A DNA stretch of 64,000 nucleotides, taken from the NCBI RefSeq assembly GCF_001697225.1, contig NZ_CP014671.1, positions 1,922,001 through 1,986,000 on the forward strand, in the 5' to 3' direction. Under the pieces are notes generated by a model. That model worked only from the letters and a program-made list of their open reading frames with translations, had not been told where the DNA came from and searched no databases. Source of the stretch: Immundisolibacter cernigliae. GTDB lineage: Bacteria; Pseudomonadota; Gammaproteobacteria; Immundisolibacterales; Immundisolibacteraceae. Shown here piece after piece: positions 1 through 64,000 of the stretch; position 1 is the first letter of the stretch, and every line of letters starts with the position of its first letter. The translations under genes were made by a program, and so were the position numbers.

Positions 1-61
1 TGGGATTGAAAAACGCCTCGACGGTGGCGGCGTCGTAGTGAGCCGCGCGCACAGCAGTCAT
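1..61 (-). CDS. 5'-partial gene running off the left edge
   Basis: The first 20 codons of a minus-strand gene. The ATG is the complement of 59-61 and a GGAGG Shine-Dalgarno sequence (complement of 66-70) lies 4 nt upstream, so the start is well supported. The visible peptide begins MTAVRAAHYDAATVEAFF and shows no signal peptide or recognisable motif. It lies downstream of the cytochrome c gene in the same direction, so it may belong to the same transcription unit. Function cannot be assigned from 20 residues. Confidence 0.6.
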   Translation of the reverse strand, partial: MTAVRAAHYDAATVEAFFNP

Positions 62-128
62 GAAACCTCCTTGACGAAAAACGGCCGCGGGCCGGGCACC
101 GGCTGGCACCCGGCCCGCGGAATGAGAT

Positions 129-587
129 TCAGTTGAGCTTGAGGATGGCCTCGATCATGGCCCGCGCGGCGGCTTCGTCAAGCTGCGGGTGGGCAATCAT
201 CGGCGTCGGCCCCCATACGCCACCGCCGCCGTGCAGGACTTTCTGCGTCAGCTTGTCCACGGCCTGCGGGTCGGTGCGGTACAGCCCTGCCACGACGCGC
301 AGCGGCGGGCCGATGCGGGCGCCGTTCACGTCGTGGCAGGAATAGCAGCCGTCCTTGATCAAGGTATCCGGCAGGCCGGCGGCCGCAAACGTTGCAGCCG
401 CGCTTTCGGGCGGCAGGGCGGCGACCGGCTCGGCTGGCGCCGGCTGGGTGGCAGGCGCCGGGGCAGTTGCCGGCGGCGGACTTGCCGGCGCGCTGCTGGC
501 CCCGGCTTGCGGCGCCTCCTGATCCTTGCCGCAGCCCGCCAGGCTGGCCACGGTTAGTACCCCCACGAGCAAGCCCTTCATTGACAT
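129..587 (-). CDS. Lipoprotein c-type cytochrome (class I)
   Basis: A 152-residue exported monohaem cytochrome c. The N-terminus is a lipoprotein signal with lipobox LAGC, so Cys19 would be lipidated. An Ala/Pro-rich linker (about residues 28-60) follows, then a compact cytochrome domain with haem motif CYSCH at 81-85 and a likely axial Met130 in GPTPM, as in cytochrome c551/c5-type proteins. It would act as a membrane-tethered periplasmic electron carrier. It is the last clear gene of the Rieske oxygenase unit (3279 to 129), suggesting a redox role in that pathway, although a periplasmic carrier cannot directly serve a cytoplasmic oxygenase. A GTG three codons upstream (596) sits 9 nt behind GGAGG and may be the true start. 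Confidence 0.85.
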   Translation of the reverse strand: MSMKGLLVGVLTVASLAGCGKDQEAPQAGASSAPASPPPATAPAPATQPAPAEPVAALPPESAAATFAAAGLPDTLIKDGCYSCHDVNGARIGPPLRVVAGLYRTDPQAVDKLTQKVLHGGGGVWGPTPMIAHPQLDEAAARAMIEAILKLN

Positions 588-634
588 GCCTGACACGTCG
601 CTTCCCCTCCCGTAACTCGGTGTTTTGGTGACTA

Positions 635-985
635 TCAGCTCGCCAAGAGGCGCCGTTCCATGGTTTCCGACAACACGTCCAGGTGCTCTGCGCCCAGGCT
701 CTCCTGCACATCCGCACCCTTGAACAGCTCCACGCAGACCGCCGCCTCCATGAACATCAGGCCCAGGTACAGCAGCGGCTTTTGCTCGGCCGGCAGCGCG
801 TCGATCGAGAATTTCGACAGATGCTCGGCCAGCGCCTCCATGCGCGGCAACAGCGTGCGGTAGTAGTCGGTCAGCTCGACCATGCTGGAGGCAAGGCGCT
901 TGCGCATCCGGGCATCTTCCGTCGGCAGCGCCCACGGCATGAAGCGCTCCAGATCGGCAAACTCAACGGGCAAGGTATTGGACAT
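635..985 (-). CDS. Conserved-looking hypothetical protein, 116 aa
   Basis: A 116-residue, predominantly helical, acidic protein (begins MSNTLPVEFADLERFMPWAL) with no signal peptide, no membrane segment and no motif I recognise. The start ATG at 985 lies 24 nt after the flavin monooxygenase stop, and the frame fits the operon direction, with the antisense frames clearly being shadows. Its place between the Rieske oxygenase/flavin monooxygenase pair and the cytochrome makes a small accessory or structural subunit possible, but this is inferred only from position. I do not recognise the family. Confidence 0.7.
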   Translation of the reverse strand: MSNTLPVEFADLERFMPWALPTEDARMRKRLASSMVELTDYYRTLLPRMEALAEHLSKFSIDALPAEQKPLLYLGLMFMEAAVCVELFKGADVQESLGAEHLDVLSETMERRLLAS

Positions 986-1009
986 GGCGACCGGTCTCCT
1001 GCTTGTCGA

Positions 1010-2062
1010 TCAGCGCAAGGCCGGCATCACGTCGCGCGCGAACAGTTGCAACGTGCGCGCCACCTGCCACTCGGCCTGGCCGCCAAAATCGGCCATCAGC
1101 GCCAGCTCCTGGAAATCGTAATGACGCTCGCGAAAACGCTGCAACCAGGGGATGAACTGGCTGGGCGTGCCGACGAAGGCAATGTCGTTGGCCAGCACCG
1201 ACTCGAAGGTGTATTCCTTCATCTGGTTCAGGAAGCCGCCGGCGTAGAAGTGGAAGCCACCGCCGCGCAGACGCTCCTTGACCTCCTCGTTATTGATCGA
1301 TTCCTGCGGTACCACCAGGTTGGCGTAGCTGCGCATCATCGGCTCGCGCGCCTCGCGCAGGGCAGTGGCCTCGTCATCGGCCAGGAACACCGGCACCACC
1401 AGGCCGACCTGCGGCGTGTTGCCAGCTTCCTTTGCCGCCGCGGTATAGGCATTGACCGCTTCGGTAAACAGCGGCGGTGGCGCCGCGCCAACCACCACAC
1501 CGCCGCCGCGCCGGCCAGCGTCGCCAAACACGCGCGCGCTGGTGCCGGTCTGGAAGATTTTCAGGCTCGGCTGCAGCGGCTTTGGCACCACCTCGACATC
1601 GCGCACGTTGTAGTGCTTCCCTTCAAAAGAGAAGCGCTCGTTGCTCCAGGCGCGCTGCAGGATTTCGAGCGATTCCTCGTACAGGCCGATGCTGTCGGCC
1701 ATCGGCACGCTGGCCGGGTCGTACAGCCAGCCGTGACCGCGGCCTACACCGACTTCCAGCCGCCCGTCCGTGAGGTGATCGCACTGCGCGATTTCGGCGG
1801 CCAGCACCATTGGATTGTGTACCGGCAGGGTGTGGCACATGGCCCGAAAGCGGATGTTTTTCGAGCGCTGCGCTGCGGCGGCGAAGAACGCCAGTGGGTT
1901 GACCGAAATGGAGAAGGTGGGGAAGAAGTGATGTTCCAGGGTCATGAATACGTCATAACCGAGCGCATCGCCCAGCTCCACGCTGCGCAGGGTCTCGTCA
2001 TAGCGCTGCTTGTAGTTGGCGCCGGGCGAGGCCTGGATTTCGTTGTAGATACCGAACTTCAC
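1010..2062 (-). CDS. LLM-class flavin-dependent monooxygenase
   Basis: A 350-residue luciferase-like (bacterial luciferase superfamily) TIM-barrel protein. The N-terminus MKFGIYNEI, the EHHF segment near residue 43 and the strands with GVGRGHG near 128 are typical of the family, which uses reduced FMN or F420 to oxygenate or oxidise small substrates. The GTG start at 2062 has a good GGAG 6 nt upstream. It is 11 nt downstream of the Rieske oxygenase gene, so the two are almost certainly co-transcribed and probably act on the same substrate. The electron source is not encoded next to it; family members usually rely on a separate flavin reductase. Substrate unknown. Confidence 0.85.
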   Translation of the reverse strand: MKFGIYNEIQASPGANYKQRYDETLRSVELGDALGYDVFMTLEHHFFPTFSISVNPLAFFAAAAQRSKNIRFRAMCHTLPVHNPMVLAAEIAQCDHLTDGRLEVGVGRGHGWLYDPASVPMADSIGLYEESLEILQRAWSNERFSFEGKHYNVRDVEVVPKPLQPSLKIFQTGTSARVFGDAGRRGGGVVVGAAPPPLFTEAVNAYTAAAKEAGNTPQVGLVVPVFLADDEATALREAREPMMRSYANLVVPQESINNEEVKERLRGGGFHFYAGGFLNQMKEYTFESVLANDIAFVGTPSQFIPWLQRFRERHYDFQELALMADFGGQAEWQVARTLQLFARDVMPALR

Positions 2063-2073
2063 GTGAGTCTCCG

Positions 2074-3279
2074 TTAACGCCCGACCAGCCGCTCGACGGT
2101 GCGGTACAGGTGCCGCACAGCCGCTTCCTGGTCAGACAGGGTGATGTTCTTGATGGCGCCGGAATTGAGCGCCCGTTGCGTGACCTCGTTGGTATACAGG
2201 TCTTCCCGGGACAGGTCGCGCAGCACGATCTTGCTGAACTCCTGGCTGATCATCTCGGCCGCCGACTTCGGCTTCGGGAAGTAATAGGCCAGCTCGTACA
2301 CAGTTTCGTTCTGCGACACCGGCCAGAAGGCATCCAGGTAATACCAGCCGGCGCCGACATTGATGCGCGAGAACGGGAACAGGATGTTCAGCTCGAAACC
2401 CCAGTCGGCGCTCTTGTCCTGCTGGGTGCCCGGATAGGCGCCGCGTCCGCCGGTGCCCTGCGTGAACGTGGAGCCGAACTTGAAGGCGATCTGCTCGGTT
2501 GGCGAGAGGTCGTGCGCCGGGTTGCCGGGCACCGACAGGTGCTGGTTGCCGTTTGGCTGCAGCTTCATGTGGCTGATGTTGCAGTACGGGTTGTCGGTGC
2601 CGGTGAAGGCATCCGGCGCCGAACGCTTGTGCACGAAGGCGACGTGGTAGCCCTCCTGAAAGGCGTTCATGGTCACCTTCCAGTTGGCCTTGACGTGGTA
2701 GCGCCAGCGCCCGGCGCAGATCATCTGGTCGAAGGGAAACGGCTTCAGGTCCTGGTTGAAGTCGCCCATCGCCTGTTCCAGCGTCTGGCGCGGCGCGTCA
2801 TCGAAATTGACGAACAGGAAGCCGGCCCAGGTGTCCAGGTGCACCGACGGTAGGCCCATCTTTGACTTGTCGAGGTCGAAGAACTGGCCCTCGTCGGGCA
2901 CGAACTGCACGGTACCGTCGGTGGCGTAGGTCCAACCGTGAAAATCGCACTGCCAGCCCTTCACGCAGCCGTCGGCGGCGCGCACCAGCCGGTTACCGCG
3001 GTGGGTGCAGACATTGTGAAACGCACGCACCTGTCCATCCGGGCCGCGGGCCACGACCACCGAAGTGCCCAGCACCTCGATGTCGCGCACAAAGAAATCG
3101 CCCGGATTCGGAATCTCGTCGGCGCGCTTCAAAAGGTTGAACCACTGATGGCGAAAGATCGCCTCGCGCTCACGAGCAAAGAACTCCGGCTCGATGACCG
3201 GCGCGGTGCTGACCGGACCGGTGTCCAGACCAAAGGCTTGCGTGTGACCACACTGTGGCCGGCCTGCGGGTGCGTTCAT
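2074..3279 (-). CDS. Rieske aromatic-ring-hydroxylating oxygenase, alpha subunit
   Basis: A 401-residue large subunit of a Rieske non-haem iron oxygenase. The [2Fe-2S] site is C91-x-H93-x17-C111-x2-H114, and the catalytic mononuclear iron site is Glu209, His212 and His217 in NAFQEGYHVAFVH; a Glu at the bridging position usually held by Asp is common in some subfamilies. The enzyme would dihydroxylate, monohydroxylate or demethylate an aromatic or cyclic substrate using O2 and NAD(P)H-derived electrons. No beta subunit, ferredoxin or reductase gene adjoins it, so it is either a homotrimeric alpha-only type or borrows partners encoded elsewhere. ATG 3279 follows a GGAGGAG ribosome site. It leads the unit that continues with a flavin monooxygenase and a cytochrome. 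Confidence 0.9.
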   Translation of the reverse strand: MNAPAGRPQCGHTQAFGLDTGPVSTAPVIEPEFFAREREAIFRHQWFNLLKRADEIPNPGDFFVRDIEVLGTSVVVARGPDGQVRAFHNVCTHRGNRLVRAADGCVKGWQCDFHGWTYATDGTVQFVPDEGQFFDLDKSKMGLPSVHLDTWAGFLFVNFDDAPRQTLEQAMGDFNQDLKPFPFDQMICAGRWRYHVKANWKVTMNAFQEGYHVAFVHKRSAPDAFTGTDNPYCNISHMKLQPNGNQHLSVPGNPAHDLSPTEQIAFKFGSTFTQGTGGRGAYPGTQQDKSADWGFELNILFPFSRINVGAGWYYLDAFWPVSQNETVYELAYYFPKPKSAAEMISQEFSKIVLRDLSREDLYTNEVTQRALNSGAIKNITLSDQEAAVRHLYRTVERLVGR

Positions 3280-3320
3280 GTCTCCTCCATGCCGGGTCCG
3301 GCGGCGCCATCGGGCGCGCC

Positions 3321-3334
3321 TGACCGGGCGGTCA
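3321..3334. promoter_or_regulatory. Candidate palindromic operator upstream of the Rieske oxygenase gene
   Basis: TGACCGGGCGGTCA is an inverted repeat with 6-bp arms and a 2-bp spacer, 42 bp before the oxygenase start codon in the 121-bp gap behind the alpha-hydroxy acid oxidase gene. TetR-family repressors often bind sites of this shape. The matching regulator is not in the window, so the assignment rests only on symmetry and position. Confidence 0.35.
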
Positions 3335-3400
3335 TTTACCGTGCGCGGTGTGGAAATCTAACATGGCGATCAGTCCAGGGCGGACAAAAGCAGCGCGCCG

Positions 3401-4540
3401 TCAGGGTTTGAGCGTATCGGACCGCACCGCGGACGCGCGGTGATTGCCGGTCAGGGCCATGGCGACGTCCAGTTCCTGGCGCAGGATGGCCAGCACGCGC
3501 TCGACGCCGCCCTGCCCGCCGGCGCCCAGGCCGTACAGCGCCGCCTTGCCGATCATGCAGGCACGCGCGCCTAGCGCCAGGGCTTTCAGGATGTCGGCAC
3601 CGCTCCGCACGCCGCTGTCGAGGATGACGTCCGCGCTGGTACTCACGGCATCGACCACGCCCGCCAGCGCGCTGATGGTGGACGGCGCGCCGTCCAGCTG
3701 CCGCCCGCCGTGGTTGGACACGATGATGCCGTCAGCCCCGGCGGCAACCGCCTGGCGGGCATCGTCCGGATGCAGAATGCCCTTGACTAGCAGCGGCAGG
3801 TCCCACTCGGCGCGCAGCCAGTCCAGATCGGCCCACGAAATACTGGGATCGATCTGCGTGTTCATGAAGGTACTCAGCGCGATGACGTTGCTGTCCTGGC
3901 CGCCCCAACCGACCAGGTTGCCCAGCGTCAAGCCACGGTGCGGCGCCATGCGCCACAGCCAGGCCGGGTGGCGCAGCAGATCGAGCGCGGTGCGGCGCGT
4001 GAAACGCGGCGGCACGGTGAAGCCGTTGTGGATGTCCTTCTCGCGCTTGCCGCCGCGGGTCAGGTCGACCGTCACCACCAGCGCCCGGTAGCCGGCGGCG
4101 CGGGCACGCTGCAGCAGGCTGCGGGCGAATTCGCGGTCGCGAAAGATATAAAGCTGGAACCACAAATTGCCCGCCGCAGCGTCCATCACCGCTTCCAGCG
4201 AATGGCTGGCGGCGGTGGACAGCACAAACGGAATACCGGCCGCCCGGGCGGCGCGCGCCAGGGCCAGCTCGCCTTCCGGGCGCACCAGGCCGCACAGGCC
4301 CATGGGCGCGATCAGCAGCGGCAGGGCAAGCTGCTCGCCCAGCAGCGTGGTGGACAGATCGACCTGGCTGACGTCGGTCAACACCCGCGGCGCGAAACGC
4401 AGCGGCTCGAAGTCGGCGGTATTGGCCCGCAGGGTGATCTCGCGCTCGGCGCCGCCGTCAACGAAGTCGAACACCATGCGCGGCAGGTAGCGCTTCGCCT
4501 GGCGGCGCAGGTCATCGACACTGGCGCAGACAGCGCTCAC
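3401..4540 (-). CDS. FMN-dependent alpha-hydroxy acid dehydrogenase/oxidase
   Basis: A 379-residue member of the L-lactate dehydrogenase/glycolate oxidase/mandelate dehydrogenase family, which oxidises (S)-2-hydroxy acids to 2-keto acids. The catalytic His277 and substrate-binding Arg280 lie in SNHGGRQLDG, with Lys254 in the LLVKGI FMN strand. The start is GTG at 4540: its GTGA overlaps the TGA of the DUF971 gene, and the N-terminus VSAVCASVDDLRRQAKRYLPR matches the family length. The longer open frame upstream is a shadow of the DUF971 gene. It is last in the pdxA-like/phosphatase/DUF971 unit. Substrate (lactate, mandelate or a pathway intermediate) cannot be decided. Confidence 0.9.
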   Translation of the reverse strand: MSAVCASVDDLRRQAKRYLPRMVFDFVDGGAEREITLRANTADFEPLRFAPRVLTDVSQVDLSTTLLGEQLALPLLIAPMGLCGLVRPEGELALARAARAAGIPFVLSTAASHSLEAVMDAAAGNLWFQLYIFRDREFARSLLQRARAAGYRALVVTVDLTRGGKREKDIHNGFTVPPRFTRRTALDLLRHPAWLWRMAPHRGLTLGNLVGWGGQDSNVIALSTFMNTQIDPSISWADLDWLRAEWDLPLLVKGILHPDDARQAVAAGADGIIVSNHGGRQLDGAPSTISALAGVVDAVSTSADVILDSGVRSGADILKALALGARACMIGKAALYGLGAGGQGGVERVLAILRQELDVAMALTGNHRASAVRSDTLKP

Positions 4541-4902
4541 GGCTGGCGTGACTGGCCCGCCTCGGCCAGGCGATCCAGATACCGCTGCCATAGTGTGTCC
4601 TGCTCGCGGCCCAGGCGGTATAGATAATCGAAGCTGAACAGGCCGCTGTCGTGGCCGTCCGAGAAGGTGATCTGCAGCGCGTAATGACCGATCGGGTCCA
4701 GCCGGGTGATGGCGACGTCCCGCTTGCCGGGCACCAGCACCGCCTGGCCAGGCCCGTGGCCCTGCACCTCGGCCGACGGCGAGTGCACCCGCAGATACTC
4801 GGCCGGCAGATGGAACGCGCTGCCGTCGGCAAAGCGCACCTCGAGCGTGCGCGTCGCCTGGTGCAGGACAATGTCGGACAGGTCCGGCGTCGCGGCGGCC
4901 AT
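4537..4902 (-). CDS. DUF971 (gamma-butyrobetaine hydroxylase-like N-terminal domain) protein
   Basis: A 121-residue single-domain protein. The pattern of an N-terminal DIVLHQATRTLEVRFADG, a central ELPAEYLRVHSPSAE-like segment and a C-terminal ITFSDGHDSGLFSFDYLYRLG is characteristic of DUF971, the small domain also found at the N-terminus of gamma-butyrobetaine hydroxylases. Stand-alone copies are often found near Fe-S cluster or ubiquinone genes, but their role is not settled. The start ATG at 4902 abuts the stop of the phosphatase gene without a gap, and its stop overlaps the GTG of the hydroxy acid oxidase, so translation is probably coupled. Confidence 0.85.
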   Translation of the reverse strand: MAAATPDLSDIVLHQATRTLEVRFADGSAFHLPAEYLRVHSPSAEVQGHGPGQAVLVPGKRDVAITRLDPIGHYALQITFSDGHDSGLFSFDYLYRLGREQDTLWQRYLDRLAEAGQSRQP

Positions 4903-5592
4903 TCAGGCGCCCCAGTCCCGGCACAGGGCGAGCAGGTCGGCCGGCGAGTCGATGCAGGCGTCGGCGCCCCAGCGGGTCACATCTTCACCGGGCGCGATAT
5001 AGCCGTAACCGGCCACCACGGTGCGTGTGCCGGCGGCCTGGCCGGCGGCGATGTCGCGTGGATCGTCGCCCACGAACACGCTGGCCGCCGGCGCCACTCC
5101 CAGCCGCTCGCAGGCCAGCAGCACGCCTTCGGGATCGGGCTTTGGCAGGCGTAGCAGGTCGGGCGTGATCAGGCAGTCGGCGTCCGGCCACACACCCAGC
5201 GCCCGCAGCAGCGGCGTCGCGAAGCGCTCCAGCTTGTTGGTGACGATGCCGATGCGCAGACCCCGCCCGCGCAACTGGTCAAGCACGTCCTCAAAGCCAT
5301 CGAACACCGTTGCCTGGCGGGCGCAGGACTCTGCATAAATGGTCAGGAACCGATCCCGCAACCGGGCGTAATCCGCGTCCTGCGGTCCGATGTCGAGCGC
5401 ACAGGCGAGCATGCCGCGCGCGCCCTGCGGTACGTAGGGCCGCAGCTCGGACACGGCCAGCGGCGCCATGCCCTGCTCATCGCGCAGGCGGTTCAACGCG
5501 TGCGCAAGGTCCGCCGCGGTGTCGGCCAGCGTGCCGTCCAGGTCCAGCAGGACCGCCGCCAGCGGCGCTGCCTGGCGGGCGGCCACACTCAC
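4903..5592 (-). CDS. gph: HAD-family phosphatase, phosphoglycolate phosphatase-like
   Basis: A 229-residue haloacid dehalogenase-type hydrolase. Motif I is LLDLDGTLADT (nucleophile Asp near residue 17), motif II is the VTNKL Thr, and motif III/IV is the KPDPEGV Lys and FVGDDPRD Asp pair, with a helical cap between I and II. It fits Gph-type 2-phosphoglycolate phosphatases, though N-acetylmuramate-6-phosphate phosphatase (MupP) has a very similar layout, so the symbol is provisional. The start is GTG at 5592, overlapping the PdxA-like stop in a GTGA. In this operon it may dephosphorylate a pathway intermediate rather than serve housekeeping. Confidence 0.8.
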   Translation of the reverse strand: MSVAARQAAPLAAVLLDLDGTLADTAADLAHALNRLRDEQGMAPLAVSELRPYVPQGARGMLACALDIGPQDADYARLRDRFLTIYAESCARQATVFDGFEDVLDQLRGRGLRIGIVTNKLERFATPLLRALGVWPDADCLITPDLLRLPKPDPEGVLLACERLGVAPAASVFVGDDPRDIAAGQAAGTRTVVAGYGYIAPGEDVTRWGADACIDSPADLLALCRDWGA

Positions 5593-6578
5593 GCGGCGAC
5601 GGCGTCCTTGTGAAAGCCCTTGCCGGACGCCAGATTGGCGGCCTGACGCATGGCGGTCAGCATCATCTCGTGGCTGGCGATGCCCTTGCCGACGATGTCG
5701 AAGGCCGTGCCGTGCGCCACCGACATGTGGATGTACGGCGTGCCCAGGATCATGGCGCAGTTGCCGACGAAGCCCCAGGTCTTTACCGCGATGTGGCCCT
5801 GGTCGTGGTACATGGCCAGCACCACGTCGTACTCACCGTCGATGCACCAGCGGAACACGCTGTCCGGCGAGGCCGGGCCGGTCACGTTGATGCCCTCGGC
5901 CCTGGCCCGCTCCACGCCGGGCGCAATCTGGGTCTTGTCCTCTTCGCCGTAGGCATGGGCATTCAGGCCCGCCACCACGATGCGCGGGTTGGGAATGCCC
6001 CAGCGCGTGAAATCGTCGTGGATGGTGCGCAGCGCCTTGTAGACCAGATCCGGCGCGATGATGTCGCACACCTGACGCAGCGGGATGTGGTCGGTCAGGT
6101 GCACGACACGCAGGGGGCCCGTGATCAGGAACAGATAGGTCTTGCCGACTTCGACGCTGACCACCTGATCGAACTTGTCCGCCATCTTCAGGGCATCGGT
6201 GTTGATCGGGCCCATGATGGTGGCCTGCACCTTGCCGGCCAGGGCCAGCGCGTCCATTTCCTTCAGCCAGGCGGCGCAGGCGCGCCCGCACTCGGCGTTG
6301 GCCTTGGCTGGGGTGATGAATTTCGGATCCAGCTGGCCGGTGTCGTAAACGTCGATCACGGCCGGGTCCAGACCCGCACCCTCGACATCGCTGACACGGC
6401 GGACCTTCAACTTCAGCCCGAGCATGTCTACCGCCTGCTGCACGGATTCGGTACAGCCAAACACCACCGGCCGGCACTGCTCGTACATGCCGCCCAGCGC
6501 CAGTGACTTGACCACCACTTCCGGCCCGATGCCGCACGGATCACCGGTCATGGTGGCGACCACGGGTTTGTTGGACAT
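5589..6578 (-). CDS. PdxA-family NAD-dependent dehydrogenase (catabolic-type paralogue)
   Basis: A 329-residue PdxA-fold dehydrogenase. The three divalent-metal His ligands of the family are present: His164 (TDHIPLR), His208 (GLNAHAYGE) and His258 (MYHDQGHI). However, the GHTE substrate-phosphate segment of true 4-hydroxythreonine-4-phosphate dehydrogenases is replaced around residues 138-145 (DQVVSVEV), and the last motif reads HDQGHIAVK, closer to what I recall of terephthalate dihydrodiol dehydrogenase TphB. A role in dehydrogenating a cis-dihydrodiol or hydroxy acid of the adjoining pathway is therefore more likely than pyridoxal phosphate synthesis. AAGGAG precedes the ATG at 6578. It heads the unit with phosphatase, DUF971 and hydroxy acid oxidase genes. 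Confidence 0.8.
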   Translation of the reverse strand: MSNKPVVATMTGDPCGIGPEVVVKSLALGGMYEQCRPVVFGCTESVQQAVDMLGLKLKVRRVSDVEGAGLDPAVIDVYDTGQLDPKFITPAKANAECGRACAAWLKEMDALALAGKVQATIMGPINTDALKMADKFDQVVSVEVGKTYLFLITGPLRVVHLTDHIPLRQVCDIIAPDLVYKALRTIHDDFTRWGIPNPRIVVAGLNAHAYGEEDKTQIAPGVERARAEGINVTGPASPDSVFRWCIDGEYDVVLAMYHDQGHIAVKTWGFVGNCAMILGTPYIHMSVAHGTAFDIVGKGIASHEMMLTAMRQAANLASGKGFHKDAVAA

Positions 6579-6660
6579 GGTGTTTCTCCTTCAGTTATGT
6601 ATCGGTGGCGATGCAGATGCCGACCCGCCGCGCAACGGCGGCACGCGGAGGGCGGCCAGA

Positions 6661-6699
6661 ATCGGTCGGCGCCCGCGCGTCGCGCGGGCGCCGACCGAT
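6661..6699 (-). terminator. Perfect 19-bp inverted repeat, likely terminator
   Basis: Positions 6661-6679 and 6681-6699 are exact reverse complements separated by one base (ATCGGTCGGCGCC... arms), forming a very stable GC-rich hairpin. It begins 5 bp beyond the stop codon of the 6705-7094 gene on the minus strand, so it most likely terminates that gene and insulates the PdxA-like unit. There is no clear T-tract, so action may be Rho-assisted. Confidence 0.7.
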
Positions 6700-6704
6700 G
6701 CTCG

Positions 6705-7094
6705 TCAGTCGTTGCGAACCAGCGCCAGTTTCAGGAACAGGCCCTTGAGGTTGTAGTCGATCTTGTTGTCCACCAGGGCGGCGACCCGGTTCAGGGTGCA
6801 GACCAGGTTGAATTTCTGGCCGTGAATCATGTAGCCGTCGGCCGGCATCAGGCTGTGCGGGTTGGTCTTGCGGTCTCGGTAATAGTCGATTTCGAGCACG
6901 CCCTTGATGGACAGGCCCATGGCTTCGGTTGTCAGCATGAGCTGGCGGGCCCGCTCCTCGCTGTCGAAGCCCAGGTACTCGACCAGCCGCGCCGGGTAGG
7001 CGATGGCGTTGATGAAGCGCGACTCCTGCCAGCGCAGCGCCCCCACCACGCCGTCCAGTTCCATCAGATCCTGCAGTTTCAGCGGTTCAGACAT
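6705..7094 (-). CDS. Hypothetical protein, 129 aa, roadblock/DUF2173-like (weak)
   Basis: A 129-residue soluble protein. The N-terminal pattern LQDLMELDGVVGALRW resembles the start of roadblock/LC7-type and DUF2173 proteins, but this is a weak, memory-based similarity. The centre carries an LEIDYYRDRKTNP segment and the C-terminus is a basic helix (GLFLKLALVRND). There is no signal peptide or membrane segment. The ATG at 7094 was chosen over the 58-codon longer frame, whose extra residues lack protein-like composition and enter the divergent intergenic region. It stands alone between two divergent catabolic units and ends at a strong hairpin. Confidence 0.6.
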   Translation of the reverse strand: MSEPLKLQDLMELDGVVGALRWQESRFINAIAYPARLVEYLGFDSEERARQLMLTTEAMGLSIKGVLEIDYYRDRKTNPHSLMPADGYMIHGQKFNLVCTLNRVAALVDNKIDYNLKGLFLKLALVRND

Positions 7095-7220
7095 GGCCTG
7101 TACGTGCTCCGTGCGTTGCACCCGGGCACCGGCGCCCGGGCTTTGAAGATGTGTATGCCGTGCATGGTAGTTCAGCAGCCCGGTCAGCTGCCACCGGCAG
7201 ACCGCAAGCACTACCTGCCA

Positions 7221-7230
7221 AACGATCGTT
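7221..7230. promoter_or_regulatory. Palindrome AACGATCGTT, candidate operator of the CoA-pathway operon
   Basis: A perfect 10-bp palindrome, immediately followed by TATGCT (7230-7235), which could be a -10 element for the plus-strand gene that starts at 7295. No good -35 lies 16-18 bp upstream, which fits a regulated, activator-dependent promoter. It sits in the 200-bp divergent gap between the 129-residue protein and the crotonase. The binding protein is unknown. Confidence 0.35.
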
Positions 7231-7294
7231 ATGCTTAAATCAGCGCCCCGCCGATCGCGGGTACCCAATCCTCAAGAGCCTTAAGGGGGCCCTC

Positions 7295-8116
7295 ATGTCC
7301 AGTTACGAGTGCATCAACCTGACCATCGACGGCGACGTCGCCACCATCCAGTTCAACCGCCCGGAAAAGAAGAACTGCATGAGCCCGACGCTGCACAACA
7401 ACGTGCGCAATGCCTTGGTGGAGGTGGAAAAAGCGCGCGTCAAGGTGCTGGTGATCACCGGAATCAAGGACGCGTTCTGCGCCGGCATGGACCTCGAGCA
7501 ATGCTTCTTCGAACCCTTCGACGATCCGCAGCGCATGGCCGCCATCAACGACGACGTGTTCACCTGGTTCCAGCATCTGAAGAAGTTCCCGGCGGTCACG
7601 ATTGCCAAGGTCAACGGCTGGTGCTTCGGTGGCGGCATGGAACTGGCCGGCATCTGCGACATCGCCATCGTGGCCGATGAATCCACCTGGGGCTTGTCCG
7701 AGGTCAACTTCGGCATCTTCCCCGGCGGCGGCACATCCTGGGCCTACGCGCACAACATCCCGTCGCGCAAGAAGGCGCTGTACTACGGCCTGACTGGCGA
7801 AACCTTCACTGGCAAGCAGGCCGAGGAAATCGGTTACGCCACCAAGTCGGTGCCGCTGGCGCAGCTGGACGCCGAGACCGACCGCGTGGTGAAGATGCTC
7901 AGCCGTCTGGGCCGCACCGTGCTGCGCAAGACCAAGGAGGTCTACGAGAAGGTCAAGTGGATGGACTTCGAGGCCGCCGTCGACTACGAGATGGCCAAGC
8001 TGTGGGAACTTTCGCGCGAGACCAACGACGACTGGATCCGCACCGCGCTGGCCTCGTTCAAGCGGCGCGAGTTCAAGCCCGGCACGCAGTCCTACAAGCT
8101 GACCAAGGACGTCTGA
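7295..8116 (+). CDS. Crotonase resembling hydroxycinnamoyl-CoA hydratase-lyase
   Basis: A 273-residue crotonase-fold enzyme. Its length and motifs such as NRPEKKNCMSPTL, NGWCFGGGM and GLSEVNFGIFPGG closely follow feruloyl-CoA hydratase-lyase (vanillin synthase), which hydrates hydroxycinnamoyl-CoA and cleaves it to an aldehyde and acetyl-CoA. The catalytic Glu (Glu136) and the Tyr of the C-terminal DYxxAK segment (Tyr231) are present, but the Tyr that normally follows AGMDLKE is Cys70 here (AGMDLEQCFF). The reaction could therefore be plain hydration of a different enoyl-CoA. The ATG at 7295 is chosen because the longer frame covers the upstream regulatory region. It starts the plus-strand unit; the acyl-CoA dehydrogenase gene follows 3 nt later. 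Confidence 0.85.
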   Translation: MSSYECINLTIDGDVATIQFNRPEKKNCMSPTLHNNVRNALVEVEKARVKVLVITGIKDAFCAGMDLEQCFFEPFDDPQRMAAINDDVFTWFQHLKKFPAVTIAKVNGWCFGGGMELAGICDIAIVADESTWGLSEVNFGIFPGGGTSWAYAHNIPSRKKALYYGLTGETFTGKQAEEIGYATKSVPLAQLDAETDRVVKMLSRLGRTVLRKTKEVYEKVKWMDFEAAVDYEMAKLWELSRETNDDWIRTALASFKRREFKPGTQSYKLTKDV

Positions 8117-8119
8117 GTC

Positions 8120-9277
8120 ATGGACTTCTCGCTCAGTCAGGATCAACAGATGCTGGTCGACCTGTGCGAGAAGATCGCGCAGGGCTTCGAGGACAGCTAC
8201 TGGCAGAAGATCGACGAGGAGTACGGGTTCCCGCGCGAGTTCTGGAGCACCCTGGTCGAGCAGGGCATCCTGGGCATCACCATTCCCGAGGAATACGGCG
8301 GCAGTGGCCTGGGCATGGTCGAGATGTGCCTGGCCGCCGAGGCGCTGTCCAGCAATGGCGGCGACTGCGGCGGCATGTTCGTCGGCGGGCCGGTGTTTGG
8401 CGGCTGCCTGATCAACTCGGCCGGTACGCCCGAGCAGAAGGCCAAGTACCTGCCCGGCATCGTCAAGGGTGATCTGTGGTCCGGTGGCTTCACGGAGCCG
8501 AACTCCGGCTCCAACATCACCACCATCCGCACCGAGGCGCGCAAGGAAGATGGGCACTATCTGGTCAAGGGCCAGAAGATGTACATCTCCAACATCAAGG
8601 TGGCCAGCCACATCGGCATCATGTGCCGCACCTCGCCCTACGACCCGGCGCGGCGCACCGAGGGCGTGTCCCTGCTGGTCGGTGACCTGCCCAATCCGGG
8701 CATCGAGGCACGGCCGCTCAAGAAGATGGGCAGCCACTTCATGGACACCAACGCGGTGTTCTTCGACGACTTCAAGGTTCCGGAAAGGAACCTGGTCGGC
8801 GAGGAGGGCAAGGGCTGGAAGGCGCTGTACGCGGTGCTCAATCCGGAGCGGCTGGCGATTGCCGCCAGCTGCATCGGCACCGGCAACTACCTGATCCGCA
8901 AGGCCGTGCAGTACGCCAGCGAGCGTTCCATCTGGGGCAAGCCGCTGGCCACCCACCAGGGCCTGCAGTTCCCGCTGGCCGAAGCGCGCATCCAGCTCGA
9001 ATGCGCGCGCCTGAAAGTCTTCGAAGCCGCCTGGCTGTACGACCAGGGCAGGGAATGCGGCGTGCAGGCGACGTCGGCCAAGTACGCGGCGGCGCATGCC
9101 TCGCTGTATGCAGCCGATCGGGCCATCCAGACCCTGGGTGGCGCCGGCTACATCAGCGAGTCGGGCATCGAGCGGCACTACCGCAACCTGCGCCTGAACC
9201 GCATCGCGCCGGTCACCGACGAGATGACGCTCAACTACATTGCCCAGCACGATCTGGGCATGCCACGCTCGTACTGA
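8120..9277 (+). CDS. Acyl-CoA dehydrogenase
   Basis: A 385-residue FAD-dependent acyl-CoA dehydrogenase. It has the N-terminal helical domain, the central beta-domain with the FTEPNSGSN flavin/substrate segment, and a C-terminal helical domain with GGAGYISESGIER, where the Glu aligns with the catalytic base of medium-chain enzymes. It would introduce an alpha,beta double bond into an acyl-CoA and pass electrons to electron-transfer flavoprotein. Its gene is 3 nt behind the crotonase gene, so dehydrogenation and hydration of the same thioester are likely consecutive. Chain-length or ring preference cannot be judged. Confidence 0.9.
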   Translation: MDFSLSQDQQMLVDLCEKIAQGFEDSYWQKIDEEYGFPREFWSTLVEQGILGITIPEEYGGSGLGMVEMCLAAEALSSNGGDCGGMFVGGPVFGGCLINSAGTPEQKAKYLPGIVKGDLWSGGFTEPNSGSNITTIRTEARKEDGHYLVKGQKMYISNIKVASHIGIMCRTSPYDPARRTEGVSLLVGDLPNPGIEARPLKKMGSHFMDTNAVFFDDFKVPERNLVGEEGKGWKALYAVLNPERLAIAASCIGTGNYLIRKAVQYASERSIWGKPLATHQGLQFPLAEARIQLECARLKVFEAAWLYDQGRECGVQATSAKYAAAHASLYAADRAIQTLGGAGYISESGIERHYRNLRLNRIAPVTDEMTLNYIAQHDLGMPRSY

Positions 9278-9376
9278 GCCAGGCACCCGCGGCACCGGCG
9301 GGACACACGGCGGTTCACGGACGAACCGCCGACGTTTTCGTCAGGACGACCCACCGCGGCTTCCAGAGGGGACACG

Positions 9377-10939
9377 ATGACACGCGACACCAACCTGCGC
9401 GAAATGCTGCACCGCGCGGCCAAGTGGTTTCCGAACAACGAAGCCGTGGTGGACGACCTGTACCGTTACACCTACGCGCAGCTGAAGGATCAGGTGCAGC
9501 GCATGGCCAAGCTGCTGCACACCCGCGGCGTGCGCAAGGGCGACCGCGTGGCGCTGCTGATGTACCCGTCGGTGCAGCACGTGGTGGCGCTGTTCGGCGC
9601 CTTCGAGCTGGGCGCCATCCCGTCCGCATTGCACCTGCGCGAATCGCCCAAGATTCTGGCGGCCGTGCTCGAACGCCTTTCCCCGCGGGTGCTGGTCTAC
9701 GACGGCGCGCTCGACGAACTGGCCGAGGAGCTGCGCCGCCTGGCGCCCCTGGTCAGCCACGGCATCCGCGCCGTATCGGAACTGACCCCGCCGGACAAGA
9801 TCGGCGGCCCCGATCCGATCATCCCGCGCGACCTGGCCGACTACACGCTCGATTTCGAGCCTATGCCGATCTTCAGCCACGACACGTCGATGATCGCCCT
9901 GTCGTCCGGCACCACCGGCGTGCCCAAGGGCATCATGCACACCCACCGCACGCAGATCGAAAGCGCGCGTGGCGGCGCCTTCGTGTTCGACGCCAACCCC
10001 CACGCGGCCATCATCAACGCCTCCACCACGGCATTCATCGGCTGGTACAACTGCACCATGCCGTACCTGAACGCGGGCGGCAAAGTGGTGTTCATGGCGG
10101 TCTGGGATCCGAAGCGCTTCCTGCAAAAAGTGCAGGACGAGCGGGCGACCTTCGTATTCCTGGTGCCAACCGTGTGGCGCATGCTGTTCCGGGAGAACCT
10201 GGACCACTACGACCTGTCGGCTGTGCGCAAGGCCGGCTACGCCGGCGAGCCGATGGACACCCGCACCATGGGCCTGGTGCGCGACAAGATCTGCAACAAC
10301 GTCATCAACATCTACGGCACCACCGAAACCGGCTCCTGCGCCGGCGGCACCATCATGTTCAACGAGGACTACCGCGACCCCAGCAAGCAGGAAAGCGTCG
10401 GCAAGCCGTTCATCAACGCCGACGTGCGCGTCATCCGGCCCGGCGGTGCCCTGACCGATGAAGTGCCCCCCGGCGAGGAAGGCGAGGTCATCATCCGCGG
10501 TCTTTCGGTGGCCGATCAGGTGTGGGACCAGCCGGCCCTGGCCCGCAAGATCTTCGAGGACGGCTGGTGGCGCTCCGGCGACATGGGCGTGCTGGATGAG
10601 GACAACTACCTGTACCTGCGCGGGCGCATCGACGACATGATCATCTCCGGCGGCATCAACGTGCTGCCGAGTCAGGTCGAGGAGGCCGTGCTCAGCCACC
10701 CGGCGGTCAGCGAGTGCGTGGTGATCGGCATTCCGGACGAACAATGGGGCCAGCGCATCGTCGCCTACGTGGTGGCCAAGGAGCCGGTGACGCCCGAGCA
10801 GCTCAAGGCCTACGTCGAGGCCACCGACCTTTCCCACTACAAGCGCCCGCGCGAATACCGCCTGGTCACCGAACTGCCGCGCGGCAACACCGGCAAGGTC
10901 AGCCGGCGCATGTTGCGCTCACAAGTGGCCGGCAAATAA
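9377..10939 (+). CDS. AMP-dependent acyl/aryl-CoA ligase
   Basis: A 520-residue adenylate-forming ligase that would activate a carboxylic acid to its CoA thioester using ATP, the entry step of the pathway. The core motifs are SSGTTGVPKGIMHTHR (phosphate loop), NIYGTTETG (A5), WWRSGDMG and the hinge RGRIDDMIISGG, and the C-terminal catalytic Lys in GNTGKVSRR. The 99-bp gap after the acyl-CoA dehydrogenase gene shows no evident terminator, so it is probably the same operon. The substrate may be a fatty, aromatic or alicyclic acid; the binding-pocket residues do not let me choose. Confidence 0.9.
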   Translation: MTRDTNLREMLHRAAKWFPNNEAVVDDLYRYTYAQLKDQVQRMAKLLHTRGVRKGDRVALLMYPSVQHVVALFGAFELGAIPSALHLRESPKILAAVLERLSPRVLVYDGALDELAEELRRLAPLVSHGIRAVSELTPPDKIGGPDPIIPRDLADYTLDFEPMPIFSHDTSMIALSSGTTGVPKGIMHTHRTQIESARGGAFVFDANPHAAIINASTTAFIGWYNCTMPYLNAGGKVVFMAVWDPKRFLQKVQDERATFVFLVPTVWRMLFRENLDHYDLSAVRKAGYAGEPMDTRTMGLVRDKICNNVINIYGTTETGSCAGGTIMFNEDYRDPSKQESVGKPFINADVRVIRPGGALTDEVPPGEEGEVIIRGLSVADQVWDQPALARKIFEDGWWRSGDMGVLDEDNYLYLRGRIDDMIISGGINVLPSQVEEAVLSHPAVSECVVIGIPDEQWGQRIVAYVVAKEPVTPEQLKAYVEATDLSHYKRPREYRLVTELPRGNTGKVSRRMLRSQVAGK

Positions 10940-10942
10940 GCC

Positions 10943-11374
10943 ATGACAACGCCCTCCGCCAAGCCGGACCTGACCACGATCGACCTCGACCGCCCACCGA
11001 CCATGGCGCAGTTCGGCGGCTACATCGCCGAATCGGCGCCCAACTTCGCGCGCCTGGTGTTCCCGTTCGACCTGCGCTGGTGCAATCCGCGCGGCTCGGT
11101 GCAGGGCGGCGTGATGGCCGTATATGTTGACGAAGCAGTCGGCTACGCCATGATGGCGACCTTCCCGGATCTGAAAACCGTGTGGACCACCACCAGCCTG
11201 ACGCTGAACTACCTGCGCCCGATCACCGGCGGCGACATCACCGCCATCGGCAGGGTCATCCGCGTCGGCGCCCGCACCGGCTATGTGGAGGGCGAAATCC
11301 TGGACGCCGAGGGCAGCCTGTGCGTGAAGGCGGTGTCCGGCTTGCTGATCCTGAAGCGTCCCGACGCCGCCTGA
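10943..11374 (+). CDS. PaaI-type hotdog thioesterase
   Basis: A 143-residue single hotdog-fold protein of the PaaI/YiaI thioesterase type, with the helix-entry sequence NPRGSVQGGVMAVYVDEAVGYAM, whose GG and Asp are the usual catalytic region, and a C-terminal GYVEGEILDAEG strand. It would hydrolyse acyl- or aryl-CoA thioesters, perhaps releasing CoA from dead-end intermediates. The ATG is 3 nt after the ligase stop. A 72-nt gap follows before the monooxygenase. Confidence 0.85.
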   Translation: MTTPSAKPDLTTIDLDRPPTMAQFGGYIAESAPNFARLVFPFDLRWCNPRGSVQGGVMAVYVDEAVGYAMMATFPDLKTVWTTTSLTLNYLRPITGGDITAIGRVIRVGARTGYVEGEILDAEGSLCVKAVSGLLILKRPDAA

Positions 11375-11446
11375 GCTCGCGTTCAACGCCGGCGGCGGAT
11401 GGTTCTGTCACGGCGGAGGGCGCCGCAACCGACAAGGAGGAGAGCC

Positions 11447-13060
11447 ATGCCCGACACCGAACACCACTCGCTGGATGCCGTCGTCATCGGCGCCGGATTC
11501 GGCGGCATGTACGCCCTGCACCTGCTGCGTGGACTGGGACTGAAGGTGCGGGCCTACGACGACGCCGACAGCGTCGGCGGCACCTGGGCCTGGAACCGCT
11601 ACCCGGGCGCGCGGGTGGATTTTCCCGGCGGGCCCTACTACTGCTACACCTTCTCGCGCGAACTGGTGCGCGACTGGGACTGGCCGGAAAGCCAGCCCGA
11701 CCAGCCCTCGGTGCTGGCCTATCTGAACCATGTCGCGGACCGCTTCGACCTGCGGCGGGACATCGAACTGCGCGCCCGCGTCACCGCCGCCCGCTATGAC
11801 GAGGCCGCGCAGCGCTGGCAGCTGGACATCGCCACCGGCGAGCGCGTCAGCGCGCGGTTCCTGATCTGTGCCACCGGCGCCCTGTCGGCCGCCAACCGTC
11901 CCAACATTCCCGGCCTGGACCGCTTCGCCGGCGAGTGCTACCACACCGGCCTGTGGCCGCAGCGGCCAGTCGACTTCGCCGGCAAGCGGGTCGGCATCAT
12001 CGGCACCGGCTCGTCCGGCGTGCAGGCCATCCCGGTCATCGCCCGCACGGCGGCGCACTTGAGCGTGTTCCAGCGCACGCCCCAGTACGCCATCCCGGCG
12101 CGCAACCGCCCGCTCGACGCGGCGTTCAGGCGAGACACCCGCGAACAGTGGCCGCTGCTGCGCGCCATGATGCTGGAAACGCTGGCCGGCACGCCGTTCC
12201 CGTCGCCGACCCGCTCGGCGCTGGAGGATTCCCCACAGCAGCGCGAGGCGCTCTACGAGGAACACTGGCAACGGGGCGGGCTCGGCATCGCGTTTGGCAC
12301 CTACGGCGACCTGATGAGCAACGCCGAGTCCAACGCGACGCTGTGCGAGTTCGTGCGCGAAAAAATCCGTCGCGCGGTGCACGACCCGGACATCGCCCGC
12401 CGCCTGCTGCCCGATTACCCCATCGGCACCAAGCGCCTGATCCTGGACGAGGGTTACTACGAAACCTACAACCGATCCAACGTCACCCTGGTCGACCTGC
12501 GCGAGAACCCGATCATCGAGATCACGCCGCAGGGCGTGCGCACCGAGCGCGGCGAGCATGCGCTCGACATGCTGGTCCTGGCCACCGGCTTTGACGCCAT
12601 CACCGGCGCGCTGACGCGCCTGAACCCGCGCGGGCGCGGCGGCCTGCCGCTGGCCGAGGCCTGGGCCGGGCGGTTCAGCACCTACCTTGGGCTCGCCGTG
12701 CGCGGCTTTCCGAACCTGTTCATGATCCACGGCCCGGAGTCGCCGTCGGTGCTGTACAACATGCCGCTGGGCGCCGAACGACAGGCCGAGTGGATCCGCG
12801 ACTGCATCGCCGACCTGCAAGAGCGCAGCCTGGGCGGCATCGAAGCCGCCCCCGGCGTCGACCTGGAGTGGGGCAGGACCGTGGCCGACATCGCCGACCA
12901 GACCCTGTTTCCGCGCACCGACTCCTGGTACACCGGCGCCAACATACCGGGCAAACACCGCCAGTTTCCGGTGCACCTGGACGCGCCGCAGTATTTCGCC
13001 ACACTGCAGCAGGTGGCCGCCGCCGGTTATGCGGGTTTCAGCCTGGAACCGGCACGCTGA
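11447..13060 (+). CDS. Baeyer-Villiger-type flavin monooxygenase
   Basis: A 537-residue class B flavoprotein monooxygenase. It shows an N-terminal FAD Rossmann motif GAGFGG (15-20), a second NADPH motif GTGSSG (186-191), and between them the Baeyer-Villiger fingerprint FAGECYHTGLWP (160-171). Such enzymes insert oxygen next to a ketone to give an ester or lactone, using NADPH. The start ATG at 11447 has AAGGAGG 6 nt upstream, which rules out the 16-codon longer frame. As the last gene of the unit it suggests that the pathway passes through a ketone, such as a ring-opened or alicyclic intermediate. Closest subgroup (cyclohexanone, phenylacetone or steroid type) is undetermined. Confidence 0.9.
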   Translation: MPDTEHHSLDAVVIGAGFGGMYALHLLRGLGLKVRAYDDADSVGGTWAWNRYPGARVDFPGGPYYCYTFSRELVRDWDWPESQPDQPSVLAYLNHVADRFDLRRDIELRARVTAARYDEAAQRWQLDIATGERVSARFLICATGALSAANRPNIPGLDRFAGECYHTGLWPQRPVDFAGKRVGIIGTGSSGVQAIPVIARTAAHLSVFQRTPQYAIPARNRPLDAAFRRDTREQWPLLRAMMLETLAGTPFPSPTRSALEDSPQQREALYEEHWQRGGLGIAFGTYGDLMSNAESNATLCEFVREKIRRAVHDPDIARRLLPDYPIGTKRLILDEGYYETYNRSNVTLVDLRENPIIEITPQGVRTERGEHALDMLVLATGFDAITGALTRLNPRGRGGLPLAEAWAGRFSTYLGLAVRGFPNLFMIHGPESPSVLYNMPLGAERQAEWIRDCIADLQERSLGGIEAAPGVDLEWGRTVADIADQTLFPRTDSWYTGANIPGKHRQFPVHLDAPQYFATLQQVAAAGYAGFSLEPAR

Positions 13061-13135
13061 CACCGAAACGATGCGGGCATTGGCGGGTGCTGGCTGACGC
13101 GGACTCGTTCGGCCCGAGGGCGAGCCTGACATGAC

Positions 13136-13170
13136 AGGGCGCCGCCGTGGGAGCGGCGCCCTCGCCGCGA
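13136..13170. repeat. REP-like palindrome serving as terminator between convergent genes
   Basis: AGGGCGCCGC (13136-13145) and GCGGCGCCCT (13153-13162) form a perfect 10-bp stem with a 7-base loop. The same stretch reads GTGGGAGCGGC...GCCGCGAAG, a form very like the short dispersed REP elements of many gammaproteobacteria. It lies between the Baeyer-Villiger gene and the convergent dxs gene and may have terminated both before the insertion sequence entered next to it. No second copy was seen in the window. Confidence 0.5.
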
Positions 13171-13178
13171 AGCTTTAA

Positions 13179-13195
13179 GGAAACGCTGATCAATC
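13179..13195 (+). repeat. Left terminal inverted repeat of the IS5-family element
   Basis: Begins GGAAACGCTGATCAATC, directly preceded by the TTAA target duplication. It matches the right end over the first 12 bases exactly and at scattered positions beyond. Confidence 0.85.
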
Positions 13196-13323
13196 CCCCG
13201 AAACCAGCGCTATGGACATGACGGCGCTGACGCGTGACCGCCCCTGGGGAAAAACGGCCCGTTTTCGGGTGTGGATCGGGCCAATGTGCGTGTTCTGGCC
13301 GGATATTCCGGTTTTGGGCTCCC

Positions 13324-14307
13324 TCAGGACGCACGGAGGGTGTGCCGCGCCCGAAGGCGCCAGCCGGCAATCACCACGTTGGCCAGGCCGAACAGCGTGA
13401 ACAGCTGCGCCTGGTTCTTGGCCAGCCCCCGGTAACGCGCCTTGCGGTGCTTGAACAGGTTCTTGATGATGTGAAACGGATGCTCGACCTTGGCCCGCAG
13501 GCTCGCCTTGACCTGTTCGATCCGTTCCTGCAGGCGGCCCAGCGCGTCATCGGGCAGGGCCCGGCGCACGCCCGGGCGCAGCGCCACGTGCCAGGTGACC
13601 GGCGTGTCCCGATTCTCCGGGCGCTTGGCTACGCCCTGGTAGCCGGCATCGCCCAGCGCGTCCGTTTCCTGCCCGTGCAGCAGGGCGTGCGCCTGGGTCA
13701 CGTCGTTGACGTTGGCCGGCGTGGTCAGCACCGTGTGCACCAGCCCCGAGTCCAGGTCGACCCCGATGTGCGCCTTCATGCCAAAGTGCCACTGGTTCCC
13801 CTTCTTGGCCTGATGCATGTCCGGATCGCGCGCCCGGTCGCGGTTCTTGGTCGACGGCGGGGCGGCGATCAGCGTCGCATCCACGAGGGTGCCCTCACGC
13901 AGCAGCAGGCCCTGGCGGGCCAGGTGATCGCGAATCGTCTCGAAGATCACCCGGCTCAGACCCTGATCTTCCAGCAGGCGGCGGAACTTCAGCAGCGTGG
14001 TCGCATCCGGCGCCGCCTCGCGGGCCAGGTCGATGCCGATGAAGCAGCGGATGGCGTGGCTGTCGTACACGGCGTCCTCGATGCCCTCGTCCGACAGCCC
14101 AAAGCACTGCTGCGCCACGTACATGCGCAGCATGCGCGACAGCCCCAGCGGCGGGCGGCCCGGGCCCTTGCCGGCCGGGTAGAACGGCGCCAGCGCCGCC
14201 TCCAGCTGCGCCCACGGCGTCACCGCCTGCAGCTGCGCCAGGAAGCGCTCGCGGCGCGTCTGCTTCTTCTTGCCGGCGTACTCGAGGTCGGAAAAGCTCG
14301 TTTGCAT
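13324..14307 (-). CDS. IS5-family transposase
   Basis: A 327-residue DDE transposase covering most of the element. The N-terminal DUF772-type region (WAQLEAALAPFYP, GLSRMLRMYVAQQC, GLSDEGIEDAVYDS) is followed by the catalytic core: first Asp in LVDATLIAAP, second Asp in ALGDAGYQGV, and Glu in KVEHPFHIIK. No internal stop or frameshift is seen, so the enzyme is probably active. The start ATG at 14307 lies 91 bp inside the right end. Confidence 0.92.
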   Translation of the reverse strand: MQTSFSDLEYAGKKKQTRRERFLAQLQAVTPWAQLEAALAPFYPAGKGPGRPPLGLSRMLRMYVAQQCFGLSDEGIEDAVYDSHAIRCFIGIDLAREAAPDATTLLKFRRLLEDQGLSRVIFETIRDHLARQGLLLREGTLVDATLIAAPPSTKNRDRARDPDMHQAKKGNQWHFGMKAHIGVDLDSGLVHTVLTTPANVNDVTQAHALLHGQETDALGDAGYQGVAKRPENRDTPVTWHVALRPGVRRALPDDALGRLQERIEQVKASLRAKVEHPFHIIKNLFKHRKARYRGLAKNQAQLFTLFGLANVVIAGWRLRARHTLRAS

Positions 14308-14381
14308 GACGTCTGCTCACCACCGCTGCGGACCAGGTCACATTGTCTCAGGACCAAGGTCTCATGCCTCCAACGGGAGGG

Positions 14382-14398
14382 AATAAATCAGCGTTTCC
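14382..14398 (-). repeat. Right terminal inverted repeat of the IS5-family element
   Basis: Read on the minus strand it begins GGAAACGCTGATTTATT, and it is followed on the plus strand by the second TTAA copy at 14399-14402. It lies 30 bp from the dxs stop codon. Confidence 0.85.
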
Positions 14399-14428
14399 TT
14401 AACAGTACCGCGCGCGAGAATCGCCCGC

Positions 14429-16357
14429 TCAGCGTCCCGCCGTGCGCAGGTTGGGCGTTGCAATGCATCCGGGCAGGCTGCTCACCAGGGCCCGTCCAGC
14501 GGCGGCAATACCGGCGACATCGAGACCGAACTCGGCCAACTGCGCCGCCGGATCGCCGTGCTCGACCAGCCGGTCCGGCACCGCCAGCAGCCGCGCCGGC
14601 ACGCTGATCCCCTCGCCCGCCAGGGCCTCCAGCACGGCGCTGCCAAAGCCGCCGGCCAGGGCGTGTTCTTCCACCGTCAGCAGCGCCCCGCAGTGGCGCA
14701 CCAGCTGCGCGATGGCCGGCAGGTCGAGCGGCTTGACGAAGCGGGCGTTGAACACCGCCGCCTCGATGCCCTGCGCCGCCAGGCGCTCGGCTGCGGCCAG
14801 CGCCGGCGCCACGCGCGTGCCCAGCGCCACGATGGCCAGATCGTCACCCTCGCGCAGCAGCTCGCCGCGACCGATTGGCAGCGCCCGGATGTCGGCATCC
14901 AGCGGCACACCCAGGCCGTTGCCGCGCGGGTAGCGCAGCGCCACCGGCCCCGGATATTCGATGGCGGTGCGCAGCATGTGCCGCAGCTCGTTCTCGTCCT
15001 TGGGCGCCATCAGCACCATGTTGGGCAGGCAGCGCAGGTAGGCGATGTCGTACAGCCCCTGATGCGTGGCGCCGTCGGCGCCCACCAGCCCGGCGCGGTC
15101 CAGCGCAAAGGTCACGTCCAGGTTTTGCAGGCACACGTCGTGCACGATCTGGTCGAAGCCGCGCTGCAGGAAGGTCGAGTAGATGGCGGCGACCGGCTTG
15201 CGGCCCGTGGTGGCCAACCCAGCCGCAAAGGTCACGGCGTGCTGCTCGGCGATGCCGACGTCGAAGAACTGCTCCGGCAACGCCTCGGCAAACCGGCTCA
15301 GCCCCGTACCGCCGGCCATGGCGGCGGTGATCGCCACGATGCGCGGGTCCGCCTGCGCGAGCTCCAGCAGGGCATCGGCAAAGACGGCGGTGTAGGACGG
15401 CGCCGGCGCGGCCGGCTTGGGCATCTGGCCGGTCGCGGCATCGAAGGGCGTCACGCCGTGGTACTTGAGCGGGTCCTGCTCGGCCGGCGCGTAACCGGCG
15501 CCCTTGCGCGTGATGGCGTGCACCAGCACCGGTCCCTCGCCGTTGCCGAGCATGCTGCGCGCGTTACCCAGGGTTCGCAGCAGTGCCGGCAGGTCGTGTC
15601 CGGACACCGGCCCGATGTAACGGAAACCGAAGGCCTCGAACAGCGTAGCCGGCGTCAGCAAAGCCTTGGCGGATTGCTCCGCGCGCCGCGCCAGCTGCTG
15701 CAGCGGTTGCGGCAGGGGCGCCAGCATGTCCTTCGCCAGTCGGCGCAGGCGCCGCGCCGAGGGCGCCGACAGGGTGCGCGACAGAAGGGCGCCGATCGCG
15801 CCGACGTTCGGTTCGATGGACATCTCGTTGTCGTTGAGCACCACCAGCAGATTGGACTGCTTGATGTGCCCGGCGTGGTTCAGCGCCTCCAGCGCCATGC
15901 CGGCGGTGAGGGCACCATCGCCGATCAGCGCCACCGCGCAGGCATCCTCCCCGGCAGCCTGAAGCCCGCGCGCCATGCCCAACGCCGCCGAAATCGAGGT
16001 GCCGGCGTGGCCGGCGCCGAAGGTATCGAACGGCGACTCGCTGCGGCGCAGGAACTTGGCCGGGCCGCCCTCCTTGCCGATGCTCGCAAACTGTTCGCGC
16101 CGCCCGGTCAGCAGCTTGTGCGCGTAGCCCTGGTGGCCAACGTCCAGCACCAGGCGGTCGTGCGGCGTGTCGAACACATAGTGCAGCGCCAGCAGCAGTT
16201 CCACGGCGCCCAGACTGGATGCCAGATGCCCGCCGCTGCGCGCCACCTGGGTGACGATCTCCTCGCGCAATGCCGCGGCCACCTCGGTCAGCGCGGACGC
16301 CGGCAGCTCGCGCAGGTTGGCGGGCGTGTGGATGCTATCGAGCAGGTTCGTGTTCAT
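14429..16357 (-). CDS. dxs: 1-deoxy-D-xylulose-5-phosphate synthase
   Basis: A 642-residue thiamine diphosphate enzyme that condenses pyruvate and glyceraldehyde-3-phosphate, the first step of the non-mevalonate isoprenoid route. It has the GHQGYAHKLLTGR segment, the ThDP motif GDGALTAGMALEALN...LNDNEMS, and the transketolase-like second half with a DRAGLVGADGATHQG segment. The ATG at 16357 has GGAG 8 nt upstream; the longer frame is read-through of the Rieske gene, which it overlaps by 23 nt. As last gene of the carotenoid operon it would raise isoprenoid supply when pigment is made. The IS element lies directly downstream. Confidence 0.95.
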   Translation of the reverse strand: MNTNLLDSIHTPANLRELPASALTEVAAALREEIVTQVARSGGHLASSLGAVELLLALHYVFDTPHDRLVLDVGHQGYAHKLLTGRREQFASIGKEGGPAKFLRRSESPFDTFGAGHAGTSISAALGMARGLQAAGEDACAVALIGDGALTAGMALEALNHAGHIKQSNLLVVLNDNEMSIEPNVGAIGALLSRTLSAPSARRLRRLAKDMLAPLPQPLQQLARRAEQSAKALLTPATLFEAFGFRYIGPVSGHDLPALLRTLGNARSMLGNGEGPVLVHAITRKGAGYAPAEQDPLKYHGVTPFDAATGQMPKPAAPAPSYTAVFADALLELAQADPRIVAITAAMAGGTGLSRFAEALPEQFFDVGIAEQHAVTFAAGLATTGRKPVAAIYSTFLQRGFDQIVHDVCLQNLDVTFALDRAGLVGADGATHQGLYDIAYLRCLPNMVLMAPKDENELRHMLRTAIEYPGPVALRYPRGNGLGVPLDADIRALPIGRGELLREGDDLAIVALGTRVAPALAAAERLAAQGIEAAVFNARFVKPLDLPAIAQLVRHCGALLTVEEHALAGGFGSAVLEALAGEGISVPARLLAVPDRLVEHGDPAAQLAEFGLDVAGIAAAGRALVSSLPGCIATPNLRTAGR

Positions 16358-17354
16358 TGGGGGACTCCTGCGGCTGACATGAGGGAATGTGCCCGGCCGG
16401 CCGGCCGGTGGCGGCCTCTTGGCGCAAGTCGTAGCGGCGCTCGCAGTAGGCGGCATCCTCCGCCCACAGGCGCCGGGCCGCGAAACGCATGTACGGCGCG
16501 ATCAGCGCGCCGAGCCGGCGCGCCACGGCAAAACCCGGCCGCGATGAGGTGGCGAACACCGCCTCGGTGATCTGACAGCGATCCGTCCCCAGCGCCGTGC
16601 CGTGCGTCTCCACCACCGAGCCCGCGCCCTCGCCGTCGACGATGGTCATGGCGATGCAGCGCGCCTGCGGGCAGTCAAAACGTGCGTCGACCTCGATTGC
16701 CAGGGGACCGGCGACGCGAAAGGCCACGCGCACGGTGATGCTGTCCTCAGCGCGCTCGAGCACCGCCAGGCGGGCGAAGGAATGGCGGTGGAAGTGCGCG
16801 CCGTGCCAGGGATCGAGGCGGTTCTCCAGCACCTCGCGCGGCGTGCAGCGCGCCGGCAGCGTCATCACCGACACCAGCGCCTGCGCCGGGCGCAGCGGCA
16901 ACACCGGCGCCGGCAGCAGCGCCTCGCCCGGCAACTGCACCCACACCAGCACGCCGTCGTCGTGCGCCGGCAGCAGCGGGCTGCACGGCGCCGCCACGTC
17001 GAACGCCAGGCCGTGCCAGGGGCAGGTCAGGCGCCCGTCCGCCACCTGCCCGTCCGACCAGCGCGCGCCCAGGTGCGGGCACCGGTCGTGCGTCGCGTAC
17101 ACGCCCTGTGCACTGCGCCAGAGCACCAGCGAGTGACCGAGCACCTGCACCGAAAGCGGCTTGTCACCCAGCGCACTGGAAGCCGCCACTACGTGCCAAC
17201 CGCCCGCCGGACGCGCCAGCGCCCGGCGCAGCGCGCCGGCGATCCAGCGCGGCTCGGCCGCCTGCCAGTCCGGCTGCTCGGCCGCGGGCAGCACGCCCAG
17301 GTCCTGCCCGAACAGCCACAGGCGACGGCCGTGCCGGTCTTTGGTGCGGCGCAT
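16335..17354 (-). CDS. Rieske-domain protein of the carotenoid operon (DUF5914-like)
   Basis: A 339-residue protein with an N-terminal Rieske [2Fe-2S] site C92-x-H94-x16-C111-x2-H114, and a C-terminal domain beginning ENRLDPWHGAHFH, in which Asp181, His184 and His187/189 could bind a mononuclear iron as in Rieske oxygenases. This two-domain form resembles the Rieske/DUF5914 proteins beside crtU and crtI in actinobacterial carotenoid clusters. It may hydroxylate, desaturate or otherwise oxidise a carotenoid end group; the activity is not known to me. ATG 17354 forms an ATGA with the upstream stop, so the longer frame was rejected. Confidence 0.8.
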   Translation of the reverse strand: MRRTKDRHGRRLWLFGQDLGVLPAAEQPDWQAAEPRWIAGALRRALARPAGGWHVVAASSALGDKPLSVQVLGHSLVLWRSAQGVYATHDRCPHLGARWSDGQVADGRLTCPWHGLAFDVAAPCSPLLPAHDDGVLVWVQLPGEALLPAPVLPLRPAQALVSVMTLPARCTPREVLENRLDPWHGAHFHRHSFARLAVLERAEDSITVRVAFRVAGPLAIEVDARFDCPQARCIAMTIVDGEGAGSVVETHGTALGTDRCQITEAVFATSSRPGFAVARRLGALIAPYMRFAARRLWAEDAAYCERRYDLRQEAATGRPAGHIPSCQPQESPNEHEPAR

Positions 17355-18826
17355 CAGGCGGCCCTCAGCGGCGACGCCAGCAGGCCGCGCTGCGGCCCGA
17401 CCCACAGCGGCGCCGGGTCCACCTGGCGGGTGGCCAGCAGCGCATTGGCCGCCAGCGTGCCGGAAGCCACGGCCCGCTCCATCAGCGCGCAGGCAAACGG
17501 CAGGCGCACGTGATCACCGGCCACCAGCAGCGACGAATCGGCCGTAGTCACGCCCGGCCGTGTGGCGGCGCTGCCGGGCGGAAAGGCCGGGCAGTCGGCG
17601 CGCAGCAGGAACTGCTCACCGAGCACCTGCGCCGGCGCGGTTTCCGGATACACGACGTGCAGGGCGGCCAGCAGACGCTGGCGCAGTTCGGCCTCGTCGT
17701 CACAATCAAGACCGTAGCCGTGCAGCTCCAGCACCGCGCCGCCGTGGCGCGCGGCCCAGTCCCGGCTCGGCTCGTGGAAGGCGCTGTACACGGACACGTT
17801 GTCGAGAATGTCGTAGCCGGCGGTGCCGGCGAAAGCGGCGCGCCCGGCCGCCACCGGCCGGTCCAGCCACAGCCGCCATACCGCGAACGGCCGCGTGGCC
17901 TGCTGCGCGCGCAGTGGGCCCGAAACGGCGCCGGCCAGCGCGGGACTGGCATCCAGCAGCGCCCGCAGGCCCGGCACGTCGAGCGTCAGCACCACCGCAT
18001 CCGCCGCCAGCGTGTCGTCGCCCGCCCGCACCTGCCAGCCGGCATCCTGGCGCCCGACGGCCTGCACCGCACAGCCCAGGCGCAGCTGCACGCCAAGCGC
18101 CGTCAGATGTTGCTCGAACGGCTGCCACAGCCATTGCCCGAACGGCCGGCGCGCCACATCGAACACCAGCCCCTCGCGGTTGCCGAAGAAGTAGTAGTGA
18201 AACAGCATCAGCAGGTCGGCGGCCGAGAACTCGCCGGTCGGGTTGAAGAAGCTGTGCGCGAACACGTCCAGCAGGCGCAGGCGCGCCGCCGGCGGGAAAT
18301 TCAGGCCCTGCAGCCACTGCTCGGCGCTGATGCCGTCCCAGCGCGCCGGCGTGCGCCGCGGATGCCAGCCGAGCATGGCCAGCGCGTAGCCGACGCGCAC
18401 CCGGCGCAGGTCACGCAGGCCAAGGCCCACCTGGCGCATCAGCGGCCACAGCGTCAGCAGCGGATTGGCCGGCAGATTGGCAAAGCTCAGCGGCCCGGCC
18501 GGCGTCAGGATCGGGTAGTCGGTGAGCGGCAGCAGGCCATCGAGTGCCGGGTCTACCCGGCGCAGCAGCGCACGCAGGTTGTAGTAGTGCCGGAAGAAGG
18601 CGTGAAAGCCGCGGTCCATTTCGAAAGTCTCGCCGGCGACCTGCACCGGCCAGGCCGCCAGCCGGCCACCGAGGCCCGCCTCGCGTTCGATGAGCGTCAC
18701 CTGCGCGCCGCGCTCGGCCAGCACACAGGCCGCCGCCACGCCGGCCAGCCCGCCGCCGAGCACCGCCACGCGCAGCGGCGCTTCGAGCCGGGCGCGGCCG
18801 AAACGCGACTGCTCGAAGACCTTCAC
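17354..18826 (-). CDS. crtU: CrtU-like carotene desaturase/methyltransferase (aromatic-ring forming)
   Basis: A 490-residue FAD-dependent amine oxidase-type protein. The dinucleotide motif GGGLAG (24-29) is followed by GLGGRL and the segment DRGFHAFFRHYYNLRALLRR (71-90), which I recognise as characteristic of CrtU/isorenieratene synthase and its close relatives rather than of CrtI phytoene desaturases. CrtU converts beta-rings to aromatic phi-rings by desaturation with methyl migration. GTG 18826 overlaps the methyltransferase stop (GTGA); the frame upstream of it is a shadow. Context (CrtY, a Rieske protein, a methyltransferase) supports the call, but a different carotene desaturase or isomerase remains possible. 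Confidence 0.72.
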   Translation of the reverse strand: MKVFEQSRFGRARLEAPLRVAVLGGGLAGVAAACVLAERGAQVTLIEREAGLGGRLAAWPVQVAGETFEMDRGFHAFFRHYYNLRALLRRVDPALDGLLPLTDYPILTPAGPLSFANLPANPLLTLWPLMRQVGLGLRDLRRVRVGYALAMLGWHPRRTPARWDGISAEQWLQGLNFPPAARLRLLDVFAHSFFNPTGEFSAADLLMLFHYYFFGNREGLVFDVARRPFGQWLWQPFEQHLTALGVQLRLGCAVQAVGRQDAGWQVRAGDDTLAADAVVLTLDVPGLRALLDASPALAGAVSGPLRAQQATRPFAVWRLWLDRPVAAGRAAFAGTAGYDILDNVSVYSAFHEPSRDWAARHGGAVLELHGYGLDCDDEAELRQRLLAALHVVYPETAPAQVLGEQFLLRADCPAFPPGSAATRPGVTTADSSLLVAGDHVRLPFACALMERAVASGTLAANALLATRQVDPAPLWVGPQRGLLASPLRAA

Positions 18827-19509
18827 GTCGGCCGCCGGGCAACGAAGGTGTGCACGATCTGCCGCTGCCACAGGCGTCCGGGAATGACGCGCAACAGCTC
18901 GAAACCGGCGTTGCGGATGCGCGCCGCCAGCGCGTCGCGGCGGTCGAAGTCGAGCACGCTGCGTTCCAGGTACTCGAACAGCTGCGGCGCACCCGACACG
19001 GCGGCGCAAAACGGCCGCACCACGGCCCGGCACATGAACGTCCACAGCCGCTCGGCGCCAGGACCGGCCAGGCTGTAGTCGTGGACGGCCAGCAGGCCGC
19101 CGGGCGCCAGCAGGCCGCGCAGCTGCGCCAGCGACGCGTCCGGATCGGCCACGTTGCGCAGGCCGTAGCTCATCAGGATGCCGCCGAACGGACCGTTAAG
19201 ACTGTCTTGCGGCACCTGCGCATCGCCGTGCACGAACTCGATCGGCGCCAGCGGCTTGCGCCGCGCCTGTTCGAGCATGCCCAGCGAGCCGTCCAGGGCG
19301 ACGATCGGCACGCCCGGATGCGCCCGGCGCAGCGCCTGCGTCGAAAGACCGCTGCCGCAGCACAGGTCCAACAGCCGCGGCTGCGGCAGCGGTGCCAGCG
19401 CCCGCGCCGCGTCGCCGAGCATGCCCATGTAACCCGGATTGAGCCGGCACATCAGGTCGTAGCGCGGCGCCACGGCGTCGAAGGCGTTCGGGACGGCGGG
19501 CTTTTCCAT
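18823..19509 (-). CDS. SAM-dependent methyltransferase, CrtT/UbiE-like
   Basis: A 228-residue class I methyltransferase. The SAM-binding motif LLDLCCGSG is at 46-54, with an acidic strand end ALDGS and a post-motif MSYGLRNVADP typical of the UbiE/COQ5 group. Actinobacterial isorenieratene clusters carry a methyltransferase called CrtT in the same relative setting, whose exact role is uncertain; a carotenoid or quinone substrate would be consistent. Start ATG 19509 is 2 nt after the DUF2141 stop, and its stop overlaps the CrtU start. Confidence 0.8.
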   Translation of the reverse strand: MEKPAVPNAFDAVAPRYDLMCRLNPGYMGMLGDAARALAPLPQPRLLDLCCGSGLSTQALRRAHPGVPIVALDGSLGMLEQARRKPLAPIEFVHGDAQVPQDSLNGPFGGILMSYGLRNVADPDASLAQLRGLLAPGGLLAVHDYSLAGPGAERLWTFMCRAVVRPFCAAVSGAPQLFEYLERSVLDFDRRDALAARIRNAGFELLRVIPGRLWQRQIVHTFVARRPT

Positions 19510-19511
19510 GC

Positions 19512-19943
19512 TCAGAAGTACTTCATGTCGATGATGATGGGCTGTCCCGGCACCGGCACCAGGCGCGCATCCTCGAAGCGCGGCGGGCCGAACAGGATGC
19601 GCGGGTTTCTGGACACCCCAAAGCCTTCCTTTGGCATGCCGAACAGGCCGGTGGCCATGCGCTTGTCGCCGTCCTCGTCGTGCAGCACCGCCACCGCCAG
19701 CGCCTGACCGTCCGGCACGTCGCTGAAGCGGGCCTGCACCTGATCGGCGTCGATCGGCACTTCCACCCGCATGGCGGCCAGCTCGCCGCGGCCCGGGAAA
19801 CCGCGCGGCTCGATGAACAGCGCAAACAGCACGCTGCCTTCGTGGTTGCGCAGACCGCGTGCGATGACGTCCACATCCATGGCCTTGCCCTGCCCTGCCA
19901 GACCCAACAACAACACCAGCCCGACGCCGCGCGCTACAGACAC
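19512..19943 (-). CDS. Exported DUF2141 protein
   Basis: A 143-residue protein with a short signal peptide (hydrophobic VGLVLLLGLAGQG, cleavage probably after GKA) followed by one DUF2141 beta-sandwich domain: the pattern AVAVLHDEDGDKRM, GLFGMPKEGFG and a final IDMKY strand is characteristic. Such proteins are presumed periplasmic or outer-membrane-associated; no activity is established. Start GTG 19943 overlaps the CrtB stop by 10 nt and places the signal peptide correctly. Its presence inside a carotenoid operon suggests a part in pigment handling at the envelope, which is inference. Confidence 0.8.
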   Translation of the reverse strand: MSVARGVGLVLLLGLAGQGKAMDVDVIARGLRNHEGSVLFALFIEPRGFPGRGELAAMRVEVPIDADQVQARFSDVPDGQALAVAVLHDEDGDKRMATGLFGMPKEGFGVSRNPRILFGPPRFEDARLVPVPGQPIIIDMKYF

Positions 19944-20848
19944 AGCTCGGGCCCGAACTCGACCTGCCGCGCCGGCACGCGGGTGGCGGCGCGCGCACCC
20001 ACCACGGCGCCGCACTGACCGGCCAGCGCCAGCAGCACCTGCCCGGCCTTGCGCCAGCCGGGCAGGTAGGCGCGCCCGGCGAGTGGCTGGTAGCCCTGGC
20101 GCGCCAGCGCCGTACCGATGCCGCGGTAAATGCCTGCCGCAGCCCGCACCGCCAGCCCGCAGCGCCAGTCGAGCGCGCCGATGCCGCCCATGCCGACCCG
20201 GTAATAGGCGTCCGCCCGCGCCAGCACGCCTCGCACCTGCGCCGGCAGGCGGGCGGCAAGCTCGGCGTCGATCGGCCCCGCCAGCGCCGCGCGCACGGCG
20301 GCCTCGTCGGCAAAACCCAGCGCCCGGTACGGCAGGTACAGGCGCCCGCGCTGCCAGTCCTCGGCCACGTCGCGGCAAATGTTGGTCAGTTGCATGGCCA
20401 TGCCCAGCTGCGCCGCCTGTTCCAGGGCGGCGTCGTCGGCCACGCGCATCACGTGACACATCATCAGCCCCACCACGCCGGCCACGCGGTAGCAGTACAG
20501 CGCCAGCGCCGCGTGGTCGGCATACAGCGCCGGTTCGAGGTCCATGGCCATGCCGGCCAGCAGTTCCTGCGGGTAATGGCGCGGCAATGCGCAGCGGCGC
20601 ACCAGCTGCGCGAAGGCTTCCAGCAATGGGTCGGCCGCCGGGCGGCCTGCGTAAACGGCATCGAGCTCGGCTTGCAGGCGCGCCAGGCCGGTTGCCGGAT
20701 CGGCCGCCAGATCCACCGTGTCGTCGGCGCGCCGACACCAGGCGTACAGCACCAGCACGTCGGCGCGCACCGCCGGCGGCAGCAGCCGCGACGCCAGCGC
20801 AAAGCTCTTGGAGTGGTGCTGGATGAAGGCGGCCAGCGGCGCGTTCAT
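19934..20848 (-). CDS. crtB: Phytoene synthase
   Basis: A 304-residue squalene/phytoene synthase that condenses two geranylgeranyl diphosphates to phytoene. Both aspartate-rich motifs are present: RRADDTVD at 39-46 and NICRDVAED at 156-164, with the YCYRVAGVVG segment before the second. ATG 20848 overlaps the CrtI stop in an ATGA. It sits between crtI and the DUF2141 gene in the carotenoid operon. Confidence 0.95.
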   Translation of the reverse strand: MNAPLAAFIQHHSKSFALASRLLPPAVRADVLVLYAWCRRADDTVDLAADPATGLARLQAELDAVYAGRPAADPLLEAFAQLVRRCALPRHYPQELLAGMAMDLEPALYADHAALALYCYRVAGVVGLMMCHVMRVADDAALEQAAQLGMAMQLTNICRDVAEDWQRGRLYLPYRALGFADEAAVRAALAGPIDAELAARLPAQVRGVLARADAYYRVGMGGIGALDWRCGLAVRAAAGIYRGIGTALARQGYQPLAGRAYLPGWRKAGQVLLALAGQCGAVVGARAATRVPARQVEFGPELCL

Positions 20849-22329
20849 CGCGGGAAATCCTCGTCCACCAGCGTCATGGCGGCCTTGGCCGAGTTGATAA
20901 CGCCTGGCATGCCGGCGCCCGGATGCGTGCCGGCGCCGACCAGATACAGGCCTGGAATGTGCCGATCGCGGTTGTGCGGGCGCAGGTACGCGCTTTGCCA
21001 CAGCACCGGCGCCAGCGAGAAGCCGTTGCCGTGAAAGGCGCCCAGCTCGCGCTCGAAATCGCGCGGTGTCATCCAGCGCTTGACCGTGACGTGCGCACGC
21101 AGGCCGGGCATGGCGTGCGCCTCCAGGTAGGCCAGGATGCGCTCGGCGTACTCGGCGCCGACACGGTCCCAGTCGATGTCCGCATTGCCCAGGTGCGGCA
21201 CCGGCGACAGGGCGTAGAAGGTGTCGCCGCCGGGCGGCGCCAGCTGCGGGTCGGTCACCGTCGGCGCGTGCAGGTACAGGCTGAAATCGTCCGGCAGGTG
21301 GTGCCCGTTGAAGATCTCGCGCACCAGTTCGCGGTAGCGCGGGCCAAACAGGATGGTGTGGTGGCGCACCTGGTCGCGGTACAGGCGGTCGGTGCCGAAA
21401 TAGAGCACGAACAGCCCCATCGACCAGCGCGAGCGGGCCAGCCGCCGGGCCATGCGCCGGCCGCGCGGCAGCTGCCCGTACAGCCGGCTGTAGGTGTGCA
21501 TCACATCGGCATTCGAGACCACCAGATCGAAGCGCTGCTCGCCGCCGGCGTGCGTCAGGCAGTGGTGGCGGCCGTCCAGGCGCGCACTGTGCACCGGGCA
21601 GGACAGGCGCAGCTCCCCGCCCAGCTCCTCGAACAGCGCCACCATGGCGCGCACCAGGGCGTGCGTGCCGCCGCGCACGAACCAAACGCCATGCGTGCGT
21701 TCGAGATGATTGATGAGGGCGTAGATGGCGGAGGTGGCGAACGGGTCGCCGCCGACGAACAGCGGGTGAAACGACAGCGCCTGGCGCAGCTTGTCCGAGC
21801 GCACGTGCCGGCGCACCGCCCCGTACACGGAGCGCTCGGCGCGCAGGCCGACCAGCTTGGGCAGTGACCGCAACATGCTGGCCAGCGTGACGAACGGCGC
21901 CCCGGCCAGGTTCTCGTAACCCTCGCGGTACACCGCCTCGCTGTAGCGGGCAAAGCGCGCGTAGCCGGGCCCGTCACCGGGCGCGATGCGCTCGATCTCC
22001 TGCGCCAGCTGCTCGGGGTCGGCAAAGGCCTCGAAGTGCGTGCCGTCCTCCCACTGCAGGCGGTAGAACGGATCGAGCGGCAGCAGCTCGACGCGCTCGT
22101 GCAGGCGCGCGCCGGCCAGCGCGAACAGCTCTTCCAGGCACTGCGGCGCGGTGACCAGCGTCGGGCCCATGTCGAACACGTGCCCGCCTTCACTGAAGGT
22201 GTAGGCGCGTCCGCCGGGCAGGTCGCGGGCCTCGAAGAGGGTGGTGCTGATGCCGCGCGCCTGCAGGCGGATGGCTGCCGCCAGCCCGCCAAAGCCACTG
22301 CCGATCACCGCCGCATGCTGCTCAGCCAT
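20845..22329 (-). CDS. crtI: Phytoene desaturase
   Basis: A 494-residue FAD-dependent CrtI-type desaturase that converts phytoene stepwise to lycopene (or neurosporene). The N-terminus carries GSGFGGLAAAIRL and GGRAYTF, the middle has DMGPTLVTAP, and the C-terminus the FAD signature LVGAGTHPGAGMPGVINSAK. The ATG at 22329 has GGAG 7 nt upstream and overlaps the CrtE stop by 8 nt. Given the lycopene cyclase upstream, full four-step desaturation is the likely outcome. Confidence 0.95.
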   Translation of the reverse strand: MAEQHAAVIGSGFGGLAAAIRLQARGISTTLFEARDLPGGRAYTFSEGGHVFDMGPTLVTAPQCLEELFALAGARLHERVELLPLDPFYRLQWEDGTHFEAFADPEQLAQEIERIAPGDGPGYARFARYSEAVYREGYENLAGAPFVTLASMLRSLPKLVGLRAERSVYGAVRRHVRSDKLRQALSFHPLFVGGDPFATSAIYALINHLERTHGVWFVRGGTHALVRAMVALFEELGGELRLSCPVHSARLDGRHHCLTHAGGEQRFDLVVSNADVMHTYSRLYGQLPRGRRMARRLARSRWSMGLFVLYFGTDRLYRDQVRHHTILFGPRYRELVREIFNGHHLPDDFSLYLHAPTVTDPQLAPPGGDTFYALSPVPHLGNADIDWDRVGAEYAERILAYLEAHAMPGLRAHVTVKRWMTPRDFERELGAFHGNGFSLAPVLWQSAYLRPHNRDRHIPGLYLVGAGTHPGAGMPGVINSAKAAMTLVDEDFPR

Positions 22330-23410
22330 ATGCGCGCTCCAGACCGGCAAGATCGGTCATCACGTCGCGCACCGCCGCCTCCGGCAGCGAAGCGCCGGCA
22401 AGCAGGTCGCCTGCCCTGGCCAGGGTTTCATGCGCGCGGGCCAGACCGGCGTCGCCGACGATGTCGGCCAGCAGCGCGCAGATCGGTCGCCAATCGGCGC
22501 CCCCAGCGCACGCGCGGGCTAGCTCCGTCAACATCCGGTACTCCTTCTCGTCACAGTGCTGTGCGGCGATGGACCAGACCCAGGTCGGTCGCCCGAAACG
22601 CAGGTCCTCGCCGGCCTTGTCGTGCCGGGCCGGCAGCACGGCGGTGAGGTCGTCCAGCATTTGCAGCGCCACGCCCACCTGCTCGCCGAACCGCATGAGC
22701 AGCGCCACGCGACGCGGGCTGCCGCCGGCGCTGAGCGCGCCAAGCCCAGTGCACAGCGCCGTGAGGCAGCCGGTCTTGAGGCGGCTTTGTTCCGCCACCA
22801 GCGACGCCACCGAATGCTGCGGCAGGGTCCACACCTGCACGCCAAGGTCGAGCGCCTGTCCGCGGTGGCAATCCAGCAGCGCCGCGGTGATCAGCTGCGC
22901 AGCGCGGCGGCGCCGCGACGCCGGCAGGGGCATTTCCTCCAGCAGCGTGTAGGGCCAGAAATACAGCCAGTTGGCGGCGTTCAGCGCCCGTTCGGGGCCG
23001 ATCAGGCGGTGCAGCGCCGGACCGCCGCGGCGGCACTCGGCGCCGTCCTGGATGTCGTCCACGATCAACGACGCGCTGTGCAGGATTTCCGGCAGCAGGC
23101 ACAGCGCCTGCGATGGCTCGCCGCGCCCGTCGACCAGGCGCCAGCCGTGGTTCAGCAGGCGCGCGCGCAGCAGCTTGCCCGGCCGGGACAGGAACTGCGC
23201 CAACGGCCGGTACAGGGTCTCCTGCCAGACCAGGCCACACACCCCCTCGGCGCCAGGCAGGTCACTGACCCGGCGCTCGAAGAACGCGCCCAGATCGAGA
23301 TCGGCCAGCGCGTCGGCGGCACTTGCGGCGCGGCGCTGCTGCGGCCCGACGGCATGGGGACGTTCCGAGACCATCGAAAGCGCGGACGCCGAGACTGCCA
23401 GGGCTTTCAT
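22322..23410 (-). CDS. crtE: Geranylgeranyl diphosphate synthase-type polyprenyl synthase
   Basis: A 362-residue trans-isoprenyl diphosphate synthase. The first aspartate motif DDIQDGAECRRG (118-122 for DDIQD) is canonical. The second region reads LQMLDDLTAVLP (DDLTA, 253-257), lacking the last Asp of DDxxD, and is followed by a KAGEDLRFGRPTW segment; I recall the same pattern in a subfamily of bacterial carotenoid-cluster synthases, so it need not be inactive. The product is most likely C20 for CrtB. ATG 23410 overlaps the CrtY stop in an ATGA, excluding the longer frame. Confidence 0.88.
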   Translation of the reverse strand: MKALAVSASALSMVSERPHAVGPQQRRAASAADALADLDLGAFFERRVSDLPGAEGVCGLVWQETLYRPLAQFLSRPGKLLRARLLNHGWRLVDGRGEPSQALCLLPEILHSASLIVDDIQDGAECRRGGPALHRLIGPERALNAANWLYFWPYTLLEEMPLPASRRRRAAQLITAALLDCHRGQALDLGVQVWTLPQHSVASLVAEQSRLKTGCLTALCTGLGALSAGGSPRRVALLMRFGEQVGVALQMLDDLTAVLPARHDKAGEDLRFGRPTWVWSIAAQHCDEKEYRMLTELARACAGGADWRPICALLADIVGDAGLARAHETLARAGDLLAGASLPEAAVRDVMTDLAGLERAYG

Positions 23411-24594
23411 CAACCGACCTCCGAGGTGTGCTGCCCGGCCCGCCAGGCACTGCCAAAGCCGCGCGGCGGGCGCCCGACCAGCAGACGCGCCACATCCAGC
23501 GCCGTGCTCTGCAGGCTGCAGAAGCGGGCGATCACCGGCAACGGCAGATGGTAAAAGCGCGCGAACGGCTGCCACATCAAATCCGGCCGGAAGCAGCAAA
23601 ACGCCAGCCAGTTGAGCACCAGCCCCAGACGAAAGCGCCGCCGGTGGCGCCGCCATTCGGTCCGCAGGGCGGGCAGCGGGTCGCGCCGGTGACGCGCCAG
23701 CAGCGCCGCCAGGCGCAGCGCGCTGGGCGCGGAATAGCCGGTAGCCGGATGAAACCAGCCACCGGCATAACCGACCGTAAGCGGCATCCGCGGCGCCGGC
23801 GGCATGCCCCGCCAGGGCATCGGCAGCAGGCCGCTTTCCTCGCGCAGCACGGCACTGATGCGCCAGCCGCTGGCCGCCGCGTAGGCGTGGATCGCGGCGC
23901 GTCGCTGCGCGGGGTCCAGCTCGGGTGTGCGGGCGAAGGCGGTGTCCTCGATCAGCAGCCGCCGCGGCGCCAGCGGCAGCACGTACATGAAACGGAACTG
24001 CTGCCCCTGCGCCACGCAGGCGTCCATCAGCACAGGCCGGTCCAGACCGCTGTCGGCATCGAGCTCAACCTCCAGGCCCAGGAATTTCTGATATCCGCCG
24101 CCCTCGGCACGGCCCGCCATAGCCCGGGCATCGATCACCAGCGGCGCGCGCAGCTGGCTGCCATCGGCCAGCGTGACCCCGTCCGCATCCAGCGTCGTCA
24201 CTGCGCAGCCGGTGATCAATCGCGCCGTCGCATGAGCGGCGAAAGCGTCCTTCAGGGCAGCGGCCAGAGCTTCGGACGTGAGACAGCAGTAGGGAAGGTC
24301 AAGTGTGCGCCCGAAGCCCGGAAATGCCACCCGATAGCCGGGCCAGCCGATCAACGGCAGGCGCGCAAACCAGGCGCCGATGTCCGGCGGCGCGTCGGCG
24401 CGGTGAAAACACCAGGTGTGATTGCCGGCCGGCCGGTCGGCGCGCTCGACCAGTGCCAGGCGCAGGGTCGGCTCGGCGTCCAGCAAGGCCAGCGCGATCA
24501 ATCCACCGTGCAGCCCGGCGCCGGCGATCACCACGTCGTACTGCATCGGCTCGGCAGCGCAGCGCGGCGCTGGCGCGGTATCGGTTGAAGTCAT
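23410..24594 (-). CDS. crtY: Lycopene beta-cyclase
   Basis: A 394-residue CrtY-type flavoprotein, first gene of the operon. It has an N-terminal GAGLHGGLIALAL dinucleotide motif, the NHTWCFH segment typical of proteobacterial CrtY, the LIEDTAF segment, and GYAGGWFHPATGYS near the C-terminus. It closes both ends of lycopene to beta-rings, giving the beta-carotene on which a CrtU would act. The ATG at 24594 was chosen because AAGG lies 7 nt upstream and family length fits. ATG 24645 is possible but has no ribosome site, and a TTG at 24669 overlaps the promoter. Confidence 0.9.
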   Translation of the reverse strand: MTSTDTAPAPRCAAEPMQYDVVIAGAGLHGGLIALALLDAEPTLRLALVERADRPAGNHTWCFHRADAPPDIGAWFARLPLIGWPGYRVAFPGFGRTLDLPYCCLTSEALAAALKDAFAAHATARLITGCAVTTLDADGVTLADGSQLRAPLVIDARAMAGRAEGGGYQKFLGLEVELDADSGLDRPVLMDACVAQGQQFRFMYVLPLAPRRLLIEDTAFARTPELDPAQRRAAIHAYAAASGWRISAVLREESGLLPMPWRGMPPAPRMPLTVGYAGGWFHPATGYSAPSALRLAALLARHRRDPLPALRTEWRRHRRRFRLGLVLNWLAFCCFRPDLMWQPFARFYHLPLPVIARFCSLQSTALDVARLLVGRPPRGFGSAWRAGQHTSEVG

Positions 24595-24637
24595 GGAAGC
24601 CTTGGATCGCATCGGGCCGGCGGCCGGCATTTCTTGA

Positions 24638-24715
24638 TTTGTCATGGACAAAATACATTTTTTGGTCAAAAGTAGGGGTCGATTCTTGCTTTGTCAACCG
24701 TTTGACTTGGACAAA
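24638..24715. promoter_or_regulatory. Multiple TTTGTC/GACAAA palindromes: CarH operator region
   Basis: The crtY-carH divergent region carries several symmetric sites: TTTGTC-ATG-GACAAA (24638-24652), TTTTG-GT-CAAAA (24660-24671), GTCAA-CCGT-TTGAC (24693-24706), and TTTGTC...GACAAA spanning 24690-24715. They overlap the crt promoter on one side and the carH start codon on the other. MerR-type CarH/LitR tetramers bind repeated TTGAC/GTCAA-like half-sites, so co-repression of crt and carH in the dark is likely. Confidence 0.7.
24669..24697 (-). promoter_or_regulatory. Sigma-70 promoter of the carotenoid operon
   Basis: On the minus strand a perfect -35 TTGACA (24692-24697) is followed after 17 bp by TACTTT (24669-24674) as -10. 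Transcription would start near 24662, giving a leader of about 68 nt before the crtY ATG at 24594. The elements lie inside the palindromic operator cluster, as expected for direct repression. Confidence 0.7.
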
Positions 24716-25602
24716 TGGAAAATTCGCACTTGTCGATCGCCGCTCTCGCCCAGGAGACGGGCATCGCCAAAGACACGCTGCGCGTGTGGGAGCGGCGCTA
24801 TGGCTTCCCGCAGCCGGTGCGCAATGTGCGCGGACAACGCATGTATCCGGCGCAGCAGGTGGTGCGCTTGCGGCACGTGCGTCGCCTGCTCGATCAGGGT
24901 CTGCGCCCCGGCCAGGTGCTGACGCTCAGCGCCGAGGATCTGGCGCGGGCGGTCGAACGGCAGCCGCCGTCCGGCGAGCCGGAGCCGGCGGTGATCGAGC
25001 TGCTGAAGCGTCACGACGACAACGCCCTGCGGCAGGAACTGCGCGCCCGCCTGCTGCGCGACGGGCTGCGCCAGTTCGTCACCCGCGCCGCGCCGGCCAT
25101 GCTCGCCGCGGTCGGCAACGGCTGGGCACGGGGCGAGGTCGAGGTGTTCGAGGAGCACCACTTCTCGACGCAACTGGACACCCTTCTGCGCGAAGCCATG
25201 ATGCAGCTGCCGGCAGCCAACAGCGGCCCGCGCGTGCTGCTGACCACGCTGCCGGGCGAGCCGCACACGCTCGGCCTGTTGCTGACGCTGGCGCTGCTGC
25301 GCCTGGAAGGGGCGGCCTGCATCTGGCTGGGCGCACAGACTCCGGAGAGTCAGATCGTGGCCGGCGCGAGCGCCTTCAGGGCGCAGGTCGTGGCGCTGTC
25401 GTTCTCGGAGTACGTCGACCCGGGCGCGGTGCGCCGCGGCGTGTCGCAGCTGCGCCTGCGACTGCCGCCGGACATCGAACTGTGGTGCGGCGGCCGCTCC
25501 GCCGCGCGCCTGAAGCGCCCACCCGCCGGGGTGGCCATCTTCAGCGATCTGGATCAGCTGGCGCAGCGTCTGCAGGGCCGGCCCGCCGCGAAGGCCGACT
25601 GA
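24715..25602 (+). CDS. carH: CarH/LitR-type B12-dependent photoreceptor repressor
   Basis: A 295-residue MerR-family regulator. The winged-helix DNA-binding domain (about 5-75, DTLRVWERRYGFPQP) is followed by a B12-binding region with both hallmark motifs: W137-x9-E147-H148 (upper-face cap over adenosylcobalamin) and E182-x-H184-xx-G187 (lower axial His). CarH proteins bind DNA as tetramers in the dark and release it when light breaks the adenosyl bond, switching on carotenoid genes. The gene diverges from crtY, and its ATG lies within a GACAAATG operator half, implying autorepression. There is no strong Shine-Dalgarno sequence. Confidence 0.93.
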   Translation: MENSHLSIAALAQETGIAKDTLRVWERRYGFPQPVRNVRGQRMYPAQQVVRLRHVRRLLDQGLRPGQVLTLSAEDLARAVERQPPSGEPEPAVIELLKRHDDNALRQELRARLLRDGLRQFVTRAAPAMLAAVGNGWARGEVEVFEEHHFSTQLDTLLREAMMQLPAANSGPRVLLTTLPGEPHTLGLLLTLALLRLEGAACIWLGAQTPESQIVAGASAFRAQVVALSFSEYVDPGAVRRGVSQLRLRLPPDIELWCGGRSAARLKRPPAGVAIFSDLDQLAQRLQGRPAAKAD

Positions 25603-25604
25603 GC

Positions 25605-26039
25605 ATGCGCCTGTGGTCGGTGCATCCGCGTTGCCTGGACGCCACCGGACTGGTGGCGCTGTGGCGCGAGGCGCTGCTGGCGCAGGCCGTGCTGCGCGGC
25701 GAAACGCGCGGCTATCGCCATCATCCGCAGCTGCGGCGCTTCCAGGAGTGCGCCGATCCGTGCCAAAGCATCGCGGCGTACCTGTGGCCGGTGCAGGCCG
25801 AAGCTGTCCGCCGCGGCTACCGGTTCGATGCCAGCAAGATACGGGGTCCGGCGGGTGCGCCGACGCTGACGGTCAGCGTTGGCCAGCTCGACTATGAGTG
25901 GCAGCACCTGACCGCCAAACTGACGCTGCGCGCCCCGGATTGGCTTGCGCATCTCGGCCGCGATCCGCAACCGCACTCACTGTTCACCGTGGTGCCGGGC
26001 GACGTTGCGCCGTGGGAGATCGTGCGCACGACGACATGA
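25605..26039 (+). CDS. Pyrimidine dimer DNA glycosylase/endonuclease V family protein
   Basis: A 144-residue protein of the Pyr_excise family (T4 DenV type). The N-terminus MRLWSVHPRCLD, then GLVALWREALLAQAVL and GYRHHPQLRRF, match the family pattern; these enzymes excise UV-induced cyclobutane pyrimidine dimers and nick the DNA. The ATG at 25605 is 2 nt after the carH stop, so it should share the carH transcript and its light control. Many bacterial homologues are uncharacterised, so activity is inferred from family. Confidence 0.82.
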   Translation: MRLWSVHPRCLDATGLVALWREALLAQAVLRGETRGYRHHPQLRRFQECADPCQSIAAYLWPVQAEAVRRGYRFDASKIRGPAGAPTLTVSVGQLDYEWQHLTAKLTLRAPDWLAHLGRDPQPHSLFTVVPGDVAPWEIVRTTT

Positions 26040-26071
26040 CCGGTTTCAGCAGGCGCGTGCCGGGGATGGGC

Positions 26072-27400
26072 TCAGAAAAAGCGGTTGGCCGGCCGCGGCA
26101 GGCCCAGGTGCTCGCGCAGCGTGGTGCCTTCGTAGTCGCGCCGGAACAGGCCGCGCCGCTGCAGCTCCGGCACCACCTGATCGACGAAGTCGTCCAACCC
26201 CCCGGGCAGGTACGGGAACATCACGTTGAAGCCGTCGCAGGCGCGGCTTTCGAGCCACGCCTGCATCTGGTCAGCGATCATGGCCGCCGTGCCGATCATC
26301 TCCAGCGTGCCGAAGGCGCCACCCACGTACTGGGCCAGCTGGCGCACGGTCAGCTTGTCGTTGCGCGCCATGTCGACCAGCTTCTGGCGCGAGGTGTGGC
26401 TGGCGTTGGTGGGCGGCAGGTCATCCGGCAGCGGGCCGTCGAGGTCGAATTTCGACGCATCGACGCCCAGCTGTACCGACAGCGTGCCCAGGCCGCTGTC
26501 CGGGTGCACCAGGCTGTCGAGGCGGGTTTTCTTGGCCCGCGCCTCGGCCGCCGTGTCACCGACCACCACGAAGGCGCCCGGCATGATGACGATGTGATCC
26601 GGGTTGCGGCCCACGGCCTGGGCGCGCGCCTTGATGTCGGCGTACACGCGCTGCGCGGTGGCGATGTCGCTCACGCCGGAGAACACCATCTCGGCGGTTT
26701 CGCCCGCCAGTTGGCGTCCGGCGTCGGACTGGCCGGCCTGCACGATGACCGGCCAGCCCTGCACCGGCCGGGCGACGTTCAGCGGCCCGCGGGCGGAAAA
26801 GTATTTGCCCTGGTGGTCGAGCACATGCAGCTTGGCCGGGTCGGAATAGACGCCGCTGTCGACGTCGCGAATGAAGGCGTCGTCGGCCCAGCTGTCCCAC
26901 AGGCCGGTGACCACGTCGTAGAACTCGCGCGCCCGGCGGTAGCGCTCGTCGTGTTCGAGGTGCTCCTTGAGGCCGAAGTTGAGGGCCTCGTAGGGGTTGG
27001 TGGAGGTGACGATGTTCCAGGCTGCGCGCCCGCCGCTGAGGTGATCCAGCGAGGCGAACAAACGCGCCACGTGATACGGCGCGTTGTAGGTGGTGGACAT
27101 CGTGGCGATCAGGCCGATGCGCTCGGTCACGGCGGCCAGCGCCGGCAGCAGCGTCATCGGCGCGAACGAGGTCACGGTGGCGCTGCGCTTCAAGGCGTCG
27201 GTCGGCATGTTGGGCACGGCCAGGTGGTCGGCCATGAAGAAGGCGTCGAACTTGCCGTGTTCGAGCTTTTGCGTGAGGCGCTTGATCAGCGGCCAGTTGA
27301 AATTGGCATCCGGTGTGCCGCCCGGGTAGCGCCAGGCGGCGGTGTGGATGCTGATCGGGCGCATGAAGGCGCCCAGGCGCAGCATTCGGGATTCGCTCAT
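26072..27400 (-). CDS. NtaA/SnaA/DszA-family FMNH2-dependent monooxygenase
   Basis: A 442-residue luciferase-like monooxygenase of the large NtaA/DszA subgroup. Supporting segments are WRYPGG near residue 25, LEHGKFDAFFMADHLA, ATMSTTYNAPYHVARLFASLDHLSGGRAAWNIVTS and VIVQAGQSDAGR. Family members use FMNH2 from a separate reductase to oxygenate sulfones, nitrilotriacetate, riboflavin-like or other compounds. A GGAG precedes the ATG at 27400, 12 nt after the M20 peptidase stop, placing it at the end of the purF transcript. Substrate cannot be named; it is a different branch from the monooxygenase at 1010-2062. Confidence 0.88.
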   Translation of the reverse strand: MSESRMLRLGAFMRPISIHTAAWRYPGGTPDANFNWPLIKRLTQKLEHGKFDAFFMADHLAVPNMPTDALKRSATVTSFAPMTLLPALAAVTERIGLIATMSTTYNAPYHVARLFASLDHLSGGRAAWNIVTSTNPYEALNFGLKEHLEHDERYRRAREFYDVVTGLWDSWADDAFIRDVDSGVYSDPAKLHVLDHQGKYFSARGPLNVARPVQGWPVIVQAGQSDAGRQLAGETAEMVFSGVSDIATAQRVYADIKARAQAVGRNPDHIVIMPGAFVVVGDTAAEARAKKTRLDSLVHPDSGLGTLSVQLGVDASKFDLDGPLPDDLPPTNASHTSRQKLVDMARNDKLTVRQLAQYVGGAFGTLEMIGTAAMIADQMQAWLESRACDGFNVMFPYLPGGLDDFVDQVVPELQRRGLFRRDYEGTTLREHLGLPRPANRFF

Positions 27401-27412
27401 GGCCGGTCTCCG

Positions 27413-28936
27413 TCAGGGTGAGGGCGGCGGCTCCAGGGTCACGCCCGCCGCGAGCTGCGCCAGGGCGGCCAGATAAATGGCCATGCCGCGGCGCAGGTCG
27501 TCCACTTCAAGTCGTTCGTTCTCGGCGTGGGCCAGCATCGGCCCGCCAGGAAAGCCCATGCCGAAGGCCACGAATCCGGGAAACGCCTTGGCGTAGGTGG
27601 TGCCACCGATGGCCATCGGCGCCGTCCGGTCGCCGGTGAACTGCCGGTAGATGCCAAGCAGGGCCAGCACCAGCGGCGTTTGTGGATCGACCCACAGCGC
27701 CTCCTTGCCTTCGATCACCTCAAGCCGGGCCTGGTAGGGCGCGAGCGCTTGCGTCAGGCGCGCGCGCTGGGTGGCCAGATCGAGGCCCGTTGGCACGCGG
27801 ATGTTCAGCTGCGCGCGCAGACCCTGGTCGGTGCCCGACAGCAGGCCCAGATTGACCGTGGAGGCACCAAGGTTCGCCACGCTGTGGCGAAGGCCAAGCG
27901 TACCGCCATCGGTTTCAAGACCGAGGTGCTCGGCAATGAAGGCAACCGCCCGACCCTGCGCCGATGCCGTGTCGATGCCCAGCGCCTGGCGCGCGCCATG
28001 CAGCAGACGGGCAAGGTGGGTGATGGCATTGATGCCGGCTTCGGGCTTGGCGCCGTGGGCCGCCTTGCCGCGAGCGGTGATCTCGACCCCCGTGGCGGTC
28101 TCGCGCAGCGCAAAGGTGGCCGGCGTGGCGCCGCCCTGGTAGGCGCCGATGGCGGCCTTGAGTGCGGCGGCGAGTTTGGCCGGCTCGCCGGCAAGGGACG
28201 CGGTGGCCGCCTCCGGCACCGCATTGGGCGCCGTCCCGCCCGAGAACTGCCGCAGCACCGGGTCGGCCGCACCGTCGAACCGAACAGCCACATCCAGATA
28301 GCTCTTCTCGGCGTAAATGACCGGGAATCCGGCATCCGCGGTCCAGCCCTCGGCCGGCACCAGCCCGGCAGCGCGCACGGCGTCCAGATCGCGCCAGTCC
28401 ATGTTCTCCTCGCTGCTGCCGACGATCAGGCGCACCGGTCGCGTGAGCGGCAAGTCGGAATCCTTGAGCGCGGCCATGGCGTAGAGACTCGCCACCAGCG
28501 GCCCCTTGTCGTCCAGGCTGCCACGGCCCCATACGGCGCCGTCGACCAGTTCCCCGCCGAACGGCGGGTGCGTCCAGCGCGCGGCGTCGCCGGCCGGCAC
28601 CACATCCGCATGCACCAGGATGCCGAGCGCGTTTGGACCCTGACCCAGCTCCACCACGGCCACCTGCTGACCGGGTAACAGCCGGGCCGCCAGACCCAGG
28701 GCCTGCGCACGGGCGACCACGGCGTTCAGCAGCGCGGTCTTGTCCGCACGGTGTGGGTCGCCGGCGGCGGTGATGCTGGGGATGCGCACCCAGGCTTGCA
28801 GGTCGGCGACCGCGGCGTCCATGCGCGCGGCGACAGCGGTATCGAGTTCGGCACGATCGAACGCCTGCGCCGACGCTGCCGCGGCCAGCAGCAGCGCGGC
28901 GCCAAGCAGCGATCTAGACCACGATCTGCAGTTCAT
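27413..28936 (-). CDS. Secreted M20-family metallopeptidase
   Basis: A 507-residue zinc peptidase with a cleavable signal peptide ([19 protein letters not shown], cleavage after AQA). Zinc-site segments are [10 protein letters not shown] (first His), [10 protein letters not shown] (bridging Asp) and SSEENMD (catalytic and ligand Glu), with the long dimerisation/lid insert typical of PepV/dipeptidase-like M20 proteins. It would cleave dipeptides or similar amides in the periplasm. The ATG at 28936 lies inside purF, overlapping its end by 23 nt, which fits translational coupling; longer frames are purF shadows. Confidence 0.85.
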
Positions 28937-30419
28937 CGCGGGCCGCCACGGCGCGCAGCTGCTTGGCGCCATCGCTGCGCGCCTGCCCAATGTGGTCCAG
29001 GTACGGCTGATCCACGTCGCCGGTCACGTACTGGCCATCGAAGCAGGACGCATCGAATTCGGTGATTCCGGGGTTGCCCTCGCGGGCCGCGTCCTTCAGG
29101 TCGTCCAGGTCCTGGTAGATCAGCCAGTCGGCGCCGATCAGCTCGCACACCTCCTGCTCGCTGCGGCCGTGGGCGATCAGCTCCTGCGGGTTCGGGATGT
29201 CGATGCCGTAGACGTTGGGGTAACGCACCGGCGGCGCGGCAGAGGCGAAGTAGACCTTGCGCGCGCCGGCATCGCGGGCCAGCTGCACGATCTGCTGCGA
29301 GGTGGTGCCGCGCACGATCGAGTCGTCCACCAGCAGCACGTTCTTGCCGTCGAATTCGAGCTCGATCGGGTTCAGCTTCTGGCGCACCGAACGCTTGCGC
29401 TCACCCTGGCCGGGCATGATGAAGGTGCGCGCGATGTAGCGGTTCTTGATGAAGCCCTCGCGGTACTTGATACCGAGCTCGGCTGCCATCTGCATGGCCG
29501 CAGTGCGGCTGGTGTCCGGAATCGGGATCACCACATCGATGTCGTGGTCGGGCCATACCCGGTGCAGCTTGTGGGCCAGTTTCTCGCCCATGCGCATGCG
29601 GCACTTGTGGACCGAGATGTCGTCCAGGATCGAATCGGGCCGGGCGAAGTACACCAGCTCGAACAGGCACGGCGTCAGCTGCGGCGCCTCGGCGCACTGG
29701 CGGGCATGCAAACGGCCGTCACGGTCGATGATCACCGCCTCGCCGGGCGCCACGTCGCGCAGCACGCGAAAACCCAGGCTCGACACTGCCACGCTTTCCG
29801 AGGCCAGCACGTACTCGGTGCCGAGCAGGCTCTCGCGCACGCCGATGATCAGCGGGCGAATGCCGTAGGGATCGCGAAAACCGACCACGCCAAAGTCGGT
29901 AACCATGGCCACCACCGCGTAGGCGCCCCGGCAGCGCCGATGCACCGCGCGCACGGCGGCGAACACGTCCTCGTTCGCGGCGCGCACGCGGCCGATGCGC
30001 TGCAGCTCGCCGGCAAACACGTTCAGCAGCACCTCGGAGTCCGAGTCGGTATTCAGGTGCCGCAGCTCGTCCTCGGTCAGCGCCTGGCGCAGCAGGTCGG
30101 CGTTGGTCAGGTTGCCGTTGTGGGCCAGGGTGATGCCGTACGGGGAATTGACGTAGAACGGCTGCGCCTCGGCCGCGGCCGAGCTGCCGGCGGTCGGGTA
30201 GCGCACGTGACCGATGCCCATGTTGCCGCGCAGGCGCTCCATGTGCTGCTGGGCAAACACGTCGCGCACCATGCCGTTTTCCTTGCGCATGTACAGGCGC
30301 CCGTTGTCGGCGGTGACCATGCCGGTGGCGTCCTGACCACGGTGCTGCAGCACCGTCAGGCCGTCGTAGATGGCCTGGTTGACCGCCGTCTGGGCAACGA
30401 TGCCGATGATTCCGCACAT
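28914..30419 (-). CDS. purF: Amidophosphoribosyltransferase
   Basis: A 501-residue enzyme for the first committed step of purine synthesis, making phosphoribosylamine from PRPP and glutamine. The protein begins MCGIIGIVA, where Cys2 is the Ntn-amidotransferase nucleophile after Met removal, and the PRPP loop is [14 protein letters not shown] in the C-terminal half. Length equals that of E. coli PurF. It follows cvpA by 14 nt in the standard order. Confidence 0.97.
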
Positions 30420-30433
30420 GTCGCGTTACCTCG

Positions 30434-30931
30434 CTATCCGGCCCGGGGCGCCTGAAATTGCTCAAGACCCCATTCAACCGTCGTCCGCAGCCGCTGCGCC
30501 GACGCACGTGCCTGCGGCGCCAGGCTCGACTCCTGCCACCACAGCGATTTCTGCAGCGGCGTGGCCTCCACCAGCAGCACCGTGGCCGCCACCAGCACCA
30601 CCCCGCGCAGCACCCCGAACACGGCGCCCAGCGCCCGGTCGGTGCCGCGCAGCGGACTGCGCTTGAGCAGGCCGACCAGCAGGTGCGACAGCAGCGCCAG
30701 CACCACCACGGCGGCGATGAAGGTGAGCAGCAGCGCCGCTGCCTGACGCGCCCCGGCGCTGGCAATGAGGCCCTCCAGCGGCCCCATCAGCAGGCCGTGG
30801 AAACGCCATGCAATCCAGGCCGCCGCCAGCCAGGACACCAGCGACAGCAGCTCCCGCAGCAGGCCGCGCCATATACCCACCAGCAGCGACAGCACCAGCA
30901 CCAGCACGAACAGTACGTCGACCAGGTTCAC
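30434..30931 (-). CDS. cvpA: CvpA-family membrane protein
   Basis: A 165-residue inner-membrane protein with four predicted helices: residues about 3-20, 26-43, 62-82 and 100-120. The conserved N-terminus NLVDVLFVLVLVLSLLVGIWRGLLREL is typical of the CvpA (colicin V production) family, linked to envelope integrity and always found next to purF. The start is GTG at 30931; the longer frame is a shadow of the SPOR gene. It overlaps nothing, with 19 nt to the SPOR gene stop. Confidence 0.9.
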   Translation of the reverse strand: MNLVDVLFVLVLVLSLLVGIWRGLLRELLSLVSWLAAAWIAWRFHGLLMGPLEGLIASAGARQAAALLLTFIAAVVVLALLSHLLVGLLKRSPLRGTDRALGAVFGVLRGVVLVAATVLLVEATPLQKSLWWQESSLAPQARASAQRLRTTVEWGLEQFQAPRAG

Positions 30932-30950
30932 GGCGCGGCAGTCGGGGCGA

Positions 30951-31745
30951 TCACGGATAGGCCACGACGATGCCGTCCTGGCCGGTTTCCCTGGCCAGGC
31001 GGTCACGCACGGCCTGCGCCTTGGCGCGATCCAGTTCCGGACCGACCCGCACCCGCAGCGCCTTGCCCTGCGGCGTCGTGATTTCTTCCGTAAATGCGCT
31101 GTGACCGGCCTTGCGCAACTGTTCACGCAGGTCGATGGCGGTCTTGAGGTTGCCGAACACGCCAAGCTGCACCACCCAGGCCTGCTGAACGGTGGGTGAC
31201 GCCGCAGGGGCAACCGGCGCCGGAGCAGCGGGCTTGGCCGCCGGGATCGGCGCCGGGGCCGAAGCGGGCGCCGCCTTGGCGACCACCGCAGGTTTGGGGG
31301 CCGGCGGCGGTGCCGGCTTGGCCACCGGCGGTTTGCTGGCAATGACCGGTTCAGGTGCCGGCTTGACTGCTGGCGCGGGCGCACGCGGCGGGCTGGCAGG
31401 TGCCGGACGCGCTACCGGAACGGGCGGCCTGGCCTGCACCGGCGGGGCGGGGGGCGCAAGGTCGGCGCCCTCACTCGGCGGCAAAACGTCGGAATCTTCG
31501 CTCAGGGGCGGCGGCGGTGCCGGCGGGGGAATGTCTTGCTGTTCCGGCAGACTGCCCTCCAGGGGCGAGGCGTCGACCGGCAGCCGGCTGGCCAGGCCAT
31601 CGGTTGGTTCGGCCGGGATATCGATTGCCTGCGGTCCCTGCGGCAGCGGCTGACGCATGTCGCTCAGCACCGGCACCAGGATGGCCGCCAAGGCCACCAG
31701 CACGATGCCGCCCACGATCCGGTACTTGAGCCTGGCCTGATCCAT
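30951..31745 (-). CDS. SPOR-domain cell-division protein, DedD-like
   Basis: A 264-residue bitopic membrane protein. A short cytoplasmic N-terminus is followed by one transmembrane helix (about 10-28, VGGIVLVALAAILVPVL), a very long Pro/Ala-rich periplasmic linker (about 35-185), and a C-terminal SPOR domain (about 188-264) beginning AWVVQLGVFGNLKTA, which binds denuded glycan at the septum. Position between folC and cvpA is that of dedD in gammaproteobacteria. The ATG at 31745 has GGAG 5 nt upstream and is preferred over GTG 31751. Confidence 0.88.
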   Translation of the reverse strand: MDQARLKYRIVGGIVLVALAAILVPVLSDMRQPLPQGPQAIDIPAEPTDGLASRLPVDASPLEGSLPEQQDIPPPAPPPPLSEDSDVLPPSEGADLAPPAPPVQARPPVPVARPAPASPPRAPAPAVKPAPEPVIASKPPVAKPAPPPAPKPAVVAKAAPASAPAPIPAAKPAAPAPVAPAASPTVQQAWVVQLGVFGNLKTAIDLREQLRKAGHSAFTEEITTPQGKALRVRVGPELDRAKAQAVRDRLARETGQDGIVVAYP

Positions 31746-31778
31746 CGACACTCCGGGATAGTCGGCAGCAGCCGCGAA

Positions 31779-33083
31779 TTATAGCGCCGCGCCGTCAACG
31801 GCCGCCGGCAGCAGCCCGCTGCGCAGCGCCTGCTCGACAGTGACGAAGGAGCCGAACACCAGCACGCGGCCAATGCCGCCGGCTACTGCCGCGCCTTGCG
31901 CCGCCCGGCAGGCGGCCGCGACATCGGCATGGCAGGCAATCGCTTGCGACACGCCGGCGGCACGCAGCCGCGCGGCGAGTTGCTCGGCGGTGCTGCCGCG
32001 CGGCCCAGCCAAGCCGGCCAGATGCCAGCCGTCGATCGAGTCCGCAAGCGGCGCCACCACTCCCGCGGCGTCCTTGTCCCCCAACATGGCCAGCACCGCC
32101 AGCGTGCGGCCTGCAACCGGATACGCGCGCAGGTTGGCGGCCAGATTGCGGGCCGCTTCCGGGTTGTGGGCGACATCGAGCACCCACTCGGGCGCGTGGC
32201 CACGGCGCTCGAAGCGCCCGGCAACCTGAGCGGTCCGCACGCCCTGCGCGACGGCTGCGTCGTTCACCGACAGGCGGGTCTGCAGGCACCGCACGGCCAA
32301 CACGGCGCTGGCGGCGTTGCGCAGCTGCACGGCGCCGGCCAGCGCCGGCATGGGAAAAATGGACGCGGCGCCGCCGGCCTGCCAGTGCCAATCCCGCTCG
32401 TCGACATGCGTTGCCGCGTAGTCCGTGCCGTAACGCATCACGGTCGCGCCCACGGCAGCGGCATACGCCGGCACGCTCGCCGGCGGGTCCGGATCGGCCA
32501 CGATCAGCGGCCGACCGGGCCGGGCGATGGCGGCTTTCTCGGCACCGATGGCCTCGCGCGTGTCGCCCAGGAACTGCTGGTGATCCAGATCGACCGAGCT
32601 GATGATCGCCACGTCCGCATCGACCGCGTTGACGGCATCCAGCCGCCCGCCGAGGCCCACTTCCAGGATCAGCACTTGGCAGCCGGCGGCGGCGAACAGG
32701 TCCAGCGCCGCCAGCGTGCCCCACTCGAAGTAGGTCAGCGACACCGCCCCGCGGGCGGCGTCGATGCGCTCGAAGGCCGCGCAGATGGCGGCATCGTCCG
32801 GCAGCTGCCCGGCGATGCGGATGCGCTCGTGATAGCGCAGCAAATGCGGCGAGGTGTAGGCGCCGGTGCGGTAGCCGGCGGCGCGATAAATGGCCTCGAT
32901 GAAGGCCACCGTCGAGCCCTTGCCGTTGGTGCCGGCAACGGTGATGACCGGTACGCCGGCCAGCAGCGGCGCGAGGCGCTGCAAGACCTCGCGCACGCGA
33001 TCCAGGCTCAGATCGATCTTTTTCGGGTGCGCCGTTTCCTGCCAGGCCAGCCAGTCGTCGAGACGACTGAAGCGCGCGCTCAC
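31779..33083 (-). CDS. folC: Bifunctional folylpolyglutamate synthase/dihydrofolate synthase
   Basis: A 434-residue Mur-ligase-like enzyme adding glutamate to dihydropteroate and to tetrahydrofolates. The ATP loop [15 protein letters not shown] is near residue 45, followed by the [14 protein letters not shown] segment and the DVAHNPEAA segment of the C-terminal domain. GTG 33083 overlaps the accD stop as GTGA and is preferred to a start seven codons upstream. Gene order accD-folC is conserved. Confidence 0.95.
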
Positions 33084-33940
33084 GCGGCGGCGGCTTGCCC
33101 GCACAGCATCCCGAGCAGGCGCGCGATGTGCTCGCGCAATTGCCGACGGTCAATGATCTGGTCGACCGCGCCGTGGCTGAGCAGGAACTCGCTGCGCTGG
33201 AAGCCCGGCGGCAGCACCTCGCGCACGGTCTGCTCGATCACCCGCGGGCCGGCAAAGCCGATCAGGGCATTGGGCTCGGCGATGATGACGTCCCCCAGCA
33301 TGGCCAGACTGGCCGACACGCCGCCGGTGGTCGGATCGGTCAGCACCGAGATGTACGGCAGGCCGGCCTCGCCCATGCAGGCCAGCATGGCCGAGGTCTT
33401 GGCCATCTGCAGCAGGGAAAACAGGCCTTCCTGCATGCGCGCGCCGCCGGAGGAGGAAAAGCACACCAGCGGCAGGCCCTGATCCAGGCAGGCCTGGGCG
33501 CCGCGCGTGAAGCGCTCGCCGACCACCGAGCCCATGGAGCCGCCCATGAAGCGGAACTCGAAGGCCGCCGCCACCAGCGGCCGGCCCAGCAGGGCGCCCT
33601 GCATGACCACCAGCGCGTCGCGCTCGGCGGTTTCCTTCTGCGTGGCCAGCAGGCGGTCGCGGTAGCGCTTGGTGTCCTTGAACTTGTGGACGTCGACCGC
33701 TTCCAGCTCGGCGCCGATCTCGGTGCGCGGCTCGGCGTCCAGGAAGGCGTTCAGTCGTTGCCGGGCGCCGATGCGCAGGTGGTGATTGCAGCGCGGGCAG
33801 ACTTCGAGGTTGTGTTCGAGCTCGGTGCGGTACAGCACCGCCTTGCACTCCGGACACTTGGCCCACAGGCCTTCGGGCACCTTCTTGGACGCACCGCTGG
33901 TGCGGATGCGGGCAGGGACCAGTCGGGTCAGCCAGTTCAT
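33080..33940 (-). CDS. accD: Acetyl-CoA carboxylase carboxyltransferase, beta subunit
   Basis: A 286-residue subunit that, with AccA, transfers carboxyl from biotin-AccB to acetyl-CoA in fatty-acid synthesis. The N-terminal zinc ribbon uses Cys29, Cys32, Cys48 and Cys51 (CPEC...CPRC), followed by the crotonase-fold domain with [15 protein letters not shown] 33940 overlaps the trpA stop by 4 nt. The partners accB and accC are at 53,124-54,914; accA is not in the window. Confidence 0.97.
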
Positions 33941-34764
33941 CGGGTTCCTCCTGCGGCATCGATGCCGGCGCGCAGCGCACGCACCTGCTCCACGGCGCCG
34001 CTGAGCGCAGCGGGTCCGGTGATGCCGGCGGCAGCGGCGGCTTCGAGTTGTTCGATCACGGCGCTGCCGACCACCACCGCATCGGCAAAGCCGGCGATCC
34101 GCGCCGCGGCCTGCGGCGTGCGCACGCCAAAGCCGACGCCGATCGGCAGCGTGGTGTGCGCCTTGAGCGCCTCGACATGTGCCTGCACATCGGCCAGGTC
34201 CACCTGCCCGGCGCCGGTCACGCCGCGCACCGACACGTAGTACAAAAAGCCGCTCGCCTGCGCCGCCACGGCCTGCGCCCGCTCGGGCCCGCTGGTCGGC
34301 GCCAGCAGGAAGATGCTGTCCAGGCCCGCCGCCTTGAGCGCCGCCGCGTGTTCGGGTTCCTCATCGAACGGCAGGTCCACGGTCAGCACGCCATCCACGC
34401 CGGCCGTGGCCGCGGCGGCGGCAAAGCGCGCCACGCCCATCTGCTCGATCGGGTTCAGGTAGCCCATCAGCACCAGCGGCGTGGTGCGATCGGTCTGCCG
34501 GAAGGTCTGCACCATGTCCAGCACCCGGCGCAGGTCCATGCCGTGGGCCAGCGCCCGCTCCGAAGCGCGCTGGATCACCGGCCCGTCGGCCATCGGGTCC
34601 GAGAACGGCACGCCCAGTTCCAGCACGTCGGCGCCGGCCGCCACCAGGGCGTGCAGCAGGTCGACCGTCAGATCGGGATGCGGATCGCCGGCGGTGACGA
34701 AGATCACCAGCCCGGCCCGCTGCGCCTGGCGCAGGGCGGCAAAACGCTCGGCCAGGCGGCTCAT
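33937..34764 (-). CDS. trpA: Tryptophan synthase, alpha chain
   Basis: A 275-residue TIM-barrel subunit that splits indole-3-glycerol phosphate. It contains the catalytic Glu in [20 protein letters not shown] and the Asp in [14 protein letters not shown], with the phosphate loop GFGVRTP near the C-terminus. It overlaps trpB by 4 nt upstream and accD downstream, so trpFBA and accD-folC are one transcript. Confidence 0.97.
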
Positions 34765-35972
34765 ACCTGAATGCCCTCGATCGTCGCCACGGTGTGGATG
34801 TCCTTGTCGCCGCGGCCTGAAAGATTCACCACGATGCTCTGGTCCGCACGCATGCCAGCCGCCAGCTTGCCGGCATAGGCCAGCGCGTGCGAGGACTCCA
34901 GCGCGGGAATGATGCCTTCGGTGCGCGTCAGGTGGTGGAAGGCCGCCAGCGCCTCGTCGTCGCCAACCGTCACGTAGCGCGCCCGACCGCAGTCATGCAG
35001 CCAGGCGTGCTCGGGGCCGACGCCGGGGTAGTCCAGGCCGGCCGAGATCGAATGCGTGCTGCCGATCTGGCCGTCCTCGTCCTGGATCAGGTAGGTTCGG
35101 TTGCCGTGCAGCACGCCGGGGCTGCCGGCGCTGATCGATGCCGCATGGTGGCCGCTGGCCAGGCCATAGCCGGCCGCCTCGACGCCGTACAGGGCGACGT
35201 CGGGGTCGTCGATGAAGGGATGAAAGATGCCGATGGCATTCGAGCCGCCGCCCACGCAGGCCACCACCGCGTCCGGCAGCCGGCCCTCGCGCTCGAGCAT
35301 CTGCGTGCGCGTCTCGCGGCCGATGATGGCCTGAAAATCGCGCACCATCTGCGGGTAGGGGTGCGGCCCGGCCACGGTGCCGATGATGTAGAAGGTGTTC
35401 TCGACGTTGGCCACCCAGTCGCGAAGCGCCTCGTTGAGCGCGTCCTTCAAGGTGCGCGAGCCGCTTTCGACTGCCCGCACCTGCGCGCCCAGCAGGCGCA
35501 TGCGATACACGTTGGCGCTCTGGCGGCGGATGTCCTCCGCGCCCATGTAGACCACGCACTCGACGCCCAGGCGCGCCGCCACGGTGGCGGTGGCCACGCC
35601 GTGCTGGCCGGCGCCGGTCTCGGCGATCACCCGCGTCTTGCCCATGCGCCGGGCCAGCAGGATCTGGCCGACCGTGTTGTTGATCTTGTGCGCGCCGGTG
35701 TGGTTCAGGTCCTCGCGCTTGAGGTAAATCCGCGCGCCGCCGACCTCGCGCGTCCAGCGCTGCGCCAGGTACAGCGCCGACGGCCGGCCGACGTAGTCGC
35801 GCAGATCCTGTTCCAGTTCGGCCCGAAACGCCGGATCGGCCTGCGCCGTACGGTAGGCGTCTTCGAGTTCCTGCAGCGGCCGCATCAGCGTTTCCGCCAC
35901 GAAGCGTCCGCCGTAGCGGCCGAAGTAGCCGTGCGCGTCCGGCAGCATGGCGTGGCGCATTTCCTCAGCCAT
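34761..35972 (-). CDS. trpB: Tryptophan synthase, beta chain
   Basis: A 403-residue PLP enzyme joining indole and serine. The Schiff-base lysine lies in [10 protein letters not shown], and the phosphate-binding segment is GGGSNAIG. The ATG at 35972 has AAGGAGA about 8 nt upstream and overlaps the trpF stop by 8 nt; the longer frame is a trpF shadow. It forms the alpha2beta2 complex with the adjacent trpA product. Confidence 0.97.
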
Positions 35973-36597
35973 GCGGGCTGTCTCCTTCTCGAACCGCTTG
36001 CATGAACATTCCCATCTTTTGCGCGTCCTTGACGCCGGGCGCGCTCTCGACGCCACTGCTGACATCCACTGCCCACGGTCGCAGGCGGCGGATCGCCATC
36101 GCCACATTGCCGGCATCCAGGCCGCCGGCCAGCAGCAGCGGCCGCGGCAGACCGGCCGGCACCGCCGCCCAGTCGAAGGTCTGCCCACTGCCCCCCGGCA
36201 CGCCGGACACGAAGGCGTCCAGCAGCAGGCCGGCCGCGTCGTCGTAGGGCGCCGCGGCGGCGGCCAGATCGGCACCCGGCCTGGCGTGCAGCGCCTTCAG
36301 GTAACGCCGGCCGAAACGGCGGCAGTCCGGCGCCGGCTCGGCGCCGTGAAACTGGATCAGGTCCAGCGGCACCTGCGCCAGCAGGTCGCGAATCTCGCCC
36401 TCGGCCGCGTCCACGAACAGCCCGACCACGCTCACCAGCGGCGGCAGCGCGGCGACGATGTCGCGCGCCTGGGAGGCCGTCACGTAGCGCGGACTGGCAG
36501 GGTGAAACACAAGACCGATGGCGTGCGCCCCGGCGGCAGCGGCAGCCAGGCCATCCTGCGGGCGGGTGATGCCGCAGATTTTAACGCGCGTGGGCAT
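35965..36597 (-). CDS. trpF: Phosphoribosylanthranilate isomerase
   Basis: A 210-residue TIM-barrel enzyme of tryptophan synthesis. It begins [16 protein letters not shown] with the catalytic Cys in KICG, and has the general-acid Asp in VVGLFVDA and the [10 protein letters not shown] phosphate site. It is a stand-alone trpF, not fused to trpC, three nt downstream of truA, as in Pseudomonas-type genomes. Confidence 0.95.
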
Positions 36598-36600
36598 GGA

Positions 36601-37377
36601 TCAGACCGGAAGCAGCGGCTGCGGCGGTTCTAGGCCGAAGTGGGGCGGGTAATGTACCGCCGCCAGGTACAGGCCGGCCGGCGGCGCCGTGCGCCCGGCC
36701 AGCGTGCGATCGCGGGTCGCCAGCAGTTCCCCGGCCCAGGCCGGCGGTCGTTTGCCGGTGCCGATGTCCAGCAGCGTGCCGACCAGGTTGCGCACCATGT
36801 GGTGCAGGAAGGCGTTGGCAACCACGTCGATCACCAGCCACGGGCCGTGGCGGGTCACATCGAGGCGCGTGATCGTGCGCCAGGGCGAGCGCGACTGGCA
36901 GGTGGCGGCCCGAAAGGCGCTGAAATCGTGCTCGCCCAGCAGCTGCCCGGCGGCGACCTGCATGGCCGGCACATCCAGCGGCCGCGGTTCCCAGGCAACG
37001 CGCTCATGGCCGACCGCCGGCGCCTGCGGGCGGTTCAGGATCAGGTAACGGTAGTGGCGCGCGATGGCGCTGAAGCGAGCGTGAAACTCATCCGGCACCG
37101 GATGCCCGCCCAGGATGCGCACATCGCCCGGCAGGCGGGTGTTGACGCCGCGCAGCCAGGCCCGCTGCGGGCGATCGCTGCGGGTATCAAAATGCACCAC
37201 CTGCCCGAGCGCGTGCACGCCGGTGTCGGTGCGCCCGGCGGCGACCACCCGGATCGGCTCGTCGGCAACGCTGGACAGGGCCTTTTCGAGCACCGCCTGC
37301 ACCGACGGGCTGTGCAACTGGACCTGCCAGCCGCAATAGGCGCTGCCGTCGTATTCGACGCTGAGGGCGATCCGCAA
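36601..37377 (-). CDS. truA: tRNA pseudouridine(38-40) synthase
   Basis: A 258-residue pseudouridine synthase modifying the tRNA anticodon arm. The catalytic Asp is in AAGRTDTGVHALGQVVHF. The family start (xRIALSVEYDGSAYCGWQ) is reached by a TTG at 37377; no ATG or GTG occurs near and the longer frame runs into fimV. The Shine-Dalgarno match is weak. It lies between fimV and trpF as in most gammaproteobacteria. Confidence 0.93.
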   Translation of the reverse strand: MRIALSVEYDGSAYCGWQVQLHSPSVQAVLEKALSSVADEPIRVVAAGRTDTGVHALGQVVHFDTRSDRPQRAWLRGVNTRLPGDVRILGGHPVPDEFHARFSAIARHYRYLILNRPQAPAVGHERVAWEPRPLDVPAMQVAAGQLLGEHDFSAFRAATCQSRSPWRTITRLDVTRHGPWLVIDVVANAFLHHMVRNLVGTLLDIGTGKRPPAWAGELLATRDRTLAGRTAPPAGLYLAAVHYPPHFGLEPPQPLLPV

Positions 37378-37399
37378 AACGGTGGCTGGCGGCCTGCCC

Positions 37400-39031
37400 T
37401 CAGGCGTCCAGGCGGGCCAGCAGAGCGGCAGCCTGCGCCTTCTGAGCCGGCGTGCCCGTGCGCTGGATTTCGTCGTGAATCTGCCGCGCCGACGGGCCGT
37501 CCGCCATGCCGACATAGGCCGTCAGCAGGTCGATCTGGGTGTCGACCGGATCACCGAAGCCGCCTTCCGTCGGCTCGACGACGGACGACGAGGTTTCGAC
37601 CGGTACCGGTTGCGCCACTACCGGCTCGACCCACTCAACCCGGGTCGCCGGCGCTGCGGCGATCCCGGCTGAGCCCGCCGTTGGCACCGCCGCCCCGCTG
37701 GGGCTGGTCACGTCGTCGTCGAACAACGGCCTGGGCCGGATCGCCGCGGCCTTGCGCCGCCGCATCCAAAGCAGCAGACCACCCACTCCCAATGCTGCGA
37801 CGGCCGCCGCCAGATAAGCGCTGGAGCCGCCATCGGCTTCGGCCGCAGCCTCAGCGGGTGCAACCGATGCTGGGACCGCGGGCGAAGCGGGTGAAGCCGG
37901 CGTTGCGGAGTCTGCCGCTCCGCCGGCAGCCGCCTGTTCGACCGGCCGATCTGCCGGTTCCGCATTCGGTTCCGCTTTCACCAGCTCGGTCAGGGTCCGG
38001 ATCTGCGCCTCCATGGCGCTCATGCGTTGTTGCAGGGATTCATTCTGCTGCTGCGCCGCGTCCAGCGCTTCTTCCAGCAACTGCACACGATTGCCGGGCG
38101 CCTCGGCGTCTGACGTCGTCACCGCGGCGGCCGATTTGGCGTCCTCGCTGCGCAATACACGCACCTCGGCATCAGGCGTCGGCGCGACCTCACTCGGTGT
38201 CGGCAGCGCCGACGACGGCGCCGGCTGCTCGACCGGCGCCTGGGGCGCCGGCGCCGCGGCGACCGGTGGCGTCTGCGGCTCGGCATCGGCTACCGGTGCT
38301 CCGCGCAATGCCTGGGCATCCGGGATGCTCAGGCGGCTGCCGGCCTTCAGCCGCGCCGGGTCGCCGTCGATGAAGGCCTGCGGGTTGGCGCGCACGATGC
38401 TCGACATCACCGCGTCGAGATCCGTATCGCCGGGACGCACGCGGCGGGCAATGGCCCACAGCGTCGCGCCCGGTGGCACCGGGCCGTAGGCGGCGCCGGC
38501 CTTGGGCAGGCCGACGTTGGCGAACGGATTCGGCCGCGGTCGGGGCGCAACCCGCTCCGGAATGGGCGTGACCAGTGGCGACCAGGCGCTGGATGAAGCC
38601 GGTGTGGGCGCGACAGTCGTACCGACCGGATCGAGCAGGACGGTGTAATGGCGCGCCACCTGGCCGGTCGGGCTGACGGCCTGGATCACGAAATCGATGT
38701 AGGGTTCGCGCACCGGCTCGTGCGAGCTCACCGCAACATAGGACCGGCCATTGCTGCCAACCTTCACGGCAAACCGCAGCATCACACCGCCCAGGGCGCT
38801 GTCGATGCCCAGGCGCTGATGCACCTCGGCCGGTGCCAGGCTGATGGTCGCCAACTCCGCCTCCGCCGGGGTGGCACCAACCAGCTCGATGCGCGCATCA
38901 AGCGGCTGCCCGAGCGCCGAATCCACGCGCAGAGCGCCGAGCCCGAGCGCCTGCGCGCCCAGCGGCGCAAGCCCGAGCGGCAACAATAGTGCCGGCGCCA
39001 TCACTCGCCCAAAACGCTTGCGCTTGGCCAC
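37400..39031 (-). CDS. fimV: FimV/HubP-type polar landmark protein
   Basis: A 543-residue protein. After a signal peptide (cleavage near AQALG) comes the conserved N-terminal domain (LGALRVDSALGQPLDARIEL), a LysM-type peptidoglycan-binding domain (about 185-245, PPGATLWAIARRV), a Pro/Ala-rich and coiled-coil stretch (about 250-350), one membrane helix (about 402-424) followed by RRRKAAA, and the C-terminal FimV domain (QIDLLTAYVGMAD). FimV organises type IV pili and pole identity. It is short compared with the roughly 900-residue Pseudomonas protein, mainly in the acidic cytoplasmic region. The start is GTG at 39031 behind GGGAG. Confidence 0.9.
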   Translation of the reverse strand: MAKRKRFGRVMAPALLLPLGLAPLGAQALGLGALRVDSALGQPLDARIELVGATPAEAELATISLAPAEVHQRLGIDSALGGVMLRFAVKVGSNGRSYVAVSSHEPVREPYIDFVIQAVSPTGQVARHYTVLLDPVGTTVAPTPASSSAWSPLVTPIPERVAPRPRPNPFANVGLPKAGAAYGPVPPGATLWAIARRVRPGDTDLDAVMSSIVRANPQAFIDGDPARLKAGSRLSIPDAQALRGAPVADAEPQTPPVAAAPAPQAPVEQPAPSSALPTPSEVAPTPDAEVRVLRSEDAKSAAAVTTSDAEAPGNRVQLLEEALDAAQQQNESLQQRMSAMEAQIRTLTELVKAEPNAEPADRPVEQAAAGGAADSATPASPASPAVPASVAPAEAAAEADGGSSAYLAAAVAALGVGGLLLWMRRRKAAAIRPRPLFDDDVTSPSGAAVPTAGSAGIAAAPATRVEWVEPVVAQPVPVETSSSVVEPTEGGFGDPVDTQIDLLTAYVGMADGPSARQIHDEIQRTGTPAQKAQAAALLARLDA

Positions 39032-39113
39032 CGAAGTTCTCCCTTTTTCAATTCCGCAGTGCGGATTTGACCATGAGGTTAGCGCAGCACGGCGGGCGCC
39101 ACAAACCGCTGTC

Positions 39114-40139
39114 TCAGTCGCCCAGATAATCGGCGATCAGCCGCTCGGCGATCTGCACGCTGTTGGTGGCCGCGCCCTTGCGGATATTGTCGGACACCAC
39201 CCACAGGTTCAGGCCGCAGGGGTGCGAGATGTCCTCCCGGATACGGCCCACGAAAACCCAATCCTGACCGGCCGCCTCGGCCGCGGTCGGATAGCCGCCC
39301 GGCACGCGCTCGTCGATCACCTGCACGCCCGGCGCCTCGGTCAGCAGCGCCCGCGCCTCGTCGGCACTGATCGGCCGCTCGAACTCCACGTGCACGACCT
39401 CGGAGTGCCCATAGAACACCGGGATGCGCACGCAGGTCGGGTTAACGTCGATGTCGGCATCGCCCAGGATCTTGCGCGTCTCCCAGACCATCTTCATCTC
39501 TTCACGGGTGTAGCCGTTGTCCTGGAAGCTGTCGATCTGCGGCAGGGCGTTGAAGGCAATCTGCTTCGGATACACCTTCGGCTCGATCGGCTTGCCGTTG
39601 AGCAGCGCCGCGGTCTGGCCGGCCAGCTCCTCGATCGCCTTCTTGCCGGTGCCGGACACCGACTGGTAGGTCGCCACGTTGATGCGCCGGATGCGCGCGG
39701 CGTCGTGCAGGGGCTTCAGGGCCACCACCATCTGGATGGTGGAGCAGTTCGGGTTGGCGATGATGCCGCGGTTGCGGTAATCGGCGATGTCGCCGGGGTT
39801 GACCTCCGGCACCACCAGCGGAATGTCATCGTCATTGCGAAAGTGCGAGGTGTTGTCGATCACCACGCAGCCGGCCTCGGCGGCGCGCGGCGCGTGCTCG
39901 GCCGACACCGACCCACCGGCCGAGAAAAGACCAATCTGGGCCTTCGAGAAATCGAACGTGGCCAGGTCCTGCACGCGCAGGCGCCGGTCGCCGCAGGTCA
40001 CCATCTTGCCCACCGACCGCTCGCTGGCCAGCGCGTACAGCTCGCCGATCGGGAAATTTCGCTCGGCCAGCACTTCCAACATGGTCTCGCCGACGGCGCC
40101 GGTGGCACCGACGACCGCCACGTTGTATAGACGACTCAT
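39114..40139 (-). CDS. asd: Aspartate-semialdehyde dehydrogenase
   Basis: A 341-residue NADP-dependent enzyme making aspartate semialdehyde for lysine, threonine, methionine and diaminopimelate. It has the N-terminal VVGATGAVGETM motif and the catalytic Cys in ANPNCSTIQMVVAL. ATG 40139 follows GGAG at 5 nt spacing, so the nine-codon longer frame was rejected. It lies between leuB and fimV. Confidence 0.96.
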   Translation of the reverse strand: MSRLYNVAVVGATGAVGETMLEVLAERNFPIGELYALASERSVGKMVTCGDRRLRVQDLATFDFSKAQIGLFSAGGSVSAEHAPRAAEAGCVVIDNTSHFRNDDDIPLVVPEVNPGDIADYRNRGIIANPNCSTIQMVVALKPLHDAARIRRINVATYQSVSGTGKKAIEELAGQTAALLNGKPIEPKVYPKQIAFNALPQIDSFQDNGYTREEMKMVWETRKILGDADIDVNPTCVRIPVFYGHSEVVHVEFERPISADEARALLTEAPGVQVIDERVPGGYPTAAEAAGQDWVFVGRIREDISHPCGLNLWVVSDNIRKGAATNSVQIAERLIADYLGD

Positions 40140-40207
40140 ATCAACTCCGGTCGGGCACGCCGACAAATCTGCCCGGGATTTCGCTCGGCAGTTCCAAATT
40201 CAACAAA

Positions 40208-41289
<1,082 letters not shown>

Positions 41290-41293
<4 letters not shown>

Positions 41294-41949
41294 CGGCCTG
41301 CTCCGGCGCGATCGGGGAACAGCCACGGCGCCTCGACGACGCGTCGGGCTTCGTAGGCGCGAATGGCATCGGCGTGGCCCAGAGTCAGGGCGATGTCGTC
41401 CAGGCCGTTCAGCAACCGGTGGCGGCGATCAGCATCGATGTCGAAGTCGAACACCTCGCCCCCTGGCGTGCGCACTTGCTGCGCCTCCAGGTCCACGCTC
41501 AGGCGATAACCGGTGGTGGCAGCCTCCTGCGCAAACAGCCGCTCGATCACGTCTTCGGCCAGCGTGACCGGCAGCAGGCCGTTCTTGAAACAGTTGTTGT
41601 AGAAAATCTCGGCGAAGCTGGGCGCGATCACCGCGCGGATGCCGTACCCGACCAGCGCCCACACGGCGTGCTCGCGGCTGGACCCGCAGCCGAAGTTGCG
41701 CCGCGCCAGCAGTATCTGCGCACCGGCGTACTGCGGCTGGTTGAGCACGAAATCCGGGTTCAGCGGCCGCCCGGAGCAATCCTGCCCCGGCTCGCCATGG
41801 TCCAGATAGCGCCATTCGTCGAACAGGTTCGGCCCGAAGCCGCTGCGCTTGACCGACTTCAGGAACTGCTTCGGAATGATGGCGTCGGTGTCGACGTTGG
41901 CCCGGTCGATCGGCAGCACCAGGCCGGTCAGGTAAGTGAACCGGTCCAT
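41290..41949 (-). CDS. leuD: 3-isopropylmalate dehydratase, small subunit
   Basis: A 219-residue swivel-domain subunit of isopropylmalate isomerase. It shows the N-terminal [18 protein letters not shown] and the [15 protein letters not shown] signature. It pairs with LeuC, encoded upstream, with the small lipoprotein gene between them. Confidence 0.97.
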
Positions 41950-41952
41950 GCG

Positions 41953-42078
41953 CTACTTCGCAGACTTCTCGATCGCTTCCCCGCCTTCCTGAACGTCCTT
42001 GCCAAAACCGGCCATGGTGTTGCAGGCGGCCAGCGACAGCAACAGCCCCGCAGCCAACAGTAACTTCACGCAGTTCAT
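41953..42078 (-). CDS. Entericidin-like small lipoprotein
   Basis: A 41-residue lipoprotein: a hydrophobic signal VKLLLAAGLLLSLAAC with lipobox LAAC, then the short amphipathic NTMAGFGKDVQEGGEAIEKSAK typical of the entericidin EcnA/B family, known in E. coli as a small membrane toxin/antidote pair. The ATG at 42078 has an ideal AAGGAG; an upstream ATG at 42093 overlaps the leuC stop but lacks one. It lies between leuC and leuD with no promoter of its own visible, and no second ecn gene adjoins it. Confidence 0.82.
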   Translation of the reverse strand: MNCVKLLLAAGLLLSLAACNTMAGFGKDVQEGGEAIEKSAK

Positions 42079-42089
42079 GCTCGTCTCCT

Positions 42090-43493
42090 TCATAGTTGCC
42101 TCACATCCACGAAATGACCGGCGACGGCCGCCGCGGCCGCCATCGCCGGGCTGACCAGATGCGTGCGCCCGCCCTGGCCCTGTCGGCCCTCGAAATTTCG
42201 GTTCGAGGTCGATGCACAGCGCTCGCCGGGCTCCAGGCGGTCGGCATTCATGGCCAGACACATGGAGCAACCGGCCTCGCGCCACTCGAAACCGGCGGCG
42301 CGAAAGATTTCGTCAAGGCCCTCGGCCTCGGCCTGGCGCTTGACCAGGCCGGAGCCCGGCACGGCGAGCGCCAGGCGCACATTGCCGGCCACCTTGCGGC
42401 CTTTGAGCACCGCCGCGGCGGCGCGAAAATCCTCGATGCGACCGTTGGTGCAGGAGCCGATGAACACCTTGTCGATGGCGATATCCGCCAGCGGCGTGCC
42501 GGCCTTCAGATCCATGTAGCTGAGCGCCAGGCGCATGCCCTCGGCGCGGGCCGGATCGGTTTCCGCGGCCGGGTCCGGTACACGGCCATCGACCGGCAAC
42601 ACCATCTCCGGCGAGGTGCCCCAGGTCACCTGCGGCACCAGGCTGGCAGCGTCGATTTCAACCACCCGGTCGAAGCGCGCATCCGGATCGGACACCAGCT
42701 CCCGCCAGGCGGACGCCGCGCGCTCGAACAGCTCGCCCTGCGGCGCGAACGGCCGGCCACGGACATAGTCGATAGTGGTGTCGTCGACCGCCACCAGGCC
42801 GACACGGGCACCGGCCTCGATGGCCATGTTGCACAGCGTCATGCGCCCTTCCATGGACAGCGCGCGCACCGCCTCGCCGCCAAACTCGATGGCATAGCCG
42901 GTGCCGCCGGCGGTGCCGATGGCGCCGATGATGGCCAGGATCAGGTCCTTGGCGTACACGTGCGGACCCAGCCGGCCATCGACCCGCACCAGCATGTTCC
43001 GTGACTTGCGCTGCGGCAGGGTCTGCGTGGCCAGCGTGTGCTCGACCTCGGAGGTGCCGATGCCGTAGGCCAGCGCCGCAAACGCCCCATGCGTGGCGGT
43101 GTGCGAGTCGCCGCACACCACGGTCATGCCCGGCAGGGTGGCGCCCTGCTCCGGGCCGATGATGTGCACCACGCCCTGGCGCGGATCGTTCATGCGAAAT
43201 TCGGTGATGCCGAAGGTGTCGCAGTTGCGGTCGAGCGTATCGACCTGCTCGCGCGACACCGGGTCGGCAATGCCCACACTGCGGTCAGTGGTCGGCACGT
43301 TGTGATCGGCCACCGCCAGATTGGCCACCACCCGCCACGGCTTGCGGCCGGACAGCGCCAAGCCCTCGAAGGCCTGCGGCGAGGTCACCTCGTGAATCAG
43401 GTGGCGATCGATGTACAGCAGCACCGAGCCGTCCGGCTCGGTGTACACCACGTGGGAATCCCACAGTTTGTCGTATAGGGTCTTGCCGGCCAT
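42090..43493 (-). CDS. leuC: 3-isopropylmalate dehydratase, large subunit
   Basis: A 467-residue aconitase-family subunit carrying a [4Fe-4S] cluster; ligands include the Cys of [14 protein letters not shown] and the CSMCLAMN pair near 408-411. The start ATG at 43493 gives the standard [17 protein letters not shown]-terminus; the longer frame is non-coding. It leads the leuC-ecn-leuD-leuB-asd unit. A TTTAAA-containing upstream stretch may hold the promoter, but I could not define it. Confidence 0.97.
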
Positions 43494-43670
43494 GGCACTT
43501 ACCGTGTGTTGCGCAATGAAGCTCGTGTGCCCGCGGCGGGCTGGTTTAAAGTCCGCGCGCAGTGGACCGCCGGCCGCTCGACAAGCGCTGGGGCCACTCC
43601 CAGAATAGCGCCGCCGTTCGGGGCTGGTCCCGCACGCATCTGACTCAGGACGATCAGGCCGGGCTGTGCC

Positions 43671-44072
43671 ATGACCTTTCGCGAACTCGCCATCTGGCTC
43701 GAAAACCAGCTGGGCACATGCCACCTGCTGGTGAACCGAGCGGCCAAGGAGCCGGCCGATCTGCTGCTGGCCACGGGGCTGCACGACCGACTGCTGAACG
43801 AGCTGATGCGGGCAGTATACAAAAGCAACCGCTGCTACCACATCCGGGCGGCCATCCAGGCCGGTCCGACACTGGCCGCCCTGCAGCCGGTGCGCGAAAG
43901 AATCCTGGATCAGCCGACCACCGACCTGTCAACGGTGCGGTTTCTGGATGCCGTCGACAGCGCCGTGCGGGCCGCGTTCGGGCTGTCACAGGTCCGGCGC
44001 GCCGGACCGGACGACGGCCCGGGCCAAATCATCCCGCTGCCGAGTTGGCGACGCCTGAAACAGGCCGGCTGA
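43671..44072 (+). CDS. Hypothetical protein, 133 aa
   Basis: A 133-residue soluble, helix-rich protein beginning [21 protein letters not shown], with no signal peptide or membrane segment, and no family I recognise. The sequence composition is protein-like and the antisense alternatives are not, which supports it as real. It diverges from leuC with a 177-bp gap and converges with the transporter gene, overlapping its 3' end by 44 bp. Confidence 0.6.
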
Positions 44073-45210
44073 GCCAGGCCCACAACGCGGCCGCGAGCAG
44101 CGCGGTCAGCGCCGCCAGTTCGTACACCCGCACTGCGCCGGCCGAATCCCACAAAAAGCCGCTCACCACGCCGCCCAGCGCCCCGCCGCCGCCCATGCAC
44201 AGGCCGCTGTAGAGCGCCTGTCCGCGCCCCTGCAGGGCAGCCGGAAAGAAGCGCTGCACCTGCGCCAGCGCCGCCACATGAAAGGCGCCGAAGGTGGCCG
44301 CGTGCAGTATCTGCGCCGGCAGAAGCCAGGCGAGACTGCCGGCGCCGTGACCGATCAGCAGCCAGCGCAGGGCTGCCAGCAACAGGCTGGCCATGAAAAC
44401 GCGCGAGGCGCCAATACGCGGCAGCAGCCGGGCCAGCGCCAGGAACACCCCGACCTCGGCCACCACCCCCAGCGCCCACAGGGCCCCGACCATGCTGCGC
44501 GTGTAGCCCTGGTCCTCCAGCAGGATCGAGAAAAACCCGTAGTACGGCCCGTGGCTGGCCTGCATCAGAAACGCCGCCACCAGAAAGCCCAGCGCCGCCG
44601 GGCTGCGAAGGGCGCCGCGCAGTGAAGCTTTAGCCTGCACGGCCGGTGGGCCGGGCCGGTCCGGCACCAGCAGGCTGCTGATGAGCGTCCCGGCCATGGT
44701 CGCCAGCAACACCAGCAGCAGGGTGTCGAGGCCCGCGCGCTCCAGCAGCCAGCCGCCGCCCAGCACCACGCCGATGAAGCCGACCGAGCCCCACAGCCGG
44801 ATACGTCCGTACAGATTGCCGGTGCTGCCCAGGTGTCTGAGCGTGACGATCTCGAACTGCGGCAGGGCGGCGTTCCAGAAAAAACCGAACGCGGCCGTGA
44901 CCAGCGCCACCTGCCAGAAGCCCCGCGCCACGAACATGCCGCAGAAAATGACCGTCATCAGCGCCGCCGCCAGGCGCACCACGACGATGCGCCGCGGCAT
45001 GCGATCGCCCACCCAGGCGCTGGCCCAGGGGGCGAGGATGCGCGTCAGTGTGCCGACCGCCATCAGCTGACCGATCTCCAGCGCGCTCATGCCGCGCCCG
45101 CGCAGGAACACCGTCCAGTACGGCACCATCGCGCCCAGGATGGCGAAGTAGCACAGGTAAAAGGCCGACAGCCGCCAGTAGGGCAGCGCCGGCCGCGCCT
45201 CAGTCGTCAA
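44029..45210 (-). CDS. MFS transporter (PP-permease/HcaT-like)
   Basis: A 393-residue inner-membrane transporter with about 12 helices. The N-terminus [41 protein letters not shown] and the loop GDRMPRR match the phenylpropionate permease-like (MFS_1_like) branch, whose substrates range from aromatic acids to unknown. The start is TTG at 45210, overlapping the aroC stop by 11 nt, since no ATG or GTG precedes the first helix. Substrate unassigned; it could serve aromatic acid uptake, given the catabolic genes elsewhere in the window. Confidence 0.82.
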
Positions 45211-46300
45211 CCGCGCCGGGGATGATCGGGGTCACCGACGCCACGCCCGCGTTTTGCGCCTGCTGGCGCAGCAGGTGGTCCATCAGCACCAGTGCCAGCA
45301 TGGCCTCGGCAATCGGCACCGCACGGATGCCCACGCACGGATCGTGGCGGCCGGTGGTGACGATGTCGGTGTCTGCGCCGTGCAGGTCGACCGTGCGGCC
45401 CGGCAGGCGGATGCTGGAGGTAGGCTTCAGTGCCAGGCTGACGCGGATGTCCTGGCCGCTGGAGATGCCGCCCAGGATGCCGCCGGCGCGGTTGCTCAAA
45501 AATCCGGCCGAGCTGATTTCGTCGCGGTGCTCGCTGCCCTTTTGCGTGACCACGTCGAAGCCGGCGCCGATCTCGACGCCCTTGACGGCGTTGATGCCCA
45601 TCATGGCGTGGGCGATGTCGGCATCCAGGCGGTCGAACACCGGCTCACCCAAGCCCGGTGGCACGCCGCTGGCGATCACGTTCACGCGCGCGCCGACCGA
45701 GTCGCCGTCGCGGCGCAGCTGCGTGATGAGCGCTTCCAGCTGCGGCACGCGCGCGGGGTCCGCACAGAAAAACGGATTCTCGTGCACTGCCGCCCAGTCG
45801 TTCAGGCTCAGCGTGATGTCGCCCATCTGCGCCAGATAGCCGCGAATCAGAATGCCCCGACCCGCCAGAAACTTGCGCGCCACGGCGCCCGCCGCCACCC
45901 GCGCTGCGGTCTCGCGGGCCGACGAGCGGCCGCCGCCGCGGTAATCGCGCAGGCCGAATTTCTGCTGATACGTGTAATCGGCGTGACCGGGCCGGAACTT
46001 GTCCTTGATGGCCGCGTAATCGCGCGAGCGCTGATCGGTGTTGCGGATCAGCAGGCCGATGGGCGTGCCGGTGGTCAAACCCTCGAACACGCCCGACAGA
46101 ATTTCGACCTGGTCCGCTTCCTGACGCTGGGTGGTGAAGCGTGACGTGCCCGGCCGGCGCCGGTCCAGGTCGGGCTGGATGTCGGCCTCGGTCAGCGGCA
46201 GGCCCGGCGGGCAGCCGTCGATGACGGCGCCCAGCGCCGGCCCGTGGCTCTCACCGAAGGTAGTGACGATAAACAGTCGACCGAAGCTGTTGCCGGACAT
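45200..46300 (-). CDS. aroC: Chorismate synthase
   Basis: A 366-residue FMN-dependent enzyme finishing the shikimate pathway by eliminating phosphate from EPSP. Signatures are [18 protein letters not shown], the [14 protein letters not shown] and [19 protein letters not shown] stretches, and RADGHDPC-like [13 protein letters not shown] near the C-terminus. It follows the CDF efflux gene by 8 nt. Confidence 0.97.
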
Positions 46301-46308
46301 GCGCGGGC

Positions 46309-47469
46309 TCAGGTAACGAAATGCACGGCAACGTCGGCGATGTGCGGCAGGCGCCGCAGCGGACCGCGCAGCTGCTCGGCCAGGGCGCTTGCCGTGGCCG
46401 CGTCCGGCGCCAGCGCCAGCGGCAGGTGCAGCTCGACGCCGATTCGATCCGCATCGTAATGCAGCATCACCCCTTGCAGCCGATCCGCGCCAGCCAGGCC
46501 CGCGATGGTGCTGCGAATCTGTGCCTCCACGTCGGCCCGCAGCGGCAGCGTGCGGCCGCGTTCGAAGGACTGATCATCCTCGGTGTCGATGTGCACCAGC
46601 ACGTCGCTGACCTCGTCCAGGTCCGCGATCAGCCGCTCGCGGATGTGCTCGGCAATCCGGTGTCCTTCCGACACGCTGATGTGCGGGTTGACCTGCACAT
46701 GCACGTCCACCAGCGCATCCGGCCCAGCCTGGCGGGTGCGCAGCAGGTGCAGATCCTGCACGCCCTCGATGCCGCGGATGGCCTTGCGAATCACCGCCAC
46801 CCGCTCGCGCGACAGGGCTGTGTCGGACAGCTCCGCCACGGATTGCCACAGCAGCTCCCAGCCGACGCGGGCGATCAGCACCGACACGCCGATGGCCGCC
46901 ACCGGGTCCAGATACGGCATCCCCAGCAGGCTACCGCCAACACCCAGCAGTACCACCAGCGAGGAGATCGAGTCGGTCCGCTGGTGCCAGGCGTTGGCCT
47001 CCAGCATGCGCGAGCGCGTTTCCCGCCCGACGCGCAGGGTGTAGCGATAAATCCATTCCTTCAGACCGATGGCAATCACCGCTACCAGCAGCGCCGCCGG
47101 CTCGGGCGACAGCAGCGGCTCGTCACTGAGCAGGCGCTGGGCGGCGCGCAGGCTGATGCCGGCGGCGGTTGCCAGCAGCACTACCCCCAGGAATACCGAC
47201 ACCAGCGTCTCGATTCGACCGTGGCCATACGGGTGCTTGCTGTCCGGCGCGCGCGAGCCCTGGCGCGCCCCGTACAGCACCGCCATGTCGCTGAACAGGT
47301 CGGCCGTCGAGTCGATGCCGTCGGCGATCAGCGCCTGCGAATGGGCGAAGATGCCGCCGGCAAATTTGATCACGGCCAGGAACAGGTTGATGCCGGCCGC
47401 GATCAGCGTCACCCGCCGCCCGGCCTGGTAACGGCTACCGCCTTCAGGCTGGGCGCTGGTCGCCGGCAT
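46309..47469 (-). CDS. Cation diffusion facilitator (CDF) metal exporter
   Basis: A 386-residue six-helix metal/proton antiporter. The transport-site motifs are [19 protein letters not shown] in helix 2 and HPYGHGRIE in helix 3, with a second Asp pair region around [11 protein letters not shown] in helix 5. The long C-terminal part (about 210-386) contains two copies of a cytoplasmic CDF dimerisation domain (around [20 protein letters not shown] and again near the end, IADVAVHF). Likely exports zinc, iron, manganese or cobalt. The start ATG overlaps the TusA-like gene by 26 nt. Confidence 0.87.
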
Positions 47470-47695
47470 CGCCGCCCACCTCCAGGATGATGGTCACCAC
47501 GCCGTCGCGCTCGAAACTGTCGATGTGGCGGTGACCATTGATGCGGCACCAGGCCGGGATGTCGGCCAGCACGCCGTGGTCAGTGCACTGCACCTCCAGC
47601 ACGTCACCCGGGGCCAGGTCGCGAATCTTCGCCTGCGTGCGCAGCACCGGCAGCGGGCACAGGAGATAGCGGGCGTCGAGGGTATGATGGGCCAT
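47444..47695 (-). CDS. TusA-family sulfur-carrier protein
   Basis: An 83-residue protein with the conserved CPLPVL motif (Cys13-Pro-x-Pro) at the N-terminal end of the first helix and the core pattern of two helices on a beta-sheet. TusA-type proteins pass persulfide sulfur to tRNA 2-thiolation, molybdenum cofactor or Fe-S proteins. The ATG at 47695 gives MAHHTLDARYLLCPLPVL; longer frames are shadows of mobA. It diverges from mobA, an interesting pairing given sulfur needs of molybdenum cofactor. Confidence 0.88.
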   Translation of the reverse strand: MAHHTLDARYLLCPLPVLRTQAKIRDLAPGDVLEVQCTDHGVLADIPAWCRINGHRHIDSFERDGVVTIILEVGGDAGDQRPA

Positions 47696-47782
47696 GGTCG
47701 TGGAGGGCTGTGATGGCGCAAGCGTGCGCCGGCCGCCTCCCGCAATGCGCGAAGACAGCGCGAAAGGATAGCGCGTCGGTTC

Positions 47783-48418
47783 ATGCCCGGTCACGTTGCC
47801 GCCAGCCCCGAGCCAGCCGGAGCGACCGCCGCCGTCACTGGCCTGATCCTGGCCGGCGGACGCGGCAGTCGCCTGGGCGGCATCGACAAGGGCCTGCTCG
47901 AACTCGACGGCGAGCCGCTGGTGCAAACCGTGGTCCGGCGCCTCGCCGGCCAGGTCGGCACACTGCTGCTGAGTGCAAACCGCAACCTGGACCGCTACCG
48001 CGCGCTCGGTTTCGAGCCTCTCACCGACGGCGCGTACCCGGACGCTGGCCCGCTGGCCGGCCTGCGCGCCGGACTTCTGGCCTGCGCCACGCCCTGGCTG
48101 CTGGCGGCGCCCTGCGACATGCCGTTCCTGCCGGTCGATCTGGGCCAGCGCCTGCTGCGGGCGGCGGCATTTGACGATCCGCGCGCCCGGGTGCCGTTCG
48201 ACGGCCAGAGCCACCACTACACCTGTCTGTTGCTGCCGCGCACCGCACTGGCGCAGGTCGAAGCCGGCCTCGAATCCGGCCGCCGCAGCGTGCGCGAACT
48301 GCTGCACGCCATCGGCTGGATCGGCGTGGATTTTGCTGCATCCGGCCCACACGCCTTCAGCAACCTGAACACGCCGGCTGATCTCGCCGCGCTCGCCCAT
48401 CCTGCGGAGCCGCCATGA
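47783..48418 (+). CDS. mobA: Molybdenum cofactor guanylyltransferase
   Basis: A 211-residue nucleotidyltransferase that attaches GMP to molybdopterin for DMSO-reductase-family enzymes. The GTP-binding loop LAGGRGSRLGGIDKGLLEL is near residues 23-41, and PCDMPFLP carries the metal-binding Asp. The first 15 residues are unusual, so an internal start near the VTGLILAGG strand is possible. It overlaps pyk by 4 nt (ATGA). Other molybdopterin genes are not in the window. Confidence 0.88.
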   Translation: MPGHVAASPEPAGATAAVTGLILAGGRGSRLGGIDKGLLELDGEPLVQTVVRRLAGQVGTLLLSANRNLDRYRALGFEPLTDGAYPDAGPLAGLRAGLLACATPWLLAAPCDMPFLPVDLGQRLLRAAAFDDPRARVPFDGQSHHYTCLLLPRTALAQVEAGLESGRRSVRELLHAIGWIGVDFAASGPHAFSNLNTPADLAALAHPAEPP

Positions 48419-49842
48419 CCGACCAACGCCAGACCCGCATCGTCGCCACCCTGGGGCCGGCCACCGACCCGCCGGGCGTGCTCGCGCAGATGCTGCGCGC
48501 CGGCCTGAGCGTGGCGCGCATCAATTTCTCGCACGGCCAGCGCGCCGACCACGAGCGACGCATCGCCGCCCTGCGCGCGGCGGCCGAGGAAGTCGGCTGC
48601 GACGTGGCCGTGCTGGCGGACCTGGCGGGTCCCAAGGTGCGCGTACGTGGCTTCCGGGACGGGCCGGTAAACCTGGTTGCCGGCGCGCACTTCTGCATCG
48701 ACGCCGCGCTGGGCGAGCAGAACGGCGACATCAATGCCGTGGGCACCGACTACACCGAGCTGGCGCAGGACGTGCAGCCGGGCGACCGCCTGCTGCTCAA
48801 CGACGGCCTGATCCAGCTGCGCGTGCTTTCCGTGCAGGGCGAGGCCGTGCACTGCGAGGTCGAGGCCGGCGGCCTGCTCTCCAACCACAAGGGCATCAAC
48901 AAGCAGGGCGGCGGCCTGTCGGCCGGCGCGCTGACCGCCAAGGACCGCGAGGACATCCTCACCGCCGCGGCGCTGGAGGTCGATTACCTGGCCGTGTCCT
49001 TCGTGCGCCGGGCGCTGGACATCGAACTGACGCGCGAGCTGCTGCGCGGCGCCGGCGGCCACGGCCGCATCGTGGCCAAGATCGAGCGCAGCGAGGCGGT
49101 GGCGGCGCTCGAAAGCATCGTCGAGGCGGCCGACGCGGTGATGGTGGCGCGCGGCGACCTGGGGGTCGAAATCGGCGACGCCGAACTGCCCGGCGTGCAG
49201 AAACGCATCATCGCCGTGGCGCGCGAGCTGAACCGGCCGTGCATCACCGCCACGCAGATGATGGAGTCGATGATCGAAAACCCGGTGCCGACCCGCGCCG
49301 AGGTGCTGGACGTCGCCAACGCCGTGATGGACGGCACCGACGCGGTGATGCTGTCGGCCGAAACCTCCGTCGGCGCCTACCCGGTGCGGGTGGTGGAAAC
49401 GGTGGCGCGCATCTGCCTGGGCGCCGAGCGCTATCCGGTCACCGAGCGCTCGGCGGCGCAGTTCGAGAGCCACTTCGCGCGTACCGACGAGGCCATCGCC
49501 ATGGCGGCCATGTACGTGGCACGCAATGGTCGGATAAACGCCGCCGTGGCGCTGACGGACTCCGGTCACACGGCACTTCTGCTGTCGCGCCTGCTGCACG
49601 GCATACCGATCTTTGCGATGACCGAACACGCCCGCACGCGGCGCCGACTGGCCCTGCTGCGCGGCGTGACGGCGGTCAATTTCGACCGTGGCGCGCGGCC
49701 TTACGAGCGCGTCGCGCAGGAGGCGCTCGAACTGCTGAAAGCCCGCGGCCTGCTCAGTGCCGGCATGCGCGTGCTGATCACCAAGGGCGACCAGCCCGGC
49801 TCGGGCCGTTCCAATACGCTGTTGTTGATGGACGTGGGCTGA
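48415..49842 (+). CDS. pyk: Pyruvate kinase
   Basis: A 475-residue glycolytic kinase. It shows RIVATLGPATD and the NFSHGQRADH segment at the N-terminus, the active-site helix IVAKIERSEAV with the catalytic Lys, MVARGDLGVEIG, and the MMESMIENPVPTRAEVLDVANAV stretch. It is tightly coupled behind mobA and ended by a clear hairpin. Confidence 0.96.
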   Translation: MTDQRQTRIVATLGPATDPPGVLAQMLRAGLSVARINFSHGQRADHERRIAALRAAAEEVGCDVAVLADLAGPKVRVRGFRDGPVNLVAGAHFCIDAALGEQNGDINAVGTDYTELAQDVQPGDRLLLNDGLIQLRVLSVQGEAVHCEVEAGGLLSNHKGINKQGGGLSAGALTAKDREDILTAAALEVDYLAVSFVRRALDIELTRELLRGAGGHGRIVAKIERSEAVAALESIVEAADAVMVARGDLGVEIGDAELPGVQKRIIAVARELNRPCITATQMMESMIENPVPTRAEVLDVANAVMDGTDAVMLSAETSVGAYPVRVVETVARICLGAERYPVTERSAAQFESHFARTDEAIAMAAMYVARNGRINAAVALTDSGHTALLLSRLLHGIPIFAMTEHARTRRRLALLRGVTAVNFDRGARPYERVAQEALELLKARGLLSAGMRVLITKGDQPGSGRSNTLLLMDVG

Positions 49843-49843
49843 C

Positions 49844-49865
49844 CCGAACGCGAATCCGCGTTCGG
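49844..49865 (+). terminator. Hairpin terminator after pyk
   Basis: A perfect 9-bp stem, CCGAACGCG and CGCGTTCGG, with loop AATC, begins 2 bp after the pyk stop codon. It is followed by CAATTTACGG, a weak T-run. This fits an intrinsic or Rho-assisted terminator for the mobA-pyk transcript. Confidence 0.75.
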
Positions 49866-50300
49866 CAATTTACGGAACCCGGCACCCGCGCCGACGCCAT
49901 TGCGTCACAACGCAGGATCTGCGCAGGCCGCGCACAGACCCGCCGAAACAACGCCGCGGCCAGCGCATGAAACCGCCGGTCCGCTTGTGTCATCCTGCCT
50001 TCGATACACCGGCCCGATCGCCTGCCAGCAGACCGATAGACCCAGGCGCCCTGGCTGACCGGCTTCGTTGCCGCCCGCAGCGGCGCGACCGACCTGCAAG
50101 CCGCTCGCGCGACGGGCCATCCGGTGATTCCGGTGGCCGTGCACGAGGACGACATCGCCTGCAACGCATTCTGGAAGAAGCTCAGACCATCGTGAGCGCT
50201 GCGCTGACGACATCCGCGCGGGCGCTGCTCAGTCCACCCCGAAAACATTCCGGGGATGTCTCATGAGTATCACATCCCGGATAGCGCTACAGCGCTTCCG
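49866..50300 (+). other. 435-bp intergenic stretch with a possible gene remnant
   Basis: No intact gene is supported. Positions 50040-50195 hold a 51-codon open stretch between two stops, reading TQAPWLTGFVAARSGATDL and on to a C-terminal FWKKLRPS. Its residue composition looks protein-like, but no start codon or ribosome site precedes it. It may be the 3' fragment of a lost gene; I do not recognise the family. The rest shows only scattered short frames. It separates pyk from the convergent membrane hydrolase gene. Confidence 0.4.
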
Positions 50301-52184
50301 TCAGCGAACCGCCCGACGGTGAAAGCGCGACAGGCCATCCAGCAGCTGTGCCAGATCCTCCCGGTGAGCAGCCCGCACCGCATCTGCATCCGCAACCGCC
50401 CGATCGTCCGGCGTAAAGGTGCCGGCGTTGGCAAAGCCGGCGCTGGCCAGCGGGTACACCGCCTTGTAGTCCGCCGCCACCCAAGCCACGCTCGACCAGT
50501 CGGAAATCACTGTCGATTGACGTTGCCGCCGGCCCAGCAAGTCATGACCCAGGGACAGTTCGTGCGGCGCGTTGCGCACGCCCAGACGGCTCAGCAACGT
50601 GGCCGGCAAATCCAGGTGACTGCTCATAGCGGCGACGCGGCGAGGTGCGACGCCGGGTACGCGCAGCACCAGCGGCACGCGAATCTGCTCCTCGACGAAG
50701 CTGGAGTTGTGGCCCCAGCGGCCCTTCTCCATGAATTCCTCGCCATGGTCACCGGTCACGATGACGATGGTGTCGTTCTGCAGCCCCAAGCGCTCGATTT
50801 CGTCGAACACGCGCGCGAACTGGCTGTCCAGGTGGTTGCACGCGTTCAGGTAGCGGTTGCGGATCAGCTCGATGTCGCGCGTCAGCGACACCGTTGCGTA
50901 GTTGAAGGTCTCCAGATATGGCTTGCGGATGGCGTTTTCCGGCGGAAAGTAATACCGCGCATGGGGCGACTCGAAGAACATGAAGCTCATGAACGGCCGC
51001 CGATCCGGTGCCTGCGCCGCGTCGCGGACGAATTCGAGCATCTGGCCGACATTGATGCGGTCCCGCTGCCAGCCTTCGCCCTGCGCGCCGTCGTGCAGGG
51101 CACTGTGCGGCAGGCCGGCAAAAAGGGTGCGATCGAACTCCGGGTAGCTGAAACGGGCGCTGCTCCAGGCCTCGATGCGATAGTCGAGCTGACGCAGAGC
51201 GTCCATCAGCAGCGGCGGTCGACCGCCTTCCAGCACCGGGAACCAATCCTTGCCGTACAGCCCGTAGAACATGCCGAACATGCCCATGCGTGTGCCGTTG
51301 CCGCTGCTGTAATGCCGGTCGAAACGCAGCGCCTGGTCGGCGAAGGCGCTGGTGGCCGGCATGATGCCGGCATCCAGCGCATCCGCCCGCAGGGACTCGG
51401 CCACCAGCCAGACGATGTTGGGCAGGCGCGGCGGCGGCTCAAGACGCAGCGGCGCCAGCGGGTAGACAAACGACCCGCCCGCCGCCCGGAGCTTGTCCGG
51501 CTGGCGGGATGCCGGCGTGAAGCCCAGCGACTGCGCGAGGTGGCGAAAGGTCGTCGGCTGATAGAACGGCAGCGCACCGGCCGCCGCGAGCACATCGGCG
51601 CGACCCGTGAAATGGCTGACGCCATACGCCAACCGCTCCCCTACCGCGCACACCAGCAGCGCCGCGAGAGCCGGTCGCAGCCACCGCCCGGCCCTCGCGT
51701 GCGCACCTGCCTGGCGACGGCACAGCCACAGCAGCCCGGCGTTAGCCGCCAAGGTCGGCACGGCGACGCCGAGCGCCGTGGCCCACGTGGCCGTACCCGC
51801 GCCCATGGACTCGACGCCACCGGGCGTGCTGACCAGGTTCCATACAAAGCCGTTCAGGTGAAAGCCGAACTGGCGAAACACCAGCAAATCCACGACCAGC
51901 ACGAGCTGTACGAAGGCACTCCACAGCGTCAGCCAGGCCCCGCTCAGCAGCCGACCGGCGCCTGCCCCCACCATTCGCGCAGCGAGCCGGCCCAGCAGCG
52001 GCGCCAGCAGCAGAGGCAACAGATAAAGCGCCGCGTAACCGGCCGCGGCAACCACGAAGAAGACACCGGCCGGCAGGCCGGCCAGGTGCGCGGCCGGCGC
52101 CTGTCCCAGTAGCAGCAGCCAAGCGACGAACCACGCCCAGGCCCAGAAACGAAAGGGGAGAAAGCCCGTGCGCGAAACGCTCAT
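50301..52184 (-). CDS. YejM/LtaS-like membrane-anchored alkaline-phosphatase-superfamily protein
   Basis: A 627-residue inner-membrane protein with five N-terminal helices (about 10-30, 38-64, 82-105, 133-155, 170-190) and a periplasmic sulfatase-fold domain (about 250-627). The layout, including ALPFYQPTTFRHLAQSLGF and HYSSGNGTRMGMFGMFYG, follows YejM/PbgA, the LPS-sensing regulator. Unlike what I recall of E. coli YejM, it keeps the LtaS-type metal site: Glu263 (VAESLRAD), Thr298 and Asp479-His480 (TGDHGEEF), so it may be an active phospho- or sulfo-transferase/hydrolase. It stands alone, converging with pyk. Confidence 0.85.
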   Translation of the reverse strand: MSVSRTGFLPFRFWAWAWFVAWLLLLGQAPAAHLAGLPAGVFFVVAAAGYAALYLLPLLLAPLLGRLAARMVGAGAGRLLSGAWLTLWSAFVQLVLVVDLLVFRQFGFHLNGFVWNLVSTPGGVESMGAGTATWATALGVAVPTLAANAGLLWLCRRQAGAHARAGRWLRPALAALLVCAVGERLAYGVSHFTGRADVLAAAGALPFYQPTTFRHLAQSLGFTPASRQPDKLRAAGGSFVYPLAPLRLEPPPRLPNIVWLVAESLRADALDAGIMPATSAFADQALRFDRHYSSGNGTRMGMFGMFYGLYGKDWFPVLEGGRPPLLMDALRQLDYRIEAWSSARFSYPEFDRTLFAGLPHSALHDGAQGEGWQRDRINVGQMLEFVRDAAQAPDRRPFMSFMFFESPHARYYFPPENAIRKPYLETFNYATVSLTRDIELIRNRYLNACNHLDSQFARVFDEIERLGLQNDTIVIVTGDHGEEFMEKGRWGHNSSFVEEQIRVPLVLRVPGVAPRRVAAMSSHLDLPATLLSRLGVRNAPHELSLGHDLLGRRQRQSTVISDWSSVAWVAADYKAVYPLASAGFANAGTFTPDDRAVADADAVRAAHREDLAQLLDGLSRFHRRAVR

Positions 52185-52659
52185 CGAGCGACCATTTCAG
52201 GCCGCCCGCCCGCGGCAAGCGCCCTCGACCGCCAGGGCCAGAACGCCGCTGGGCGCGCACCAACACAGCCGCGCCAGGTTCGGCGCGGCATTGCGCAGTC
52301 AGCCATTGACTCCTCCCGGATCGTGAGTGCGACGCGCCCAAGCCTGATCTCGCTGGGCCGTGCCGAGCCCAGGGGAACACATCAGACGCCGCGGCAGTGA
52401 TGATTGCGTTTGCGCCCGTGCCGCGGTGACGCACCGGGCCAAGCATGGCGCTATCGACCGGACGCCCCAGTTTGCCAGACAAAGCGCGATGGCGGCCCTG
52501 CAGGGCGCTGCCTGCGCCGGTTCGGGCACCGGGCAGGACAATGGCTCAGCATAAACGCCGGAACGCTTTCGACCTGTTTCGTACCTATTCGCCGCCGATG
52601 TGGACAATTCGCGGCCGATGGCCAAGAATTCGCGCTGCTCACGCCCACCGGCAGCCCTC
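52185..52659. other. 475-bp intergenic region upstream of aroQ
   Basis: This divergent gap separates the YejM-like gene from aroQ-accB-accC and should hold both promoters. Short frames on both strands have no ribosome sites and no protein-like composition. A relatively AT-rich patch around 52563-52600 (TTTCGACCTGTTTCG, TACCTATTCG) is the best place for the aroQ promoter, but no convincing -35/-10 pair can be set. Confidence 0.4.
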
Positions 52660-53106
52660 ATGGCCAAGATCCTGTTACTGCACGGCCCGAACCTGAACCT
52701 GCTCGGGCGCCGCGAGCCGGCCATCTACGGCCACGACACGCTGTCCGACATCGACGCCCGGGCGACGGCGCAGGTCGCCGCAGCCGGTCACGAGCTGCTT
52801 TGCCGGCAGAGCAACGCCGAGCATCAGCTGATCGACTGGGTGCAGGCAGCGCCCGGCGAGGGCGTGGCGATGATTGTCATCAACCCCGGCGGCTACACGC
52901 ACACCAGCGTCGCCCTGCGCGACGCGCTGGCGGCGGTGGCGCTGCCGTTCATCGAAGTTCACCTGTCGAACGTGGCGGCGCGCGAGCCGTTTCGCCGACA
53001 TTCGTATTTTTCCGACCTGGCGCTGGGCACCATCAGCGGTCTTGGCGCGCTCGGCTACGAGCTGGCGCTGACCGCGGCCCTGCGCCGGCTCGGCGATCCA
53101 GCCTGA
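52660..53106 (+). CDS. aroQ: Type II 3-dehydroquinate dehydratase
   Basis: A 148-residue dodecameric dehydroquinase of the shikimate pathway. It has [16 protein letters not shown] (catalytic Arg and Tyr region), [16 protein letters not shown] (catalytic His) and EVHLSN. The ATG at 52660 gives the standard [13 protein letters not shown] start; a frame 20 codons longer was rejected. The Shine-Dalgarno match is poor. The order aroQ-accB-accC is the widespread gammaproteobacterial one. Confidence 0.96.
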
Positions 53107-53123
53107 CAACCCCAAGGACGACG

Positions 53124-53558
53124 ATGGATATCCGCAAGATCAAGAAGCTCATGGAGCTGGTGGAGCAATCCGGCATCAACGAGCTTGAGGTGCGCGAGGG
53201 CGAGGAGTCGATCCGCCTGAGCAAGGCACCGGCCGGCGTGATGATGACGCCGGTGGCAGCGCCGGCAGCTGCGGCTCCGGTGACCGCGCCGACGACCGCC
53301 CCCGCAGCGCCGACCCAGCCCGCCGGCTACACACAGACGGCCCCGATGGTCGGCACCTTCTACCGCGCCGCCTCGCCGGACAGTGCACCGTTCGTCGAGG
53401 TCGGCAAGCAGGTGGCGGCCGGGGACGTGATCTGCATCATCGAGGCCATGAAGTTGATGAACCAGATCGAGGCCGACAAGGCCGGCGTGGTGGCCGCCAT
53501 ACTGGTCGAGGACGGCCAGCCGGTGGAGTTCGGCCAGCCGCTCGTCGTCATCGTCTGA
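53124..53558 (+). CDS. accB: Biotin carboxyl carrier protein of acetyl-CoA carboxylase
   Basis: A 144-residue carrier with the N-terminal [22 protein letters not shown], an Ala/Pro/Thr-rich linker (about 38-72) and a C-terminal biotinyl domain whose target lysine lies in [17 protein letters not shown] precedes the ATG at 53124. Works with AccC, encoded 12 nt downstream. Confidence 0.97.
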
Positions 53559-53570
53559 CGGGCGCGCGCC

Positions 53571-54914
<1,344 letters not shown>

Positions 54915-54936
54915 TTTCGCATCAGGCCGGCGCCCC

Positions 54937-55875
54937 TCAACCTGGGGCGGGCGCTTCCAATCGCTCGCCGGCCACCAGCTTTCGCCCGGCCAGGAATTCC
55001 CGCGCCGGCAACATGCGTCCGCCTTCCGGCTGCACATGGGTGAGCAACAGGCTGCCCGCGCCACAGGCCACCTCGATGCCCGACGGCCCGGCGCTGAGCA
55101 CCTGTCCCGGCGGTCCGCTGCCAAGGCCCAGCTGCGCCCCGCCGACACGCAGCCGTTGGCCTCGCCACACGGTCCAGGCCAGCGGCGCCGGCGCAAAGGC
55201 GCGCACGGTGCGTTCCAGCACCTGCGCCGGTTGCGTCCAGTCCAGCTGCGCCTCGCGCTTGTCGATCTTGGCGGCGTAACAGGCGCCCTCGGCCGGCTGG
55301 GGTGTGGCGACCGCGACACCGACCTCGAGACCTGCCACCACCTCGATCAGAGCCTCGGCGCCAAGCTGCGCCAGGCGCTCGCGCAGGCTGCCGCCGGTGT
55401 CGTTCGCCAGAATGGGCGTCGGGCGCTGCAGAAACACCGGCCCGGTGTCCAGACCGACATCCATCTGCATGATGCACACGCCGGTCTGGGCATCGCCGGC
55501 CAGCAGCGCCCGCTCCACCGGCGCCGCACCGCGCCAGCGCGGCAGCAGCGAGCCGTGCACGTTGAGCGCGCCCAGGCGCGCCGCGCCCAGGATGGCCGGC
55601 GGCAGAATCAGTCCGTAAGCCACCACCACCAGCAGGTCCGGCGCGAATGCGGCCAGTTCTGCAGCGGCCTGGGCCGTGCGCAGGCTGACCGGCTGACACA
55701 CCTCGATACCCGCCTCCAGCGCCGCCAGCTTGACTGCGGATGGACTCAGCTTGCGCCCCCGGCCCGCCGGCCGGTCAGGCTGTGTGTATACGGCGCGCAC
55801 GGTGTGCCCGGCAGCCAGTAGTGCCTGCAGGCTCGGCACGGCAAACGGCGCCGTGCCGGCAAAAACGATGTTCAA
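54937..55875 (-). CDS. fmt: Methionyl-tRNA formyltransferase
   Basis: A 312-residue enzyme formylating initiator Met-tRNA. The N-terminal FAGTAPFAVPSLQALL and the active-site GALNVHGSLLPRWRGAAPV (Asn, His) are clear, with the C-terminal OB-like domain beyond residue 205. The start is TTG at 55875 (NIVFAGT), whose TTGA overlaps the def stop; no ATG or GTG fits. It converges with accC across 22 bp. Confidence 0.95.
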   Translation of the reverse strand: MNIVFAGTAPFAVPSLQALLAAGHTVRAVYTQPDRPAGRGRKLSPSAVKLAALEAGIEVCQPVSLRTAQAAAELAAFAPDLLVVVAYGLILPPAILGAARLGALNVHGSLLPRWRGAAPVERALLAGDAQTGVCIMQMDVGLDTGPVFLQRPTPILANDTGGSLRERLAQLGAEALIEVVAGLEVGVAVATPQPAEGACYAAKIDKREAQLDWTQPAQVLERTVRAFAPAPLAWTVWRGQRLRVGGAQLGLGSGPPGQVLSAGPSGIEVACGAGSLLLTHVQPEGGRMLPAREFLAGRKLVAGERLEAPAPG

Positions 55876-56381
55876 GGACGTGCTTCGTCGCGCTGGCGCT
55901 TGTCGGCCTTCTTGCGCAAGCGATCCTGCTTCAGGCGCGACAGGTAGTCCACGAACAGCTTGCCGTCCAGGTGGTCGATCTCGTGCTGCACGCACACCGC
56001 CAGCAGGCCATCGGCGTCCATTTGCCGCGCCTCGCCGTCGCGGTCGAGATAGCTCACGGTCACCCGCAGGGCGCGCTCGACGGTTTCATACACGTCAGGC
56101 ACCGACAGGCAGCCTTCCTCGCACTCCTGGCTGCCGTCGCGGGCGACCACGCGCGGGTTGATCAGCACCTGCAGCTGGTCGTGCTCGGCGCTCAGATCCA
56201 TCACCACGACACGCTTTGCCACGCCGACCTGGGTGGCAGCAAGGCCAATGCCCTTGGCGGCATACATGGTCTGCGCCATGTCCTCGGCCAGCTGCCTGAC
56301 CTGCGCATTGACCGCATCCACCGGGCTCGCCCGCTGGCGCAGTCTCGGATCAGGGTAGGTAAGAATGTCCAGCAGCGCCAT
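55872..56381 (-). CDS. def: Peptide deformylase
   Basis: A 169-residue metalloenzyme removing formyl from nascent proteins. All three motifs are present: GIGLAATQVG, EGCLSVPD (metal Cys) and QHEIDHLDGK (metal His pair and Glu). The basic C-terminal tail (KQDRLRKKADKRQRDEAR) is typical of ribosome-bound forms. It pairs with fmt by TTGA overlap and diverges from the LysM gene. Confidence 0.97.
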   Translation of the reverse strand: MALLDILTYPDPRLRQRASPVDAVNAQVRQLAEDMAQTMYAAKGIGLAATQVGVAKRVVVMDLSAEHDQLQVLINPRVVARDGSQECEEGCLSVPDVYETVERALRVTVSYLDRDGEARQMDADGLLAVCVQHEIDHLDGKLFVDYLSRLKQDRLRKKADKRQRDEARP

Positions 56382-56531
56382 GACAGTGGGAACAAGATTT
56401 ATCTGGGCTACACTGCGCCTGCCTTAAGGGTTTGCCTCAAGGCGGTCGCGTTGGAACCGATATTCGGTTGACAGGCTGCGACCGATTCTTGGGTCAGGCG
56501 CGCCACCAATCATACTGGCCGGAACTTGCCC

Positions 56532-57569
56532 ATGACCAGACTTTACCGTTCGCTGATTGCTGTTCTGGCTCTTTTGCCGCTGCTGATGCCGCTGCACGCG
56601 AGCGCCGACGATCTTCAGTTGCGACCCGACCGCCCGGACGTTTACGTGGTGGTCCGCGGCGACACGCTGTGGGACATCTCCGGCCGCTTCCTGACCAAGC
56701 CCTGGTACTGGCCGCAATTGTGGGGAGCAAACCCGCAGATCGCCAATCCCCACCTCATCTATCCCGGCGACCGGCTGCGCCTGGTGATGACCGCGGACGG
56801 CCCGCGCCTGATGCGCGACGGTCAGGGCCACGGCTCGGGCGGGGTATCGCCGCAGGTACGTGCGACGCCCATCGATACCGCCGTGCCGGCCATTCCGCTG
56901 GAACACATTCAGGCCTTCCTGGAAGAAGCCGTGGTGCTGCACAGCAACCGGGCGGCTGATTTTGCATACGTTGCCTCGGCCGCGGACGAGCATATCGCCG
57001 TGGGCGCGGGCGATCGGGTCTACGGCCGCCGCACAGCCGCACAGCCGGGCGAGTCGCTGGACATCTTTCGCATCGGCGACGCCTACCGCGATCCGGAAAG
57101 CGGCGAAGCGCTGGGCTACAACGGGCTGTTCATCGGTCGCGGCAGCGTGCAGCGCGCCGGCGATCCGGCCACGCTGTCGGTGGCCAAGGCGCGCCGCGAA
57201 GTACTTGCAGGCGACGTGCTGATACCGACCGACGACAGCCCGATGAAGGCGTCCTACATGCCGCATGCGCCGACCACGCCCCTGCGTGGCCACATCATCA
57301 GTGTCGTGGATGGTGTGTCGCAGATCGGCCAGTACAGCGTGGTGGTCCTGAGCCGCGGACAGCGCGATGGGGTGGAACTGGGCCACGTGCTGCAGGTGCA
57401 GCAGGTACCGTCGCCGATCGACGACCCGGTCGCTCGCCAGCGCGTGCAGCCGCCGGGTGATCCGGCCGGCACGGTGATGGTGTTTCGGCTTTTCGAGCGG
57501 GTCAGCTATGCCCTGGTGATGACGGCCAACCGGCCCATGCACGTGCTGGACGAGGTCACGACCCCCTGA
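56532..57569 (+). CDS. LysM-domain envelope protein upstream of dprA
   Basis: A 345-residue exported protein. It has a signal peptide (cleavage after ASA), one LysM domain at about 33-82 (YVVVRGDTLWDISGRFL... NPHLIYPGDRLRL) binding peptidoglycan, and a long C-terminal domain of unknown function conserved in the LysM protein that commonly precedes dprA. The ATG at 56532 is preferred to TTG 56526. The gene diverges from def, and its stop overlaps the presumed dprA start. Confidence 0.9.
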   Translation: MTRLYRSLIAVLALLPLLMPLHASADDLQLRPDRPDVYVVVRGDTLWDISGRFLTKPWYWPQLWGANPQIANPHLIYPGDRLRLVMTADGPRLMRDGQGHGSGGVSPQVRATPIDTAVPAIPLEHIQAFLEEAVVLHSNRAADFAYVASAADEHIAVGAGDRVYGRRTAAQPGESLDIFRIGDAYRDPESGEALGYNGLFIGRGSVQRAGDPATLSVAKARREVLAGDVLIPTDDSPMKASYMPHAPTTPLRGHIISVVDGVSQIGQYSVVVLSRGQRDGVELGHVLQVQQVPSPIDDPVARQRVQPPGDPAGTVMVFRLFERVSYALVMTANRPMHVLDEVTTP

Positions 57570-58675
57570 CGCCCGCTGCCGCCGGCCTTGCCCTGGCCCG
57601 CATACCCGGGCTGGGGGTTGCAGCCTGGCGTCGCCTGCTGGCGGCGTTCGGTTCGCCGTCGTTGGCGCTGGGCGCGCATCGCAGTGCGTTGTTGGACTGT
57701 CTGGCCGGCAAGACGACGCTGGCCGACAAGATCCTTGCCGCGGCCGACATTCCACCGCGCGCCGACCTCGACTGGCTGCAAGACGGTCAGGACCGGCAGG
57801 CACTGTTTCTGGACCAGCCTCCATACCCCCCACAACTGGCGCAAATTGCGGACCCGCCACTGGCGCTGCTGGTGGAAGGTGATGCCCGCTTGCTGCTGGC
57901 GCCCCAGATCGCCATCGTCGGCAGCCGCAATGCCTCGCCGGCCGGCCGGGAGACCGCGTTTGCCATGGCCTCGGCGCTTACCCAATGCGGTCTGTTGGTA
58001 ACCAGCGGCCTGGCCGAAGGCGTGGACGGCGCGGCCCATCGCGGTGCACTGTCCGGCAGCGGCCAGACAGTCGCCGTGCTGGGAACCGGACCGGATCGCA
58101 TCTATCCGCGCCAGCACCTGAACCTTGCCCAGGAAATCCGCCAACATGGCGTCCTGGTCAGCGAACAGCCGGTGGGTATGCCGCCGCGCAGCTTCAACTT
58201 TCCGCGCCGCAACCGGATCATCAGCGGCCTGTCGCTGGGTGTGCTGGTGGTGGAGGCGGGCGCGCAAAGCGGCTCCCTGATCACCGCCCGCCTGGCGGCC
58301 GAACAGGGGCGCGAGGTATTCGCCATCCCGGGCGGCATCCACAACCCGCTGGCGCGCGGTTGCCACGCGCTGATTCGCGATGGCGCCAAGCTGGTCGAGA
58401 GCGTATCGGACATTCTGGAGGAACTGCCGCCCTTCGAGCGGGGTCTGAGTCCGGTGTCCGCAGCACCGCCGGCCGCCGGCCAGCCGGCGGCCGCCACCAA
58501 CCCGGTGCTGGCCAATATGGGCGACAGCCCGGTCAGTCTGGACCTGCTGGTGGCCCGCACCGGATTGACGGTGGCAGAAGTTTCCACCATGCTCTTGACG
58601 CTACAACTGGATGGCCTGGTGACGGCCCTGCCCGGCGGCCTGTATGGCCGCCGCGGTCCGCACCCGGCACGCTGA
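57566..58675 (+). CDS. dprA: DNA-processing protein DprA (Smf), probable CTG start
   Basis: A 369-residue protein that loads RecA on incoming single-stranded DNA during transformation. The Rossmann-like core has IVGSRNASPAGRE, SGLAEGVDGAAHRGAL, GTGPDRIYP and FPRRNRIISGLS, and the C-terminal winged helix is at about 305-365. The family N-terminal segment (LALARIPGLGVAAWRRLLAAFGS) is encoded upstream of the first conventional start (TTG 57662) in an open frame without ATG, GTG or TTG. The likely start is CTG at 57566, forming CTGA with the LysM stop, in line with NTGA overlaps at other genes here. Confidence 0.88.
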   Translation: MTPAAAGLALARIPGLGVAAWRRLLAAFGSPSLALGAHRSALLDCLAGKTTLADKILAAADIPPRADLDWLQDGQDRQALFLDQPPYPPQLAQIADPPLALLVEGDARLLLAPQIAIVGSRNASPAGRETAFAMASALTQCGLLVTSGLAEGVDGAAHRGALSGSGQTVAVLGTGPDRIYPRQHLNLAQEIRQHGVLVSEQPVGMPPRSFNFPRRNRIISGLSLGVLVVEAGAQSGSLITARLAAEQGREVFAIPGGIHNPLARGCHALIRDGAKLVESVSDILEELPPFERGLSPVSAAPPAAGQPAAATNPVLANMGDSPVSLDLLVARTGLTVAEVSTMLLTLQLDGLVTALPGGLYGRRGPHPAR

Positions 58676-58683
58676 GGGTATCG

Positions 58684-59169
58684 ATGAAGGAATCCGTTCT
58701 CGACGTGCTGATGTTCCTGCTGGACAACTACAGCGAGGACGGTGCGATGGACGACGATGACCGTGATGAACTGGCCGGCCAGCTGGCCAGCATGGGTTTT
58801 GGCGAAGGGGAGATCGACCATGCTTTCGACTGGCTCGAGAGCCTGGCGCAGGATGATGACACGGCCACCCAGACCGACTGCATACCGTGGAGCGACCATG
58901 CGCAGCGCCAGTTCTCGGCCCAGGAGCAATACCGGCTGACGCTGGAAGCGCGCGGCTTTCTGATCCTGCTGGGACAGAATCCGATGGTCGACAGGCCGTC
59001 GCTGGACCGCGTCATCGACCGCGCCATGGCGCTCGATCTGGACGAAATCGACCTCGACGACATCAAGTGGATCACGCTCATGGTGATCTACAACCGGCCG
59101 GACACGGCTCACCTGTATGCCTACATGGAAGAGCTGGCCCAACCGGATGCGCTGCGGCGCCTGCAATAG
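58684..59169 (+). CDS. smg: Smg/DUF494 family protein
   Basis: A 161-residue acidic protein of the Smg (DUF494) family, found between dprA and topA in proteobacteria. It begins MKESVLDVLMFLLDNY, has a FDWLESL segment and the acidic ALDLDEIDLDDIKWI stretch near the C-terminus. Its biochemical role is unresolved; links to DNA uptake or topology are suggested only by context. ATG 58684 is 8 nt after the dprA stop. Confidence 0.93.
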   Translation: MKESVLDVLMFLLDNYSEDGAMDDDDRDELAGQLASMGFGEGEIDHAFDWLESLAQDDDTATQTDCIPWSDHAQRQFSAQEQYRLTLEARGFLILLGQNPMVDRPSLDRVIDRAMALDLDEIDLDDIKWITLMVIYNRPDTAHLYAYMEELAQPDALRRLQ

Positions 59170-59247
59170 CCCACCAGCCGCCCGCCTGGCGGCTGCCCCA
59201 GTCCGAATGACAACAACCGCACCGCCACGGCGGGCGCTGCGCGAACC

Positions 59248-61545
59248 ATGAACCCAGCAAAAACCGTCGTCGTCGTCGAATCCCCGGCCAAGGCCAAAAC
59301 CATCAAGAAGTACCTCGGCCCCGGCTATGAGGTATTTGCCTCCTACGGCCACGTCAGGGACCTGGTGGCCAAGGAAGGGGCGGTGCAAACCGAACACAAC
59401 TTCGCCATGCGCTACGAGGGTATCGAGCGCAACAGCCGGCACGTCGATGCCATCGCCAAGGCGATGCGAGGCGCCGACCAGCTGCTGCTGGCCACTGACC
59501 CGGACCGGGAAGGCGAAGCCATTGCCTGGCATCTGGCGGAGCTGCTGCGCGAGCGCAAGGTGCTCGCCGACAAGCCGGTGCACCGGGTGGTTTTTCACGA
59601 AATCACGCAGCGGGCGATCCAGGAGGCGGTCGACCACCCGGGCGAAATTTCCATGGACCTGGTCAACGCCCAGCAGGCGCGCCGGGCGCTTGACTATCTG
59701 GTCGGCTTCAACATCTCACCGCTGCTGTGGAAAAAGATCCGCCGCGGTCTGTCGGCCGGGCGCGTACAAAGCCCGGCGCTGCGCCTGATCGTCGAGCGCG
59801 AGGAGGAAATCGAGGCCTTCGTGCCGCGCGAGTACTGGACGCTGGACGCCACCGTCGGCAAGGGCAAGGCCGCCTTTGCCGCCAAACTGGCACAGTTCGA
59901 AGGCGAGAAGATCGAGCAGTTCAGCGTGATCGACGCCGAGCGCGCCGGGCTGATCCGCAGCACCATCGAGCAGCAGACCAAGGGCCGGCTGCAGGTGGCC
60001 GCCATCACCCGCCGCTCGCGCAAGCGCAACCCCGGTCCGCCGTTCATCACCTCTACCCTGCAGCAGGAAGCGTCCAAGCGCTTCGGCTTCACCGGCCAGC
60101 GCACCATGCGCATCGCCCAGCAGCTGTACGAGGGTATCGATATCGGCAGCGGCCCGGTCGGCCTGATCACCTACATGCGCACCGACTCCACCAGCCTGGC
60201 GCAGGAGGCGGTGGCCGAAATCCGGGAGCTCATCGCCCAGCGATTTGGCAGCGACACGCTGCCCAAGTCGCCCAATGTGTTCAAGACCAAGAGCAAGAAC
60301 GCGCAGGAGGCCCACGAGGCGATCCGGCCCAGCTCCGCGGCGCGCACGCCCGAGTCGGTGCGGGCGTACCTGAGCGCCGACCAGCTGAAGCTCTACACCC
60401 TGGTCTGGAACCGCACCATTGCCTGTCAGATGAACCCGGCGGTGATCGACACCGTGGCGGTCGACCTGTGCCCACCCGGCCATGCGCCAACGCTGCTGCG
60501 GGCGACCGGCTCCACGGTGCGCGAACCGGGTTTCCTGGCCGTTTACGACAACCGCGAGGACGGTGAACAGGCCGATGCGAATCTGCCGGCGCTGGAGGTG
60601 GACGAACTGGTCGAACTGCGCGCGCTCGAGGCGAACCAGCACTTCACCGAGCCGCCGCCGCGCTTCAACGAAGCCAGCCTGATCAAGGCGCTGGAGGAAT
60701 TCGGCATCGGCCGGCCGTCGACCTACGCCAGCATCATCACCACGCTCCAGCAGCGCGAATACGTGCAGCTCGACGGCAAGCGCTTCATGCCCACCGACGT
60801 CGGTCGCGTGGTCAGCCGCTTTCTGACCGAGTTCTTCACCCAGTACGTCGATTACGACTTCACCGCCCGCCTGGAGGACGAACTGGACGCGGTCTCACGC
60901 GGCGAAACGGAGTGGCTGCCGGTACTCGAGCGCTTCTGGAAACCGTTCCACGAACAGGTGGTGAAAACCGGCTCCGTTGAGCGGCGCGACATTACGCAGC
61001 AGCAGCTGGATGAAGCCTGCCCCGAATGCGGCAAGCCGCTGGCGATCCGCCTGGGCAAGCGCGGCAACTTCATCGGATGCACGGCCTACCCGGAGTGCAA
61101 GTACACGCGGGACATCAAGCCGGCCACCGGTGAGCCGGAGCCGCCGCTGGAACTGCTCGACCGCAAGTGTCCGGAGTGTGGCGGCGATCTGGCCTACAAG
61201 CGCGGTCGTTACGGGCGCTTCATAGGCTGCGTGAACTACCCCACCTGCAAGCATGTGGAGCCGCTGAACAAACCCAAGGACACCGGCATCAGCTGCCCGG
61301 ACTGCAAACAGGGCACGCTCATGGAGCGCAAGTCCCGCTACGGCAAACTGTTTTATTCCTGCAGTCGTTACCCGGACTGCAAATACGCCGTCTGGGATCC
61401 GCCGGTGGCCCAGCCGTGCCCGAAGTGCGGACACGCCATCATGACCATCAAGACCACCAAGCGGCGCGGCGTCGAGAAATTGTGCCCCGACAAGGCCTGC
61501 GGCTATCGGGAGCCGGCGCCGGAGCTGGCCGAAAGCGCCGCCTGA
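59248..61545 (+). CDS. topA: DNA topoisomerase I
   Basis: A 765-residue type IA topoisomerase relaxing negative supercoils. The Toprim domain begins VVVVESPAKAKTIKKYLG and includes the LLATDPDREGEAIAW acidic triad; the active-site Tyr309 is in GLITYMRTDSTSL. The C-terminal part has four zinc-ribbon repeats (CPEC at about 591, 642, 688 and CPKC near 729). It runs behind smg and converges with gyrB, the gene of the opposing activity. Confidence 0.97.
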   Translation: MNPAKTVVVVESPAKAKTIKKYLGPGYEVFASYGHVRDLVAKEGAVQTEHNFAMRYEGIERNSRHVDAIAKAMRGADQLLLATDPDREGEAIAWHLAELLRERKVLADKPVHRVVFHEITQRAIQEAVDHPGEISMDLVNAQQARRALDYLVGFNISPLLWKKIRRGLSAGRVQSPALRLIVEREEEIEAFVPREYWTLDATVGKGKAAFAAKLAQFEGEKIEQFSVIDAERAGLIRSTIEQQTKGRLQVAAITRRSRKRNPGPPFITSTLQQEASKRFGFTGQRTMRIAQQLYEGIDIGSGPVGLITYMRTDSTSLAQEAVAEIRELIAQRFGSDTLPKSPNVFKTKSKNAQEAHEAIRPSSAARTPESVRAYLSADQLKLYTLVWNRTIACQMNPAVIDTVAVDLCPPGHAPTLLRATGSTVREPGFLAVYDNREDGEQADANLPALEVDELVELRALEANQHFTEPPPRFNEASLIKALEEFGIGRPSTYASIITTLQQREYVQLDGKRFMPTDVGRVVSRFLTEFFTQYVDYDFTARLEDELDAVSRGETEWLPVLERFWKPFHEQVVKTGSVERRDITQQQLDEACPECGKPLAIRLGKRGNFIGCTAYPECKYTRDIKPATGEPEPPLELLDRKCPECGGDLAYKRGRYGRFIGCVNYPTCKHVEPLNKPKDTGISCPDCKQGTLMERKSRYGKLFYSCSRYPDCKYAVWDPPVAQPCPKCGHAIMTIKTTKRRGVEKLCPDKACGYREPAPELAESAA

Positions 61546-61553
61546 GGCGTGCC

Positions 61554-61610
61554 CCCGCGGTAATCCGCGGGCATTGCGTGCTGACCACCGAACTGACGGC
61601 CAGCACGCAA
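61554..61610. terminator. Two hairpins between convergent topA and gyrB
   Basis: CCCGCGG-TAAT-CCGCGGG (61554-61571) starts 8 bp after the topA stop. A second inverted repeat, TTGCGTGCTG (61574-61583) and CAGCACGCAA (61601-61610), lies just before the gyrB stop. Being symmetric they could terminate both genes. Confidence 0.65.
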
Positions 61611-61620
61611 CGTCTGGACC

Positions 61621-64000
<2,380 letters not shown>

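Follow-up and report, generated by a model that had tools for sequence, protein, structure and literature searches.

The gene at positions 5589-6578 was studied within a 64,000-nucleotide stretch of the Immundisolibacter cernigliae genome, the whole of which is called the window here. Its open reading frame is on the minus strand, begins with an ATG at 6578, has a stop codon that ends at 5589 and encodes a protein of 329 aa. The gene belongs to a minus-strand run in which a small protein is followed by the PdxA-like protein, a HAD protein, a DUF971 protein, an FMN-dependent hydroxyacid dehydrogenase, a Rieske alpha subunit and an LLM flavin enzyme (Table 1). Gaps within the run are -4 to 126 bp, with 4-bp overlaps between the stop of the PdxA-like gene and the HAD gene and between the DUF971 and FMN-hydroxyacid dehydrogenase genes. 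Judged from the sequence, the run is plausibly a catabolic operon, as the first-pass annotation of this DNA had predicted. No Ring_hydroxyl_B (beta-subunit) match was found near the window's Rieske gene, whose product is 27-29% identical to the Rieske proteins of the KK22 locus. The product of the divergent enoyl-CoA hydratase family (ECH) gene scored 286.7 against the NCBIfam p-hydroxycinnamoyl-CoA hydratase/lyase model, above the cut-off of 276. The small DUF2173-like protein at the head of the run recurs beside the orthologue in another genome (G002). To the left of the window start (L008:5105-10110), the minus-strand genes continue with an NDP-forming acyl-CoA ligase, an FlK-like thioesterase, a short-chain fatty acid transporter and a glyoxalase-type protein. 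An IS5-type transposase-like ORF was recognised by eye near the CoA-pathway genes, at 13324-14307 on the minus strand of the window.

Table 1. Genes and assigned features at the locus of the PdxA-like gene (positions in the window).
Feature	Position	Strand	Basis or remark
LLM-class flavin oxidoreductase	1010..2062	-	Domain match
Rieske oxygenase alpha subunit, 401 aa	2074..3279	-	Domain match
FMN-dependent alpha-hydroxyacid dehydrogenase (lactate dehydrogenase type)	3401..4540	-	Domain match
GBBH_N/DUF971 domain protein	4537..4902	-	Domain match
HAD phosphatase-like (PGP/MupP-like, under those NCBIfam cut-offs)	4903..5592	-	Overlaps PdxA-like stop by 4 bp
PdxA-family dehydrogenase, short-loop clade, 329 aa	5589..6578	-	Pfam, alignments, tree
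Small protein, weak DUF2173 match (under cut-off)	6705..7094	-	Upstream gene, head of run
Enoyl-CoA hydratase family (ECH)	7295..8116	+	Divergent from PdxA-like gene
Acyl-CoA dehydrogenase	8120..9277	+	Domain match
AMP-forming acyl-CoA ligase	9377..10939	+	Domain match
4HBT thioesterase	10943..11374	+	Domain match

The first-pass annotation had called the product a PdxA-family enzyme. The ORF is real, and its protein matches the Pfam PdxA model (PF04166) over residues 33-313 at 241.6 bits (cut-off 27; E 1.4e-71). It also matched seven NCBIfam models of the PdxA type, among them the one for canonical PdxA (TIGR00557; 227.7 bits against a cut-off of 290.35), and fell under the cut-off of each. 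The solved structures that it matched are those of PdxA2, PdxA and TphB (4aty). An AlphaFold model of the protein (P0001), made with four alignment rows, had a mean pLDDT of 57.3, and no claim made here rests on it.

The host genome is a single contig of 3,243,537 bases, and I. cernigliae is, we take it, the present name of strain TR3.2. This strain was placed in 'Pyrene Group 2', a lineage linked to pyrene degradation (PMC5054325). Four PdxA-family genes were found in the genome, namely the 5589-6578 gene, two paralogues with 48 and 47% identity to it and a copy with 32% identity (L004). The L004 copy scored 412.9 bits against TIGR00557, compared to 206-239 for the other three, and sits between surA and ksgA in the order lptD-surA-pdxA-ksgA. 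A separate canonical pdxA is present, then, and it lies next to ksgA, where the first-pass annotation had proposed to look for one. The 5589-6578 product scored below the TIGR00557 cut-off, the canonical copy is elsewhere in the genome, and the protein falls in a separate clade of the family tree (described below). It is thus well supported that this product is not PdxA and that an automatic pdxA name is misleading, as had been anticipated.

We compared conserved positions in two alignments, one of 20 rows (A1) and one of 33 author-chosen rows that was also used for the tree (19 short-loop rows, three TphB, two canonical PdxA and nine further family members). His164, His208 and His258, previously read as kept metal ligands, align with H166, H211 and H266 of E. 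coli PdxA and are invariant in 20/20 and 33/33 rows, respectively. The substrate-contact (GHTE) segment had been described as changed, and the change goes further than that: in the 33-row set the 329-aa protein lacks eight alignment columns at this place, and a second deletion removes five residues after the second metal His. The contacts of E. coli PdxA with 4-hydroxythreonine-4-phosphate are presumably H136, T137, K274, N283 and R292, letters that were confirmed in the E. coli sequence. In the 329-aa protein H136 and T137 are deleted, N283 is replaced by A and R292 by H, and K274 alone is kept. The protein therefore shares the family, the metal triad and the K274 equivalent with PdxA of E. 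coli and of its own genome (L004), but differs from both in the missing GHTE, the changed N283 and R292 positions and the missing 5-residue loop, as well as in its locus and in an overall identity of 30-33%. The last motif was found to read HDQGHIAVK as stated, but HDQGHI is not diagnostic, being common to the PdxA2 and TphB rows of A1.

The two deletions mark a group of proteins. The 8-column GHTE deletion is found in 18 of the 19 short-loop rows, the remaining row (G006_L027) lacking five of those eight columns, and the 5-column deletion after the second metal His is found in all 19; neither occurs in the other 14 rows. Relative to E. coli, H136 is absent from 19/19 short-loop rows, T137 is absent from 18 and W in one, N283 is lost in 19/19 and R292 in 17/19. 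TphB rows read GYPN, GYPS or GYPG at the GHTE position and keep the loop length. In the 33-row tree the 19 short-loop rows form one branch with support of 100/100, or 100/99 after the neighbourhoods of the deletions were dropped, while canonical PdxA and TphB each form one separate branch (100/100 for the three TphB rows, which were named from operon context). The tree with PdxA, PdxA2 and TphB relatives, which the first-pass annotation had called for, hence places the 5589-6578 protein outside canonical PdxA and in a clade of its own. Rows P0001, P0002 and P0003 of the tree are 329, 323 and 320 aa long. Sequences fetched and left out of it are L026 (the G001 copy of a groEL-side paralogue), L032, the viral relatives, the G005 fragment L013 and L093-L097.

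The short-loop clade is rare and well supported. Its members are the three Immundisolibacter paralogues with their sister-genus relatives, the PdxA-annotated genes of pNL1, pLA1, KK22 p1 and S. yanoikuyae pF2, the genes of G350 and G307, both of them genomes from the same class, and the more distant genes of Sphingobium AntQ-1 and Caballeronia zhejiangensis, which sit on long branches and pair with one another, so that their placement is less sure. From synteny, we infer that G350 is a Cycloclasticus and that the clade reaches Cycloclasticus PAH clusters. With the A2 profile at E <= 1e-80 and up to five candidates scored per genome, matches were found in at least 6 of 369 genomes in the class sample and in at least 2 of 398 in the phylum sample; each count includes one genome whose protein is outside the short-loop group (G039 and G609, respectively). 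The G039 (L047) and G609 (L054/L065) proteins exceed the profile threshold and were rejected as members because GHTE and the full loop are present. In the plasmid collection (PLSDB), nine records have at least 42% identity to the KK22 protein, all sphingomonad apart from one Caballeronia, and the next among the matches listed have at most 39%; all nine except a second record of pNL1 were fetched. Plasmid members L095 and L096, which are outside the 33-row set, carry both deletions. L093, L094 and L097 (plasmid relatives from Haladaptatus, Alicyclobacillus and R. antarcticus) were rejected, as they have GHTG or GHTE, a full second loop and an adjoining sugar-acid kinase gene. Scans of viral contigs gave two GHTE-type relatives (L055 and L056, whose contigs recur as L091 and L092) and a further match (L082/L090) that lacks a clean ORF. 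In the two IMG/VR contigs (L055:4712-6912 and L056:4742-6873), a PdxA-family gene for 298-302 aa directly follows an ORF that looks ATP-grasp-like by eye; these contigs are possibly bacterial DNA binned as viral.

We next consider the gene neighbourhoods of the clade. Of the ten clade loci fetched from outside the Immundisolibacter family, nine carry a Rieske alpha gene in the gene run of the PdxA-like gene (L019, L057-L062, L095 and L096), these being pNL1, pLA1, KK22, pF2, C. naphthovorans, ES2-1, AntQ-1, C. zhejiangensis and G350. Six of them are sphingomonad plasmid loci which resemble one another and amount to about one event, so that the independent cases number about four. The tenth locus, L063, covers 6 kb of a 7-kb contig; beside the gene it has just a short Rieske remnant (E 2e-5). 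A Rieske gene was also present at 3/3 TphB loci and at 0/12 other non-clade family loci (L007, L031-L034, L037-L041, L064 and L065), the flanks of the non-clade loci being 1.5 to ~8 kb and often shorter than those of the clade loci. In the closest relatives (KK22, pNL1 and G350) the PdxA-like gene is flanked by oxygenase genes. At the G350 locus (L062) an alpha-beta pair is divergent from the PdxA-like gene, followed by alpha, alpha, beta and extradiol dioxygenase genes. The C. zhejiangensis cluster resembles a p-cumate operon. In it, extradiol and meta-pathway genes come before a Rieske alpha, beta, ferredoxin, PdxA-like and FAD-dependent reductase-like order, which sets the PdxA-like gene inside a four-component dioxygenase set, between the ferredoxin and ferredoxin-reductase-like genes. 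No short-chain dehydrogenase is among the 21 annotated features shown for this locus, in PLSDB tables that can be incomplete. We also considered whether the C. zhejiangensis protein is a CmtB homologue. This was rejected on size, since it has 317 aa compared to the 256-259 aa given for CmtB of LB400 and F1 (PMC5224996), and at most it occupies the same slot.

At the locus in the window, Rieske proximity alone is weak evidence, because the genome holds very many such genes (in 3.24 Mb, 65 matches to Ring_hydroxyl_A and 44 to Ring_hydroxyl_B). By our own arithmetic from the 65 matches, with even spacing assumed, a Rieske gene lies within 5 kb of ~18% of genes by chance. The genome announcement, which used AromaDeg, names just two likely large subunits of ring-hydroxylating dioxygenases. 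Neither of the remaining two short-loop paralogues in the genome shares a gene run with a Rieske gene. The first (L005:8876-9847, minus) has an alpha/beta pair ~5 kb off on the opposite strand; it is directly downstream of ORFs that look groES/groEL-like by eye (10031-12031), as are the copies in L025 and L026, and a DUF2058 gene comes after it. The second (L006:8985-9944, plus), around which no Rieske match was found in 18 kb, is between ORFs that by eye look carbamoyltransferase- and sulfotransferase-like and an epimerase gene, and a CoA ligase lies at a distance of 5 kb.

At their metal site PdxA and TphB act on a hydroxyl that is beta to a carboxylate, and its oxidation allows CO2 loss. 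In the 329-aa protein the metal site is kept and the phosphate grip is gone, so the most economical view is that it carries out this chemistry on an acid that bears no phosphate. A carboxylated cis-dihydrodiol is suggested as the substrate because the clade is accompanied by oxygenases. On balance, we lean towards the view that the 5589-6578 product is a catabolic PdxA-family paralogue which catalyses the metal- and NAD(P)-dependent oxidation of a carboxylated aromatic cis-dihydrodiol, TphB-like but not TphB; we infer the substrate class, the decarboxylation, the cofactor and the effect on the pocket. The earlier suggestion of a dihydrodiol or hydroxy-acid dehydrogenase agrees with the Rieske company of the clade, though it draws on context and chemistry. 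As proposed, the conserved three-His divalent-metal site together with NAD(P) would oxidise the hydroxyl next to the carboxylate-bearing carbon of an aromatic-acid cis-dihydrodiol, yielding a catechol, with CO2 lost when the carboxylate is on a diol carbon. Deletion of the GHTE loop would take away the phosphate grip and so favour a substrate without phosphate, and the two shortened loops would probably widen the pocket for bulkier aromatics. A pathway using all parts of the locus may also be drawn, in which the ligase, dehydrogenase and hydratase/lyase would remove the side chain of an aryl-propenoate, for example a carboxyvinyl PAH acid, which is a known type of PAH metabolite. The aromatic acid would then be oxygenated, and the PdxA-like enzyme would dehydrogenate the resulting diol.

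Published data on clade members bear on this dihydrodiol reading in part. The product of xylL is presumably an SDR. Both xylL and another dihydrodiol dehydrogenase are also carried by pLA1 (PMC3946609), which counts against our reading; the PdxA-like gene NSU_pLA1120 is tabled there among proteins detected on PAHs, with values of -0.274, 0.722 and 0.252 (PMC3946609). For Sphingobium PNB, XylXY are reported to convert benzoate to catechol when cloned in E. coli, and the genes listed for those clones do not include the PdxA-like one (PMC4048848), so that it was not needed for this conversion in that assay. The Cycloclasticus section contains no statement of naphthalene-raised expression for the PdxA-like gene. 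Among the literature passages searched, which cover little of the subscription literature, none reported a measured activity for a protein of this clade, though such work may exist elsewhere.

The conserved neighbours of the orthologue group point in another direction. The HAD gene adjoins the orthologue in 6/6 genomes that carry it (the G005 copy is a contig-end fragment), and the divergent ECH, acyl-CoA dehydrogenase and CoA ligase genes are present in 5/5 genomes with sequence on that side. The Rieske, FMN enzyme and LLM genes are beside the orthologue in only 3/5 genomes, all of one genus; on the two contigs of the sister genus where its neighbourhood can be read, no Rieske gene was found beside it. 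The fully conserved neighbours are thus the HAD and divergent CoA genes, not the Rieske gene, which counts against a dihydrodiol substrate. Other points against it are the Rieske-free runs of the two other short-loop paralogues, the low identity of the window's Rieske protein to those of KK22 with no beta-subunit match nearby, and the separate branch of TphB. The conserved CoA-pathway neighbours would suit a beta-hydroxy acid dehydrogenase that acts on a non-cyclic, non-phosphorylated acid of the adjoining CoA pathway (e.g. 3-aryl-3-hydroxypropanoate) and gives a beta-keto acid that decarboxylates, with no dihydrodiol involved. The ECH score above the hydroxycinnamoyl-CoA hydratase/lyase cut-off is consistent with such a role, as is the G006 paralogue in L029, which has another ECH-type gene directly after it. 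We nevertheless consider this explanation unlikely, given the Rieske genes at nine of the ten clade loci outside the family and the position of the nearest relatives among oxygenase genes. The pNL1, pLA1, KK22 p1 and G350 genes belong to the same short-loop clade, share both deletions and are 57-59% identical to the 329-aa protein; they stand between Rieske genes, whereas its own orthologue group stands beside the HAD gene and the divergent CoA-pathway set.

The same HAD gene, which overlaps the stop codon of the PdxA-like gene, could instead indicate a PdxA2-like enzyme that dehydrogenates a sugar-acid 4-phosphate, the phosphorylated product then being acted on by the HAD protein. The genome has two more HAD proteins of the same type, so the one encoded here may be dedicated. 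PdxA2/D-threonate 4-phosphate dehydrogenases (6e85, 2hi1) are among the best PDB sequence matches and also read HDQGHI. This role is quite improbable, however, as PdxA2-type rows keep GHTE or GHTG where the 329-aa protein has lost the phosphate-contact segment, the score against PRK03371 (D-threonate-4-phosphate dehydrogenase) was 211.5 compared to a cut-off of 583, and no four-carbon acid sugar kinase is among the scanned neighbours, unlike at four PdxA2-type loci, which are accompanied by sugar-acid kinases. It is more improbable still that the protein is a true TphB, that is, a terephthalate or phthalate dihydrodiol dehydrogenase. TphB (terephthalate 1,2-cis-dihydrodiol dehydrogenase) shares with it the family, the three metal His, the loss of GHTE and a Rieske catabolic setting, but the three TphB rows (4aty is not in the tree) are 31-34% identical to it, keep full loops, branch separately and come from tph-type operons, and no operon of the tphA2-A3-B-A1 type is among the neighbours in the window. 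A second, redundant 4-hydroxythreonine-4-phosphate dehydrogenase is hardly credible: the family, the metal site and the automatic naming of relatives as PdxA would agree with it, but four of the five presumed substrate contacts are lost, the TIGR00557 cut-off is not reached and the genome has its canonical pdxA.

For the clade as a whole, we tentatively suggest, with rather more reserve than for the single protein, that the short-loop proteins may be a non-SDR, metal-dependent, probably decarboxylating PdxA-fold class for PAH-derived carboxylated cis-dihydrodiols, and so a missing step of high-molecular-weight PAH breakdown. One gene recurs under the name pdxA in a number of gene sets for PAH degradation; Immundisolibacter, Cycloclasticus and the sphingomonad plasmids carry members annotated in this way. 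If the suggestion is true, this would be a recurring annotation error open to correction, and there would be a second, unrelated enzyme class for such a step, recognised by its two deletions. Pyrene-type pathways need a decarboxylating diol dehydrogenation, and the 5589-6578 protein is a candidate for this reaction.
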